From Malus domestica (taxonomy: Eukaryota; Streptophyta; Magnoliopsida; Rosales; Rosaceae): 64,000 bases of DNA. Under the pieces are notes generated by a model. The model was given only the letters and a program-made list of their open reading frames with translations. It was not told the DNA's origin and searched no databases. This document shows, one piece after another, positions 1-64,000 of the stretch. Where the stretch lies: assembly GCF_042453785.1 (NCBI RefSeq), contig NC_091672.1, forward strand, positions 2,175,001-2,239,000, in the 5' to 3' direction. Position 1 is the stretch's first letter, and each line of letters opens with the position of its first letter. Both the position numbers and the translations under genes were made by a program.

Positions 1-3000
1 AAATTGTCTCGATAGCCACCTGCAAAAAAAGAAGATAACTTGTCAATCAAGTAATATGATGTCTGCAACAAGGTCTCTAAGCAATTTGTCAATTTTATAC
101 ATTACCTGAGCAAATGCATAGGGCAGTTCAGAATACATTCCGGCAGCTCTTTTGCGGTAGAAAACTGTTCTTTCAATGGCAACAACAGATTGGACCGCAG
201 AAGCATTTGTGGCTCCAAGGAAAAGCACAGCAGCATACATGGCTCCCAAAAGGTTCATCAGATCTTGCTGTTGGGCTCTGTTACAAGAAAATTTTCATTC
301 ACAGTAAATAGAGATGTCGATAACATGATTTCATCAATTATGCAGTTAAAAAAACCAGAGCTTACGTCTGATGTCCTTTCTGCCAAAAGATAAGACCGAA
401 TAAGACACCGATGACAATGGTCATGAAGAATCGGATGGCATTGTACCGAGGGTTTCTCCAATAAGACCAATGCATTTTCCAAAAACAAGCTTTGCACTGA
501 ACAGGGAAAGGTTGGGAGTATTTGGTTGGAAAGTAGAGATCTTTGGACCCGGGAGCCGGTGTACTAAGCTCTTTGATAAGTTCTTGGTTCCTCCTAAAAG
601 AACATTGAGGAAGAGTGAGAATCATAAAACTAAAAATCATAGCTTACCCGAGAAAGATATTACGACACTTACTGGTAAAGCAAGGAGTTTGCGTAAATGT
701 CTGCAAAATCCACATCAAGTTGAGCTTCAACCGCAGGAGCAGTGACCTCCAGCATCCATGTAGCAGGATTGTAACCATCCTTGATCTTGGTCACACCCGG
801 GATGGCCTATAGATGGTTAAATATACGAGTCCAGATAGCATTAAAATCATAGGAAATGACTTCCACACCATGCATTTTCTTCTTATGCACACCTCGTGTA
901 TTTCTGTCACTTGATTCTCCTTTGATTTATTCAAAGTAAAGACTAGAAATAATAGGCGTGTGCAAGAGAGAAAATGCACGTGCGGAAACCGCTTCTCTAA
1001 AATCACTAGTGAAGGACGTACAAGAAATAAGAACTGAAAGGAAAACTCACTTCAAAATGCTCTACAAGCTTGTGAGAATGGCGGCCGAGGGGTCCACCAT
1101 AAATGACTTGCCCTCCACGTTTCATCAGAAGTAACTCGTCGAAAGCTTCAAAAATATCTATGCTTGGCTGGTGAATTGTGCAGACAACAGTTCTGCCTGT
1201 GTCCACCGTGTTTCTCACAGTACGCATGACGATAGCAGCAGCCCTGGCATCGAGACCAGATGTCGGTTCATCCATAAAAATGATAGAGGGATTAACAACC
1301 AGCTCCACAGCTATGGTTAGTCTCTTCCTTTGTTCTGTTGAAAGACCATCTATTCCCGGGAGGCCAACAAGAGAATCCCTTAGTGGATTAAGCTCAACCA
1401 AAGCCATGACTTCTTCAACAAACATCTGTATCACCATTAGGAAGAAACTTTTGGTACTTGAGAAGATTGAAAATAGGATTTCAAGAAGAAAGGAAAGATT
1501 CCAGTGCAACATACCTTTCGTGTTTGTGTATTTACATCAGAAGCAAGACGGAGCCAGGCTGAATACAGGAGAGATTCATAGACAGTAACATGTGGGGAAT
1601 GGATGTCATTCTGTTCACAATAACCGCTGACACGAGCAAATGTTTCTTGGTTCTTTGGATAACCTGATATGTTAATGGTCCCTTCGATATATCCACCAGT
1701 CTTTCTACCTGCCAAGACGTCCATAAGAGTTGTCTTTCCAGCACCACTAACACCTACAAGGGCTGTCAATATTCCGGGCCTAAAAGCACCACAGACATCT
1801 CGTAGCAATTGAAGGCGATCTTCTTCAACTCCATGAGTCTTCATTTCCTGGAATCAGTAATCGATAGAAATATATTTGTTGATCAAAATGAGTATGTAAA
1901 GCATCCGGAATAAAATGTCTAAAATAAATTACTCACAGAGGGCATATCCACGAAGTAGTTCACATGGTTAAACATAAGTGAAAGGGGTTGGAAGGGCAAA
2001 GCCATTCCTTTCTTTGGTGCATGATCCGAATCAACAACCATTTCTGAAGAACTTTTCACTGTCATTTCTTCACTTAACGACTTCTTTCTCTTTCCTTCAC
2101 TTTCTTCATCAGATACGATGGCTTTTGCATCCTCGAGAGCTGATGTTGGTTTCCCCAAAAAAAAAAAAAAAAGGCGGGTGTGTCAGCTCCAGAATTTCAT
2201 TCCGTTAAGAAAAAAGAGTACAGCTTCAAAATGAGATGAACTTACGGTTCAGGTAAGTCAATGCTGCAATGAACAAGATGTTGAAGAGAAGAGAGAAACC
2301 AAATAGTGCTCCAATACATATCCAAAACCAGTGTTCATCTGTGAAGAATCCTCTAGACATGAGGAGGACTTTCCCGACTGTAGTTGCTTTAATTCTTGAA
2401 TCTGTATTTGGCTGCAAACGAAGATAAGAGTTGATTAGATGAACATTTTTTTATGGAACAAAAAATCATGAACTAAAGACAATCAAACCATAGAGAGATC
2501 TTACTGCGCTCCATCTTTTGTCGAGGAATTCATTCATGACGATTGCATTTTGTCCGTACATAATAGGGGAAATGTAGTAGCCCCATAGCATCCAAGGCTC
2601 AAGGTCGTCTGCATTCATAAGAAGAAAAATGGCTTAGAAAGTGAACAATCATAAAAAAATTGAAATTTTCAAGAAACTTAGAACAAATTTAAGCATGCTA
2701 ATGACTTGCTCTAACTACATTAACACGATATAGTTAGATATAAGATTGATTACTTACTTTTGGAAACGATAAATCCTCCCAGGACAAATACCATTAGCAA
2801 GGTAAAGGTACCGAGCGTGCTAGCAACAACTTGTGCTCTCCCAATTGCAGCAATGAGCCGAAAGAGGGACAGAGCCATCTGATGTATGCCAAAGAATGCC
2901 AAAAACTGTTTGAAAAATCTGGAGCAGTGAAGAAAAAATCATTTGAGTTGGTAATCCGGAAGGATATAAATTTATAAGATTGGAAACTAAAAAATATGAA

Positions 3001-6000
3001 CATTACTATTTACCTACTAGCAGCTGGAGCAAATCCAATGGTGTAATAGGTAAGAATGATCCAAATCCCAGATTCCATGAACGAAAGTGGGATCCTGAGG
3101 ACCCAAATTGGTAATCCAAAAGCCCATGCAGGATAAAACAACAAATCCCTCTGCTTATAGAAAACAGGAAGTCTGAAAACAGTCATTGCCAGTTCTGCCA
3201 TACCATTAAACATCACATTGATCAGACTGCAGAACAGTGCTCCGAAAAATTTTCCTCCATCTTGTACTGTCCCCACAGACATTTCTGTTCTAAGGAACAC
3301 AGTCAAGGCAATCAATGACATGATCGTTATCTGCGTGGTCTTAAATATGTACACAAACGAATTGCGCTTCATTAGCCGCCACTCCCTTGCAAAACATGCC
3401 TTGAACAATTCCCAGTTTGAAATGCCATACTTCTTTGTGACCAATGCAGCTGGATGAGCTCTGGACTTCTCATAAGGAACCCCGAGATCAGCTGCAAGCT
3501 GTTGGCCAATACAAAAAGAGTTGAAGGCCTCCACGAACTCAGGAGCCGAAATATATCTGTAAGGTTGGCTTTTTTTTAACCAATACTGCTCTTGGTCCTT
3601 CCTGGATGTCACTTCTTGCAAAAAATCAACAACTCCTTTCCTCTCTGGGCACTTGAATCCCATGCGTTCGAAGAACTCGAGGACACTCTCGCGCGGACCT
3701 TGGTACACGATCTGCCCTTCCGAAAGCAGGATTAGGTCATCAAAGAGCTCAAATGTCTCCGGTGCAGGCTGCAGAAGAGAGATGACCATGGTAACATCCA
3801 TTATGTGAACCAATTGCCTCATGTATCTGCATATCTGAAAAGTTGTGGAACTGTCTAACCCTGTTGATATTTCATCCATCAAAAGAACCTTTGCTGGTCC
3901 TACCAACATCTCCCCTACGCATTGTTCAAGAATTAGTCCCTAAACCATAATTATAAGAAGATTTGATGAACAAAATTAATAACATGGTGCAAAAAAATGT
4001 ACCGGTGGTCAAGCGCTTTTTCTGGCCACCGGAAATACCCCTCCTCATATCATCACCAACCAAGATATCAGCACAGGTATCCAATCCAAGTATCTGTAAA
4101 AACTTATATGCTAAATAGTCAGATTTTCCAAAAATCATAATCCAGTAGAGATTTAAGGGACAGAAATAAACAGGGGTGTGCGGAAATCATTTGTCTTAAA
4201 AAATGAAGGCAATACAAACCTTGAGAACATAATCTGTGACCAAACTAGTCTTCTGGCCTGAGACTGAGGTGGCTTTCATGAATGCATCAATCTCGGGGTC
4301 CGGCTTGATTCCGGCTTCTTTCTCTCTTCTTGAGAGTTCAGCCAGCATTTGGTATCGAGTTCCGACACCCAAACAACGTCCCGAGAAATCCAACGTCTCT
4401 CTCACTGTCATTTCTCCGTAGTGTAGATCATGCTGACTAATGTAAGCACATGTTCTTCTAGGAACAAACTCATGCAGCTCATGGCCACAATATGTGACTT
4501 TCCCAGAAACCTGCTTACCATTTTCCAAGTAATATCAATAACAAAGCTTAATAATGCACACTAATTAAAAAATTTGGAGAGAAAAATATCTCACTCTTAG
4601 ATCATCGTCAAGCTTTCCTGCAAGTGCTAGTAACAAGGTTGTTTTGCCTGCACCTGGAGGACCCAAAAGTAGGGTCATCCTGGGAAATTACCAAATCAGT
4701 TCATTGTTGATAGCATTCGCCTATGCACCTGAGGTTCCGAATTCGGAGTTCGAATCCCATCCCCAACTCAAAACTATACAGCTGATGTAATTTCATACCT
4801 GGAAGGTCTGACTATTCCACTGACATCTTTAAGTATCTGGATTTTTCTCTTTTTTGATGGAGCAAGCTTAATTAATCCCAGAACACTCTGCAGCTCAAAA
4901 AAACTAATGTCTTGAAAAAATAATAATTTAAAGAAATTAAAAAAGTTAAGAAGGAAAAATAAGTTTTTCATAAAATTAGTTAAACCAAGAGAAATCAAAC
5001 CTCAATGGTGTTCAAGGTAGCATTAAGTAGAGTAGGCAGTGCTCTGCTCCCAACATACACATCCCCATCCATAGACAAGTTCTCATATCGAACTTCAATC
5101 TTCGGAATTTCGATCCCCACACTACAAAAATTACAAACATTGACAAAAACCAAAACATTAAAACATTAAAAAAATCCTAAAAAAACCAAAAAAAAATAAG
5201 CTCCGTTTTATACCAAAAGTTGTTTTACTTTAAAGTTAAGCAGTAAAAATGTATTGGTAAAAATAAAATACTTTGTTTATTTTAAAATCAATAATCTCCA
5301 AACAACAACTTATAAAAGCAGTCTCCATGTTGCTTTCATAAAAAGTGGAGTTGAGTTTTCGATGAATAATTTCAATTCTTGTAATATTCTCATTAGTTAT
5401 TTAAAAATGATATGATTTATCTTTCTACATACATTTTTATCACTTGAATAATAAAGTGACTACCACAACTGCCGCCATAACCACAAACGGCATCACCACC
5501 GCTACCGTCTCCCCTAGCACAATTGTTACCACTACACTCCAACCACCACATCCCCCAATTGGCACCACCATTATCATACCGCCAACATTGCTACCACCAT
5601 CACCACCACCACCACTAACGCCGCTGCCACAACCATTGCCTCTGCCACCTATGTTCATTTTTGCTGTTACATACAATTATATATTTTTATATTAAAATTA
5701 ACCAAATCTTTAAAAAAAAAAAACAAAAAAAAAAACAATCCCAAACTGACTCTTAATTTCCTAGTTTTAAAAAAAGCAAATATATGATTTTTCAAGACAA
5801 AGTTTCGTAAATTAGACCAGTTAACTAAGACAGTCTGTAACCGCCCATACACTCGAATTTGAATCGTCTGTAAATTTGAGTAGTTCATAATATCGCTTTC
5901 TACTAAAAAAGAAAAGAAAGAGTTTCAAACCTATCAGTTCTGTCCCTAAGTCTTCTCAAGAAACTTTCGTTATCATCTTCCACAACCTTCAATATACTCT

Positions 6001-6310
6001 CCATCAACTGCTTCCTGTCCTGCATTCCCAGCTTCGTCACGTCCACCTCATCAGTCACCACCCTCCCATTGTCCAGCACCTGCGTCAGCATCCCTCTTTT
6101 CAACCTGTCATACGTTGGCAGCCGCTGGATCGCCGCCCACCGCAGGTCATCCTCCTCATCCTGCCGCCCGCTCCTGTTGAACACATCCGGCGGCGCCTGC
6201 CACACTTCCCCGAAACTTGTGGACGCCCAGCTCCTCTTGCTTCCCAACCCCCAGCTTCTCCGGCTGCTGGTCGACTGGGCCAGATCGTCGCTCGCCAAAG
6301 CCGCCGCCAT
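1..6310 (-). CDS. PDR-type ABC transporter, ABCG29/ABCG36-like (3' end outside window)
   Basis: Full-size ABCG exporter of the plasma membrane (known for the family: export of phenolics, auxin precursors, defence compounds). Exons read on the minus strand: 5931-6310, 5001-5121, 4799-4887, 4595-4679, 4220-4510, 4003-4093, 3014-3914, 2758-2918, 2505-2608, 2246-2411, 1937-2187, 1515-1847, 1051-1425, 673-806, 366-593, 106-277, and one starting at 19 that runs off the window. About 1300 codons are visible of the ~1450-1500 usual; the last membrane helices are missing. NBD1 has Walker [10 protein letters not shown], signature ISGGQKKR and Walker [17 protein letters not shown]2 has [18 protein letters not shown] and [12 protein letters not shown]. 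The start at 6310 opens a typical PDR N-terminus with [19 protein letters not shown]. Exon 11 lacks the expected acceptor: a 17-T run abuts LGKP, and the frame is kept only by a cryptic AG at 2188-2189. The exact ortholog is not certain. Confidence 0.9.
4700..4775 (+). repeat. tRNA-like fragment in ABCG intron 3
   Basis: The intron between the exons ending at 4679 and 4799 contains GCATTCGCCTATGCACC followed by GGAGTTCGAATCCC. The second string matches the B-box/T-arm consensus of tRNA genes. A complete cloverleaf could not be built, so this is more likely the head of a tRNA-derived SINE or a decayed tRNA than a working tRNA gene. Confidence 0.3.
5122..5930. other. Long first intron of the ABCG gene, with CCA/ACC-rich tract
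   Basis: This 809-bp intron separates exon 1 from exon 2. Positions 5455-5650 form a CCACCA-like low-complexity tract. It is open in one frame only because it is a trinucleotide-rich tract; no protein resemblance is seen. Short A and T runs surround it. No other element was recognised. Confidence 0.6.
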
Positions 6311-6489
6311 TTTTGATCTAATTCAACACAGCTCTTGCTTGTGTCCAACTTATCGATTATTCGCCACGTTGCTCATAAAATCGTGGTAAAAGGAAGCAAC
6401 GACAACTGAGAGTTCGTTATATTAACTGAACTGTGCCGGTGCTTTGGATATTATAGCAAACTCAGGTGCTTAAAGAAATGGTTGGGGGC

Positions 6490-6969
6490 AAGGTTCTAAA
6501 AGTCGCTAGGCACTAGTCGGGCGACGGGCTGGGGCCTAGTGGCTAGGCGGGCGCCTAGGCGGACTAGGCGGATTTAAGTAAATCTATCATATTTCAGGTA
6601 AATAAGTGTCTGCTTCTACTTGAAATATATATAATTTCATCATAAACTACAAAATAGAATGCATATATATCATGAAGTATTGGAACATAATGAAAACATG
6701 TGAAATAAGGATATAATGTTTGTTCATTCAAGTATGCAACAAGTCTCTTGCAATTTATTGGAAAAAAACAAAATGCAAAATGAAAGTTATGTATTTTCTG
6801 TCTAAGTGAGTTGCAACCTAGGCGGGTCTAGGCGGGGTGCCTAGACGGGCTAGGCGGGTGCCTAGGTGGTCTAGGCGGTGGGCTGGGGCCTAGGCATTAA
6901 TCGGGGCGGTGGGCTGGGGCCTAGCGCCTAGGCGAGGCCTAGGCGGCGCTAGGTGGGGATTTTTAGAAC
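6490..6969. mobile_element. Mutator-like non-autonomous element rich in CCTAGGCGG motifs
   Basis: The ends are short inverted repeats: left AGGTTCTAAAAGTC, right GATTTTTAGAACAG. The direct repeat TGGTTGGGGG lies outside both ends (from about 6479 and 6971), giving a 9-10 bp target duplication as made by MULEs. Next to each end lie clusters of GCCTAGGCG/CTAGGCGGG-type motifs in both orientations, flanking an AT-rich core at about 6570-6810. There is no coding potential. It lies just upstream of the ABCG 5' UTR. Confidence 0.7.
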
Positions 6970-7890
6970 AGTGGTTGGGGGTGGTGGGACTTAATCATCG
7001 TCGAGGAAACGGCGTGCCATGGTGGTCCAGTGGTGGCCATAAAAGAGAGTGAGTGTGAGTGGTTTGGGAGATTTTTGGTGAGGGTGTCAATTTCATATGT
7101 AGCGGCAGGGGATGCAATGCAGGTTTGAATTTAAGAACCTTCCCTTCTTTGGCACTGATGTGTGCTGATGTTGAGTGTTTATATTTATTTCTTAATCTTA
7201 AACAAAGCGATAGATAATTCGAACACATAATATCAAGTATTATACTACAATATAACACTTTTAATCAATTGAGTTATAAGTTTTTCCATGACGTTGAGTG
7301 TTTTTAGTTGAATATATGTGGGTTGTTGTAACTTTTGAGTTTTAACTCATTGCTTAATTCTTTTATATTTCTTCTCCAAAAAAGAAAATCTTTATATATT
7401 TGCCACTCGTTGTTTAGTTTTGTATGTTATTTTATAAAATGTATGTTTTGTTACTTTTATATACAAAAAAAAAAATATCAAGAGTACGTGTATGCTCGAG
7501 TGCATTCCATAACAATTGATTGAGCAATTAGCAAGTTTCAACACCTAATTAACTTAACACTGCAATTCATTATTTAGGTTAACTATGAACTAAGTAATTA
7601 ATTAAAAAACCAAAAAGTTATATCGCATTGTTTACTAATCATTTTTCTTTGTTATATTGGAAAAAATTGAACTTCAAACTCTTAACTTATCATAATCTTC
7701 TTAGCTGGTTACCACACCTGTTCTCTTAAAATAAACTTTTCTTATAATTAAAGCACAAATTAATATTTACTCGCTAGCTGCAAGTGGTCTTGTTCTTTTT
7801 CTTAGATTAAAAGATATCTGAAATAGTCATTGTGTGCAAATGATTTTAAAATTAATAACAATACGAAAATGACTTTTACAGCTCTAAAAT
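6970..7890. other. AT-rich intergenic DNA, nothing recognised
   Basis: No gene, RNA or clear element was found on either strand. The ORFs here are short, biased by A/T runs and unlike known proteins. Confidence 0.6.
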
Positions 7891-7892
7891 TA

Positions 7893-8118
7893 ATGAGGAT
7901 CCTCTCCGGATCCTCTTTGTGAGAATTTTGGGATTCCTCAAATCGTGTCCGTTTATCGTACATCATGCGGTAAAAAATTATTTTAAATACTTTTATTTAA
8001 AATCAAATATGAATAGTACCTGACAAAAACTGACCGTACAATATACGATGAACGAACACGATTTAAAAATCACCAAAATCCTCACAAAGAGAATTTGAAA
8101 ATGATCCTCATTCCTCTA
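7893..8118. mobile_element. MITE, GGATCCTC family, copy 1
   Basis: The element starts GAGGATCCTC and closes with GATCCTCATTCC-type sequence in the opposite sense. Inside are paired blocks CAAATCGTGTCCGTTTATCG and CGATGAACGAACACGATTT that are inverted relative to one another. Copies with the same layout occur near 39917, 43516, 46388 and 62338. It has no coding capacity. Confidence 0.65.
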
Positions 8119-8523
8119 AAATAGTTGTCATATATGCCTTTCTCTATATTTTACGTCTGAGACAAAAGGTTCACTATAAATCTGTTTCTAGGTCACTTTA
8201 AGAGATATATTTCTCAACTCCTAGGAAAACAAGTGTTACAGATATTTAAATGTGAAAATTTGTAGGATATTGCTCATTTTATAAGGAAAAATTAGTATCT
8301 GATTTTTAATTATTCATGTTCATAGATTGAGACTTTATTAGTTTTCAGATTTTCATCTAAGTCCTTAGCGTTAATCTAATAATAAATTTATAGGTCAACT
8401 ACATAGTTTTTTAAAATAAAAATTAGTAAGTGATTAGATTTTTAATACTCACACCTTTATTAAACTCCTAATTAATTTTCAATTCAAACATTTCCAAAAT
8501 AAAAAAATAAAAGTAGAATAAAT

Positions 8524-8690
8524 ATTTTTTTTTAACAAACGATATCATCTACACTAAGGGGGAGGGGTGGACATAGCCCATAATAGGCTAGCAAAAATGT
8601 GGTTCAAATTCGCCTTTAGCAAGAATCGAACATAAAACCTCTCACTTACAAGTGAGAGGAATACCACTAAACCGTCCGTCCGTCCGTAGT
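8524..8690 (-). repeat. tRNA-derived SINE-like element, copy a
   Basis: Reads in reverse. The tail is the T-run at 8524-8533. The body contains the complement of AGTGAGAGGTTTTATGTTCG, with a B-box-like GTTCGATTC, and of AGCCTATTATGGGC. The same unit recurs at about 17055, 20655, 40150, 42013 and 48211, in both orientations and with A-rich tails, which is what a Pol III retroposon family looks like. A CCGT tetramer repeat lies at the 5' side. Confidence 0.55.
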
Positions 8691-10154
8691 ACAAAGTGGC
8701 AAAATTAGAATAAGTATGTACCCATTAGATTTTTATAAAAATATTTTCAATTTTTTAATCTTAAGTTTACCCATTCATATAATTTTTAAAATTTTTTAAT
8801 CTTAAATGTTCCCTTTGTTAAATATACAAAATTTTTATATGTAAACTATACCATTTTACTGTAAATTGTACCCAATTTTTATATAAAATCCGTTTAATTT
8901 TTTTAATCCATTTTTTAACTTATGTACATCGTTTATTTGAGAATGTATCTATATCAAGTTTAATTGAAGAAATTTACTGATATTATAAAGCCCTTTTTTT
9001 GTGGTTTTGAAGAATGTACCCATGTTTTGTTACAATGATCTTTTCTTTTTTTTGTCAAACGAATATTTTTGTTAATTTTGATGAATGTACCCAGGTGTGT
9101 GTGTGTGTGTGTAATATTAGAGTGTATAATTTATATTTTAATATTTTTAATCTTACAAATTACGGGTTTTATTTAAAATCTCGTTAGTATAAACAATTAT
9201 ATTGTTTAATTTAATTTAAAAAATATAGTAACCTACATAGAAATATATTATTACATTAATGTCAGGGACTTCAATAAAAAACTGAAAATCAACAAGATTT
9301 AAGTAAAAAAACATTGATAGCTATGGACCGCATCCAAAGTCTCTGTTTCATAAATAACTAGCTACTCTCCTTAATTTTCTTGTGGAGATGGAGAGAAAGA
9401 GGATGGGCAAGGTTACCAAATAACTCAATAATTTCTACCAAGTAGACCAAACATGAGAAGTTTCTTTATATTCACTTGCCAACCACACAGATAGAAACCC
9501 ACCAAATTAAGCCAAAATTAAACCGTAATAAGTGAGACAGTTACAGAAAAGAACTTTAATGATTAAGCAGTGACTCTGCCTGCTCTCAAATAGCAATTCC
9601 CAGTTGCTGTTTAGTGGATCCAGTTTCTGAGATTGAATGTTTACATAAATTGGATTTAATATGAATTGAATTTGTTGACAATGCATGGAGCCGTACGTAC
9701 GTAGTGGAAAATGATGGCACGTCTATCTAACCCTAAATCCCTTATTTATTAGGTTACGTATACTTCACTGCCGATTGTTGGTGCTTCTAGCCTTTTCAAA
9801 ATGTCCAGAACACGTGAGTATGCTATATATTATTATACTAGTAGAGAAAAAAAAATTTCAAGTGTCCCTTCACTTATACAAAAACATATGACGTATGTAT
9901 TCGTGTTTCGAGCACCTACAATGACAGATGACGCTTTGCAGCTTGCTTGATAGATATAAGCCCATCCATGGAAAATTAATAAAATAAAAGTTACTCTAAT
10001 TAAATACATTATATATTGATATGTCAATGATTAGTAAAATGCTCCCCTGTTAAACTATTACCGGATTATGATTTATAGATCTCATGTTAAGTTGTGTTTA
10101 TTTTATTAAACTGTAAATTAAAACGAAGTCAACTGCAAAAATCAACTTGATTAA
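8691..10154. other. AT-rich intergenic DNA with (GT)n microsatellite
   Basis: No gene was recognised. A (GT)8 run lies at about 9096-9112. Several stretches near 8700-9130 repeat the phrase GAATGTACCCA or its variants, perhaps from an old decayed element. Confidence 0.5.
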
Positions 10155-10163
10155 TATTCAAAT

Positions 10164-12223
10164 GGCTTTTTATTCAAAATGGTCCCTGAGATTTGCATCA
10201 TCCATAAGTTTGGTCTCTAAGATTTAAAATCAATAGAAGTAATCCCTGAAATTGTCCATCATCTATGATTTTGGTCCTTTCGCTGAAGTTTTTAGCCGGA
10301 AGTTTGGGCAATTTTCAAAGCTTCGTAACTCAATCGTTTTTTAACCAAATTCGACCCGTAATATATCAAATGAATATAGGAAACTATAGAATAAGATTAT
10401 ATCTATTTGAAAGCCCAATGGTTGCCGGAGATGGTCGGAAAATAGCCTCAAAATTGACTGGTCCGAGGAAAAACTGGAAAACTGGAAAACTCGCCGGAAA
10501 CTGGGTAAACTTTAAACGTTCATAACTTCTTCAATACTCAACGAAATTAGGTGATTCAAAAACAAAAATCATACTTCTTGACGAGAAGAAGAGAATGGTA
10601 CCTTTTTTAACTGATAAATCGCCGTGGTTTGGCCGAAAAATGGCTCGAAAGTTGCTAACTTTCGAGCCCTTTACCCGCCAAACCACGGCGAGTTAGCCAT
10701 TTAAAAAGATACCATTCTCTTATTCACATCGAGAAGTATGATTTTCATTTTTGAATCACTTGATTTCGTTAAGTATTGAAGAAGTTATGAACGTTTAAAG
10801 TTTACCCAGTTTTCGGCGAGTTTCCGGAAAGTTTTCCAGTTTTCCCTCGGACCCAGTGGCGAAGCTACGTGAGGACGAGGAGTGGCAGCCGCCCCTCCCC
10901 TCGCCGGAAATCAAGCCCAGGAGCGGTGGTTCCGCCCCTCCGGTCACGTCGAAAGCGATAAATTTCCGTCTGGTTTTCGACCTTTTGGATGTCCCTGCTC
11001 TATCCCAGCATAGGCTGATTGCGTGCTCTCTTATTTTCGAAAAACCTAAGCCAAAGAAAGGAGAAACGAAGATCTGCATTTTGCAGCTTCTGGAGACTGG
11101 AAATTTAGTTCTGGAACACTGGTTCTAACGAAGAAGAAGGGAAAGGAATAAGAGAGAGACTTTCTCTCTCCCATCTCACCCCACCCCACGTGACCTTTCT
11201 TAATTACAATTTGTTTTTTTTTTTAAATATTGGCCAATCAATTGGCACCACCAACCTGCTTTGATTTATTTTTTAATTATTGTTAAATTAATTTGACCAC
11301 TCTTTCAATATTTTTTAAGCCATTTGTTTGACACTATTATTCATCTTAAAATTCATTATAAATTTATACGAGCTTCAAAAAATAATTTGTAAAATATTAC
11401 GAACTCGTCATTATTTTTTTTCTTTCTCTTACCATCAAATTCAACAAAGTAATAAAGAAAATTTGTCAATATTTTTATATATTATATGTTTTATAATAAA
11501 TATTTTTTGGATATTATAAGCTATATAATAAATAGACAATTATTTATACGGTATATAATAAATTTATTCAAATTTGCCTAGGCCCTCGCCTTAGTGTAAA
11601 GTCATGTCCATTACCCGATTAGAGCTTAGCATCTTTTAAAACTTTGCTAATTATACAGTTAAGTAATAGGACGATACAAAGAGAAACGGTGTTAAATCAT
11701 CCTTCAAATAATATTGTTGTTCAAACCCTCCTTCGACTATTTTGAGTAGTCCAAATCCTCTTTTGAATATTTCGGTTAGTGCAAATTCTTCTACGGGTAG
11801 TTCAAATAATCTTCTTGCAAATCCTAGACTTAAACCTCGAATAAATGTTCACATTTTTCGGGACCCTAAATTTTTTAAATTTCGCCCCTCCTCTCAAGAA
11901 TTCCTGGCTTCGCCACTGCTCGGACCAGTCAACTTTGAGGCTATTTTCTGACCATCTCTGGAAATCATTGGGCTTCCAAATAGATATAATCTTATTCTAC
12001 ACTTTCTTATCTTTATTTTGATATATTATGGGTCGAATTTGGTTAAGAAACGATTGAGTTACGAAGCTTTGAAAATTGCCCAAACTTCCGGCCAAAAGCT
12101 TCAGCAGAATGACCAAAATCATTGATAGTGGACAATCTCAGGGACTACTTCTATTGATTTTAAATCTCAGGGACCAAACTTATGAATGATGCAAATCTCA
12201 GGGACCATTTTGAATAAAAAGCC
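10164..12223. mobile_element. Long-TIR Mutator-like foldback element (host of a nested hAT)
   Basis: The element begins GGCTTTTTATTCAAAATGG and ends with the exact complement CCATTTTGAATAAAAAGCC. Both sides are bounded by the 9-bp direct repeat TATTCAAAT (10155-10163 and 12224-12232), the hallmark of Mutator-type insertion. Without the nested hAT and its duplication the element is about 987 bp. It is almost entirely one palindrome with its centre near 10655 and arms of about 490 bp. The right arm is broken at 10853/11919 by the hAT. No transposase is encoded. Confidence 0.85.
10854..11918. mobile_element. Non-autonomous hAT-type element nested in the palindrome
   Basis: The terminal inverted repeats are CAGTGGCGAAGC and GCTTCGCCACTG. 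A perfect 8-bp target duplication CTCGGACC flanks it at 10846-10853 and 11919-11926, and removing the element restores the host palindrome. At 1065 bp, with only short unrecognised ORFs, it lacks a transposase. Confidence 0.9.
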
Positions 12224-12232
12224 TATTCAAAT

Positions 12233-12582
12233 TAAAATTATGCAAGACAATTTAGTATAGAGACGCTTTTCATTAGGGTTTTGATATGTAAACTCTCATT
12301 TTATCAATAGCAAAGCCACATAGAGGTCATGATAAGTCCAGACCCGTCCTAAAACTTTTATAATTTATATTTGTTATCTGCTACTTTTTACAATAAAGAA
12401 AATGCAGTTCATGAAGTAGTGAGTAGAATTTGACAATTACATCATGCCATGATTCCGAATCTTATGGTTGCCAACGACCCTTCGTTTTTCATAAATTCAG
12501 CTTTATTACTACCCTTCCACCAGTTTGCTACCACTTGACAATATATTATTATATTGTATGAATATAACGTCACTTTATAACA
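12233..12582. other. Intergenic spacer between two long-TIR elements
   Basis: AT-rich DNA. No gene, RNA or element was recognised. Confidence 0.6.
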
Positions 12583-12591
12583 ATTTTTTTT

Positions 12592-13742
12592 GGGTAAATT
12601 ACATAGTAGCCCATCAGGTTTGAGGTCTATTGCAATCTTATACAACATCTTTAAAACATTTCACTTTCATACCTCAAGTACTATTTTATTTCAATTTCAT
12701 ACAACCGTTAGATTTTCCATCCATGGATCTGTTAAATGCTGACGTGACTGCCACATATATGACATGTGGCTGCCAAATGTCTGCCACATGGCAAATAAAA
12801 TAATTTTTTAATTTTTTTTTTAAAAACTTGAAATTGGAAGAAGAAAAAAAAAAGAAAGGGACCGAACCCAGAAGAAGAAGAGAAGAAGAAAGAGGAGGGA
12901 GGAGAAAGAAGAAGAAGAAGAAGAAAAAAGAAAGGGGTCCGAACCCAGAAGAAGGAGGAAGAAGAAGAAAGAGGAGGAGGAGGAGGAAGAAGAAGAAGAA
13001 GAAGAAGAAGAAGAAAAAGAAAAAAAAAAGGGACCGAACCCAGAAAAATGAGGAAGAAGAGAAAAAGAAAGAGGAGGAGGATGAGGAAGAAGAAGAAGAA
13101 GAAGAAAAAAAAAGAAAAAAAAAGAGAGGGACCGAACCCAGAAGGAGGAGGAAGAAAAAGAAGAGAAGAAGAAAGAGGAGGGAGGAGAAAGAAGAAGAAG
13201 AAGAAGAAAAAAAAAAAAAAAAAAGGGGTCTGAACCCAGAAGAAGGAGGAAGAAGAAGAAATAGGAGGAGGAGGAGAAGGAAGAAGAAGAAGAAGAAGAA
13301 AAAAAAAATTAAAAAAAGGGACCGAACCCAGAAAAAGGAGGAAGAAGAAGAAGAAAAAAAAAAAGGGACCGAACCCAGAAGAAGAAGGAGGAAGAAGAAG
13401 AAGAGAAGAAGAAAGAGGAGGACGAGGGAGAAGAAGAAGAAGAAAAAAAAAAAAAAAAGGTCCGAACCCAAAAGAAGAAGAAAGAGAAAACAAAAAGTGG
13501 CAGATATGTTTTTTTTTTTTAATTAAAAAATTATTTTATTTGCCACGTGGTAAACATTTGGCAGCCACGCGTCATATATGTGGCAGTCACGTCAACATTT
13601 AACAGATCCATTGATGGAAAATCTAACGGTTGTATGAAATTGAAATAAAATAGTACTTGAGGTATGAAAGTGAAATGTTTTAAAAATGTTGTATAAGATT
13701 GCAATAGACCTCAAACCTGATGGGCTACTATGTAATTTACCC
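12592..13742. mobile_element. Long-TIR Mutator-like element with purine-tract core
   Basis: It starts GGGTAAATTACATAGTAGCC and ends with its complement. The inverted arms run about 230-240 bp (to about 12830 on the left, from about 13515 on the right). The flanks are ATTTTTTTT and ATTTCTTTT, a 9-bp target duplication with one mismatch. Between the arms lies a ~0.7 kb GAA/GAG tract. Long poly-Lys/Glu and poly-Phe/Ser ORFs here are products of the tract, not genes. Confidence 0.8.
12830..13515. repeat. Degenerate tandem array, GAA/GAG with GGGACCGAACCCAGAAG punctuation
   Basis: The plus strand is almost pure purine. About eight blocks of 48-105 bp each begin with GGGACCGAACCCAGAAG or a variant with GGTCC (near 12858, 12936, 13030, 13129, 13226, 13318, 13366 and 13459), followed by GAA, GAG and A-runs of varying length. 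This is a minisatellite of complex microsatellites inside a transposable element. Confidence 0.85.
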
Positions 13743-13847
13743 ATTTCTTTTTACCATATAAAATGTAACATCCCGTCCCGGATTTTAACAGAACGAAAGG
13801 GTAACGTTGTAATTTCATGTTGGGTTTGGATATTAGTTTAAAATAAA

Positions 13848-14375
13848 TAAAACTAATAAAAATGGCTTGAAAACTTTGAGTTTTAATTATAAGGACAAAA
13901 TAACAGGCCCTTTATGCAAAGGGATCCCCATTTTTTTCAAAAAATGGGGACTAGGTGTGGGGCTCACTTCACATCGAACTTCAACGATCCGAACCGTCTA
14001 TTTTGTAAGTCTCGATTCATAGATCATTCTTGCAAAAATTCAATTTAATCCGAAACCATTTGCCTATTTAATTATTAAGATAAAATTTCATTGTTTCTTA
14101 CATAACAAAGTATTCGTTCATTTCTTTGAACCCAATTAGATGTCTTAAACATTTCCGATTTGGCTAATATTTTGTAAGGATGATCTATGAGGTGCAACTT
14201 GAAAAATAGACGGTTCGGATCGTTAAAGTTCAATGTAATGTGGACCCCACAACTAATCCCCATTTTTATAAAAAAAATGGTAAAGTGAATAGTACTATGT
14301 TTGACTTTTTAGTGTAAAAATGTGGTTTTTCGTTAAAGTAAACAGTACCGTGGGTTTTTCGTTAAAACTCCCTTT
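13848..14375. mobile_element. TTAACGAAAA-type MITE interrupted by a second TIR element
   Basis: The outer parts (AAACTTTGAGTTTTAATTAT ... ACAAAATAAC on the left; TAAAGTGAATAGTAC ... TTCGTTAAAACTCCC on the right) match the uninterrupted copies at 16266, 62655 and 62812. Between them, at about 13920-14280, lies another element. Its ends CCCCATTTTTTT and AAAAAAATGG are inverted, and its subterminal blocks with CGATCCGAACCGTCTATTTT are inverted copies of each other. Confidence 0.65.
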
Positions 14376-15859
14376 AAAATATTGTTTTTGAGGGCCTTAA
14401 TAGGTGTGCCCAAGGGGCCCACCTTTGGAGTTTGTCCTCGGCGCACTCCCTTCTCTTTCTCTTACTTCCCTTCCGTGAGTCTCACTCTCACTTCTCTCCC
14501 TTCTCTCTCGGCAAGCACCGAAGGGTGCCATGGGGGAAAGCACCACCTCATAAACCACCCATTTCACCCTTTAGACCTCACGAGCTCGAACCCGAGCCCT
14601 ATTACGTAGGAAAAACCAAACCGTGAAACTCTAACTCCGAACTCCTACGAGAACAAAGTTCCCCGACGCAACTTTAAATGATTTTGTAACTTTTCCGATT
14701 TGGGTAAGCCTCAAAACACTCCAAATGCTTCTCTTTTGGTCCCTATAGTTCTTTTCTGACCACATTGTTGTGTTTGGACGTCAAAATACGAAGAAACACC
14801 TCGGAGGACTATATTCCCAGTTTTCTGACTAGGTGTCAGGACTTGTAGACGTTTTTCGATCATATTCTGACCACGACTGGCCATGAGGAAGGTGTATTTC
14901 GACTCCTTGCTTCACGGGCTTCATTTTGGTATTTTAGTTCATTTGTTTTGACTAAGTTTCGAGCTCCGTTGGAGCTCAAGAATTCTCCAGCCGATTTCCA
15001 GCCTTCTTCTTCCTTGGGTCCGGTGACCCACAAACCTTAGACCCAAAACCCTTTTTACCCAGCCCATTTGGGCTGCCTAATCCTTAGCCTTTTAAACTAA
15101 ATGACCTAATTAAATAATCAGGCTTTCAAGCCCAAAACCCTAGTTTAACCAAGCCCACCCAGCCCGTTGAACCCAAACCCTTAACCCGTTAAAACCAGGC
15201 ATTTGGGCCTAGGACCCTTCGGCCCAAACCCACCAGCCTAACCCAGATGAAATATTCTCTAGAATATTCTGTCAGGGCATATTCTCTAGAATATTCCTGG
15301 AATATTCTTAGTGTTGACTTTTTCAAAATTTACCCATGACCCTTCTTAGGGTAATTCATCGTCCTGAATCCGTTTTTGATTTCCGTTTTCCCAAATTCAA
15401 TTGTTATAGTATAGTTTTATTAATTGGATCCTTTATGTGCTTATGGGCAATTATTTGTGGTGTTTCCGTCTTCGCTAGTTTGCATGGTTCTTCGGCGGTG
15501 AAGTACATGTGAGTGGACCCCTTCTAAAATACATGTTTTAATAGTAGAAATACATACATGAAAATCATGATTTAATGATTATGTTTTATGAAACATTTTA
15601 TGAGATATTATGCTTACTGAGAATATTTTGAATTACCATATTGTATCGAACTCATGTTCTTTGTAGTATAGATGATGGATGACTTTATACTATGAAGATA
15701 TTTTTGAGATATATATATACACACACCTATGTTTGGAAAGTCTATGTTTAATGGTTTTGTGCTTATCTAGTGGTCACTATACTGCCACAGGCGAGGATTA
15801 TGGTTGTTGGCTGCGGGCCGAGAGAAACAATCTCTGGCTTCGAGCCGAGAGACATGAAG

Positions 15860-16128
15860 TGTAACATCCCACATCGACCAACAGAGAGGGGTGATGTGCC
15901 TTATATGTACATACCCACCTCTATATAGCACGAGGCCTTTTGGGACCTCACTGGTTTTGGATTCCATCAGAACTTCGAAGTTAAGCAAGTTCGGGTAAAA
16001 GCATTCCTAGGATGGGTGACCTCCTTGGGAAGTTCTCGTGTGAATTCCTAGAAACAAAACCATGAGGGCATGGCCGGAGCCCAAAGCGGACAATATCGTG
16101 CTACAGCGAGTCGGACTGGGATGTAATA
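15860..16128 (+). mobile_element. Cassandra TRIM solo LTR (5S rRNA-like core)
   Basis: Starts TGTAACATCCCACATCGACC. At 15958-16042 it carries a 5S rRNA-like stretch, including GGATTCCATCAGAACTTCGA, AGTTAAGCAAGTTCGGGTAA and TAGGATGGGTGACCTCC. These cover the internal promoter boxes of 5S genes, and such a 5S segment in the LTR is the defining trait of Cassandra elements. The ends lie next to TGAAG and TGGAG, a 5-bp duplication with one mismatch. It is nested within the larger solo LTR. Confidence 0.85.
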
Positions 16129-16265
16129 TGGAGCTGACATTGGGCTGGGAGAAATAATCTTTGGTTACGGGCACATAGACATGGAGCTAGCATTGGGCCA
16201 GGAGATATTGTTACTGGATACCATAGTTAGCCCACTATATACGAGATATGTTTTATGAAAGGTTT

Positions 16266-16428
16266 TAGGGAACTTTAACGAAAAGCACCCGGTACTGTTC
16301 ACTTTAACGAAAAACCACATTTTTACACTAAAAAGTCAATCCTGGTACTATTCACTTTACCCTTTATTTTGTCCTTATCATTAAAACTCAAAGTTTTCAA
16401 GCCCTTTTCATTAGTTTTCCTAAGGTTT
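16266..16428. mobile_element. TTAACGAAAA-type MITE, complete copy
   Basis: The sequence GGAACTTTAACGAAAAGC ... GTACTGTTCACTTTAACG ... TTTTTACACTAAAAAGTC ... ACTTTACCC ... AAACTCAAAGTTTTCAAG is shared, in either orientation, with copies at 13848, 62655 and 62812. It is non-coding and short, and its insertion next to genes and inside other elements fits a MITE. Confidence 0.6.
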
Positions 16429-17054
16429 TATGGCATGCTAGGGTTTTCGGAAAACCCATTACATATTATGTTATTGAGTTTTCACTAAACTTTTAGGGTT
16501 AGTATGTTGAATAATTGTTTTATTATGTATATATATCAACTTGGTCCGCCCATGTTTGTTTTGCACCGCCTCAAGATTTAGATTTGAGGCATACGATCCT
16601 GACGTCAAGACACTTCCACATCGGCATCTTCGAGTCCTCTCGATGTACGACCCATCTCTCTGTTCATTCAATTTTATATTATTTCTGTTAGTGTTCTAGA
16701 TTAATTTTATGCTTTGAACACGTTCCTCATTTGCATATTCATTTTATTTAAATTTCTATTACCTTATTCATATTTTCAGTTTTCATGCATTCTAATATGG
16801 CTTCGTCACCTTCAGGTGTCGGCTAGCACGTGCCTACCCTAGTGTTCGGAAAATATCAGGGTCGGGCGTGTCTTAAAAACTAATTCCTTTTTTGGTTCAA
16901 TTCATATAAAAACTAACTCCCCATATTATCAAGCAATTCGAATGTCTAGCATGATCCATCTGAAATATTTGCTTAGGGTTTCAATAGTACTGAAAGTATT
17001 CTAAATGCTTGTTACGAGAAAGAAAGAAAGAAATAATAAAACTTCAGTATTATA

Positions 17055-17214
17055 ATCTATTGGTATTCCTCTTCATTTGAAAGTGAGAGATTTTAGATTC
17101 GATTCTCGCTAAATGCGAATTTAAACCATATTATTACTAGCCCATTGTGAGACTTAACTACTCCATCACCCCTTAGTGTAGATAATATCGTTTTATTCAA
17201 AAAAAAAAAAAAAA
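17055..17214 (+). repeat. tRNA-derived SINE-like element, copy b
   Basis: Contains TGAAAGTGAGAGATTTTAGA, the B-box-like ATTCGATTCTCGC, CTAGCCCATTGTGAGAC and TAGTGTAGATAATATCG, and ends in an A-run (17199-17213). It has the same order as copies near 48211 and, reversed, 8524 and 20655. Confidence 0.55.
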
Positions 17215-18045
17215 CTAAACTAGTCCGATTTTGTCCTTAAAATAATTCATAGTATGGGTTAGCATATTGACATATTTTTCACGGAAAGATCATAATGATT
17301 TACAGTGGACAAACTCAGAGACCAAAATGAGGATGGCAATCTAAAGGACCATTGGCTTCAAGAGCCAATAAAATATATACTTGATTCCAATATATACTTG
17401 TATAATTGGCATCCATGCATGTGTGTAGTACGTGCTACAGTAACAACAAAATCTTATTTACTAAATGGGGCCGGTTGTATAAATCTTGGAATGTCACTGC
17501 GCTCGGTTTTGCACTAAATCTTCCATTAGCTCCAAACTCCATGTCTTTTTTTAAGGTCTCTTCCCAAGTCTCTTTTTGTTAGCTCCAACAACAACAACAA
17601 CAACAACAGAGTCTTATACCACTGATTGATGATTTCTTTTCTCTTACTTTGGCTTTGAGCTATCATTGAAGACATCTAATGGCTTGTAACTTCCTTCTCT
17701 ACCATACCTGGAATCATGTTTATAGTGAAGCCAATTTCTTTGTGGATACTTGTTCAGGCTAAAAATAGTATGTGACTTTTAACTATGGGCCTTTCTTTTT
17801 ACAAAATTTGAACACTGAAACCAACTCAAAAATATATACCAAGTCCTTTACTTGCAACACAAGAAACGAATCAAAAGCAAGTCAGTATCTCACTCATGAC
17901 ACAATCCTTTGATTAGAAGTTAAAATAACTTGTGATGCAAGACTGGAGGGAATACAAGGATTTAGTGGAAGTAGCTGACTGTTCTTCAGTCAAAGTAGGT
18001 AACTTAGGTAATAAATAATTATTGTTTACATATGAGACTACTCTT
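17215..18045. other. Intergenic DNA with (CAA)n microsatellite
   Basis: A CAACAACAA run lies at about 17587-17611. No gene or complete element was recognised. Confidence 0.5.
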
Positions 18046-18104
18046 TTCTTTCTATGCGTTATAGAATTAGTTACTTTAGGCTTAAATTAGTAGCACTTTC
18101 CACA

Positions 18105-18485
18105 TCACCATCACTTTATGGCTTCGTCACCTTCCGGGTGACAACCAACACAATTCGGTTCAGATGTCCAGGTAGATATTATGGCTCGGAGTGTGTTAGT
18201 TTGGTATTAGAGCCAGCATCAACACGCCTAGCGTTCCAACACACAACTTGGGACTTTCATCCAGTCTCTAATTGCTATTGGCTCAAACCTTTTAGAGAAA
18301 GGAACTCTCAACAATGCCATTACTAGCAATGGGTTTTCTATTCAAGATCCTCACATTTGAGAACTTTGCTACTCAATTGCGATCTCCCTTAGCGATGCTT
18401 ATGGGCCTTTCGATTAAGTTATACTTTGAACCGGTGTTACAGTATACACTAATACGATCCTTGGGTGTTAAATCCTCGACCACAA
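18105..18485 (+). mobile_element. LTR retrotransposon remnant: LTR end plus primer-binding site
   Basis: The stretch GGCTTCGTCACCTTCCGGGT resembles the 3' part of the 13.8-16.9 kb solo LTR. It leads to GGCTCGGAGTGTGTTA, then TTTGGTATTAGAGCCAGC, which resembles the initiator-tRNA primer-binding site TGGTATCAGAGC. About 280 bp of unrecognised internal sequence follow. No gag or pol was found, so this is a fragment. Confidence 0.5.
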
Positions 18486-18985
18486 ATCCAGCCCTCTAAC
18501 CCTCTATCGGTTGCTCACAATCTGAAAATATATCCATGAAAGATCACTGCTGAAGGAGCCTATCCTCCTTGCGCATCCAAGAATAAAGAACGAGTTCAAG
18601 AGGAGGTAGGCAAAAACTTAAATTTACATCTCCCTCGGAAGCAAAAACCATATTTAAACGTGATTTTACATCTAAATTTGAATCTCTCTGTTGGAGATTT
18701 GCTCCGATGTATGTTTGGAGAAGTTTCTTACAGCACATTTAAGTAATCGTCAATCTTATCAAAAGAAAACACGATCCATGTGCAATCGGAATTCATAATC
18801 ATTCATCAAGAGCAAAGTTTCCGAAACAACAAACCGGTTAGGAACACTTTAAACTCATCCATAGCAAGATACAGGAAGATTACGATCAGCTACATGTTAC
18901 AAATTCCCCACAATTCATGGTACCGAGGATAACCTGGTTCAAGCATCATTAGAATTACATTTTGAAGAACAGACCCGACCACTAT
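18486..18985. other. Spacer containing the BUD31 3' UTR
   Basis: The part next to 18986 is presumed 3' UTR of the neighbouring minus-strand gene. The rest shows no feature I can name. Confidence 0.4.
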
Positions 18986-20002
18986 TCAATCTCCGCTGGC
19001 ACAGCCCCTACAGCCGCAATGCACACACTCGATAACCTTCTCCTCCCTCAGATGCTTAGGAACTCGGCAAACACACGTGGTGGCAAAGTTATGGTCCCGG
19101 GGCTGCATGCATCTTAAACAGCAGAGCCGTTCGTAACCAGGCTGCATTTCAAACACAAACCATATGTCATCACATGTTAGATAAATAGAGTTTAGATAAA
19201 AAGACACAAGCTACATGAGTATGCAATATTTTCCTTTCATTATCCTAAATAAAGTTGACTGTTATCCAACAGTTTCGAGCTGCAACTATAGTACAGAAGT
19301 TCCTTCAACGTACTCATATAGCTGAAGATGCAATGCCAAATTGCCAATACATGTAGCAGGAGAATTTCAAACTGTGAGTTCAAGCAATGTTGTATTAGTC
19401 CGTTGATCTTTGTCATCACAGTCGACAACTCAATGTCATAACTACCCGTGTCCCATGTCTATGATTACTCCAATTTTCTTATATTATATATTCATGGTTA
19501 TTCTGTTAATCTTATTTACTGGTTTTTCATGATTAATAACTAATCTCCAATTCAAAGTGCGATATATCATGCAATCAACTCCAAATAAATATAAATAAAA
19601 CACTTGTTTCAAATCGAGATAGAAGAGATCCGAGACAAACCTTTTTCCATTTTGCAATTAGATTGCGATCAGCATAGCCTTGGTCCAGACAAAACTCATA
19701 TAACTCCTTGGAAATTTCTTTTCTCCGGTGGTAAAGGTCGAAAATGTAGCGGCTCTTTTGATGTGCTATTTTGAAAATAGGCCACAAGGTCTCACATTTT
19801 CTCTTACCATCATGAGTATCATTCTCAGCTGCCAAAAAGTTAAAAACGAATACACATCAGAATCCTTCCAGGCTGAACAAAGTAATAAAAACATGGAACA
19901 TTTCATACCTTCTCTCATCTTAGCTTGCAGTTCGCGAAGCGTAGGCTCAATTAGTTCCCAACCTTCTGGGTATTTGACTCTGTTAGTCTTTACCTTGGGC
20001 AT
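18986..20002 (-). CDS. BUD31: BUD31/G10 spliceosome protein
   Basis: Small nuclear protein of the spliceosome (NTC-related; known for the family). Three coding exons, 19909-20002, 19641-19828 and 18986-19141, join in frame (94+188+156 nt) to give 145 aa, the usual length. The N-terminus [20 protein letters not shown], the middle block [19 protein letters not shown] and the cysteine-rich C-terminus (about ten Cys, with [20 protein letters not shown] and CVHCGCRGC) are the family's near-invariant zinc-cluster features. A GTAACC donor at 20427 and an AG acceptor just before the ATG indicate an intron in the 5' UTR (about 20010-20427). No defects seen. Confidence 0.97.
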
Positions 20003-20640
20003 TTTATACCTGTCATCCGTCGCAACACATAACCAATTACTAGTCTGGAAATTCCAAAGCCATAATCAACGATTAAAACCAAAAACCCAAAATTCATCAG
20101 AATCGTACGATGAATTTTCGACCTACTAAGGAATAAATTTCATGGTAAAAAGAAAGAGCATCCTGTAAAAATCTACATATCGTGCATACAACGATTAAAC
20201 TGCAAAACCCAAAATCCCAAAAAACTATAAATAAGGGAAAAACAAAAGGGTTAAAAAATTTCTCCGAATCGCACACTAACAAGCAAAAGTTTCACTCTTT
20301 AATTAATCAACGATTTATTTCGCATTAAGATATTTTAGCAATTCGAACAACCTAAAAGAGAAAAATTGCAAATTCAAAAATACACATCGCTGAAAAAACT
20401 AGATATAGAAACATTTACGTTGGTTACCTGACAAAGAGAAGAGAAGGCTGTGGTAGTGGTGGCGGTGGCGGTGGCGGGAAGCGAGGCCGAGCAGAGCGGA
20501 AAGGGGGTTTAGGGATTTGGAAATTTATATCTGCGTGCTCCTTTTTACTACGAGTTTCCAACAACGAATATAAAAAAGATTTGTTTTGCTTCAAAACAGA
20601 AAAAGTGTGAAGACACGACACCGTTAGAGACGACATGTCG
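20003..20640 (-). promoter_or_regulatory. BUD31 5' UTR with leader intron
   Basis: Reading minus, a non-coding leader ends CTTTGTCAG with donor GTAACC at 20427-20422, and the acceptor ATGACAG lies 7 bp before the ATG. A GCC/ACC-rich stretch (20450-20500) is probably transcribed leader. The transcription start was not identified. Confidence 0.5.
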
Positions 20641-20654
20641 TTCGTGGCCCTTTT

Positions 20655-20812
20655 TATTTTTTTTTAACAAACAATATTATCTACCGTATAGGGAAGGGAG
20701 TGGGTTTAGCCTTATAATAGGCTAGCAATAATATGGTTTAAATTCGCTTTGACAAGAGTCGAATCTAAGACCTCTTATTTACAAGTAAAGAGAAATACCA
20801 CTAAACTGTATT
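20655..20812 (-). repeat. tRNA-derived SINE-like element, copy c
   Basis: Reverse orientation. A T-run tail at 20655-20668 leads into AACAAACAATATTATCTACC, CCTTATAATAGGCTAGC, GACAAGAGTCGAATCTAAGA and a 5' end at about 20812. It has the same layout as copy a. It lies just upstream of the BUD31 leader. Confidence 0.55.
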
Positions 20813-21191
20813 ATTAAGTGATCGTGATCCAACATTTTTAAAAAGCCAAAGAATAAAAAAAAATTTGCGGGGTGCTAACCTCGCACCACTTTCAATATTC
20901 CGTTGTTTGATAGAATGAATTAAAAAATTCATAAGTACAAAAATTAAAATGGGCTGTGTAAGATGTAAAAATGTGTGTATAACTCTACCCAAAATCTAAA
21001 GTTCAACCGGATGATGAGAAAGGAATTGAATGGAAGAGGAACTTGACAGTATGTGAGTTTAGTTTCATAATTACTAAAATTGCTTAATTATACTATTGAG
21101 ACCTTCAACGAAGAACAATATTGATTTTGTATAAGTTGTCTACTAATTTAGGAGTCTATGTCCTCCAAAATCAAAAATTTTAGAGTGACTC

Positions 21192-21231
<40 letters not shown>

Positions 21232-21430
21232 TTTCAATCCCGAATAATGGAAACTTCCGAAGTCTGTCTAAATTAAACATATAATTTTCCTGCTTTTTAA
21301 CGACAGCTATCGCCGGAATCTTTGGCTTTTCAGCAATAAATTGACAAGGAAAATGAGTCCCATAAAACTCCAATCATTCACTAACTGCTGATAAAAGAAA
21401 GAGACGGAGAAATTGGTTCAAGGTGCTGCA
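20813..21430. other. Spacer with (AT)n microsatellite and HPA 3' UTR
   Basis: An (AT)~16 run lies at about 21196-21228. Roughly 21381-21430 is likely 3' UTR of the aminotransferase gene. Nothing else recognised. Confidence 0.5.
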
Positions 21431-24400
21431 TTAAGACGACAAGCGTCTGAGGCAATCCATCAATGCATCTGTGTGTTCCGGCTTCCCAACAGATACGCGA
21501 ACGTAACCCTTCAGCTCTTTGTTGTTGTAGTGACGAATCATCACGCCCATTTTCGCTAGGTCCTCCTGTATCAATCAAAATTGAAACCTCGCTCGCTAAG
21601 GAATGCTCGAAAGAAATACAGGGATGAATCTACGCATGTATGTTATTTAATTTTCAGTGTTGAATAGCAGGTTAGCCGACCCCACTTAGTGAGAAAAGGC
21701 TTTGTTGTTGTTGTTGTTGTAGTGTTGAATAGCAGGTCGAAAATTATGAATTGGTGGATTGCGTAAATTGGATGACATAACGCTGTATTGAGGAGGAAAA
21801 GATGAAAAATACCTTCAGCTTCTTAGCATCCATTCCCGATGAAACCTCACAAAGAATGAAATTGGAATAGCTTGGATACGGGTTGAGAAACGGCAGCTCC
21901 TTTAGAAGGTTGAAAAGCCTCTCCCTCTCTTGTAGCAAAGCTTCTTTCACCGTCTGGTATATGTTGTAACCGATATTAGAAATACACTTCAATTGTTAAG
22001 AGTCACAGGAAGCATGGGGAGAAATCTGAAGAATCCTAACCTCAAGATAGGTCGGATTCTGCAATGCTGCACAAGCAGAAACTTCAGCAGTAACAGACAC
22101 ATTATATGGTTGCTTAGCTCTCCACAGGTATTCAATTATGCTCAGCGGAAATGCTCCATATCCTACACGGAGTCCAGCTAAGCCTGCACCATTGCGCATC
22201 GCCAAAGAACCAAACCATTTTACATAAAAGGTTGAAACTAGAAAGTTTAAATTGACAAACAAAAGAGAACCAAAGTTTGTATATCGAAAATCTTGTTACT
22301 GGAAATCATTAGAAGTGCCAATAGTACAAAAGCAGAAGATTTCATTATTCAATAGTACCATAACAGAATTATATAAAGCAATGTTCACAAGTAATGACTT
22401 CTCAAAACAAAACAAAGAATACCAGCTCGTTTGCTAAATGTTCGCAGAACAATTAAATTCTCATGCTTTTTCACCCATTGCATCTTCGATTTGAGTCCTG
22501 AAAACTCAATATATGCTTCATCCAGCACCACCAATATAGGAAGCTCAAGAATTTTCAAGAGAATCTCATCACTGATTATACTGTCATCAAATAAGTAGAA
22601 CATGAAAATACAAAATCTTAGAGTGACACTCAGATTATAGAAACCATACATCTTATCTCATGATAAGACAGTATGTGGGGTCATTAAGTCGGAATAAACC
22701 ATCTCAAATCTAAAGCATATATGACTGTTCATTGTGATAAAGAATATAAGAATCAGGAACAATTGTATCAAAGTTTTCATAACTGAAGATGCAATTCCGA
22801 ATATCAGGCATATGTACAGAAAGAGACAATTTTCAGTTACCTCCCATCTGGATTGTTGGGAGAAGTTAGAAATATGCACTTTGGTTTTTCCTGTAAAACA
22901 ACATCTGAAATGACTTCTACATCCAAGCTAAAATCCGACTTCCTTGGCACTGCACAGTTCCACCGAAACACGTAGGATTATGCACACATAATGTACATCG
23001 AAGTATATGAGCTGAGGTCTTTTGTATTTGGGGAGAGGGCAGATAACTAACAGTTTCACATATATGCAAGGATAAACTTTCTTGAAATATTCTAAAATTA
23101 TATTTTCCATGGAAAATTAAGCAGGAAGTTAACTTTACCTTTAATGACAGAAGCTGCGTTTACTGCAGCATCAAATTCATACATTGTGAACGTTGGTGGA
23201 CAATCAACAATCTTGTCACCAGGATCAAGCACACATCTTCAGCAATATTTTAATAACAGACAAATGAAATAGAAGATCAGGGAGTGATAGACAAAAGTAA
23301 CAAAAATAATCATAAAGGATAGCATTGTTAGAATCTTATACAAACATAATAATCAGTTCTGACCTCATAATCAAATCAATGAGCTCATCAGCACCACACC
23401 CGACAAGAATATAATCAGATTCAAGGCCCGAATCCTTTGCCAGGGCAGCACGTAATCGACGGCTTTCAGGATCAGGATAAATATATGGGAATTTCAATGC
23501 ACCCAAAGCTTCAATAACCTACAAATAACATAAAATTTCAGTAAGAACATAAAGCGGTATAAAAAGCTTGGAATGATGGCGCTTAAAACTAAATAACTCT
23601 ATAAAACCATATGTAGTATCAAAATTTATTTTGCTACGAAACCAAGTGAGGTGGCACGTATGACTTACCTCCGGAGGAGGACCATAAGGGTTTTCATTTG
23701 CATCTAACTTGACGATGTCCTCAGGCTTCCTTCCAAGTCTGGTTGACAAAACCTGTAGCAAAAGAAGCTTATTTAATGGTTTGGACTCTGGACAGAAATT
23801 TACTAACAGAAAAAGTTAACAAACAATGGAACGGATTGAACATAATCGAGTACCACCAACCAACTAAGAGATATCAAATTCAACCTAAAAAAAACCGTTA
23901 CAATGAAGAATACACAGCAACCAAAATCACAAGAAACAAAAAGAAAGCATAGATAAACAATTTCTTTAACAGAATGATCATCATCCTCACCCGGACATTC
24001 TCATCCCGGGGAAAGACCTCATCATCCTCACCTGGACAATCTCATCCCGGGCAAAGACCTAATCTTTAAAAGTTCAAATAACAATTAAGATGAATCAAGA
24101 TGGTATAAACTCAAGGTTCATAAAAACACGCTACTCCAGCTCGATTTTGCCAACACTAGAACCATATTCATCATACATTCGCGATGCTAGGATGAAAATA
24201 TCGATTCACACTCACAGACAATAAATTATCAACCTGCTCATTGAAATGCATTATACAGCCGACTAAATCCACATAAACAAAAAGAAATTTAGAAAAGTAG
24301 TGATAAACTGACTTCATACCAACTAGAGCAATAAAAATCAAATCTTTTGGACATGAAATTACCTCGAATGGTAAAATGGGCTGATAAGGAGACAAGTTCC

Positions 24401-24593
24401 TCAAATGGGGTCGAATGAACGAGTCGCCAGTCAAACGCTGTTGACCGTCGTTGACTTCTTTCTGCTGCACAGGGATTGTGGACGCCATAGCCACCACCCT
24501 CCTCCTACTATTTCCTTCAATTCCACAGCTGGGTCTGCGGGTGGTGGTTAATCGGAGCGAGGAAACGTTGTATATATCAATCACACCCATCAA
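21431..24593 (-). CDS. HPA: Histidinol-phosphate aminotransferase, plastid
   Basis: Class-II-fold PLP enzyme of histidine biosynthesis (imidazole acetol-phosphate plus glutamate to histidinol phosphate). Nine exons: 24363-24593, 23669-23752, 23364-23518, 23139-23236, 22841-22949, 22423-22580, 22041-22183, 21813-21953 and 21431-21565. They sum to 1254 nt, 417 aa, the normal plant length. The first ~50 residues are Ser/Thr/Arg-rich and fit a chloroplast transit peptide. Family motifs: [13 protein letters not shown] near residue 95, a substrate-loop [18 protein letters not shown], and the PLP lysine in [17 protein letters not shown] second ATG (MASTIPVQQ) at residue 36 could give a shorter form. 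Introns are AT-rich; intron 1 holds a two-copy 41-bp duplication. Confidence 0.96.
23980..24062. repeat. Two-copy tandem duplication in HPA intron 1
   Basis: CATCATCCTCACCCGGACAT and a second copy starting about 41 bp later (CATCATCCTCACCTGGACAA) each continue into CTCATCCCGGG(G/C)AAAGACCT. Simple local duplication. Confidence 0.7.
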
Positions 24594-25750
24594 CCTCTAC
24601 CAATGGATGGCGGCGACGGCGGGTGAGAGGTCAGAGTGGAGGTAGGTAATGGCAGCGACAACCTGTGCTCGTGGCGGCGGCAGAGAGAAAAACCCAGTAT
24701 CCCAGATTCCCAGCGTTCAAAGGAGTTTGGTGTTGAATCCTAATCCGACTCTTGTGCGCCAGCCGCCGGCGATTGTTTTCGTCCTACCACTTTTGAAACC
24801 TGATTTTTATTCCACAACGACCGTTTGATACCGTTCGTTTTCACGTCACTTTTCGATATTTTTTTTTTTTTTTTTTAAAACTCATTCGGCAAGTTTTCAA
24901 AAACAAAAAAAAAACCCCAAAAAATGAAAATTTGTTGTAAATCATATTTATTAAGTGATTGTTCACTTTTGAGTCAATATGTAATTTGCTAGGACATTTT
25001 TTATGTAAATTTTAAGGAAAATTAATAAAAATGGCTTTAAAATTTGGAGTTTTAATAAAAAAAAACAAAAATGTGTTGTAAGTGAATAATATCATACTAA
25101 ATAGTCACATGAATATATCGAACTCGATGGATACCTCACACCTCGAGTATTTTGTTTTCCCTGTCGTTGACGATAAATTATTTTGCCTCTTGACTAGAAA
25201 TGAAATTGCAGATATCCTAAACGACATTCAACATCCGCAATGATGTGTAGGATTATTACAAATCTGTACAGACATTTGAGGTCGAGTTATGTAGGGGGAA
25301 ATGATTTTCAGTTCTTGATTCATCGTTGATTTATCCAAGCATGTAACTAGAAACTAGAGGGAAAGTACAAGAGGATAAAGAGGGAGTGCGGAAATCATTT
25401 CCTCTACGAGTCCATCATATATAACTCAAACATATGATTGTAAAAAGTAATTCTAGTTCACCTGCGTGCACACTTCTAACTTCAACCGTAGGATCGTGTT
25501 CGACCCTACTCTTGAGGTTAGAGTTTCAAACATAGCTACAGAGTGGCGGAGCTAAATATTTGTCATAATGTGGGGAGTGATGAAAAACGTCAGAGAGGCA
25601 TTTCATCGAACACTTTATCTCTTCGTTTAAAAAATTACTCACTAATGGGGTCAAAATATATCTTAACCCAAGATTACTCGATTGTGGGTTCAATATTCCG
25701 AAAGTGTAAGAAAAAAAAAAGGACGACGGATTGTTCGTCACTGTTGTTAA
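24594..25750. other. Divergent spacer: HPA promoter/5' UTR and FBL11 3' end
   Basis: The first ~200 bp next to the HPA ATG are GC-rich (GGCGGCGACGGCGGG) and probably leader/promoter. At 24990-25075 a fragment resembling the TTAACGAAAA-type MITE (AATAAAAATGGCTTTAAAAT, GGAGTTTTAATAAA) appears. The remainder is AT-rich, with the FBL11 3' UTR expected near 25550-25750. Confidence 0.45.
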
Positions 25751-28700
25751 TTAGAGTCTTTCTTTCACCACCGTTCTAGTGGCGGTGCTGCTGTTCCATA
25801 CCAGTACAAGTGTTTCTTTGTGCACCAGCCTCCTCCGAGCCTCGAGAAACGCAACGTTCCGGCCACATTTCTCGGTCTTGCATCTTGCAATCTTGACAGT
25901 ACTTAAGAAATACCTATCTGCATACTACAACAAACAACACAGATCCCTTTAGGTTGTTTTGAAGGAAACACTAACACTTTGAGTGAAAAAGGTCATGCGC
26001 TCGTGCGTGCGTGAGAGAGAGAGAGAGAGATTAACTTACATTCGGAATGTCAAAATCACCTTCACTGGCATCACACAAGTCTAACGATACTCTCCTAAGC
26101 ATTGGAAACTGAAATCAACACAAAAGACACACGATTGTATTAACTTATTAACCGTTAAACTTGATTCCTCTGATTGAATACAAGAACTGAGGTATTACCT
26201 TAGAAGCAGCGTCGAAAATAAAGCTTTTCTGTATCCCAGGGCCCTGTATAAACAGACAGTGATAGTATTATTGGAAGGTATACGATGTTCCAGTTGCAGT
26301 GTATGTAGTAGCGGCACAATAATATTTATCAGATGAGAATGCAAGATGAAAAGAAACAGTTGCTCAAATCTCACATTATGACGCAGCAAGAGATCTTCAA
26401 GAGCTTTACATCTAAAAAGAGAAGAAACCCCCTTCGCTGTCACTTGTCCACACTCCTAAACATCAAAATCGATCACATTTGTCAACATACATGGCGCACT
26501 GACAAATACGGTAAAAGTAGTGCAGGGGACCTCCAAAAACACAAGAAGAACAGAATTTTAAAATCACAGATCGAACTGATAATTATGTGTCAAGTGAACC
26601 AGTCATTGACACATATATAAGTATCATGGCTAGAAAACAAGAAGAACTTGAAAACGGCAAAAACCTCAAGATGGACTGAAACCAAGCCTGGCCATCCATG
26701 CGAAATTATCCGCTGAGACTCTGCAAACAAGAGAGAACAGAAAGTTAAAGTGGCATATCAATTACCCCAAAAAGAGTAGCTACTGTTTTCAATTTGCTTT
26801 AGAGGTACACTCACACACAGATAACACAACAAAAGGATATTCCTGTAATGGAATAGAAAGAAACCAAGAACAGGTTACCCACTGAAGCGCTTGTTATTGG
26901 GAAATCGAATCATGAATTAGATATGACTAAGGAAATGTCTACATGCTGTGTCAATACAAGGCAAGCTCAAATGATACCCTTTGAAACAAATAGCTCCTAA
27001 CCTGAATTCAGAAGCGTACACCCTAGCAGCGAAAGCTCAACCAGATTTGTACAGCTTTGAGTAAGAATAACCAAATCATTGTTGGTTATCCAAGGGGTCA
27101 CCCGCTCAAGTTTCAACGTCCTCAGGTTTGGCATGGAAAACTTAAAGCTTAAAATAGATATATCACCAAGACAGTGACACAAAGCAAAAACTACCAAGTT
27201 CTTCAGATTTTCCATAATGCTCAAAATGGCACCATCAGATATTACCTGTAAAAGTATCAAAATCATCGTACAAACAAACAATAACTGTATATTTCCTATT
27301 CAAATGTAGGTTTTGATGCAAGAGAAACATATATTTTGAAACCGAAAGAAGAAGAAAAAGAAGTGTGTCTTTCGCCAAAACTAATATCACCAAAACTGCA
27401 TGAATATATACCTAAGGAGACATCAGTTAACTCATGCTGATCTGATCAATAAGAATTTATCTGATAGGTGAACTAACCACACAAATAGGGGAAGTGTCTC
27501 TCGCAAAATTCAATATTTAAAACTAATTGTCCCTGAGTACTTTTAGTATTGATGATGTTACAGCTAATGCATGTATAACGGCATGAGCCACAAGGGATGT
27601 TTCAGGTATTGTCTACAATTGTCTCAAAATCCACAAACAAGTTACCTGAAAATAAAGAATAATTGACTCTAGCATAGGAGAAATAGTTGGTAGTTTTCTC
27701 AGTCCATCTTCACCTAATGATCCACCTAAGCCCACAGTTATTTTCCTCAGTGATGTGACTGCGGGTTTCAGAGCTTTCAAAGAGGAGTAAGAAAATCCCC
27801 ATCCAAGTGCAATTTCTTCCAGTACGCAAGTTCTTCCTATTTCATTATGCAGTTCTCTGCAAGAGTAGGAGGAAGAAAATGCTCGCTTCTGAGCCTCACT
27901 TTCCTGTTGAGACAAATTCCTGCATCCTCTCGCTTTCAAACACTTTACACCTGGATTTCCACTGATGAGATGAGCTAAAGCAGCTTTTGAAACCTGAAAT
28001 TTACAAGCACATAATTACCATGGTTACATCCATGATAATAGGAACACAGATGGGTTTTACCTGATGTCTTATATCCATTACCAAGTTGAACTTTTCAAAG
28101 AGTTTTACATCAGCTTCCTTCCATTGATTCCCCAATTATATAAACCAGATTTATGCAAGAAACAGTGTGTTGTCTATGTTAATACTCACAAGGGTTTATG
28201 TGCAAGGCCAATTGACTTCATAGATGCATAGGAACCTTAGGAGCATACTAGGATGTAGTTGCAGGATTAACTTACCCGCTAAGGGAGTATAGCCATGTAA
28301 CTAACTTATTTCTCACAATCACATGCATATGTTAGTGTGTATAATCACTAACTTTGATGACTCACCACAGTATTAGAAACATCAAGCATCTCCAAGGAAG
28401 AACTTCTGAAACTATATAGAGCACCATCAGAAAGGTAAGTATCACTTAAGCAAAGAGTCTTCAGCTTTTGCATTTGAGACATAAGCTTTACAAGAGATGC
28501 TTCATCAACACCTGAGAAACAAAAACGATTGACCATACATCATACGTGTCATCCAGTGAACTTTAGGCATTTCCTTGGTCCATTTTTACGTAATCTAGAC
28601 CCGGAAATGAAATTAACGCAGCTCATCTGAACTGGTTGGATTTGTTACAGCCATCATTTCAAAACGTTTTAGGTCCTAGATCATCTCAAATCATCAGTAA

Positions 28701-31700
28701 ATATAAGAAATGACAGAAATTGTGTTAACCGGTCAATGCTGCGAAAGAATTTCATATAATAACAGATTATAGGACCGACATATATCAGAAAGACAAGGAA
28801 AGGCCTTACTACTAACCTCAAGTACCCAATAGCAAGTACAGTTAAGCTAAATCTTAGTCAAGCAATTCTCAAAGACTTCCCAGTTAGAAATTGTTACTTC
28901 TCTCGGGTTTTATTTTTTAATTTCTTGTATATGGAAGCACTGGTCAAAGACAGAGAAGCTATACACTACACTTTCTGTGAACTATATGGACAAATGGTGC
29001 CTTATACCAAGTATCTCAATTCTCAAAAATGAAAATAATAAAAAATAAAAATGAAATCCCTAGAGTTTCTGCTTGTAGAGAATGAGGATGTTGATGGACA
29101 TAAGTCTTCAAAGTTCAAATTATAAACTCCCAAAGCAAAAGTAACAAGGGAATTGACACTCACATTTGCAGCTTCCCATGTGAAGTGTTTGAAGATTATG
29201 TGCCAAGGAATCCAATTGCTCGTTTTCAATTTGTTGGACAGCAATATGATTGGAAGAGCTAGAACAAAGAGCTAAAACTGAATTAATCCCGAAGGAGGTG
29301 TCACATACTAAAACGGAGTGCAGCTTAATACATCTGCCTAGAACACTTGCTATGCCAACATCAGTTAATGAAATACACCCTTTGAGGTTTAGGTATTGCA
29401 AGCAGACACAGAATCTGGAGATGTACTGAAGATCTGAATCTGGCATAAACGTTGAAAGGAAATGTTAGTGGGGTGAACAATGATGCAAAATCAGGCGCCA
29501 CCAATAAAAAGGAAAAACAAGTATCATGCATTATGGGATTCATGTGTGCAACTGCGCATTCACAATATTGAACCTTTCCTGGGCTAATTAAATTACAAGG
29601 AAAAATACTTCAAAAAAGAAATCCAATATTTCCACCATTGCAGCATTCAAATGTCAGAGTAGAACATTTCAAAATCCCTGGCCCAACATTATTAATAATG
29701 TGTACATATGCTTTCATCAATAGCATGCCACAGAAAGGCCAAAATTTCCACTTTATGGGGTTTACGATGATCTCATGTCTTATATGCAATAGAATGGTAA
29801 GCATTTTTCCACTAACTTTGTCCACAAGTTTAACAAAGACAACTGTCAATGAAATCAGTATGCCAAACTATCTTTTGGAGGTACGAAACATTAACGACTT
29901 TATCAATAGAAAATCTGGAACTATTGAAAAATATCTCACCATAAAGATCGCTTCGGCCCTCCAATGTGAGTTTTGCAAGAGATAGTCCAGAGTAAAAAGA
30001 AGTCATATCCCGACAATTTAAGGGCGAATTTGATATTTGAGGTGTTATATCTGGACTTGAGGATACAACAGACACTTGTGATGATATAATTGGAGTAGTG
30101 TCAATAGTCAAGTCAATTTCACAGACCATGGGGCATTTCAGCACCAGTTTGCGCAAAGTGCTTATCTTGAAGTTCAATAAAAAAGCTGCCTTCAGTGTTC
30201 TTAAAGATGGAAATGATTTGCAAAAGCATTCAATGGCAGTTTCAAGATGTAACCTTGGACACTTGGAAATATCCACCTCTTGTACCGCTTCAAAAGACAA
30301 AGTTGGCAACGACTTCAGTAGTGCAAAAGATTCTCGTTCAAGATGTTTAAGGTTAAATGGTGACTGTTCAATACTCCTTAGAGTGTATTCCATACTGTTT
30401 GAAAAAGGAAGCAAAGAAAAAAGTAGCACGACTGATGTCATCTGTGGGCAACTTGAAAGATTTACTTTCTGCACAAAGAAAAAGACTAAGTTATATACTA
30501 ATGAACATTAACTGTCCGCCAAATGTTTGATGTTTCAGATACTAAGAAACTATACACCACGAATCTATGATATCAATAGTTTGACAGCATGCACATAAAT
30601 ATCTCCATCCTTTTTCCTAATAAATTTCAAAATTTGCTTAGTCTCTGTATCACGGGATGGATCTTGATTCTTGATGCACCCATATAACCTCCCTTAATTA
30701 CTCTTTGCAAAGACCTTGGCAGTTGGCACTACCGTCTTCATATGAACAGTAACTCTAACCCTTAAGAAAAGTTTATCTGATAGACCCTTGTATAACTTCC
30801 AAAAAAACAGATTAGCATCTACTGGAAACGGACATAAAACTTCCTAAAAGGAAAAAATAAAATTCCTAATAAAAAACCTCCCATTTGTTACTTTCCCCCT
30901 CCGCCTTCAAGAATGTATATGATGCATATGCACATGATGGGATAGAGAAAACACTGAAATGTTATTCTTTCATCGCATGTATGATGTACCTTGAGTCATA
31001 TAAACCCTCAAACTACACCGACAACTAAGCCTTATCCCACTAAGATATAAACCCTCAACTGAAAAAACAAAATAAAACCTTTTTCCAAACGGAGTTCTGA
31101 GGTCCTTAGTGACAGGAATACCTTAGAAAATTTTGTCAGCCGAATACGTAAGTCATGCAAGTGACCATCGGCCAAGGCTTCTATTGAGCTAGTGGATGGA
31201 ATTCTCAGTAGTCTGAAAATTGAATCAATGCTCTGATCAGCAAACTTAGAAAAATGACAAGAACTTCTTTTCTCTGAAAAAAGAACCCGATCAGTTTGTG
31301 TAAGAATAGGAAAAAAATGAGTATGTATTGGTGCCCTTTGTCTAACATCAAAAAATTAAGCATACCTGCAGCAAACCACAATGGCAAAAGGCGTACACGG
31401 ATCTGTTCAACAGCAACCAATAGATGATTTAACACAAAGATTGCAGTTTACTAAAGATTTTGGCAGATAAATACTGAATGGTAGTATTTCAGGTTTCTGC
31501 TTTATGAATACCTAAACTCAGAAAATTCAGATTTAATGCTACTGAATGACTAAGGAGAATTAAATCACTATTTTACTAAGTTTTATACTTACCATATAAA
31601 CTTCAGAAAATAATATACAGAAAATATACAGAGACAAACGATGTAAAATTTACGCTTAACTACATCAAGGACAATTATAACACTGCTAAAATCCCCTACA

Positions 31701-34548
31701 TATTTATTTTCAAGAATACGAGGGATCAATTGGTAGCACAAGTAATGAACTTTTATAATACGGCATGTCACAACTCACAAAGTAAATAATCCCTCTACAT
31801 GGTTCAATAATTTCTAATTATAGAGCGGTAATTACCCTTCTTGTCTTTAGATCTATAGTTTACCCTTATCGTACCTATTTCCACAAACTTGTGAACATAA
31901 CATTATGCCGCATTGTCCCCATTATATTATGAGGCATATTGGGAAAAGTTTCATCCAAGTAACAATTAGTGCTAAACTGCCTTTAAATGAAACTGAAAAG
32001 TTGCTCGATGGGGCAATTTGTTATGATTATTAGGTAACTCACTCTTTGGTGACTTTCATCAGAAAGTTGCAACATTTCCTTCCTATTATCCAGTTAAAAC
32101 TATGCAGGCTATGGATTGGCTGTCAAGCTTAGTGTACCTCGCATGTTGATGTTTTTCAAAAACTGATATGGAGTCGCATTCATGGTTGAAGATAATTGCT
32201 TATGATATAACTCGCAGCAGTAGTAGATCCTAGTTAAACAAGTCACCTTCCAAGGCTGTATATCATTTTGGTCCTCAACATATACATGAAACATTGTTGA
32301 TCTGTACCTCTTTCAAAATGCCAGTGCAGACATCTTCATTTCTGCTCAAGCCATCCATCCTTTCTGTGTTAGCATCAAGCCAAACTAAAAGTGCATTGGA
32401 AAGATACATCTCGCTGTGAAAGACAACTAAGAGTAAGATATCAGAGTGCCAATATGTCTAACAGAAAATTAAGCTAGGCTATTCAAAGGATAACTAACCT
32501 GTCGACTGTCAAATCCATGTGCTTTACACAAGATAGTAATAAGTCGTAAGGAATATCTACAAAATAATTCATGCACATGGCCCACATCTGGAAAACCAAA
32601 CCATAATCTGTCAGTTTCAATTAGTGAATAGGTTGGGCACAGTGAACAAATATTGCACAAAACACAGAAATCATAAGCCTGTTAACATACGAATCACTAG
32701 GATCTGATGCCACTTAAGTGAAAACAATCTCCTCCCATTCAACTATTAGCAACGACTTGATCGTGAAGAAATATACCAAAGCATCTTTTTCAGATTAAAC
32801 AATAGTAGCCATATATCCGTGAGTTCATGACCACATCATCAATAAAGTGACACATGCTCGGGATGACAGGAGACTATTAGATCAACGTCATGGTGTTTTC
32901 AGTAATCATTTAATTCTCTTTGTCTCTCCCCATCTCCCTTTTGGGCTTCCTTCAACTCTTATATCCTCCTCATATCATAGCCATCTCAAACAGAACCCTC
33001 TCTTTTATTTTAGACCCTGTACGATGAATATTAAGACTAAACCAAACCAATCTAAAGAGAGATCATTCAACTGAAATGTTACCTCACAATTAACCATAAT
33101 TTTCTACTCATCAGTCATTACGTCAATATAAATCCACAACCCGTCACTAGCCACTTCAGTAAAAAGTCCTTTCCAAAAAGATTTATGAGTTAATACTGAA
33201 GCATGATTGAATTTTCAAAGGGTTGTGCTATCCACACACCCTTTTTTACTTCTAACACACCTTCTCAATTTTCGAACGTCAGATCGTATGAATTGAAGAA
33301 GATCAATGGACAAACATTAACAAGGGTGTGTGTGCATAGCACAACGCTTTTCAAAACATAATGATTGTGCACAGAAGTTCAATATAAGTTGAGAACATAC
33401 AAAATTTCTGGCAAGATAGCTCGCACACAATTCTGGAAGAAAATCAAGGGCTGCAATGTATTCCATTTCATCCATTAGACTGGAGAACATAACAATAACA
33501 ATGCTAAATTCGAACATGAGTTTTTCAAAAAATTAAATTTTCATGTTCAAATCATTCTCACCGTGCTCTACACCGAAGCTCCAAATAGAAATCAAATCAT
33601 CCAATTGTATTTGTGGTTGTAACTCCGCCGACACTACCTCAGAAAACCAAGTTTTACATCTCACGAGAAGCATCTCCACTCCAAAATAGAGTGCACCCTG
33701 CAATGCAAACGCAACGCAGTATTTTCAAAAGAATAATATTAACTTCACAAAACACTGGATGTGATTTGAAAGGTGGAAATAATAAACATTCAACCTTCAA
33801 GTCATGAAATGCTGTTTTTCTTCAACAATGTCGAATGGTATGAACAATTTTAAGATCAAGCCAAAACAAATAACCAAATGAATAAAAGATAAGAACACCA
33901 TTGGATCAAAACTAGCACATAGTAAAAAGTTAAATTTATTTACCTCAAAAAGAAGGAGGAAATTATCAGATGTAACTTCCAATCCCAATGGGGAGTCATA
34001 TAAACAATTGAGAATGCTTAGAAATATTTCCAGGTTCCACTCAATTTCTATACATTCCCGGCCCGATTCGCTACAAAAAAGTTCAAATTTTTTAACCGGA
34101 AGCAATCAAATTCAAGCAATTAAAGAGCTTTTTAATTAAAAATCAAAAATCAAAATTTACAGTCAAAGTTCTAAGCTCGGATTCAGTTTTCGGAATAAGG
34201 AAATCGATTACCTAAAGCTGCCGCTTAGGAGTCCATGGAAGTACGAAGAGTGTTGGATGAGCCTGCAAGCACAGATGGAATTCAAACTCAAAATCAAAAT
34301 TAATTTTGCCGCATTTAATTTTCTGGGGAAACAAATGGAAAATGAGTGAGAAAATGAGAAGCCAGGCAGCACCTGTTCCGATGTGCTTGAACTCTGACTG
34401 TTTGGTGACGGAGAATGGCTGGCAAATCCCAGGATAGGATATCCTCGACAGAAATTAAAACTTCTTTATCCGGGGTGGTGTTTGGTTGGATTGGACTGGG
34501 GTTTGTGCATACGACGGTGATGAAGTCGTCGTCGGAGGTCGAAGCCAT
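25751..34548 (-). CDS. FBL11: BTB/POZ and leucine-rich-repeat protein, FBL11-like
   Basis: Likely substrate adaptor of a cullin-RING ubiquitin ligase (inferred from BTB plus F-box-type LRRs). Nineteen exons: 34373-34548, 34212-34262, 33944-34070, 33562-33697, 33401-33450, 32499-32587, 32308-32413, 31366-31402, 31122-31273, 29940-30468, 29164-29439, 28366-28511, 27646-27993, 27002-27245, 26665-26720, 26375-26455, 26199-26243, 26040-26108 and 25751-25924. They close in frame at 2892 nt, 963 aa. Residues ~25-120 are BTB-like (VRVQAHRNRLIQHSSYFHGL, then LYDSPLGLEVTSDNFLLLFE), followed by a BACK-like helical part. From ~310 to ~890 come Cys-containing LRRs (LQYLNLKGCISLTDVGIASV, LKTLCLSDTYLSDGAL). 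The C-terminal ~57 residues are basic. The acceptor at 33450 was chosen because it restores HALDFLPELC; nearby AGs give stops. Confidence 0.9.
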
Positions 34549-34582
34549 GCTCTCTGGTTTTCCGATGCCGAAAAGCTTTAGT

Positions 34583-34622
<40 letters not shown>

Positions 34623-34640
34623 GAAAATGGAAGCAGAGTG
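34549..34640 (-). promoter_or_regulatory. FBL11 5' leader with (GA)n tract
   Basis: A (CT)18-like run on the plus strand at 34583-34619, (GA)n on the transcribed strand, lies 35 bp upstream of the ATG, inside the probable leader. GA-rich leaders are common in plant genes and are often length-polymorphic. The transcription start was not located. Confidence 0.55.
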
Positions 34641-35033
34641 TCCTTTCTGTAATGAATGTAGTCACACTCGTTCGGCAAACACTGAAGGAACGAATGATTG
34701 TAGATTTTCGGCAGAAGTCATCAAAATGTTTTTATAATTTCGGTGAGCTATTCGGCCACCCAGGCTCGAATACCTTTAGCGACCAAATGGTAGCTTCTTC
34801 CACTGAAGGAACGAAGGGGAAGAATTGCAATTCGACAAATGATTTGTGTTTCGTTAAACTGAGATTTTATTCGGGGTTCACTTGGTTGGTCGGATGAAGA
34901 TTCAGCCTAGACGCTGCCTTTCTAGTAGAAAACCGTATTAAAATGACAAACTTTTGCGCATGGATGACTGTTGCTAGCAGCCATCATGTGCAGACCATCC
35001 TAGCGGTGATACACCATCGAACCATCGATATTC

Positions 35034-35194
35034 CAAAAAGGTCGTACCCAGTGCACAAGGTTCCCGCTTTACGCAGGGTCTGGGAGAGGTGAATGTCGGC
35101 TAGCCTTACCCCCATTTATGGAGAGGCTGCTCCCAAGTCTCCTCTCCATAAATAGGGGTAAGGCTAGCCGACATTCACCTCTCCCAGACCCTAT
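35034..35194. repeat. Inverted pair of Au-like SINE fragments
   Basis: Left arm at 35035-35125 (GTACCCAGTGCACAAGG, ... GGGTCTGGGAGAGGTGAATG, TCGGCTAGCCTTACCCCC) faces a reversed copy at 35140-35193. The matching arms of about 50 bp flank a 12-15 bp loop. The words match, as I remember them, the 3' region of the plant Au SINE family (GTGCACTGGGTACGACC on the other strand). The right copy is truncated before that end. Confidence 0.55.
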
Positions 35195-35365
35195 TCCAAA
35201 ATGTACAAAATTTCGGAATCCGATATATGCGCCATTACTGAAAGCTTAAAAAGTATATACATAAGCTAGATTTATGAGTTACATATTGGAAAGGAGGAGG
35301 TCTTTCAAGAGAGAACAATACATACACAAGCAGAAAGCTTCTTCTCCTAAAACTGTGATTTCCCT

Positions 35366-38300
35366 CTAAAATAACTCAAACTCTAGGTGCTCTCCCGTCG
35401 CTGTTAACTCCAAATACTTGGTATTCTCCTGAGCAGCAGGCATGTCGGGAATTTCAAAATCACAAAACTCGGGCAGTTCTGGCGGAATGGCGCAGCGTAT
35501 CAGTGCCCAATTCAGGCCCTCAAAGAACGGATGCTGCTTGATCTCACCGGCCCCTTTCTCTGATCCCAACCGATTCTCTGGCTCCTTTACCAACAGACCT
35601 CTGATGAGATCTCGAGCCTGGAAACTAACAAGGGGGCCCTCTGGGAACCTTAGGCTCTGCAACACCACATTGGCCAACGTTTCCTCGTTGTTAATACCCT
35701 TGAACGGTGTTCTGCCATATAGAAGCTCGTAAAGGAAGATTCCGAACGTCCACCAATCAACTGCAGCTCCATGACCCTCTCCTTTGATGATCTCCGGAGC
35801 CAAGTACTCATGGGTCCCGACAAAGGAATTGGACCGCGCATCAGTAGGCTCTGCCACAAGCTGCGGCAATGATCTAACATGGGATGCAGGGTCATTTTTG
35901 GACTTCTTTGTTTTTCTAGCAGCCGGTAAAAACCTAGGGGTGAAGCATGAGACTTGACAGGAGGGTTCAATGCAGAACGGCTCAGCGCAGCTAGATTGTG
36001 TACATGGACCAGACAATCTTGCACGATCACCATCGCATGAAGGTGATTTCAATAGAGTTGGACTGACAGTGCACCTGAGAGACAGGTCAAAATCTGTGAG
36101 CATGATGTGACCATCTTCCCGGACTAGAATGTTTTCTGGTTTCAAATCCCGATAAACTACCCCAAGCATGTGCAAATACTCCAAAGCAAGGAGAACTTCC
36201 GCAACATAGAACCTGAAAGCACAAAGGTTTAAATTAGTTTTGAAATGGTAAAATTCCAGCACCTATTTAATACACAAAAAAGTACTAGATCAGAGGGACA
36301 TGAATCTAATGGTCAGTTACTCCACCGAATTATATAATGAAGTGAAGCTCTTTAGAGATGACCCGTAAAATTAAGGACAAAAAACAATTCAAGATGTCAT
36401 GTAGCAATTTCTCTCAGAGATGAGAAGGCATCCCTTACGGTGATAGCTGACTGGGAAAAACACATTAAATAAAATTTACGTAGTTGGGGTGGTGAGTGTT
36501 GGTGTAGGCGGAGGTTACAAAGGTGTATATTTTTATTTTCTTAGACAATTATCTTGTAACTAATGCTTGACTGCAGATAATGTCAAATAGCATCCAAAAC
36601 AAAATGTAAAAGTCCGATATAGGTGTTAATTCAAATATTTCTACCTTGTTGCCTCTTCAGAAAAACACCTTCCAATTTGCTTCTGCCGGAGGACATGAAG
36701 ATCTCCACCTGGGCAATACTCCATAACTAAGCACGACAAATTATCTGATGTAAATTGGGTATACAGTGTAGGGAGAAAAGGATGATCAAGCATCCTCAGT
36801 ATTTCGCTTTCAGTCTGCGCCCTAGGCATCTTCTTCCTTCTAGCCAAGAACTCATTGTCCATTACCTTTATGGCAAAAAGGCAATTCGTACTAATGAGCT
36901 CAGCAAGATATACAGTTCCTATGTCTCCACAACCAAGCTTCTTCAAAAGATTGAAGTGTCTCAAGCCCAGGGATCCATGCTGCAACCGAACATGACGGAT
37001 GGCCTCCCATCTCACATCCTTCGACATGTGAGGCTTATTGCTGCAACTAGATCCACTGGCATTGCTCTCGTCACTCAAACTCGTACTACTACTATGATCA
37101 CCTTCGCTACTTTTTGAGCTTTGGGAGAATTCCCCTTTTTCTTTTGATTTGGGGTTCTTTTTTGCTTTCATAATGTCATCTCCCCCTTTATTGCCAGTAT
37201 TACTGCTGTCGAAGGTGAAGCCTGGTTTACCTGGAATGCTGTGCCCATTATTTGAGTTTACCTCAGCAGTAAGACCGTTAAACTGGGGTGCCAAAGAACC
37301 TTGATTGGATTGTTGTCCAGCTCCTTGTATTGCACATTGACATCTCTCGCAGACCAGCTGACTTGTACAAGGATCAAAATCAGCATCAACTTCATTATAA
37401 TTACTAGAGTTGCAGGCCGCAGAACTTGACTCTTGCCTTGTCTTCTTCTTTACGATATTCCTATTCCTGCTGGCTGCTTTTACAGAGCGGAGCGCATTTC
37501 TGGATACTCTGCTTGCCGGATTTCGATTCACCGAACTCGATGAAGAAGGTACTACATGCAACTTGACTTTCCGCCCTGGTTTTGCTGCTGATAACTTATT
37601 AGCTAACTTGGTTTTGGCAGGAACATTTTGAACAAGTACTGATGTATTGCCACTTGTAGATTTAAGTTTCTCTTTCTTCACCAGCTCCGTCTTAGTTTTT
37701 GTCTGTAACATGGTTCTGGAAGGAACATTTTCAGCAAGTCCTGAAATATGATCACTTTTAGATTTATTTTTCTTCTTCTGTCCCAGTTCCGCCTTCACTG
37801 TTTGCTCCCCTACTGTCCTTAACTTGCAACTGGAAGTACTTTCATTTTGCACTATTGTGCTCCCAGAGTTGTTTTCTGTTTTCCCAATGGCAAATCGAGG
37901 AGAAGAATGTCCACTCTGGCTTGATGACTTCATCTTGGATATTTGAGGATGCTCAGACAACTCCTCACAAGAATTTGAAATGCTTTCTTCTGGCACCAGA
38001 GAGATTTCAACCATATTTCCCCTATCTTCACTTGAGGAGGCACCAGATTGACTGGATTGAACAACAACTGCATTGTATAACGTCTTGATCCTCCCAGCTT
38101 CCGAGGGTCTTGCAGGACTTGTCAATTTTGATAATCGTTTCATAGCAGCCATTTCTGATGCCTTGGTAATAGAGAGCTCTCTTAACGCCTGCTTCAGTGT
38201 CGCCGGTTCTGAATTACCAATCCCTGGTGAGCGAGACACACCCACTGTAATTGGTTTCTTTAAGGCACTTCTATTTAAAGGGCTAGTGCCTACTTGCTTT

Positions 38301-38524
38301 GAATGATCTGAACCCTTGGATGGAGTTTTGATTGCCTCGAAGAGCTTATTAATATCATCTTCTAGAGAATCCTTGTATCCCAGTTTTAGAACAGGAGGAA
38401 GCTTCCAATCTTTGTCATCTTTACCAAATCCAGAATTCAGCTGATGTATTCCGTGAAAATATTGACCTGTAGTCAGCTCATCTTTCGCTTCCACAATTTC
38501 AGATGTACCGGCGAATGAACCCAT
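35366..38524 (-). CDS. KIPK: AGCVIII protein kinase, KIPK type
   Basis: Ser/Thr kinase of the D6PK/KIPK branch (the family is linked to kinesin-like calmodulin-binding protein and polar growth). Two exons, 36645-38524 and 35366-36212, join as AG|G to give 908 aa. Residues 1 to ~510 are a Ser/Lys-rich low-complexity N-terminal region. The kinase domain starts about residue 524: Gly loop [17 protein letters not shown] lysine, catalytic YRDLKPEN, and DFD in place of DFG, diagnostic of AGCVIII. About 90 residues are inserted before the activation segment [12 protein letters not shown]. The tail ends EFELF, a PIF-like hydrophobic end. A 5' UTR intron runs about 38746-39544. No lesions seen. Confidence 0.93.
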
Positions 38525-39760
38525 TTCTAGGGTTACTCAGTCTGGTCGCGTAATCCAAATGAAGTACCAAAACGTGGAAGAGCTTAGTCCTGCAACTTTA
38601 CAATGATCAGTTCCTTGAGGAGCCTTTCAGGTAAAGATTCCGACAAGTCCCGAGCTGTGAGTAAAACTGTTCTGTGCCCGTATAAACTAAACTGCCCACA
38701 TCAAGCTATATGTCTTTTCACTTTGAAAAAGATAAAATCCGTTCCCTGAAATATCAACAGAAGTATGAAGAACATCAGTCACCCAACAGCAGATGTAGAG
38801 TAAGCAACTCTGTGACACGCAATAGGACTTCTTGAAAAGATTTCAAATTTCAAACCAACACAACATTGCGACACTACACCAATTCGAAACTTGAAAAAAC
38901 TCCAAGATGAAAAGGAATCGGACGCCTGACCTAGACTAATCCTAAATCCATTTCCCTGCCCGTGCTCACCACCCGGGCTAACCCCAAGAGCTTGGTCAAA
39001 TCATCATTTTCGTTACTTGGTTACAATGGAACGGAATCAAACATTTGACCTAGCCTAATCCTAAATCCATTTCCCCACCCGCCCTCGCCACTTGGGCTAA
39101 ACCCCATGAGCTTAGTCAAAGCAAACTTTCACCATCACACAAAAGTCATATCTTTCGACCATAGAACCGGCACGAAACAGATTTCCAATCAATTTAATGG
39201 AATGCAAATGATGCATTTTTTCCCCTAATTTCATTTTCCTCTACTTAAACAAACAAATCATTAAACTAAATGAAATCTACACCAAGTTTCCATCTTTCAA
39301 TTCTCTTCGAACTAAAGTTTAATCATTTTTTGCACATCACCAAGAAAAAAAATTCACCGACAAATTTATCCCACCATACAAATCAAACTCAATAAAAAAC
39401 AAATCCAAAAAACTAAAACATAATTCAAGAAAAAGTAAAATAAAATGAAAATGCCAAGCTTCTTTTGAGCTCCCGAAGCTCAAATCTCGAGATACGAACA
39501 CGCTCAAAAGCAAACCCAGATCGGAGAAACGCGAAGAACAATACCTGATCGAGCTTCCTCAACGGACGCAATGGGGCAAGATTCGGCGAGTAAAGTACAA
39601 CTCTGAGAAAATGGGGCGCTACAAACCCTAGAAACCTTTGGAGGTGCTGCGATGGCGAGAGAGAGGAGAAAGCGAGAAGAGGATTGATGGCGAGCTAACA
39701 AACAAAACACTGACTTCTCTTTCCGCTCCGGTTGCACTGATTATTTTGAGGGAATGTGGG
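38525..39760 (-). promoter_or_regulatory. KIPK 5' UTR with ~800-bp leader intron
   Basis: Minus strand: a non-coding exon ends GCTCGATCAG with donor GTATTG at 39544, and the acceptor ATTTCAG lies at 38746. Inside the intron, an ~80-bp block is duplicated (38930-39000 and 39050-39122, containing CTAATCCTAAATCCATTTCC and GGGCTAA ... AGCTT(G/A)GTCAAA). Confidence 0.6.
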
Positions 39761-39916
39761 TCCCGGTCCCACCGCATACGTAGGGTCCATCGAAAAATGT
39801 GAAAATTAATTTGAAAAACTATCTTGGGATTGTCCATATCCCAGTCGTTTTCTGAATTTTAGGGCGGTTCTTGTTTTTTGGGGTGAAAAATATGGGAAGG
39901 AGGGTAAATAAAATGG

Positions 39917-40093
39917 CGGATCCTTTTCGCATGGATTCGGAATCCCCTAATCATATTCGTTTATCATACAATGTACGGTTAATTTTTGTAAGATACTATT
40001 TATATTTAATTTTAAATTTTAAATTAATGATTTATAATTACATAATTTATAATGAACTTACATGATTACAAGATCCCAATGATCATTTTCCAA
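39917..40093. mobile_element. MITE, GGATCCTC family, copy 2
   Basis: GGATCCTTTTCGCATGGATT and CGGAATCCCCTAATCATATT with an inner ATCATACAATGTACGGTTAA, closing at GATCCCAATGATCATTTTCC. Same inner words (TACGGT, TTAATTTTAAATTTT) as the other copies, but more degraded. Confidence 0.45.
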
Positions 40094-40149
40094 ATAAAAG
40101 ACCAAATCTTCTTCGTTCAAAATGGGTGTCACGTCGCCTTAATGAGTGA

Positions 40150-40275
40150 CTGATATGTATTTATTATCTATACTAAAGTGAAGGGGAACAGCTAAGCTCA
40201 ACATAGTAATAATATGGTTCAAATAGCGAAAGTCGAATCTAAGACCTCTTAATGAAGAAAAATATCACTAGAAGT
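40150..40275 (-). repeat. tRNA-derived SINE-like element, copy d (partial)
   Basis: ATTATCTATACTAAAGTGAA, AATATGGTTCAAATAGCG and GTCGAATCTAAGACCTCTTA match copy c with internal deletions. The 5' and tail parts are shortened. Confidence 0.45.
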
Positions 40276-40499
40276 ACAAAATGGCAATGAAGGCTTTTTT
40301 TCGGTTTCCGTGTTTTTTACTGTGAGTTATTTTTGGACTGTTTGTTGTTGTACATCAGTACTTGTAAGTTTAGCTACTTGCTGTGGATTCGTTTTAGAAT
40401 ATGTTAAGATGTAATCACATCACGGGTCATACATATTTGTTAGAAAAGTATGGATTTGAATATTACTTATCAAGATGACGGGAATTGGATCTGGATGGT

Positions 40500-41165
40500 T
40501 AAAAGCGTTCACTCGTATGTAACATTTTAAGATTAAATTATTTCTTACGTACAATAAAAAAAGGTTTTTTCTATCTACATACTTGTCATTTTGATAGCGG
40601 ATTTATTCTTGTCATTCATTTTAACTATTCATGTAAGCAAGTTTCAAACGAAAAAACATCTGTCATTTCGACTTTTTGATTAAACATGTTTATTAGGCTC
40701 TAGACTCTCGACTCCAAGAATATAATTAAAGGCGTTCACTCATATTTAAAGTCCTAAGATCAAATTACTTCTAAAGTCCCGTAAAAACAATGTTTTTTCT
40801 CTCTAAATACTTGTTATTTTGAAAGCAAGTCTACTCTTATCATTTTAACTATTCAAGTAAGCGAGTTTCAAGTGAACAAACGCTTGTCATTCAGACTTTT
40901 TGATTAGACAATGTTTATTAGGCTCTAGACTCTCGACTCCAAGAAGCTAGTTAAAAGCTTTCACTCATATTTAAAGTCATGAGATCAAATTATTTCCCAA
41001 GTACGTTTAAAAACGATTTTTTCTATCTAAATACTAGTTAGCAAATATGCTCTTATGATTTTAACCATTCAAATAAGCGAGTTTCAAGCGAACAAATGCA
41101 TGTCATTTCGACTTTTCGATGGAACATGTTTATTAGGCTCTAGACTCTTCAACTCCAACAAAACT
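40500..41165. repeat. Minisatellite, ~2.9 copies of a ~227-bp unit
   Basis: The phrase GGCTCTAGACTCTCGACTCC(A) recurs at about 40695 and 40920 and, with one change, at about 41140. CACTCATATTTAAAGTC follows at 40738 and 40966 with a variant at 40510. The TTCTATCTAAATACT and GTCATTTCGACTTTTTGATT blocks repeat in the same order. Head-to-tail and moderately diverged. No coding potential. Confidence 0.8.
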
Positions 41166-41500
41166 TTCCAAGCTTGCTAGAGCTGTATTTTCATCCATTT
41201 TGTCGTTTACGTATGACACGTTATTTAGTAATGAAATATACATAATGACATGATTATTGAAGTAAACTAATTTGTTTGGAAGGAATGCTACAAGCATATA
41301 ACACCTTACGCTTTTTTTATATTTCATCTGATGTAGATGGCTGTTAAGGTTGGAAGGAAAATGGACAGATGTAACACGTTACACTTTTTTATATTTGTTT
41401 GGAAAGAAAATGGACAAATATAAAAATGGCTACAAATACAATGTACAAATAAGTTAAGTATTTTCTTTAAATTGATCGATAATTGTACGAATAATATTTG
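41166..41500. other. AT-rich spacer
   Basis: No gene or element recognised, apart from a small local repeat of GGAAGGAAAATGGACA-like words. Confidence 0.4.
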
Positions 41501-41502
41501 GT

Positions 41503-41889
41503 TACTCAAAGATGAGTAGGAATTCCTACTCAAAATTCTTAGTATTTTAATCACAGAGTTTTGTGTTTATGATCATAACTGTTCATACTATGAATCACAT
41601 TGTAAAGATCTATCTCTGCAAAAAATAAATTAAAACCAAGGTCATTTAGTCAATCTATTGTAGCAAATACATAGACAGTTCATAATGCTTTTTCCAATTA
41701 TGTTCATTTGTTTTTAAACAGTTTGGTGACTAAACAACCTTGGTTTTAATTGATTTTTTGCAGATGTGATCTTTATAGGGTGATTTATAATATGAACGGT
41801 TTTGATTATAAACACAAAGTTCTATAAATTGATAACAAACAATTTTGAGAAATTTTGAGTAAGAGTTCATACTCATCTTTGAGTAGCCA
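41503..41889. mobile_element. TIR element (MITE-like)
   Basis: The left arm GGTTACTCAAAGATGAGTAG with ATTAAAACCAAGG deeper in is inverted relative to the right arm CCTTGGTTTTAAT ... CATACTCATCTTTGAGTAGCC. The arms are about 150 bp long with mismatches. The target duplication is not clear. Confidence 0.5.
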
Positions 41890-42012
41890 AGTAAGAACTA
41901 TTTAAATACATTAGTATTAACATTGAATGAACCAAATTGATGGTTTACCTAACATTTTATATTTATTTTTTTCAAATTATTTAATCTCACAATTATACGA
42001 GACATCATTTGG

Positions 42013-42485
42013 TATTACGGTTTAGTAATATTCCTCTTTACTTGTAAGTAAGAGATATTCGGTTTGATTCTCGCTAAAGTCAAATTTGACCAAATTATTA
42101 TGGCTAGCTCGTTGTGAGACTTATACAATGTTTAAGTATCTACGAAATTGTCGATATTTCCGTCGAAATGTCCTTTCACTCTATATCGGCAAGATATAGG
42201 AAAATCAATGAATATCAACGATATTTACCGATTTTGTACAAAAATTTTGCCAAAACCCATTATACATTTCAAACTTTTGAATTCTTTTGAGAATTTTTTA
42301 TCTGATTTCAACCAAATTTGAGTGAGTTGATATACTCACTTCATTGCAAATTTTCATAATTTCGTTAAAGGCAACCGATATCAATAGTTTCATAAATCTG
42401 CATATCAATATTTCCCCCATATCAATATTATAAACGTTGAACTTGTCTCACTTATCTATTTCTTAATATAAATAATATCGTATGT
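42013..42485 (+). repeat. tRNA-derived SINE-like element, copy e, split by a ~310-bp insertion
   Basis: The 5' part at 42013-42124 (TTCCTCTTTACTTGTAAGTA, TTTGATTCTCGC, GCTAGCTCGTTGTGAGACTT) stops. The tail part (TTAATATAAATAATATCG) resumes near 42434. ACTTAT-like sequence occurs on both sides of the intervening 42125-42433, suggesting an insertion with a short target duplication. The inserted DNA is AT-rich and not identified. Confidence 0.4.
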
Positions 42486-43050
42486 ATTTGAAAAACAACC
42501 ATATGAAACAAAAATGGACCATCATATGTCAAACCCCATCTCATAATTTACCTGCTAATTAACCACCTAATTAGTATATCATGATTATGTTCAACAAAGG
42601 TTTGTCCATGTTACACGGATGCACAGTCAAAAGGACACGACCAACACCAAGACAAAATAAAAGATTGATGGATTTGATGTTCCGCAATGTATTATATGGA
42701 CACTTTCACAGTCATACAAAAATAGTGCATCACTGGTCTTCAATCTTCATCATGCTATCAAGTATGAATCTAAGGCTCAAATGTCTCGCATCAAATATGG
42801 CAATTAGATGAATTTCGAGAGGGTGGTTGGGTCTTTTGCATAAATACTCATTGAATATCGTTTCGAAACTCCTCCTTCTCTATTATTTGATCGATAAAAG
42901 GAAAATAAAAAAAAGTTTCGAGAGGGATTCGAGCATTTAATGCTTGAAGGGTTTGGAGTAGGATTTGAGTTTTGCTTAAAGGATTTTGAGAGAATTCAAG
43001 TTCTGCTCAAGAAGTCATCGAGTGACTATGAACTCATTTGTATGTGCTTT
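42486..43050. other. Intergenic DNA, nothing recognised
   Basis: One open stretch (42581-42811) has no recognisable protein signature and normal intergenic composition, so it is not called as a gene. Confidence 0.5.
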
Positions 43051-43268
43051 TAAAATGATTGAAAGCATTTTCAAATAAAATGTTTTTGGATTCCAAAAAC
43101 ACTTTAAGTGTTTTCTACAAGAAGTATCAGTTATGTGCTTCTTCCGAAAAGCATTTTAAGTGAAATGATTTTCTAGGATCTACTAGCATTTTTACTAAGA
43201 ATTGTTTCCAAAAATATTTTCACAAAATGCGATTTCAATCATTTTAAAAGTAAATCCAAACGAGCTCT
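43040..43268. mobile_element. MITE with AAAATGATTGAAAGC ends, copy 1
   Basis: The left end CTTTTAAAATGATTGAAAGC is inverted relative to the right end CAATCATTTTAAAAGTAAAT. The interior contains AGTATCAGTTATGTGCTTCT and TTTACTAAGAATTGTTTCC. The same words, in reverse, occur at 45841-46052. Confidence 0.55.
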
Positions 43269-43515
43269 ATATCTTTAACAATCCAAATTAAATGTTAGTA
43301 TGTCATATTTACCCTCTAACAATGAGTACTACTTCGGAGTATCGGATAATTTAAATATTTCAACCGTTAAATTTAAATTCTTCTACTTTTAAACAAATCT
43401 AATAGTTAAATGACTCGAAATTCCGAATGATATTATATTAATCATTTAGATTTTAATTTTTATATTTTCAAGCAAATTTAATAGTTAAAATATTCGAAAT
43501 CCCAAACGATATTAT

Positions 43516-43742
43516 ACTGGGAATGAGGATACTTTCTGAATTCTCTTTGTAAGGATCTTGGGGATCCTCAAATCGTGTATGTTCGTTGTACATTATGCAA
43601 TCAGAAATCATTTTAAATACTTTTATTTAAAATTAAATATAAATAACATATGATGAACTGACCGTACAATATATAATAAACGAACATGATTTAAAGATCT
43701 CAAGATCCTCACAAAGAGAATCAGGTGAGGGTCCTTATTCTT
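43516..43742. mobile_element. MITE, GGATCCTC family, copy 3
   Basis: CTCTTTGTAAGGATCTTGGG and GATCCTCAAATCGTGTATG, then ATTTTAAATACTTTTATTTA, ACTGACCGTACAATATATAA, AACATGATTTAAAGATCTCA and AGATCCTCACAAAGAGAAT. The two ends are inverted relative to each other (CTCTTTGT/ACAAAGAG). Very close to copy 1. Confidence 0.65.
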
Positions 43743-44024
43743 TTAGAGTAGGTGTAGAAGTGCTAGCAATCAACAGAGACTCAGATAGAGGAAACATGAT
43801 TTTGTGTGGCCATGTAATGTTGGGTTTCTATCGAATTGAATGCCCCGACACACTAAGTCCAATTAATAAAAGATCTTTCTTCTTGGAATTGAAAACGAAA
43901 TTTGAAATGGGTCGGTCCAAATACGACAGGGTTTCACCATGTGATTGATTTGACATCGTCGGACCCCACCTTGTTCGGCCTCTACACCAAAACTATCCCA
44001 TGCTTTATCATATTTTGGTATAAG
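43743..44024. other. Spacer, nothing recognised
   Basis: No gene recognised; short open frames only. Confidence 0.4.
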
Positions 44025-44228
44025 TCAAATTTACAATATGATAACATAATATTTTTAATAATATCGGTATGAGAAGTTTGGTACAAGTTTCTATAATCTC
44101 AAATTTATAGTATGATAACATAATATTTTTAATAATATTGGTATGAGAAGTTTGGTATAAGTTTCTATCACGCTCAAATTTACAGTATGATAACATAATA
44201 TTTTTAATAATATCAGTATGAGAAGTAT
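44022..44228. repeat. Minisatellite, three copies of a ~67-70-bp unit
   Basis: The unit TATGATAACATAATATTTTT-AATAAT-AT(C/T)(G/A)GTATGAGAAGT recurs at about 44035, 44112 and 44185, linked by GGTA(C/T)AAGTTTCTAT. Copies are nearly identical, so the array is young. Confidence 0.85.
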
Positions 44229-45062
44229 GTCAACATTCATTTTCATTATACAGTTACAGAAAATACTTTTAACATTCTATTTTTATCTTTCCAAGTGATA
44301 CAGTAATTGGAATTGCTTATTATCCAGGTAAATATTTTAGGAAATAGGATGCTAAATTTCAACCTAAATGATCCCACAAATAAAGAAATTGTACAGTATG
44401 AAATAGCATAAAAAAAATGATTTGTGCGTCCTGGATTTGAAAATAATTTTGAACCCTCCCCTTCATGATGATATATTTTTTGAAAGCAAAAAAAAAAAAA
44501 AAAAAAGAAAAGTGCTAGGCCATTATTTAAATATAGTTGGTAGACCAAAACCCTAAACGAAACTGTAAACCTAAATCATGCCTTCAACGATTTAACTGCG
44601 CCTAATAATAGATAATTGTAATTTTCGATTGAACATTCACGACCAATTGTATTTATCGATATACACATGGATGTACAAATACAACCGTATACAATGTACA
44701 TTATGAAGTGGAACCATCCATCTCACATGGCGTATGTGCCAAGTTCATTCCTTGGCCGGCCGAAGGGGATGGTTGGTGTCTGTATTGGCCCCTCCTCGAG
44801 TCCTCGGTCCTCAACTTAAGCAGTAAACATGGGAAGGCATGATTAGCCATATAAAGTGCCCTATTAATTTGTTAATCCCAAGTCCTTAGGCACCTAAAGT
44901 GAAGCCATCAAATCTTCTTTTGTTTCTTTTTTATCCTTATTCTATGCTTTCTATGTATAAAGCAATTTTCTTTTGGGATATCAAAGGTTTTTGAATGGAA
45001 TGATGTTGTTTAAACTTGAAAGCAGCCTTCTAATTTAACTTCCATTATGCAAATGTGGAAAT
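44229..45062. other. Intergenic DNA, nothing recognised
   Basis: An A-run at 44489-44506. No gene, RNA or clear element was found. Confidence 0.5.
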
Positions 45063-45839
45063 GTCACATTCCAGGCCGGGCCCCCCATCATATCCCGGGT
45101 TCGACTCCGCCGTAGCACAATAGTGTCTACTTTGGGTACTCACACGAGAACTTCTCAGTAGGTCACCCATTATGGGATTGCTCTTTTGGGAACTCGCTTA
45201 ACTTCGGAGTTATGATAGAATCCGAAGTCAATGAGTTCCCAAAATGCCTCGTGCTAGGTAGAGATGAGAATATACATATAAGGCTTATAGGATTTACTCC
45301 CCTGGGCGATGTGGGATGTTACAATACATCCCCTTAGGGGCCTAACGTCCTTGTCGGCACACATCCGGTCAGGGATTGACTCTGATACCAAATTGTCACA
45401 TCCTAACTCGGGCCCCCAACACATCCCGGGCTCAACTCCGCAGTATCACGATATTGTCCACTTTGGGCCCAACCACACCCTCACGGTTTAGGGGCCTAGC
45501 GTCCTTGTCGGCACACATCCGGTCAGGGATTGGCTCTGATATCAAATTGTCACATCCTAACTCGGGCCTCTAACAGATCCCGGGCTCGACTCCGCCGTAT
45601 CACGATATTATCCACTTTGGGCCCAACCACACCCTCACGGTTTTGTTTCTGGGAACTCACACGAAAACTTCCCAGTGGGTCACCCATCATGGGATTGCTC
45701 TTGTGCGAACTCGCTTAACTTCGGAGTTTCGATGGAATCCAAAGTCAATGAGTTCCCAAAAAGCCTTGTGCTAGGTAGAGATGAGAATATACATATAAGG
45801 CTTACATGATCCACTCCCCTGGACGATGTGGGATGTTAC
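45063..45839 (-). mobile_element. Cassandra TRIM retrotransposon with internal duplication
   Basis: Read on the minus strand it runs: LTR (45839 to ~45550), primer-binding site TGATATCAGAGCCAATCCCT, a partial LTR 3' segment (~45497-45397), a second primer-binding site TGGTATCAGAGTCAATCCCT, then another LTR (~45320-45063). Both LTRs begin TGTAACATCCCACATCG and carry the 5S rRNA-like block (complement of CGCTTAACTTCGGAGTT and GGTCACCCATCATGGGATTG). There is no coding region, as normal for TRIMs. No matching 5-bp duplication is visible at the outer ends. Confidence 0.85.
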
Positions 45840-45840
45840 A

Positions 45841-46052
45841 GTTAATGTTTGGAATTGCCCTTTTAAAGTGGCTGAAAACGCTTTTAGTAAAAATGCTTAT
45901 GGAAACAATTCTTAGTAAAATGGCAAGTGAATATTGGAAAACCACTTTATTGCTGCGTGCAAGAAGCACATAACTGGTGCTTTTGGAACCCAAAAATATT
46001 TTTTCTAAAAGCACTTTCAGTCATTTTAAAAACAGTTCCATACTACAAGCCA
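45841..46052. mobile_element. MITE with AAAATGATTGAAAGC ends, copy 2
   Basis: GCCCTTTTAAAGTGGCTGAAAA, AACAATTCTTAGTAAA, AGAAGCACATAACTGGTGCT and CTTTCAGTCATTTTAAAAAC match the element at 43040 in reversed order. It abuts the Cassandra element directly. Confidence 0.55.
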
Positions 46053-46109
46053 TGAATTAGTTCATGGTAACAATGGTTAAGCTTAGGATCCCATTTTTAT
46101 TATTCTTCT

Positions 46110-46262
46110 TTGAGAAATGCTAGGGAGATTTTTTCAAACTGGGATACTCTATGGACTTTCTACAACCTCACAGTTTAACGTTAATTCTCATGTTAACATT
46201 ATAAAACATTGTGTAAAAAACATGAGGTTCTTTGAAAAAGTCGCCTTAGCATTTTTCTTCTT
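46110..46262. mobile_element. Small TIR element (MITE-like)
   Basis: GAGAAATGCTAGGGAGATTT on the left is inverted relative to AAGTCGCCTTAGCATTTTTC on the right, with TTTTTCAAA/TTTGAAAAA continuing the arms. About 150 bp, no coding potential. Confidence 0.5.
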
Positions 46263-46387
46263 CTTTTGATCAACATTATTTGGTTCTTTGATGGGTAGAG
46301 ACCATCCACTAGGACAATATTCTTGCTGGCATTCACTTTCGTTTAAACTTCGTTAGATAAAGAGTTCGATACTAATTTATTACCAAA

Positions 46388-46598
46388 AGGATCTTGGAGG
46401 ATACTCTCTTTATAAGGATTATGGGAAATCTCAAATCGTGTTTGTTCATCGTATATCATGCAGTAAGTTTTCATCATGTACTATTCATATTTAATTTAAA
46501 ATAAAAACAATAAAAATAAATTCTAACCGTATAATATACGATGAAGATACACGATTTGATGATTCCTAAGATCCTCCAAAAAGGATCCTCATTCAATT
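46388..46598. mobile_element. MITE, GGATCCTC family, copy 4
   Basis: AGGATCTTGGAGGATACTCT, CAAATCGTGTTTGTTCATCG, ACCGTATAATATACGATGAA and GATCCTCCAAAAAGGATCCT share the layout of copies 1 and 3. Confidence 0.6.
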
Positions 46599-47530
46599 TA
46601 TTATTGGTAGCATTTTGTGACCAAGTCAAATTTCTCCAGTAAATATATATTATTGTACTGAAAAAGGTAACTGACTAAAATATTCAAGCTATGATTCGTT
46701 GTAGTACCATATGATGGTTCGCCGACCATGAAGGTCAATCAAATATTAATTTTGAGCCCAGAGTTGCCCACACGTTGAACAGGCTTTGGAAAACCATAAC
46801 CCTAATTAAATTGAAAAGCAAAAAACATTCTTAATTCATGGATGAGCTTCATTATGTGCCATTTGCCCTTCAAAAATTTATTTAATAATGAGTGATACGA
46901 AAAATAAATGAATTAGATTAAAAACAGAAAACTTAAAAGTTGTGGAAGTTAAATTTAACAGCTAAAACATTTATAACATTGAGAGATTTTTTAATATGCT
47001 TGGAACACGGTTCAGTACGCCATACAACATTACACAAGTAGAGGGAAATTTTTTGTTTTCAAAGTATTCATCCACTTATATTACGACATATAGCGTATAT
47101 ATTCGTATTTCAATCACACTAAAAAATCTCTTCATAACACTGAATGTTACGTATCATTAAAACCAAAATCCTTAGTATACTCACCTTCATTTCTCCCTCC
47201 TTCACTTACGACAATCTTTCATCATTCTCCATTCCTCTTATTTCCCATATCCTTCACCTTCATTTGCACAAGAAGGCTTTTGACTCCGGATAACCTAAAA
47301 GCCCAACATGATTCAAACACTTGTTTTTGTTGAAAGCCCGATTAGATTCGAGTGAAGTAACTGGGCTTTGACTCGCGCTCATCTATCTGATCCCCTTGCC
47401 CTTGATGTCGGCAGTTCCGGCTTACGATTTTATTCAAGTGGCGTCTTCGCAGGGAACCAGTGACCCTCCTCAATCATGGCGTTTGTCGGTGTTGATTATT
47501 GAGTGAGTGATGACGCGACTAAAATACTCA
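46599..47530. other. Intergenic DNA, nothing recognised
   Basis: Mostly AT-rich. A more balanced patch at 47330-47505 contains a short open stretch (readable as VASSQGTSDPPQSWRLSVL) that I could not assign to a family. Confidence 0.4.
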
Positions 47531-47544
47531 ACCATCATTAATAA

Positions 47545-47912
47545 GATAAATACATGTTTGTTGGTATAATTAGTCAATTTTCCTTATGAATTTAACTTTT
47601 AGCCGATTACCTTTTTGAATTTTTATAAATAGCTAATTTCCCCTTGACTTTAGATTTTAAAATTTTTCATCAATTTTTCATCATTTTTGCCCTTATACAG
47701 TTGTCATATGTTGTTTCCATGATAAAGATGGATGGACAATTAGATGATTTTTTTTTTTAAATATAACACCATGGGGAATTGGCTATTTACTAAAGTTCAT
47801 GGAGTTAATCGGTTAAACTTAAAGTTCGAGAGGGTAATCTGCTAAAATTAAAGTTCAAGAAGGAAATTGGCAGCACCATACAAGTTCGTGGAGTTAATCG
47901 ACAAATATTCCA
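47545..47912. mobile_element. Degenerate TIR element
   Basis: Words on the left (TTAGTCAATTTTCCTTATGA, TTTTAGCCGATTACC, ATAGCTAATTTCCCC) are complementary to words on the right (GGGGAATTGGCTATTTACT, GGGTAATCTGCTAAAAT, AAGGAAATTGGCAG). It is therefore an imperfect inverted repeat around a loop at about 47690. Confidence 0.4.
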
Positions 47913-48084
47913 TAAGATAAATTCATAATTTGACATGACAGGCCAGATGGTACACCTAATGCGGTACAAAATTTGATATCTCTAACATTTTCTTACCTCT
48001 TAGATTTTGTTTAGAAAATCAATTTACTATCTCATCAAGTACAACACTTGGTCAACACGTGACGCTATCGAACAAAAAATCAGA

Positions 48085-48180
48085 TGAAATATGCACTATG
48101 ATAAATAAAAAAGGACATTTCATCAGATAAACTATGCACTATGATAAATAAAAAAGGACATTTCATTAGATAAACTTTAA
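48085..48180. repeat. Two-copy tandem duplication (~53 bp)
   Basis: ATGCACTATGATAAATAAAA with AAGGACATTTCAT(C/T)AGATA occurs twice in direct succession. Confidence 0.8.
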
Positions 48181-48210
48181 CCGTACTAAATGTAAAATTT
48201 ATGTCACTTA

Positions 48211-48376
48211 GTACTACGGTCTAATAGTATTTTTCTTTAATTGTAAGTGAGAGGTCTTAGGTTCTATTCTCGCCAAAGGCGAATTTGAACTACATTATTG
48301 CTATGCTAGCCCATTGTGAGGCTAAACCCACTTCATCCCCTTAGTTTAGATATTATCGTTTGTTAAAAAAAAAGTA
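48211..48376 (+). repeat. tRNA-derived SINE-like element, copy f
   Basis: The best-kept plus-strand copy: AATTGTAAGTGAGAGGTCTT, GGTTCTATTCTCGCC (B-box like), CTAGCCCATTGTGAGGC, TAGTTTAGATATTATCG, then an A-run tail at 48366-48374. Confidence 0.6.
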
Positions 48377-50700
48377 ATTTTTTTTCTTTTTATTTAGGAA
48401 ATACTAGTAATGGTGACCGCACAATGCTGCGGGTTTTAAAACTGTATAAAACATGTGTAAATTTCCCATTACATATGATATGCCATACAATTTACATACA
48501 TGTAGAAATATATTTACAACCATATGGATTGGTGGTTCTATTGCCATTGTTCTAGTATTCACATCTTTTACAAATTGAACTCCTAACTATCCTTCATTGT
48601 ACGAAATTTTTTTGTATATAGTATTATTTACATACAAAAAATAATATTTGATGTGTATTTACATACTATTTACACATAAAAGATTTGGTAGATAGTCCCT
48701 ATTGATATTTTGAAATATGCAGATAATCAACCTATTTTCCCCAATCATAACCAAATTGTGTAGTTGCAATTGATTTTAAGTCATCAATGGAACAAAATAC
48801 TTGAAGTCGAAGATTTTTTTTTTTTTTTTGAGAAGACTGAAGTCAAAGATAAACCTGGTGAACGTAGAAATCTTCAAGCCCTAAAAACAAACTGGCCCTG
48901 CTTTTTCCAACAAAACAATCCTTTTATTACAGAATTACAAGAAAAACTGTTAAAAATGGAAACAAAATTAAGTCAAATAATTAGGGAACCATAATTTTTT
49001 TGGAGCATACACAAAAATAAATTTTAAATTAAAAAGAAAAGCAATCTCAAATACACAGAGCATAACAATTTTACACATACAAATGCAAAACAAAATCATT
49101 AAAGGAAATAATAACATGAAATTGAAAACTCATTAAAAAATTTATTAAGCATATATAGGTACACCCAACAAATAATCTTATTTAATCACACAGTTTAATT
49201 TATCAAATTGATTATTTAATACTATCATGCAAAACAATTGTTCTGAAAATACCCTCTCATCCCACTACGATAAACAAAATTCTTCAATCTCTTGCATGTC
49301 CATTTCCGTTATTAAAACCAAAGAAAAGATTAAAGTTTATTTCTTACCGAAATCCACCAATTTGAATCAAATCCACCAAAGAAACATACATGTTCTTTCC
49401 TTGACTTATACATACATTTGAGAAGAATCAAATAAAAACTAAAATTCAAAATTCTTTCTCCCCTTACACAAAATTCTATACATGCATTTAATTATCTTAA
49501 TTTCCTGGAAGCAAGTTGGAAAATGTGCAAACATATAGACATTATAATGCTCAGAAAATAGGCTATCTTTTACAGCGACAAACTATAAGTTTAAGAAATT
49601 AAATTACCATATCATTTGATGCACAGTCCACCCTAGTCATCAATGGATGCATGTCATTAGGAACACTAAAAAGTCTAGCAACTTTTTGTAATGTGGGTGG
49701 AAAATTGAAGTTTAAACAGTAAATTAACAACTAAAAACACTAACTGGGACTATAGCATACCTTGTAACTTACGCAAGCCGGACACTTGCAATATCAATAG
49801 TGACAAAAAAGATTAAATTCTTGAGAAGCAGTTGAAAAAAAAAACAGAAAAATTATAGAAAAAAAAGGTAACAACCCCCATGGTTCCTGTTAAGATACAT
49901 ATATCTACAAAGACAACTTTATCTCACCTCAAAGAGAACAACAACCAACCACACTCAATTGCTTGATGAAAAGAAATTGAACAAATTAGGATCCTATTGG
50001 TATGAATTGAAATGGGTTCAATATTATAACAGAGTGATCAAGTAGTTTTACGATGTAAATTTGATTTGTTTAGTTGTTGTAGGACAAAGACAAACAACCG
50101 TCCACAAACGGAAAATTCCCAATTGCAGCAGTGAACCAAGTATAATGATGTTAGTTGGTTAAGAATTACAAATTTAAGAACATAATTTGCTTTTTGCAGT
50201 GTAAATTATTGCCAAATAAAAAATAATCATCTTTTCAATAAATTTAAAGAGTTTAAAAGGCAATTAAGATTCATAAATCAAATTAATAAATGAGAAAGAT
50301 GAATTTTTTCAATTTACCTGAGTCTGTTTGTGGTGGGTTCCTTTTTGTATCAACAACATGCTACCTACTTGAACATTTATTTTCAAGCATGTTTGTGATA
50401 CTTTGGTGATTTGTACACGTGATTTGAAAGTGCAGAAAACTGCAGAACAATATGAAATCAATATAAATCAAAATATGATAAATCTATTACATTGGATTGT
50501 TAGTATTGTAGATAGCTGACAATTCCTATCACCAAAAACTCTTACTTCTTATAAACTATAGGCATGTAACTTGCAAGAAAGTAATAAGAAATTCGCTAAA
50601 CCATCACTGAAAAAGAACTTAAACAGAAGTGTGGAGAATACAAAACAGATATTTACTTTACCAAAGGCAATACTTTTATAGAATTAATAAAAAAAACACT
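48377..50700. other. Low-gene-content DNA, possible decayed introns
   Basis: No gene could be built. The stretch is AT-rich and may be intronic or flanking DNA of the broken gene pieces at 50703-50815 and 55269-55412. A possible donor-bordered block ends near 50300 (ACAGACTCAG then GTAAAT, minus strand), but it has no recognised protein. Confidence 0.4.
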
Positions 50701-50702
50701 AA

Positions 50703-50815
50703 CCTTGATTGGGACCAAGAGAGTGATCGACCATTAGATCACTAAGTTTTATAAGATTGTCCGTGTTCACAACACGTTCATAGCTAAATTTATATAAAGG
50801 CTCAACATTCTACAT
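50703..50815 (-). pseudogene. GPN2/QQT1-type GTPase gene fragment
   Basis: The minus-strand segment, bordered by AG at its start (TTCCAATGTAG) and GTTAGTG at its end, translates openly to a peptide with SYERVVNTDNLIKLSDLMVD and HSLGPNQG. This matches the GPN-loop GTPase 2 family block around the conserved LPYECAVN and EHSLGPNGG motifs (from memory), but the GG is changed to QG and the preceding DPANDA block is lost. No neighbouring exons with the P-loop or G domains were found within 2 kb, so it is a fragment. Confidence 0.6.
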
Positions 50816-50993
50816 TGGAATACAATGCAGCACTGGAAATTATGATCAACAAAACATGAAAAAACTGAAAAATGGTACGGTAAACAGATAAACAAAACTA
50901 GAAAAACGAAATTTAAACAAATAGCAAACCTGCAAATAAAACAGAGAAAAAAAGTTGTTCAATAAAACACCCAAAAGAAAACGGATATATTAT

Positions 50994-51072
50994 ATACCTG
51001 CAACACAAAGGGGTTCCAAGGTCAGAGACGTAAGCCCTAAATTTCCAAAAGCACCGTTTCCTGAAACTGAAA
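50994..51072 (-). other. Unassigned exon-like block
   Basis: Minus strand: an AG-bordered start (TTTTCAGTTTCAG) and a GTATATA donor after TTGTGTTGCAG enclose ~70 bp, open in one frame (GNGAFGNLGLTSLTLEPL). I do not recognise it. It may be a broken exon or chance. Confidence 0.25.
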
Positions 51073-51789
51073 ATTTGAATCACATCAGATACCTACAGTT
51101 GGAAAAAAAAAAAAGTCTCAGATGTGAGATTGGAATAACTCACCGAAAAACCTTAATAAAAAGGGCTTGCAAGCTTCTATACAAAACCCTAAAATTTGAC
51201 AACAACGTTTGTTGATGCATAAAACCGGAGGTCTTGGAACAACGTAAATCCGACGGTGAATCTGCAATAAATGTAAATGACACAAGATGTATCGTGGTTC
51301 ACCCCAAGGTTTGGGCTACGTCCACACTGATTGTATTTCTCTATAAGAGTTGAAAAGGGAGGGAGAGAGAGAGCTTCTCTGTGAGGATGAGAGCTCTGAG
51401 AGGGTGAGGATATGGCCTAAGGATTGCCCTCCCCTAATTATGAGGGTGAAGGGTCCTTTTATAAAATAAGGACTCCTCACTTATTACATACTTGCCCCTT
51501 CCTTTATCACATAATTACATTTAAGTCCCCCGAGTATTTGTACGAGATCTAAATACGAGGCCCTAAATATGGTATAAACAGTAGTCCCCCAAGTCTTCAG
51601 TTAAAAGAGTTTTTTGGCTGGAGACTTGAAATTCAGTCCATGTGTGGGCCGAAGTAACTAAATGTTGTCTTGAACTAATGTTCGATATGAGGCGGTGATC
51701 AATCTGAAATGATGCTCAACTAGAAGTAGCACATGCTGCGAGGCTGTTTAGCTCGTGGCTTATGTTGCCTTGGTTGGCTCGGTTTGTGG

Positions 51790-52160
51790 CGTTGAAGGTG
51801 AGGGAGTCCCTTTTATAGAATAAGGGTTTGCTCCTCAATACATAAATGATGGGCTAGAGTTGATGCTCGCGGCGAGGCGGTTGCTCAGTAGGCGGCGATG
51901 CTCTCTAATGGTGGTGAGGGAGTCATTTTTATAGAATAAGGGCTCGCTCCTCAATACAAGTGATGAGTTAGGAGTGATGCTCGCAGCGAGGTGGTTGCTC
52001 AGCTGGCGGCGTTGCTTTCTAATGAAGGTGAGGAGTCCATTTTATAAAATAAAGGCTCGCTCTTCAGTACATGAATAATGAGTGTTCTCTAATGAAAGTG
52101 AGGGAGTCACTTTTATAGAATAAGGGCTCGCTCCTTAATACATAAATAATGGGCTAAGTC
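51790..52160. repeat. Repeats in the retroelement interior, set 1
   Basis: Phrases such as GTGAGGGAGTC(C/A)(C/T)TTTTATA and AATAAGGGCTCGCTCCTCAA recur about four times, separated by GATGCTCGC(G/A)GCGAGG blocks. No coding frame. Confidence 0.7.
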
Positions 52161-52324
52161 CCCTAAGTATTTTTCATGAGGCCCAATTGAGGCCTAATAT
52201 ATGGTACATAATGTAGTCCCCCAAGTCTTCGGTCAATAGAGTCTGTTGGCTGGAAACTTCAAATTGAATCCATGTATAGGCCGAATTGGCGGTTGTTCGG
52301 ATGCGGTATTTGTATACCCTGCAC

Positions 52325-52480
52325 TGAAGCTTTATAGGTGAAGCTTTGCAAGTGAAGCTTTGAAGCTAGAGCTCTGTAAATGAAGCTTTCGAAGCTAGAG
52401 CTTTTGTAAATGAAGTTTTTGAAGCTAGAGCTCTGTAAATGAAACTTTTGAAGTTAGAGAGCTCTGTAAATGAAGTTTTT
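52325..52480. repeat. Tandem GAAGCTAGAGCTCTGTAAAT array
   Basis: Four to five ~37-bp units (TGAAGCTTTTGAAGCTAGAG with CTCTGTAAA), imperfect, in the retroelement interior. Confidence 0.8.
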
Positions 52481-52487
52481 GGAGCTA

Positions 52488-52700
52488 ATTGACATGAGTG
52501 ATACTCATGAATGTTTATGTTGATTGACATGAGTGATGCTCATGGATGTTGTCATGAGTGATGCTCATGAATGTTAACATGAGTGATGCTCATGAATGTT
52601 AACATGAATGATGATCATGAATGTTTATATATGATTGTCATAAGTGATGTTCATGAATGTTTATGTATGAATGACATGAGTAATGCTCATGTATAATTTA
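52488..52700. repeat. Tandem CATGAGTGATGCTCATGAAT array
   Basis: About eight units of roughly 25-30 bp built on the small palindrome ATGAGTGATGCTCAT. Each unit can form a tiny hairpin. Confidence 0.85.
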
Positions 52701-52704
52701 GAGT

Positions 52705-53035
52705 ACTGGGCGTACTTTTGATCACTAGGTTGGTGGCATGAAGGAGAGTACGAGTTGTACATTTTATCACCTGGTTGGTGGCATGAATGACTAGTTGCCA
52801 AAACGGGTTGTACATTTCATCACCTGGTTGGTGGCAGGAATGGCTAGTTGCCAAATGATATTAGAGTACGGATTGTACATTTCATCACCTGGTTGGTGGT
52901 AATAGCGGCGGGTTGCCGAATAATTTTGGAGTACTGGACGTACTTTTAATCACCTGGTTGGTGGAATATCGGCAGGTTGCCGAATAATTGTGGAGTACTG
53001 GGCGTACTTTGGATTGCCTGGTTGGATCTATTTTG
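52705..53035. repeat. Tandem ATCACCTGGTTGGTGGCA array
   Basis: Five or six units of ~60-75 bp with TGTACATTT(C/T)ATCACCTGG, TTGGTGG and GTTGCC(A/G)AA. Adjacent to the previous array, still in the interior of the element. Confidence 0.85.
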
Positions 53036-53404
53036 GGCTTATGGGCATTCGCCCTCTACACAACTTTCCAGCCCATTTATTTTGGGTTTTTTTTTTTTTT
53101 TTTTACCCTCTGATAGGGTTTATACAGATGTCTCCGAAAGATAAGAAAAATAATTTACATCATTCAGAAATAAGAAAAGCAAATCACATCTGTCTGGTGG
53201 GGTGTTTATTCCTTGCTTTTGCAGTGTCCCCATGTGCCTCTCTTTTGCTTTCTGCTTTTTCTCGATTTTTTCTGCTTTGCTTTTGCTTTCTTTCTTTTCT
53301 CTTTTGCTTTCTCTTTTTCTCCTTTCCACTGTTGTCTCTTCACCTGGTAGACAAAAGAAATCATAATAATAAGCTTATCTTTTGCTTTTCTTCTTTGCAG
53401 GTTT

Positions 53405-54131
53405 ACATCATGGGTGAGCAGTGGTGGTGGTGCGACACGTGCGACGAAACCTTGGGGATATCCGACTGCTTAGCTGGGTCTCCTCAAACCACATTTGGCC
53501 TCGTCTCTCTCGTCAGTGATGCTAAAAATGCACTGATGGACTGGAGTTGCTGCTTGTGTCGCTCCTCCTCAGAGATGGTGACGGAAAAGGCAACACCCTG
53601 AATGCCCTTGCTAGGGTGGTGGGTGCCGACTTCTTCTTCTGCAGCGAGTGGAGCTCGTCGATCGTCTGAGCCTTCACAGGTGGTGGGCGACGGAGACGTC
53701 ATGGCTCCGGCGAGTAGCTGGGAGAAGGACTTGCAGTCGTTGCCATCGTCGGATAAGAAGTTAGAGACGAGAGTCATGGGTTCGGGGCAGAAGCGGAAGG
53801 GTCTTGGAACCAGAGGGGATTTGCAGTTAGAACTGATGGCCATAGCAGTATCTCGAACCTGAACTGGCAAGCCATATTCAAGATCCAAAAGGCAAACTTG
53901 ACAAACGTTTTTCAACTTACTGCACGTCTGGCAAATCTCTGACTTCTTAAATCGCGCATCACGACCAGGCCTCCACCTGAAAACTGTGAACGGACGTGTG
54001 CAAATCTTGCACTCCTTGTCATAATCAGCTCGTGTCATCCGGACGTAGGGATTGTCTCCCAAGCATGACTCGCAGATGATGGGAAAATCTGATCGTTCCC
54101 AACCATCTGCCTCCATATTCCTAAGCAACAT
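53405..54131 (-). CDS. Chimeric captured ORF: RBM22-type + WRKY + PEP carboxykinase pieces
   Basis: One 215-codon frame (54131 to 53484, with stop). Residues 1-100 match the N-terminal zinc-binding part of RBM22/Slt11-type splicing factors ([47 protein letters not shown]). Residues ~105-150 match the N-terminal Ser/Pro region of group-I WRKY factors of the WRKY3/4 type ([24 protein letters not shown]). From ~152 the DNA is the 5' coding part of PEP carboxykinase: first out of frame ([18 protein letters not shown] in the +1 frame), then in frame ([24 protein letters not shown]), then past a stop to 53405 ([13 protein letters not shown]). The PEPCK catalytic core, WRKY domain and RRM are all absent. 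Expression is unknown; more likely a captured non-functional chimera than a working gene. Confidence 0.8.
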
Positions 54132-55268
54132 GTATGCAATATTACCTGGAGATGAGTTTGGCTAATTGCTGTCGGCGACGCGACGGTCAGAAGTGACTAG
54201 AGGTTGAAGCTGGAGGTCGACGGCGGCTACGTTTGAGGATGAAGAGTGCGAGCTGAAGTGCGAGGGAAACACAATTTTACAGGTGCGAGCAAGGAGATCA
54301 TCAATGGCGGATGAACTTCACAGACCAAAACTTAATTCCTCTTTCTCTCTTTTGCTGTGCCTTTTGGTCAGTTCCACCATACTATCCCAGAGGTTTCTTT
54401 GTAAGGAGACCTCCATTTATGAGACAGATTCTGATTATGGCTCTAGAATTTAGAATTTGGAGTGGACTGGTGAGCGTGGAGAGAAAGAGAAAGGTTACTG
54501 GGTTTCTGAGTTTTTTTTTTTGTGATTTTGCAGATTCATGCTGGAGGTGAAAAATTGAAAGAGAACCGACATAGTTTTTCGTGTCGATTCCTACAGACGA
54601 CACCAAATGTTGATGCACAAAACCAGAGGTCTTGGAACAACGTAAATCCGACCGTGAATATGCAAGAAATGTAAGTGACACAAGATGTATCGTGGTTCAC
54701 CCCAAGGTTTGGGCTACGTCCACACTGATTGTATTTCTCTGTAAGAGTTGAAGATGGAGAGAGAGAGAGAGCTTCTCTGTGAGGATGAGAGTTCTGAGAG
54801 GGTGAGGATATGGCCTAAGGATTGCCCTCCCCTAATTATGAGGGTGAGGGGTCCTTTTATAGAATAAGGACTTATCATTTATTACATATTTGCCCATTCC
54901 TTTATCACATAATTACAATAAAGTCCCCAAGTATTTGTACGAGATCTAAATACGAGGCCCTAAATATGGTATAAACAACGTTTAATATCATTATCGCGTT
55001 TGGTGGTCATTCTTCAAATCAAACTCCATTAACCATTTCAATATCAGATTCAATATATCCTAACTTCTGGGAGACATGATTTCCAATTATCAGTTAGCAA
55101 GATAAACAAACAGAGTATTCCGGCTAACCCACATCAAATAAGAAATATGAATTAAGAATGTCAAAACACGCAACGTAGATTCAAAAATCTCCGATTGCAT
55201 CAGAGTAAGCCGATTCAAAGAGATCAAATTGCGAAAGAATGGAATTGAAGGAGGATTGGTTGACTTAC

Positions 55269-55412
55269 AACATTGCCGAGAGTGACGACGTTAAGTAAAC
55301 TGTAAGCCCTTCAAGAGGAGGTTGTGTTGTTGTCAACATCTTCGTCGACAAGTAAAGTGGCGTCTTGCCACATGAAGTCTGATAGCTACAACAACTCTTC
55401 GATCGCCTCCAT
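55269..55412 (-). pseudogene. DRP2-type dynamin gene, exon 1 pseudogene
   Basis: The frame from ATG at 55412 gives MEAIEELL*LSDFM, then LLVDEDVDNNTTSS*RAYS and LLNVVTLGNV, ending at a GTAAGT donor. This is the start of plant dynamin-related protein 2 (MEAIEEL.QLSDSM.QA through LNVVALGNV, where the P-loop exon GAGKS should follow). Stops replace codons 9 and 36. No P-loop exon was found downstream; the LTR retrotransposon lies ~290 bp further along the putative intron. Confidence 0.75.
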
Positions 55413-56380
55413 CGTAACAGAGGATTGAGGATCAAAGATCTAAAGGGGAGACCGAAGGGATCTGATTCAAACCCTAGGAATTGGGAATTCGGGAACCAAA
55501 ATGATTGATCTTGTCTGGTGTGCGTGTGTCTCTCTTTGCTCTCTCAGGTCAACAGCAACAGAAACCAACAGAGGTAGTGGGGAGAGAGAGATAGCAAAGG
55601 AAACTAAAACCACAAAACCCAAAACAATCAAACGGAAATTAGAGGAGAAATGGTGAAAAGCAACAGAAGTAAAACAGTGAAAAACAAGGGAGAAGAAGCT
55701 AGAAGATGCAACGATGGTCAACAGGTGGATCGGAAGGGCATAACTATATTTTCACTGTAGATAAGTTGAAACAAAGCGCTGCCAGCCCAAAAATTTGATG
55801 ACATTTTCGCCACTTTACTGTTATAGAACAATAACCGAGAGTTTGAGTTTTAGTATATATAAATAAATGTGTGAATTGTCAAAATAAAATCACTTGTTTA
55901 TTCTTTAAACCCTAGAACTCCTTTTTCTTTCTTGTTTATTCCTTTTGTAGTTAGAAACGTGGGTCCCTTTGTTTGTGCTAATCAATTGCTTATCCATTAG
56001 GTAATGACAATTAACAAAGATGATGGTCATTAGCATCACTGCTGACGTCAACTTTTCCGTTTACAAAACTACCGTTTCTAGCCGCTAGGGGCCGGTCGTT
56101 GACGTAATTTTCAAGTTTATAAGGGTCAATAAATTATTTTGATTAGGAAGTATTGCTTAAAACTGGCATTACAATAAATTAAAAAAATAAAATATAGAGA
56201 AAAGGGAAAAAAAAAGAAACTTAATTTTACGAAATTTGACTTAAAAAGTTTCAATATTAATATTGGAAGTTGGACAAGAGAATTGTTATTGATACTAAAA
56301 AAAAATTTAATTTTGCACTTCTCGTAAGAATATTTTCTTTATAAATATAGAAAATTTAGAATGCACAATTAAATTGGGTT
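55413..56380. other. Former DRP2-type upstream region and AT-rich spacer
   Basis: 55413-55740 is probably the ancestral leader/promoter of the dynamin fragment (CAAACCCTAGGAATT, GA-rich leader). Beyond that the DNA is AT-rich and nothing was recognised. Confidence 0.4.
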
Positions 56381-58200
56381 CAATTGGCAACCCTTTCTCG
56401 CCAAGAACAAAAGACTATCTCGCCGTCGACCCCCTTCCTTAAGTTGGAGCCAATTAGCAAACCTTTCTATGCAATTTCTTTTTTCCTTTCCTTATCTAGA
56501 ATTTTTCCTTTTTCCTTTCCTATCTTGAATCTTAGGTCACGCCCTTCGTGGATGGCTTATTTTCCCAGCATTCACCATTATCCCTGCGTGCTTCATCAAA
56601 TATTTTTTTCGGTGTGCATCGCCATTATCCCAAAACGTTCTTTGTCGTGTTTACCACTGTATTTTTTCTTCAACATTACCTAATTCCTATCTTGCAATTA
56701 CCCTTCTTCAACCCTCAACGCCCATCATCTTCCATCTCTTTTACGAAATAAAGTTCATTAAAATTCAAGATCTAATAAATCAAATAATTCAAAATACCTT
56801 TATAAAATTAATGAGTTTTTGACTCTCGAATATCCAATCGATTAATTTATAACATATTTTATTTTTCTTTGACAAATAAGATGGTAATCGTTGGTGTTTT
56901 CTCAAAATTTTACGTAAACCTCTCTTAGATAAATAGTCTTTTTTATGTAATTGTAAATGTGAAGTAAGTCTTCGTATCCTAAGTTCCCCCTTCTCACACA
57001 CCACTTCTCCCACAACCATTGCTCAAAGTTACGACTAGCAAACCTGATTTGGACGCCGGATCTAAATCCTTCCCTCACTAACCCTTGCCTGATTGGCATG
57101 CTGGAATATCGGGGCCAGCGTGTTGCGGTTTAGCCCAAAGCGAGGCTGGTGAGGTGGTAGTGGTAGCGGTGGCAACAGCAACTGGGTTTTGCTTTTGTGG
57201 GATAAGGATTATGGTTTTCTTTTTTGTTTTTTCTCTTTTTGTTGAATAGGCTTTTTGGCTATCCCCAATTTTTATTAGACTATCTGATGTAATGTGCATT
57301 GGACATTTCCTTATTCAATGAAATTTATGTTGTTTTCGAAAGAAGAAAAATAAAAAAAGCAATCCAACCCAAAAGATAAACAAAAGAGCAAATCCAATGG
57401 CCATGATCAAAGGATTTTCAACTAGGTACCTACTTTGAAAAATAGGATCAAATTGTGTTCACACTGGACAACCCCATGCACTTACTGTATAAGATTTTCT
57501 TTGTCCAAGAAATATTGTCGGGTTGTTTCACGTAACACTCATTTTTTAAGACAACAAAATTTCACTACTCCAAAACGTTAATAGAGTTTATAAGGAGGCA
57601 TATCGAATAAGATGGACTAAAAAAAACCTCCATTCCTTCTCACGATACCTCATTCTTCGTATAGAGTTTATAAGTAGGGAGGGCTGTTAATGTCATACCT
57701 CATTCTTCGTATCCTCCATTCCTTCTCACGATACGTAAATATATGAAGATTTGGAGATCATCTAGGCTTAGTTTGTTTTATAAATGAATGTGGCTTGAAT
57801 AACTCACTAGATTCAATATCCGTTGAAGAAAGACATGAATCAACTTTCAACTTCTTTTCTAAAGTTAAAAGGTAGAAAATGAATCAAGCACGAAACAAAC
57901 TTTCTCATTCTTATCTTGTCGTCTTTATGAGGATTTAAATGAATAAGTTAAGATAAAATTTGAAAATGATATTCATTTTTCCATTCAATGTACACTGAAT
58001 CTAGAGTATCAACCAATTCAATCTTAGACATCAAACGAGACGTTGTTACGGGGCTAATAAGGTCTATATGTTTATTATCTAAAATGAAATTTCCGAAAAT
58101 GAATATGTATTTTTTAATTATTTTAGAAACCAAATATTTTTTGGGCGATATTAAACGACGAATCCGTTAACGGATCGGTTGTCGTGGCGATTGCACAGGC
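56381..58200. other. Intergenic DNA upstream of MDHAR
   Basis: No gene was recognised. The stretch 57060-57340 resembles the 3' end of a transcribed sequence, with TTATTCAATGAAATTTATGT near 57310 before an A-rich stretch; it may be an old retroposed 3' end. At 57585-57730 the words CATACCTCATTCTTCGTAT and CTCCATTCCTTCTCACGATA are repeated in swapped order. Confidence 0.4.
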
Positions 58201-58225
58201 AGCAAAGATATACGGTGTTTGATTC

Positions 58226-58340
58226 GCCACGTGGACAAACTCCGTTAACACGGGGGGTCGTCATAGGTTAGTCCAAACTGTCCAATGAGGAAGCACCGGT
58301 CGGCATATAAATAGTTTGACAATCACTCAGCTCACTAAAC
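58226..58340 (+). promoter_or_regulatory. MDHAR core promoter
   Basis: A G-box GCCACGTGG at 58226-58234, a CCAAT motif at 58282-58286 and a TATA box TATAAATAG at 58306-58314 lie 120-210 bp before the ATG. The start of transcription is expected near 58335-58345. A G-box fits light, ABA or stress control, but this is inference from the motif only. Confidence 0.65.
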
Positions 58341-58434
58341 CTCATCGCATTCCTCTCACTTCTCCACCACCAGCTGAATTCAAATCGAAGAAGAAGAATC
58401 GAAACGCGCGTTTCGTCCGTCCGATCAGCCATCA

Positions 58435-61612
<3,178 letters not shown>

Positions 61613-62337
61613 ACCTTCATTTGTGGTGGAAAAATAAATGGATTATAGCTCGTTGATGAAGGTTTAGAGTTAATTTGGGATTTTAATTGCATGAATCTTG
61701 TTGTTCAGAGTTACAGTGGTTATTGTTATTGTAGTTGAACGAATGTAAGAATTTCTGACAAAAATAAAATACAATATATAATCGCACCAAGATCTTTTGT
61801 AATAAACCCCCCTTTTGTGTTAGTAGGTGTTATTAGTAGTGAGCATGATATGCAAGTTGATGATAATATCGATGTGATTCAAGTGATTTGAATTGGATTG
61901 GATATGATTTGATTGGCTTGAAAACCAATGTTGTGTACCGAACAAAGTCCATATGTTATGTTTGCCACGTTGTCCAAATCCATCCGCTTGCAAATCTGTT
62001 TGTAAAATGTTCTCGTTCATCTAGTTCACATCCATCCGACCTGGTTTGTGTAGATTTTTGTTTTCTTCACGAAATCCGGCCGCCATCGTATTCATAGTTT
62101 AACAACATATTATCAAAACTTGATTATAATTTGCTTCTCCTAAAAGAAATAAGACACGACACAAGTAAGGATCGTTTGATAACCATTATTTTATTTTTTC
62201 AGTCTTCACCTTTTTAAAATTTGAAAATTGAAACGTTGGGAATGAGAGGGTGTCGGAACAAACATTGGTTCAATTCGGGCTTACACTTCAGAAACCGTAG
62301 AATTCCAATATTTTGTCAAAATAGAAGTCGTATAACC
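61613..62337. other. MDHAR 3' UTR and spacer
   Basis: Polyadenylation-like AATAAA words occur at about 61632 and 61763. After ~61810 no feature was recognised. Confidence 0.5.
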
Positions 62338-62487
62338 AACAGGATCCTCTCCAGATTCTATTTGCGAGGTACTATTTGTGTTCAATTTTAAATAAAAAAC
62401 TTAAAATAAATTATAACTGCACAATACACGATGATTAGTAACAATTTACGGATTCCCATGATCTTCACAAAGAGGATCCAGATTCAT
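62338..62487. mobile_element. MITE, GGATCCTC family, copy 5
   Basis: CAGGATCCTCTCCAGATTCT, TTTTAAATAAAAAACTTAAA, CTGCACAATACACGATGATT and CTTCACAAAGAGGATCCAGA. A short internally deleted copy with clear inverted ends (GGATCCTC/GAGGATCC). Confidence 0.6.
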
Positions 62488-62654
62488 CATTTACGGCCAT
62501 TGAATTCACTCCAATCGTGTCATTGAACAGTATAATGACGTCATATGTAGCATCCCCTGCCAATAATAAAATCACGTCGTTACACTATTAGCACGAGATT
62601 ACAATGGCAGCTGCGTTCATGCCATGTATGCCATTCCACTGTAAACAAAATAAA

Positions 62655-62967
62655 TAAAAGAAAACTAATGAAAAGAGTTTGAAAACTTTGAGTTTTAATG
62701 ATAAGGACAAAATAAAAGATAAAGTGAATAGTACCAGGATTGACTTTTTAGTGTAAACATGTGATTTTTCGTTAAAGTGAACAGTACCGGATGCTTTTCG
62801 TTAAAGTTCCCAATAAATAAAGGAAAACTAACAAAAAGTTCAAAAAAACTTTCATTTTAATAAAAGGTCATTTTTAAAAGTATAGTAAATAGTACCAGGA
62901 AAAGGTATAAATATGGTTTTTCGTTAAAAATGAACAGTATCGGAAGTGTTTTGTTAAAACTCCCAAT
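62655..62967. mobile_element. Two TTAACGAAAA-type MITE copies in tandem
   Basis: 62655-62810 and 62811-62967 each begin AAAACTAA(T/C)(G/A)AAAAG and end TTTTCGTTAAAGTTCCC or TTTTGTTAAAACTCCC, with the inner TGGTTTTTCGTTAAAA and AGTGAACAGTACCGG type words. The second copy is more diverged. They abut as if one inserted at the border of the other. Confidence 0.6.
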
Positions 62968-63226
62968 AAATAAAGCTACTCATCAATTTGCAAGAGCAAT
63001 TTGCATATGAGATGAAAAATTTAACAACCAGTACGACAAAAGATTCATAAACTTGGATAGAAAAGAAGATTCAAATCCACAACAATTGCATAACCATAAC
63101 CAACTACATATTTAGATTGTGATCATGTCTTCTACTGGCTAAGATCCAAAAACCGAACATTCAACTGAATAAAAATTTCTATTCAACTCCAACAGAGAAA
63201 ACCGGGATGTATGCACTACAACCGCT

Positions 63227-63809
63227 CTAGTCAAAGAGACTGAATCCCATGTCCTGCAACAAGGAAAAAACAAGAAATATAAGAAAACTATATCGTAGTC
63301 TGATGTGTCTGAGATTGTTTGTTGATACAATCTGAGTATGAAGACTATTAGTAGCGGGCAAGAAAACGTGCATCTGAATGTTCCACAACTCAAACAAAGG
63401 CAAATGTCTACTGAATTTACATGACCATATTAACAGAAGGTTGCCGCCATGCACATACAAATCATGTTTAGATGGATACTATTAAACATATACCTCTTAA
63501 GAAATAATAGCAACAGAATTGGGTTAGCAGTCATTAAAGCATGCAAACCAATATTAATGAGATTATCGAGGTAACTTACATCATCGGATTCCTCTTTCTC
63601 CTCAACCTTCTCCTCTTTCTTCGCCTCAGCTGCAGCAGGGGCAGCAGCAGCAGCACCACCGCCAGTTGCAGCCACTGCAACAGCACCACCTCCACCAGCT
63701 GGTACAGAGGCCAACTTTTCCCTTCCAGAGGCAATTAGCTCTGTGATGTCCTTACCCTTGACTTCGGAGAGCAGAAGTTGAATCCTGTCATCATCAGCCT
63801 CAGCACCAA
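63227..63809 (-). CDS. RPP2: Cytosolic 60S acidic ribosomal protein P2 (5' end outside window)
   Basis: Ribosomal stalk protein that recruits translation GTPases. Two exons are visible: 63580-63809 and 63227-63253. The first starts inside a codon (G|TT, V of [20 protein letters not shown]), so the N-terminal exon with the dimerisation helix lies beyond 64000. Then follow the P2 signature [20 protein letters not shown], an Ala/Gly hinge, an acidic [14 protein letters not shown] tail, and the short last exon giving DMGFSLFD, the invariant stalk C-terminus. Nothing abnormal. Confidence 0.95.
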
Positions 63810-64000
63810 CTGTAAACAATACCAAATTTTTAGATTCAGTAATACCTTGTATAGACACAACACCATGATTCCTAATGTTAATATCCGAGTAGAAAGCACA
63901 GACAACATAAGCATTCAACAACTCCAATACAGTAAAAAAAATTCTATCCTCTTGAGCCTCAGTTGGTATCTACTATCTAGGATTGGATTGGAATGGATAA

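Follow-up and report, generated by a model that had tools for sequence, protein, structure and literature searches.

Family-level database searches confirm the presence of pieces of three unrelated host genes between the LTRs of a single 3,768 bp (3.77 kb) element in apple (Malus domestica), an arrangement of the kind described for maize Bs1. The element lies in the window, the stretch of 64,000 nucleotides of apple DNA that was analysed and whose positions are used throughout, and its sense strand is the minus strand. The pieces come from RBM22, a WRKY3/4-type gene and ATP-PEP carboxykinase (PEPCK), and one open frame runs through all three. The favoured history, held at a probability of about 0.6, is that the element took three 5'-proximal host pieces by template switching of reverse transcriptase, spread in trans and is now decaying. 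The established portion of this history comprises the element structure, the three donor families and a junction shared with other Malus models.

The 5' LTR (370 bp, 54608-54977, minus strand) and the 3' LTR (371 bp, 51210-51580, minus strand) share 94% identity and TG..CA termini, and the element is flanked by 5-bp direct matches, ACGTT, at 51205-51209 and 54978-54982; the matched LTRs and target site duplication (TSD) given in the preliminary description are thus borne out. Two bases past the 5' LTR, a stretch that starts with TGG (TGGTGTCGTCTGTAGGAA, 54588-54605, minus strand) is putatively assigned as a primer binding site (PBS), and a stretch resembling a polypurine tract (PPT; GAAGACTTGGGGGACTAC, 51581-51598, minus strand), judged by eye, abuts the 3' LTR. 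Paired direct LTRs with TG..CA ends, a TSD of 4-6 bp and a PPT before the 3' LTR are the features of an LTR retrotransposon. Over the 370 sites compared, the LTR pair shows 21 differences (K2P 0.059). With the rate applied to Rosaceae LTRs (1.3e-8 per site and year; PMC5659011) this gives an insertion age of 2.3 My, and slower rates raise it to 4 to 12 My; the window copy would have been inserted some million years ago. Assignment to the Rosaceae TGTT/AACA LTR families was rejected: as described in that source, their LTRs end TG..TT or AA..CA, and those of the apple element end TG..CA (PMC5659011). No copies of the element were found as DNA in IMG/VR, where an LTR match in one contig (L001) spans 18 bases only, with nothing beyond.

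No gag or pol domain was detected in the main frame, for which Pfam gives STL11_N only, nor in 10 further frames of the element, drawn from those of 60 aa or more with a few of the 60-70 aa class set aside; the sole item from the scan of these 10 frames is a sub-threshold bZIP match (E 0.0042). An autonomous element would carry both gag and pol domains, and the apple element is best read as a non-autonomous LTR retrotransposon. Several kinds of short tandem repeat array, with periods from 13 to 114, occupy 51793-53025 on its 3' side, and one repeat unit resembles a segment of the LTR. The gap that separates the RBM22 piece from the 5' LTR contains a 49-aa antisense frame (MADELHRP..., 54304-54450, plus strand) with the look of a signal peptide. 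This frame has no match in Pfam (E 1) or PDB (E 10), and it could represent a candidate fourth captured fragment. No tRNAs and no RNA families at gathering score were detected within the window.

The fused frame is open for 225 codons from stop to stop (53487-54161, minus strand), is closed by a TGA at 53484-53486, and offers 215 codons from the ATG at 54131, the single minus-strand frame of the preliminary description. That description also had the translation change identity twice, from RBM22 to WRKY3/4 to PEPCK. Protein searches of the pieces returned matches to the RBM22, WRKY and PEPCK families, each recovered from the databases. The proposed families stand, and the limits of the pieces required correction at both ends: RBM22 similarity begins upstream of the ATG, at 54173, and PEPCK similarity outruns the stop.

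The RBM22/STL11 piece (53826-54173, minus strand; tblastn, Pfam) consists of some 5' untranslated sequence followed by codons 1-105. Apricot RBM22 (P0008) aligns with the window by tblastn at 89% over 120 aa (54173-53814), running from untranslated into coding sequence. On the open frame, Pfam STL11_N scores E 1.6e-29, and 10 distinct PDB sequences match (best E 7.3e-86), named RBM22, cwf5 and SLT11, with one putative pre-mRNA splicing protein. The native RBM22 start has changed from ATG to ATT at 54140, and the next in-frame ATG is the one at 54131. All eight cysteines of the piece, which presumably bind zinc, are present in the window copy.

Between the RBM22 and WRKY pieces lies a linker of about 33 nt (53793-53825, minus strand), to which the donor alignments to the window assign no donor match. 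The WRKY3/4 N-terminal piece (53685-53792, minus strand) spans 36 codons in native frame and was located by protein search and alignment. A 50-residue query returned 151 proteins at E up to 10, the two best being WRKY3-type, one from Malus baccata (3.2e-10) and one from Pyrus (7.1e-9); among the 120 of these 151 matches that were listed, by eye, P0245 and P0353 are without the WRKY label PF03106. Identity to P0242 (Malus baccata) and P0243 (Pyrus) is 86% over 36 aa. Because the piece precedes the WRKY domains, no DNA-binding domain was captured.

The third piece is the N-terminus of PEPCK (53412-53683, minus strand), and the remainder of the enzyme is absent. A combined WRKY and PEPCK query matched 295 proteins at E up to 0.01, best peach P0122 (E 3.2e-36); the 120 listed carry PF01293, as judged by eye, and include no WRKY protein. 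Alignment to P0122 yields 23 of 23 identical residues at 53683-53615, one frame off the open frame, and then 78% over 68 aa at 53615-53412, in the open frame and running through the TGA that ends it; the frames change at 53615, exactly the pattern (first one frame off, later in frame) proposed earlier. A Malus PEPCK paralogue, P0149, shows lower similarity (91% of 22 aa and 68% of 63 aa), and the apple gene nearest P0122 may belong to the 62-sequence P0122 cluster.

The openness of the frame is unremarkable. About 184 of its 225 codons (105 RBM22, 36 WRKY and 43 PEPCK) are in native frame, and it is mostly open by inheritance, since RBM22, WRKY and the second PEPCK part read in their own frames. 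Among the 41 remaining codons, 40 were shuffled (6 upstream, 11 in the linker and 23 in the off-frame PEPCK part), and they stayed open in 30% of 20,000 shuffles; the WRKY piece being in phase adds a further factor of one third. This is no more than chance gives, and openness alone is no sign of selection. Of the earlier suggestion that the frame was kept open by chance or selection, the selection half draws no support from the protein counts given below.

The fusion also occurs in other Malus sequences. A search with the frame's protein returned 1,105 matches, and among the best 120, which were examined, at least seven Malus models carry it (P0002-P0007 and P0009, the last from Malus baccata). 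Every one of these seven was included in an alignment. The best match in a set of about 5.8 billion proteins is the 210-aa Malus domestica P0002, which equals frame residues 16-225 except for N223K. Apple gene sets list such fused frames as proteins, P0006 under the name zinc finger CCCH. In the 120 listed matches, words from WRKY or PEPCK occur in six of the seven fusion models and in no other protein; P0007 was missed, its WRKY words being mutated. Three models (P0002, P0003, P0004) contain all three pieces, P0005 and P0007 contain RBM22 and WRKY and end inside WRKY, and P0006 and P0009 join RBM22 to PEPCK in the native PEPCK frame without WRKY. Since the window has a GT (53858) and an AG (53672) at the borders of the stretch skipped in P0006 and P0009, in all likelihood these two models remove by splicing a WRKY piece still present in their DNA; removal of this 187-nt GT..AG interval (53672-53858, minus strand) would join RBM22 to PEPCK in native frame. 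True absence of WRKY from their DNA is the less probable reading. P0004 skips part of RBM22, and that skip too is bounded by sites that read GT and AG in the window.

The RBM22-WRKY junction is common to five of the seven models (P0002-P0005 and P0007); in two of the five, identity to the open frame is as low as 80-82%. Shared non-native differences divide the sequences into two groups. The first contains the window frame (P0001) with P0002, P0003, P0004 and P0009, united by the PEPCK frameshift region and by H3Y in the models that cover that residue; the second contains P0005-P0007 (R4S, R7K, S17L). Because the junction residues are common to both groups, the join arose once, before the known copies diverged, and was then copied. 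No clear case of an intermediate with fewer donors was seen among the seven Malus models. Of the serial transduction claimed at the outset, the capture of three pieces is upheld; as to its serial character, the missing intermediate and the junction shared by five of seven models would fit one event as well as several.

In the favoured history, the element would have picked up the RBM22, WRKY3/4-type and PEPCK pieces in its own sense orientation as reverse transcriptase switched, presumably inside a virus-like particle, between element RNA and host transcripts. The fused block would have been left between PBS and PPT and then copied along with the element, with the copying enzymes probably supplied in trans; the other Malus copies would have spread in the same element, and the window copy would now be a decaying passenger, probably without function. 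The orientation of the three pieces is that of the element, the usual state of transduced sequences in plants (PMC7264820). An A18 tract in element sense (53087-53104, minus strand, found by sequence inspection) lies 3' of the captured block and is preceded by an AT-rich, UTR-like stretch; it could be a simple repeat, and a second run, A11, is present at 54511-54521.

RNA-templated capture is likely but unproven, since no donor intron is known to fall within any of the captured stretches. The element structure, the common orientation and the A18 tract speak for this part of the earlier proposal, and the PEPCK end, which may enter an intron, speaks against it. Directly 3' of the PEPCK piece is an intron-like stretch of 63 nt (53344-53406, minus strand), GTAAAC...TTTCTTTTGTCTACCAG, ending CTACCAG, which may be PEPCK intron 1. 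Malus PEPCK models P0144 and P0212 diverge from other PEPCKs after LFGV, near which exon 1 likely ends, and the captured PEPCK stops within a few codons of that break, just short of it, before GTAAAC. Because PEPCK ends near a likely exon end and GTAAAC follows, unspliced RNA or DNA would suit as template better than mature mRNA. The RBM22 piece offers no guidance here: the RBM22 models among the matches listed show, by eye, no break inside the captured region, the first breaks noticed being after KSD (P0012) and after EEHDRR/K (P0010, P0014, P0015), and the lack of introns in the piece is uninformative because those models are unbroken across the captured codons.

It is possible, but rather unlikely, that a host gene or transcript with this fused make-up (RBM22 5' end, WRKY, PEPCK, 3' UTR and poly(A)) already existed and was captured whole in one step. 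The block does read like one message, from RBM22 5' untranslated sequence and start to the UTR-like sequence and A18, and a single step would fit the want of any clear fewer-donor intermediate among the seven models; weakly against it, WRKY and PEPCK words appear only in Malus models among the 120 of 1,105 matches listed.

Somewhat less probable is capture from DNA, through a Pack-type DNA transposon or through break repair within the element, with later carriage by the LTR element. Pack-MULEs have a capture bias towards GC-rich, gene-5'-proximal sequence. All three apple pieces are gene-5'-proximal, GC is high in WRKY (0.58) and PEPCK (0.56), with 0.46 in the RBM22 coding piece and 0.37 in the window, and the possible intron sequence 3' of PEPCK would also be expected from DNA. 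Against this stand the single orientation of all three pieces, which is that of the element, and the lack of convincing inverted repeats on either side of the block: the 24 pairs of inverted repeats of at least 14 nt in the element include none convincing as terminal inverted repeats (TIRs), and the pairs reaching across the block are short and imperfect. A Pack-type DNA transposon bracket was rejected on this ground.

Template switching followed by decay, the preferred reading, also fits the condition of the window copy, in which the native start is gone and PEPCK has acquired a frameshift and a stop. Six distinct sequences retain the greater part of the RBM22 piece (P0001/P0002, P0003, P0005, P0006, P0007 and P0009), and two of these have lost conserved cysteines, P0003 two of the eight and P0005 one. 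Protein-difference counts of RBM22, WRKY and the rest give no signal of selection, and they do not exclude selection either. The window copy differs from native sequence at 5 of 105 RBM22 residues (apricot) versus 5 of 36 WRKY residues (Malus baccata), a contrast with Fisher p 0.12; for the second PEPCK part the count against peach is 11 of 43. The references in these counts are not the apple donors themselves, and donor genes differ in their rates of evolution. A narrower count (1 of 96 for RBM22 residues 10-105, against 5 of 36, p 0.006) was dropped in favour of the whole-piece value, its range having been chosen post hoc. Residues at which P0001 stands alone against P0003 and P0004 number 1 of 54 in RBM22 and, outside it, 5 of 113 (p 0.67), or 4 of 113 (p 1.0) without residue 133, where P0001 is native.

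These observations bear on two further readings. It is very improbable that the element founded a Malus RBM22-WRKY-PEPCK family, some members of which would be transcribed and alternatively spliced, by way of the 187-nt interval, into an RBM22 zinc finger with a PEPCK tail. About as improbable is a functional new gene, an RBM22-PEPCK protein made by splicing out WRKY: apple protein models exist (the P0002 cluster has 6 member sequences and 14 contigs, that of P0006 has 2 and 21) and the post hoc RBM22 range is nearly native, but the listed proteins are predicted gene models, neither difference count is significant, and the start, frame, stop and cysteine changes tell against it.

Elsewhere in the window, a DRP2 (dynamin-2A/B)-like exon 1 remnant with two stops lies at 55269-55412 (minus strand), about 290 bp beyond the 5' LTR; an approximate DRP2 probe found no other match in the window at E 5. 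Two long minus-strand frames, 36641-38536 and 35366-36262, were named by eye as a putative AGC-type plant protein kinase. A low-complexity stretch at 12686-13535, open in several frames with E/K-rich and S/F/L-rich readings, is unlikely to be a gene.

Fusion of three donors within an LTR element is rare but of a known kind, maize Bs1 being the best-known case. Bs1, too, is an LTR element; it combines pieces taken from three different host genes, none of them a full ORF, and has a hybrid reading frame (PMC13317346). Its donors are H+-ATPase, xylan endohydrolase and beta-1,3-glucanase (PMC13317346, on Elrouby and Bureau 2001, 2010), and it is reported to be transcribed and translated (PMC13317346). 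The apple element resembles Bs1 in holding three host-gene pieces and a hybrid frame between LTRs, and differs in its donors (RBM22, WRKY3/4-type and PEPCK) and in being known from sequence alone, whereas transcription and translation are reported for Bs1. Bs1 keeps gag sequence; in the apple element no gag domain was found in the main frame or the 10 further frames. The preliminary description had likened the capture to that of Pack-type elements. The likeness holds for the presence of several host fragments in one mobile element, as in Pack-MULEs, Pack-CACTA and Helitrons, but the apple element lacks convincing bracketing TIRs and ends in LTRs with a 5-bp TSD, and Bs1 is the closer precedent. 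With TRIM and LARD elements it shares LTRs, PBS-like and PPT-like sites, internal tandem repeats and no detected gag or pol, and differs in carrying joined host gene pieces in its internal region; at 3.77 kb it falls between the two size classes. Counts of LTR-captured genes stand at 672 for rice, 1,343 for sorghum and 424 for maize (PMC3726574). These too are host gene sequences inside LTR elements that spread with the element, but the available part of that source describes the genes singly, with no three-donor single-frame fusion (PMC3726574). No paper on the apple element was found in literature that covers subscription journals thinly.

In the literature sampled, and as far as the available part of the source goes, no LTR element other than Bs1 is credited with three host-gene pieces (PMC13317346), and the apple element adds a dicot case. 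For annotators, the listing of fused frames as proteins in apple gene sets is a warning. If the spliced RBM22-PEPCK family were real, the LTR element would be a gene-fusion workshop whose products the host retains. With two diverged groups of copies to compare, one could read off in what order the pieces were captured, how they were joined and whether selection acted.
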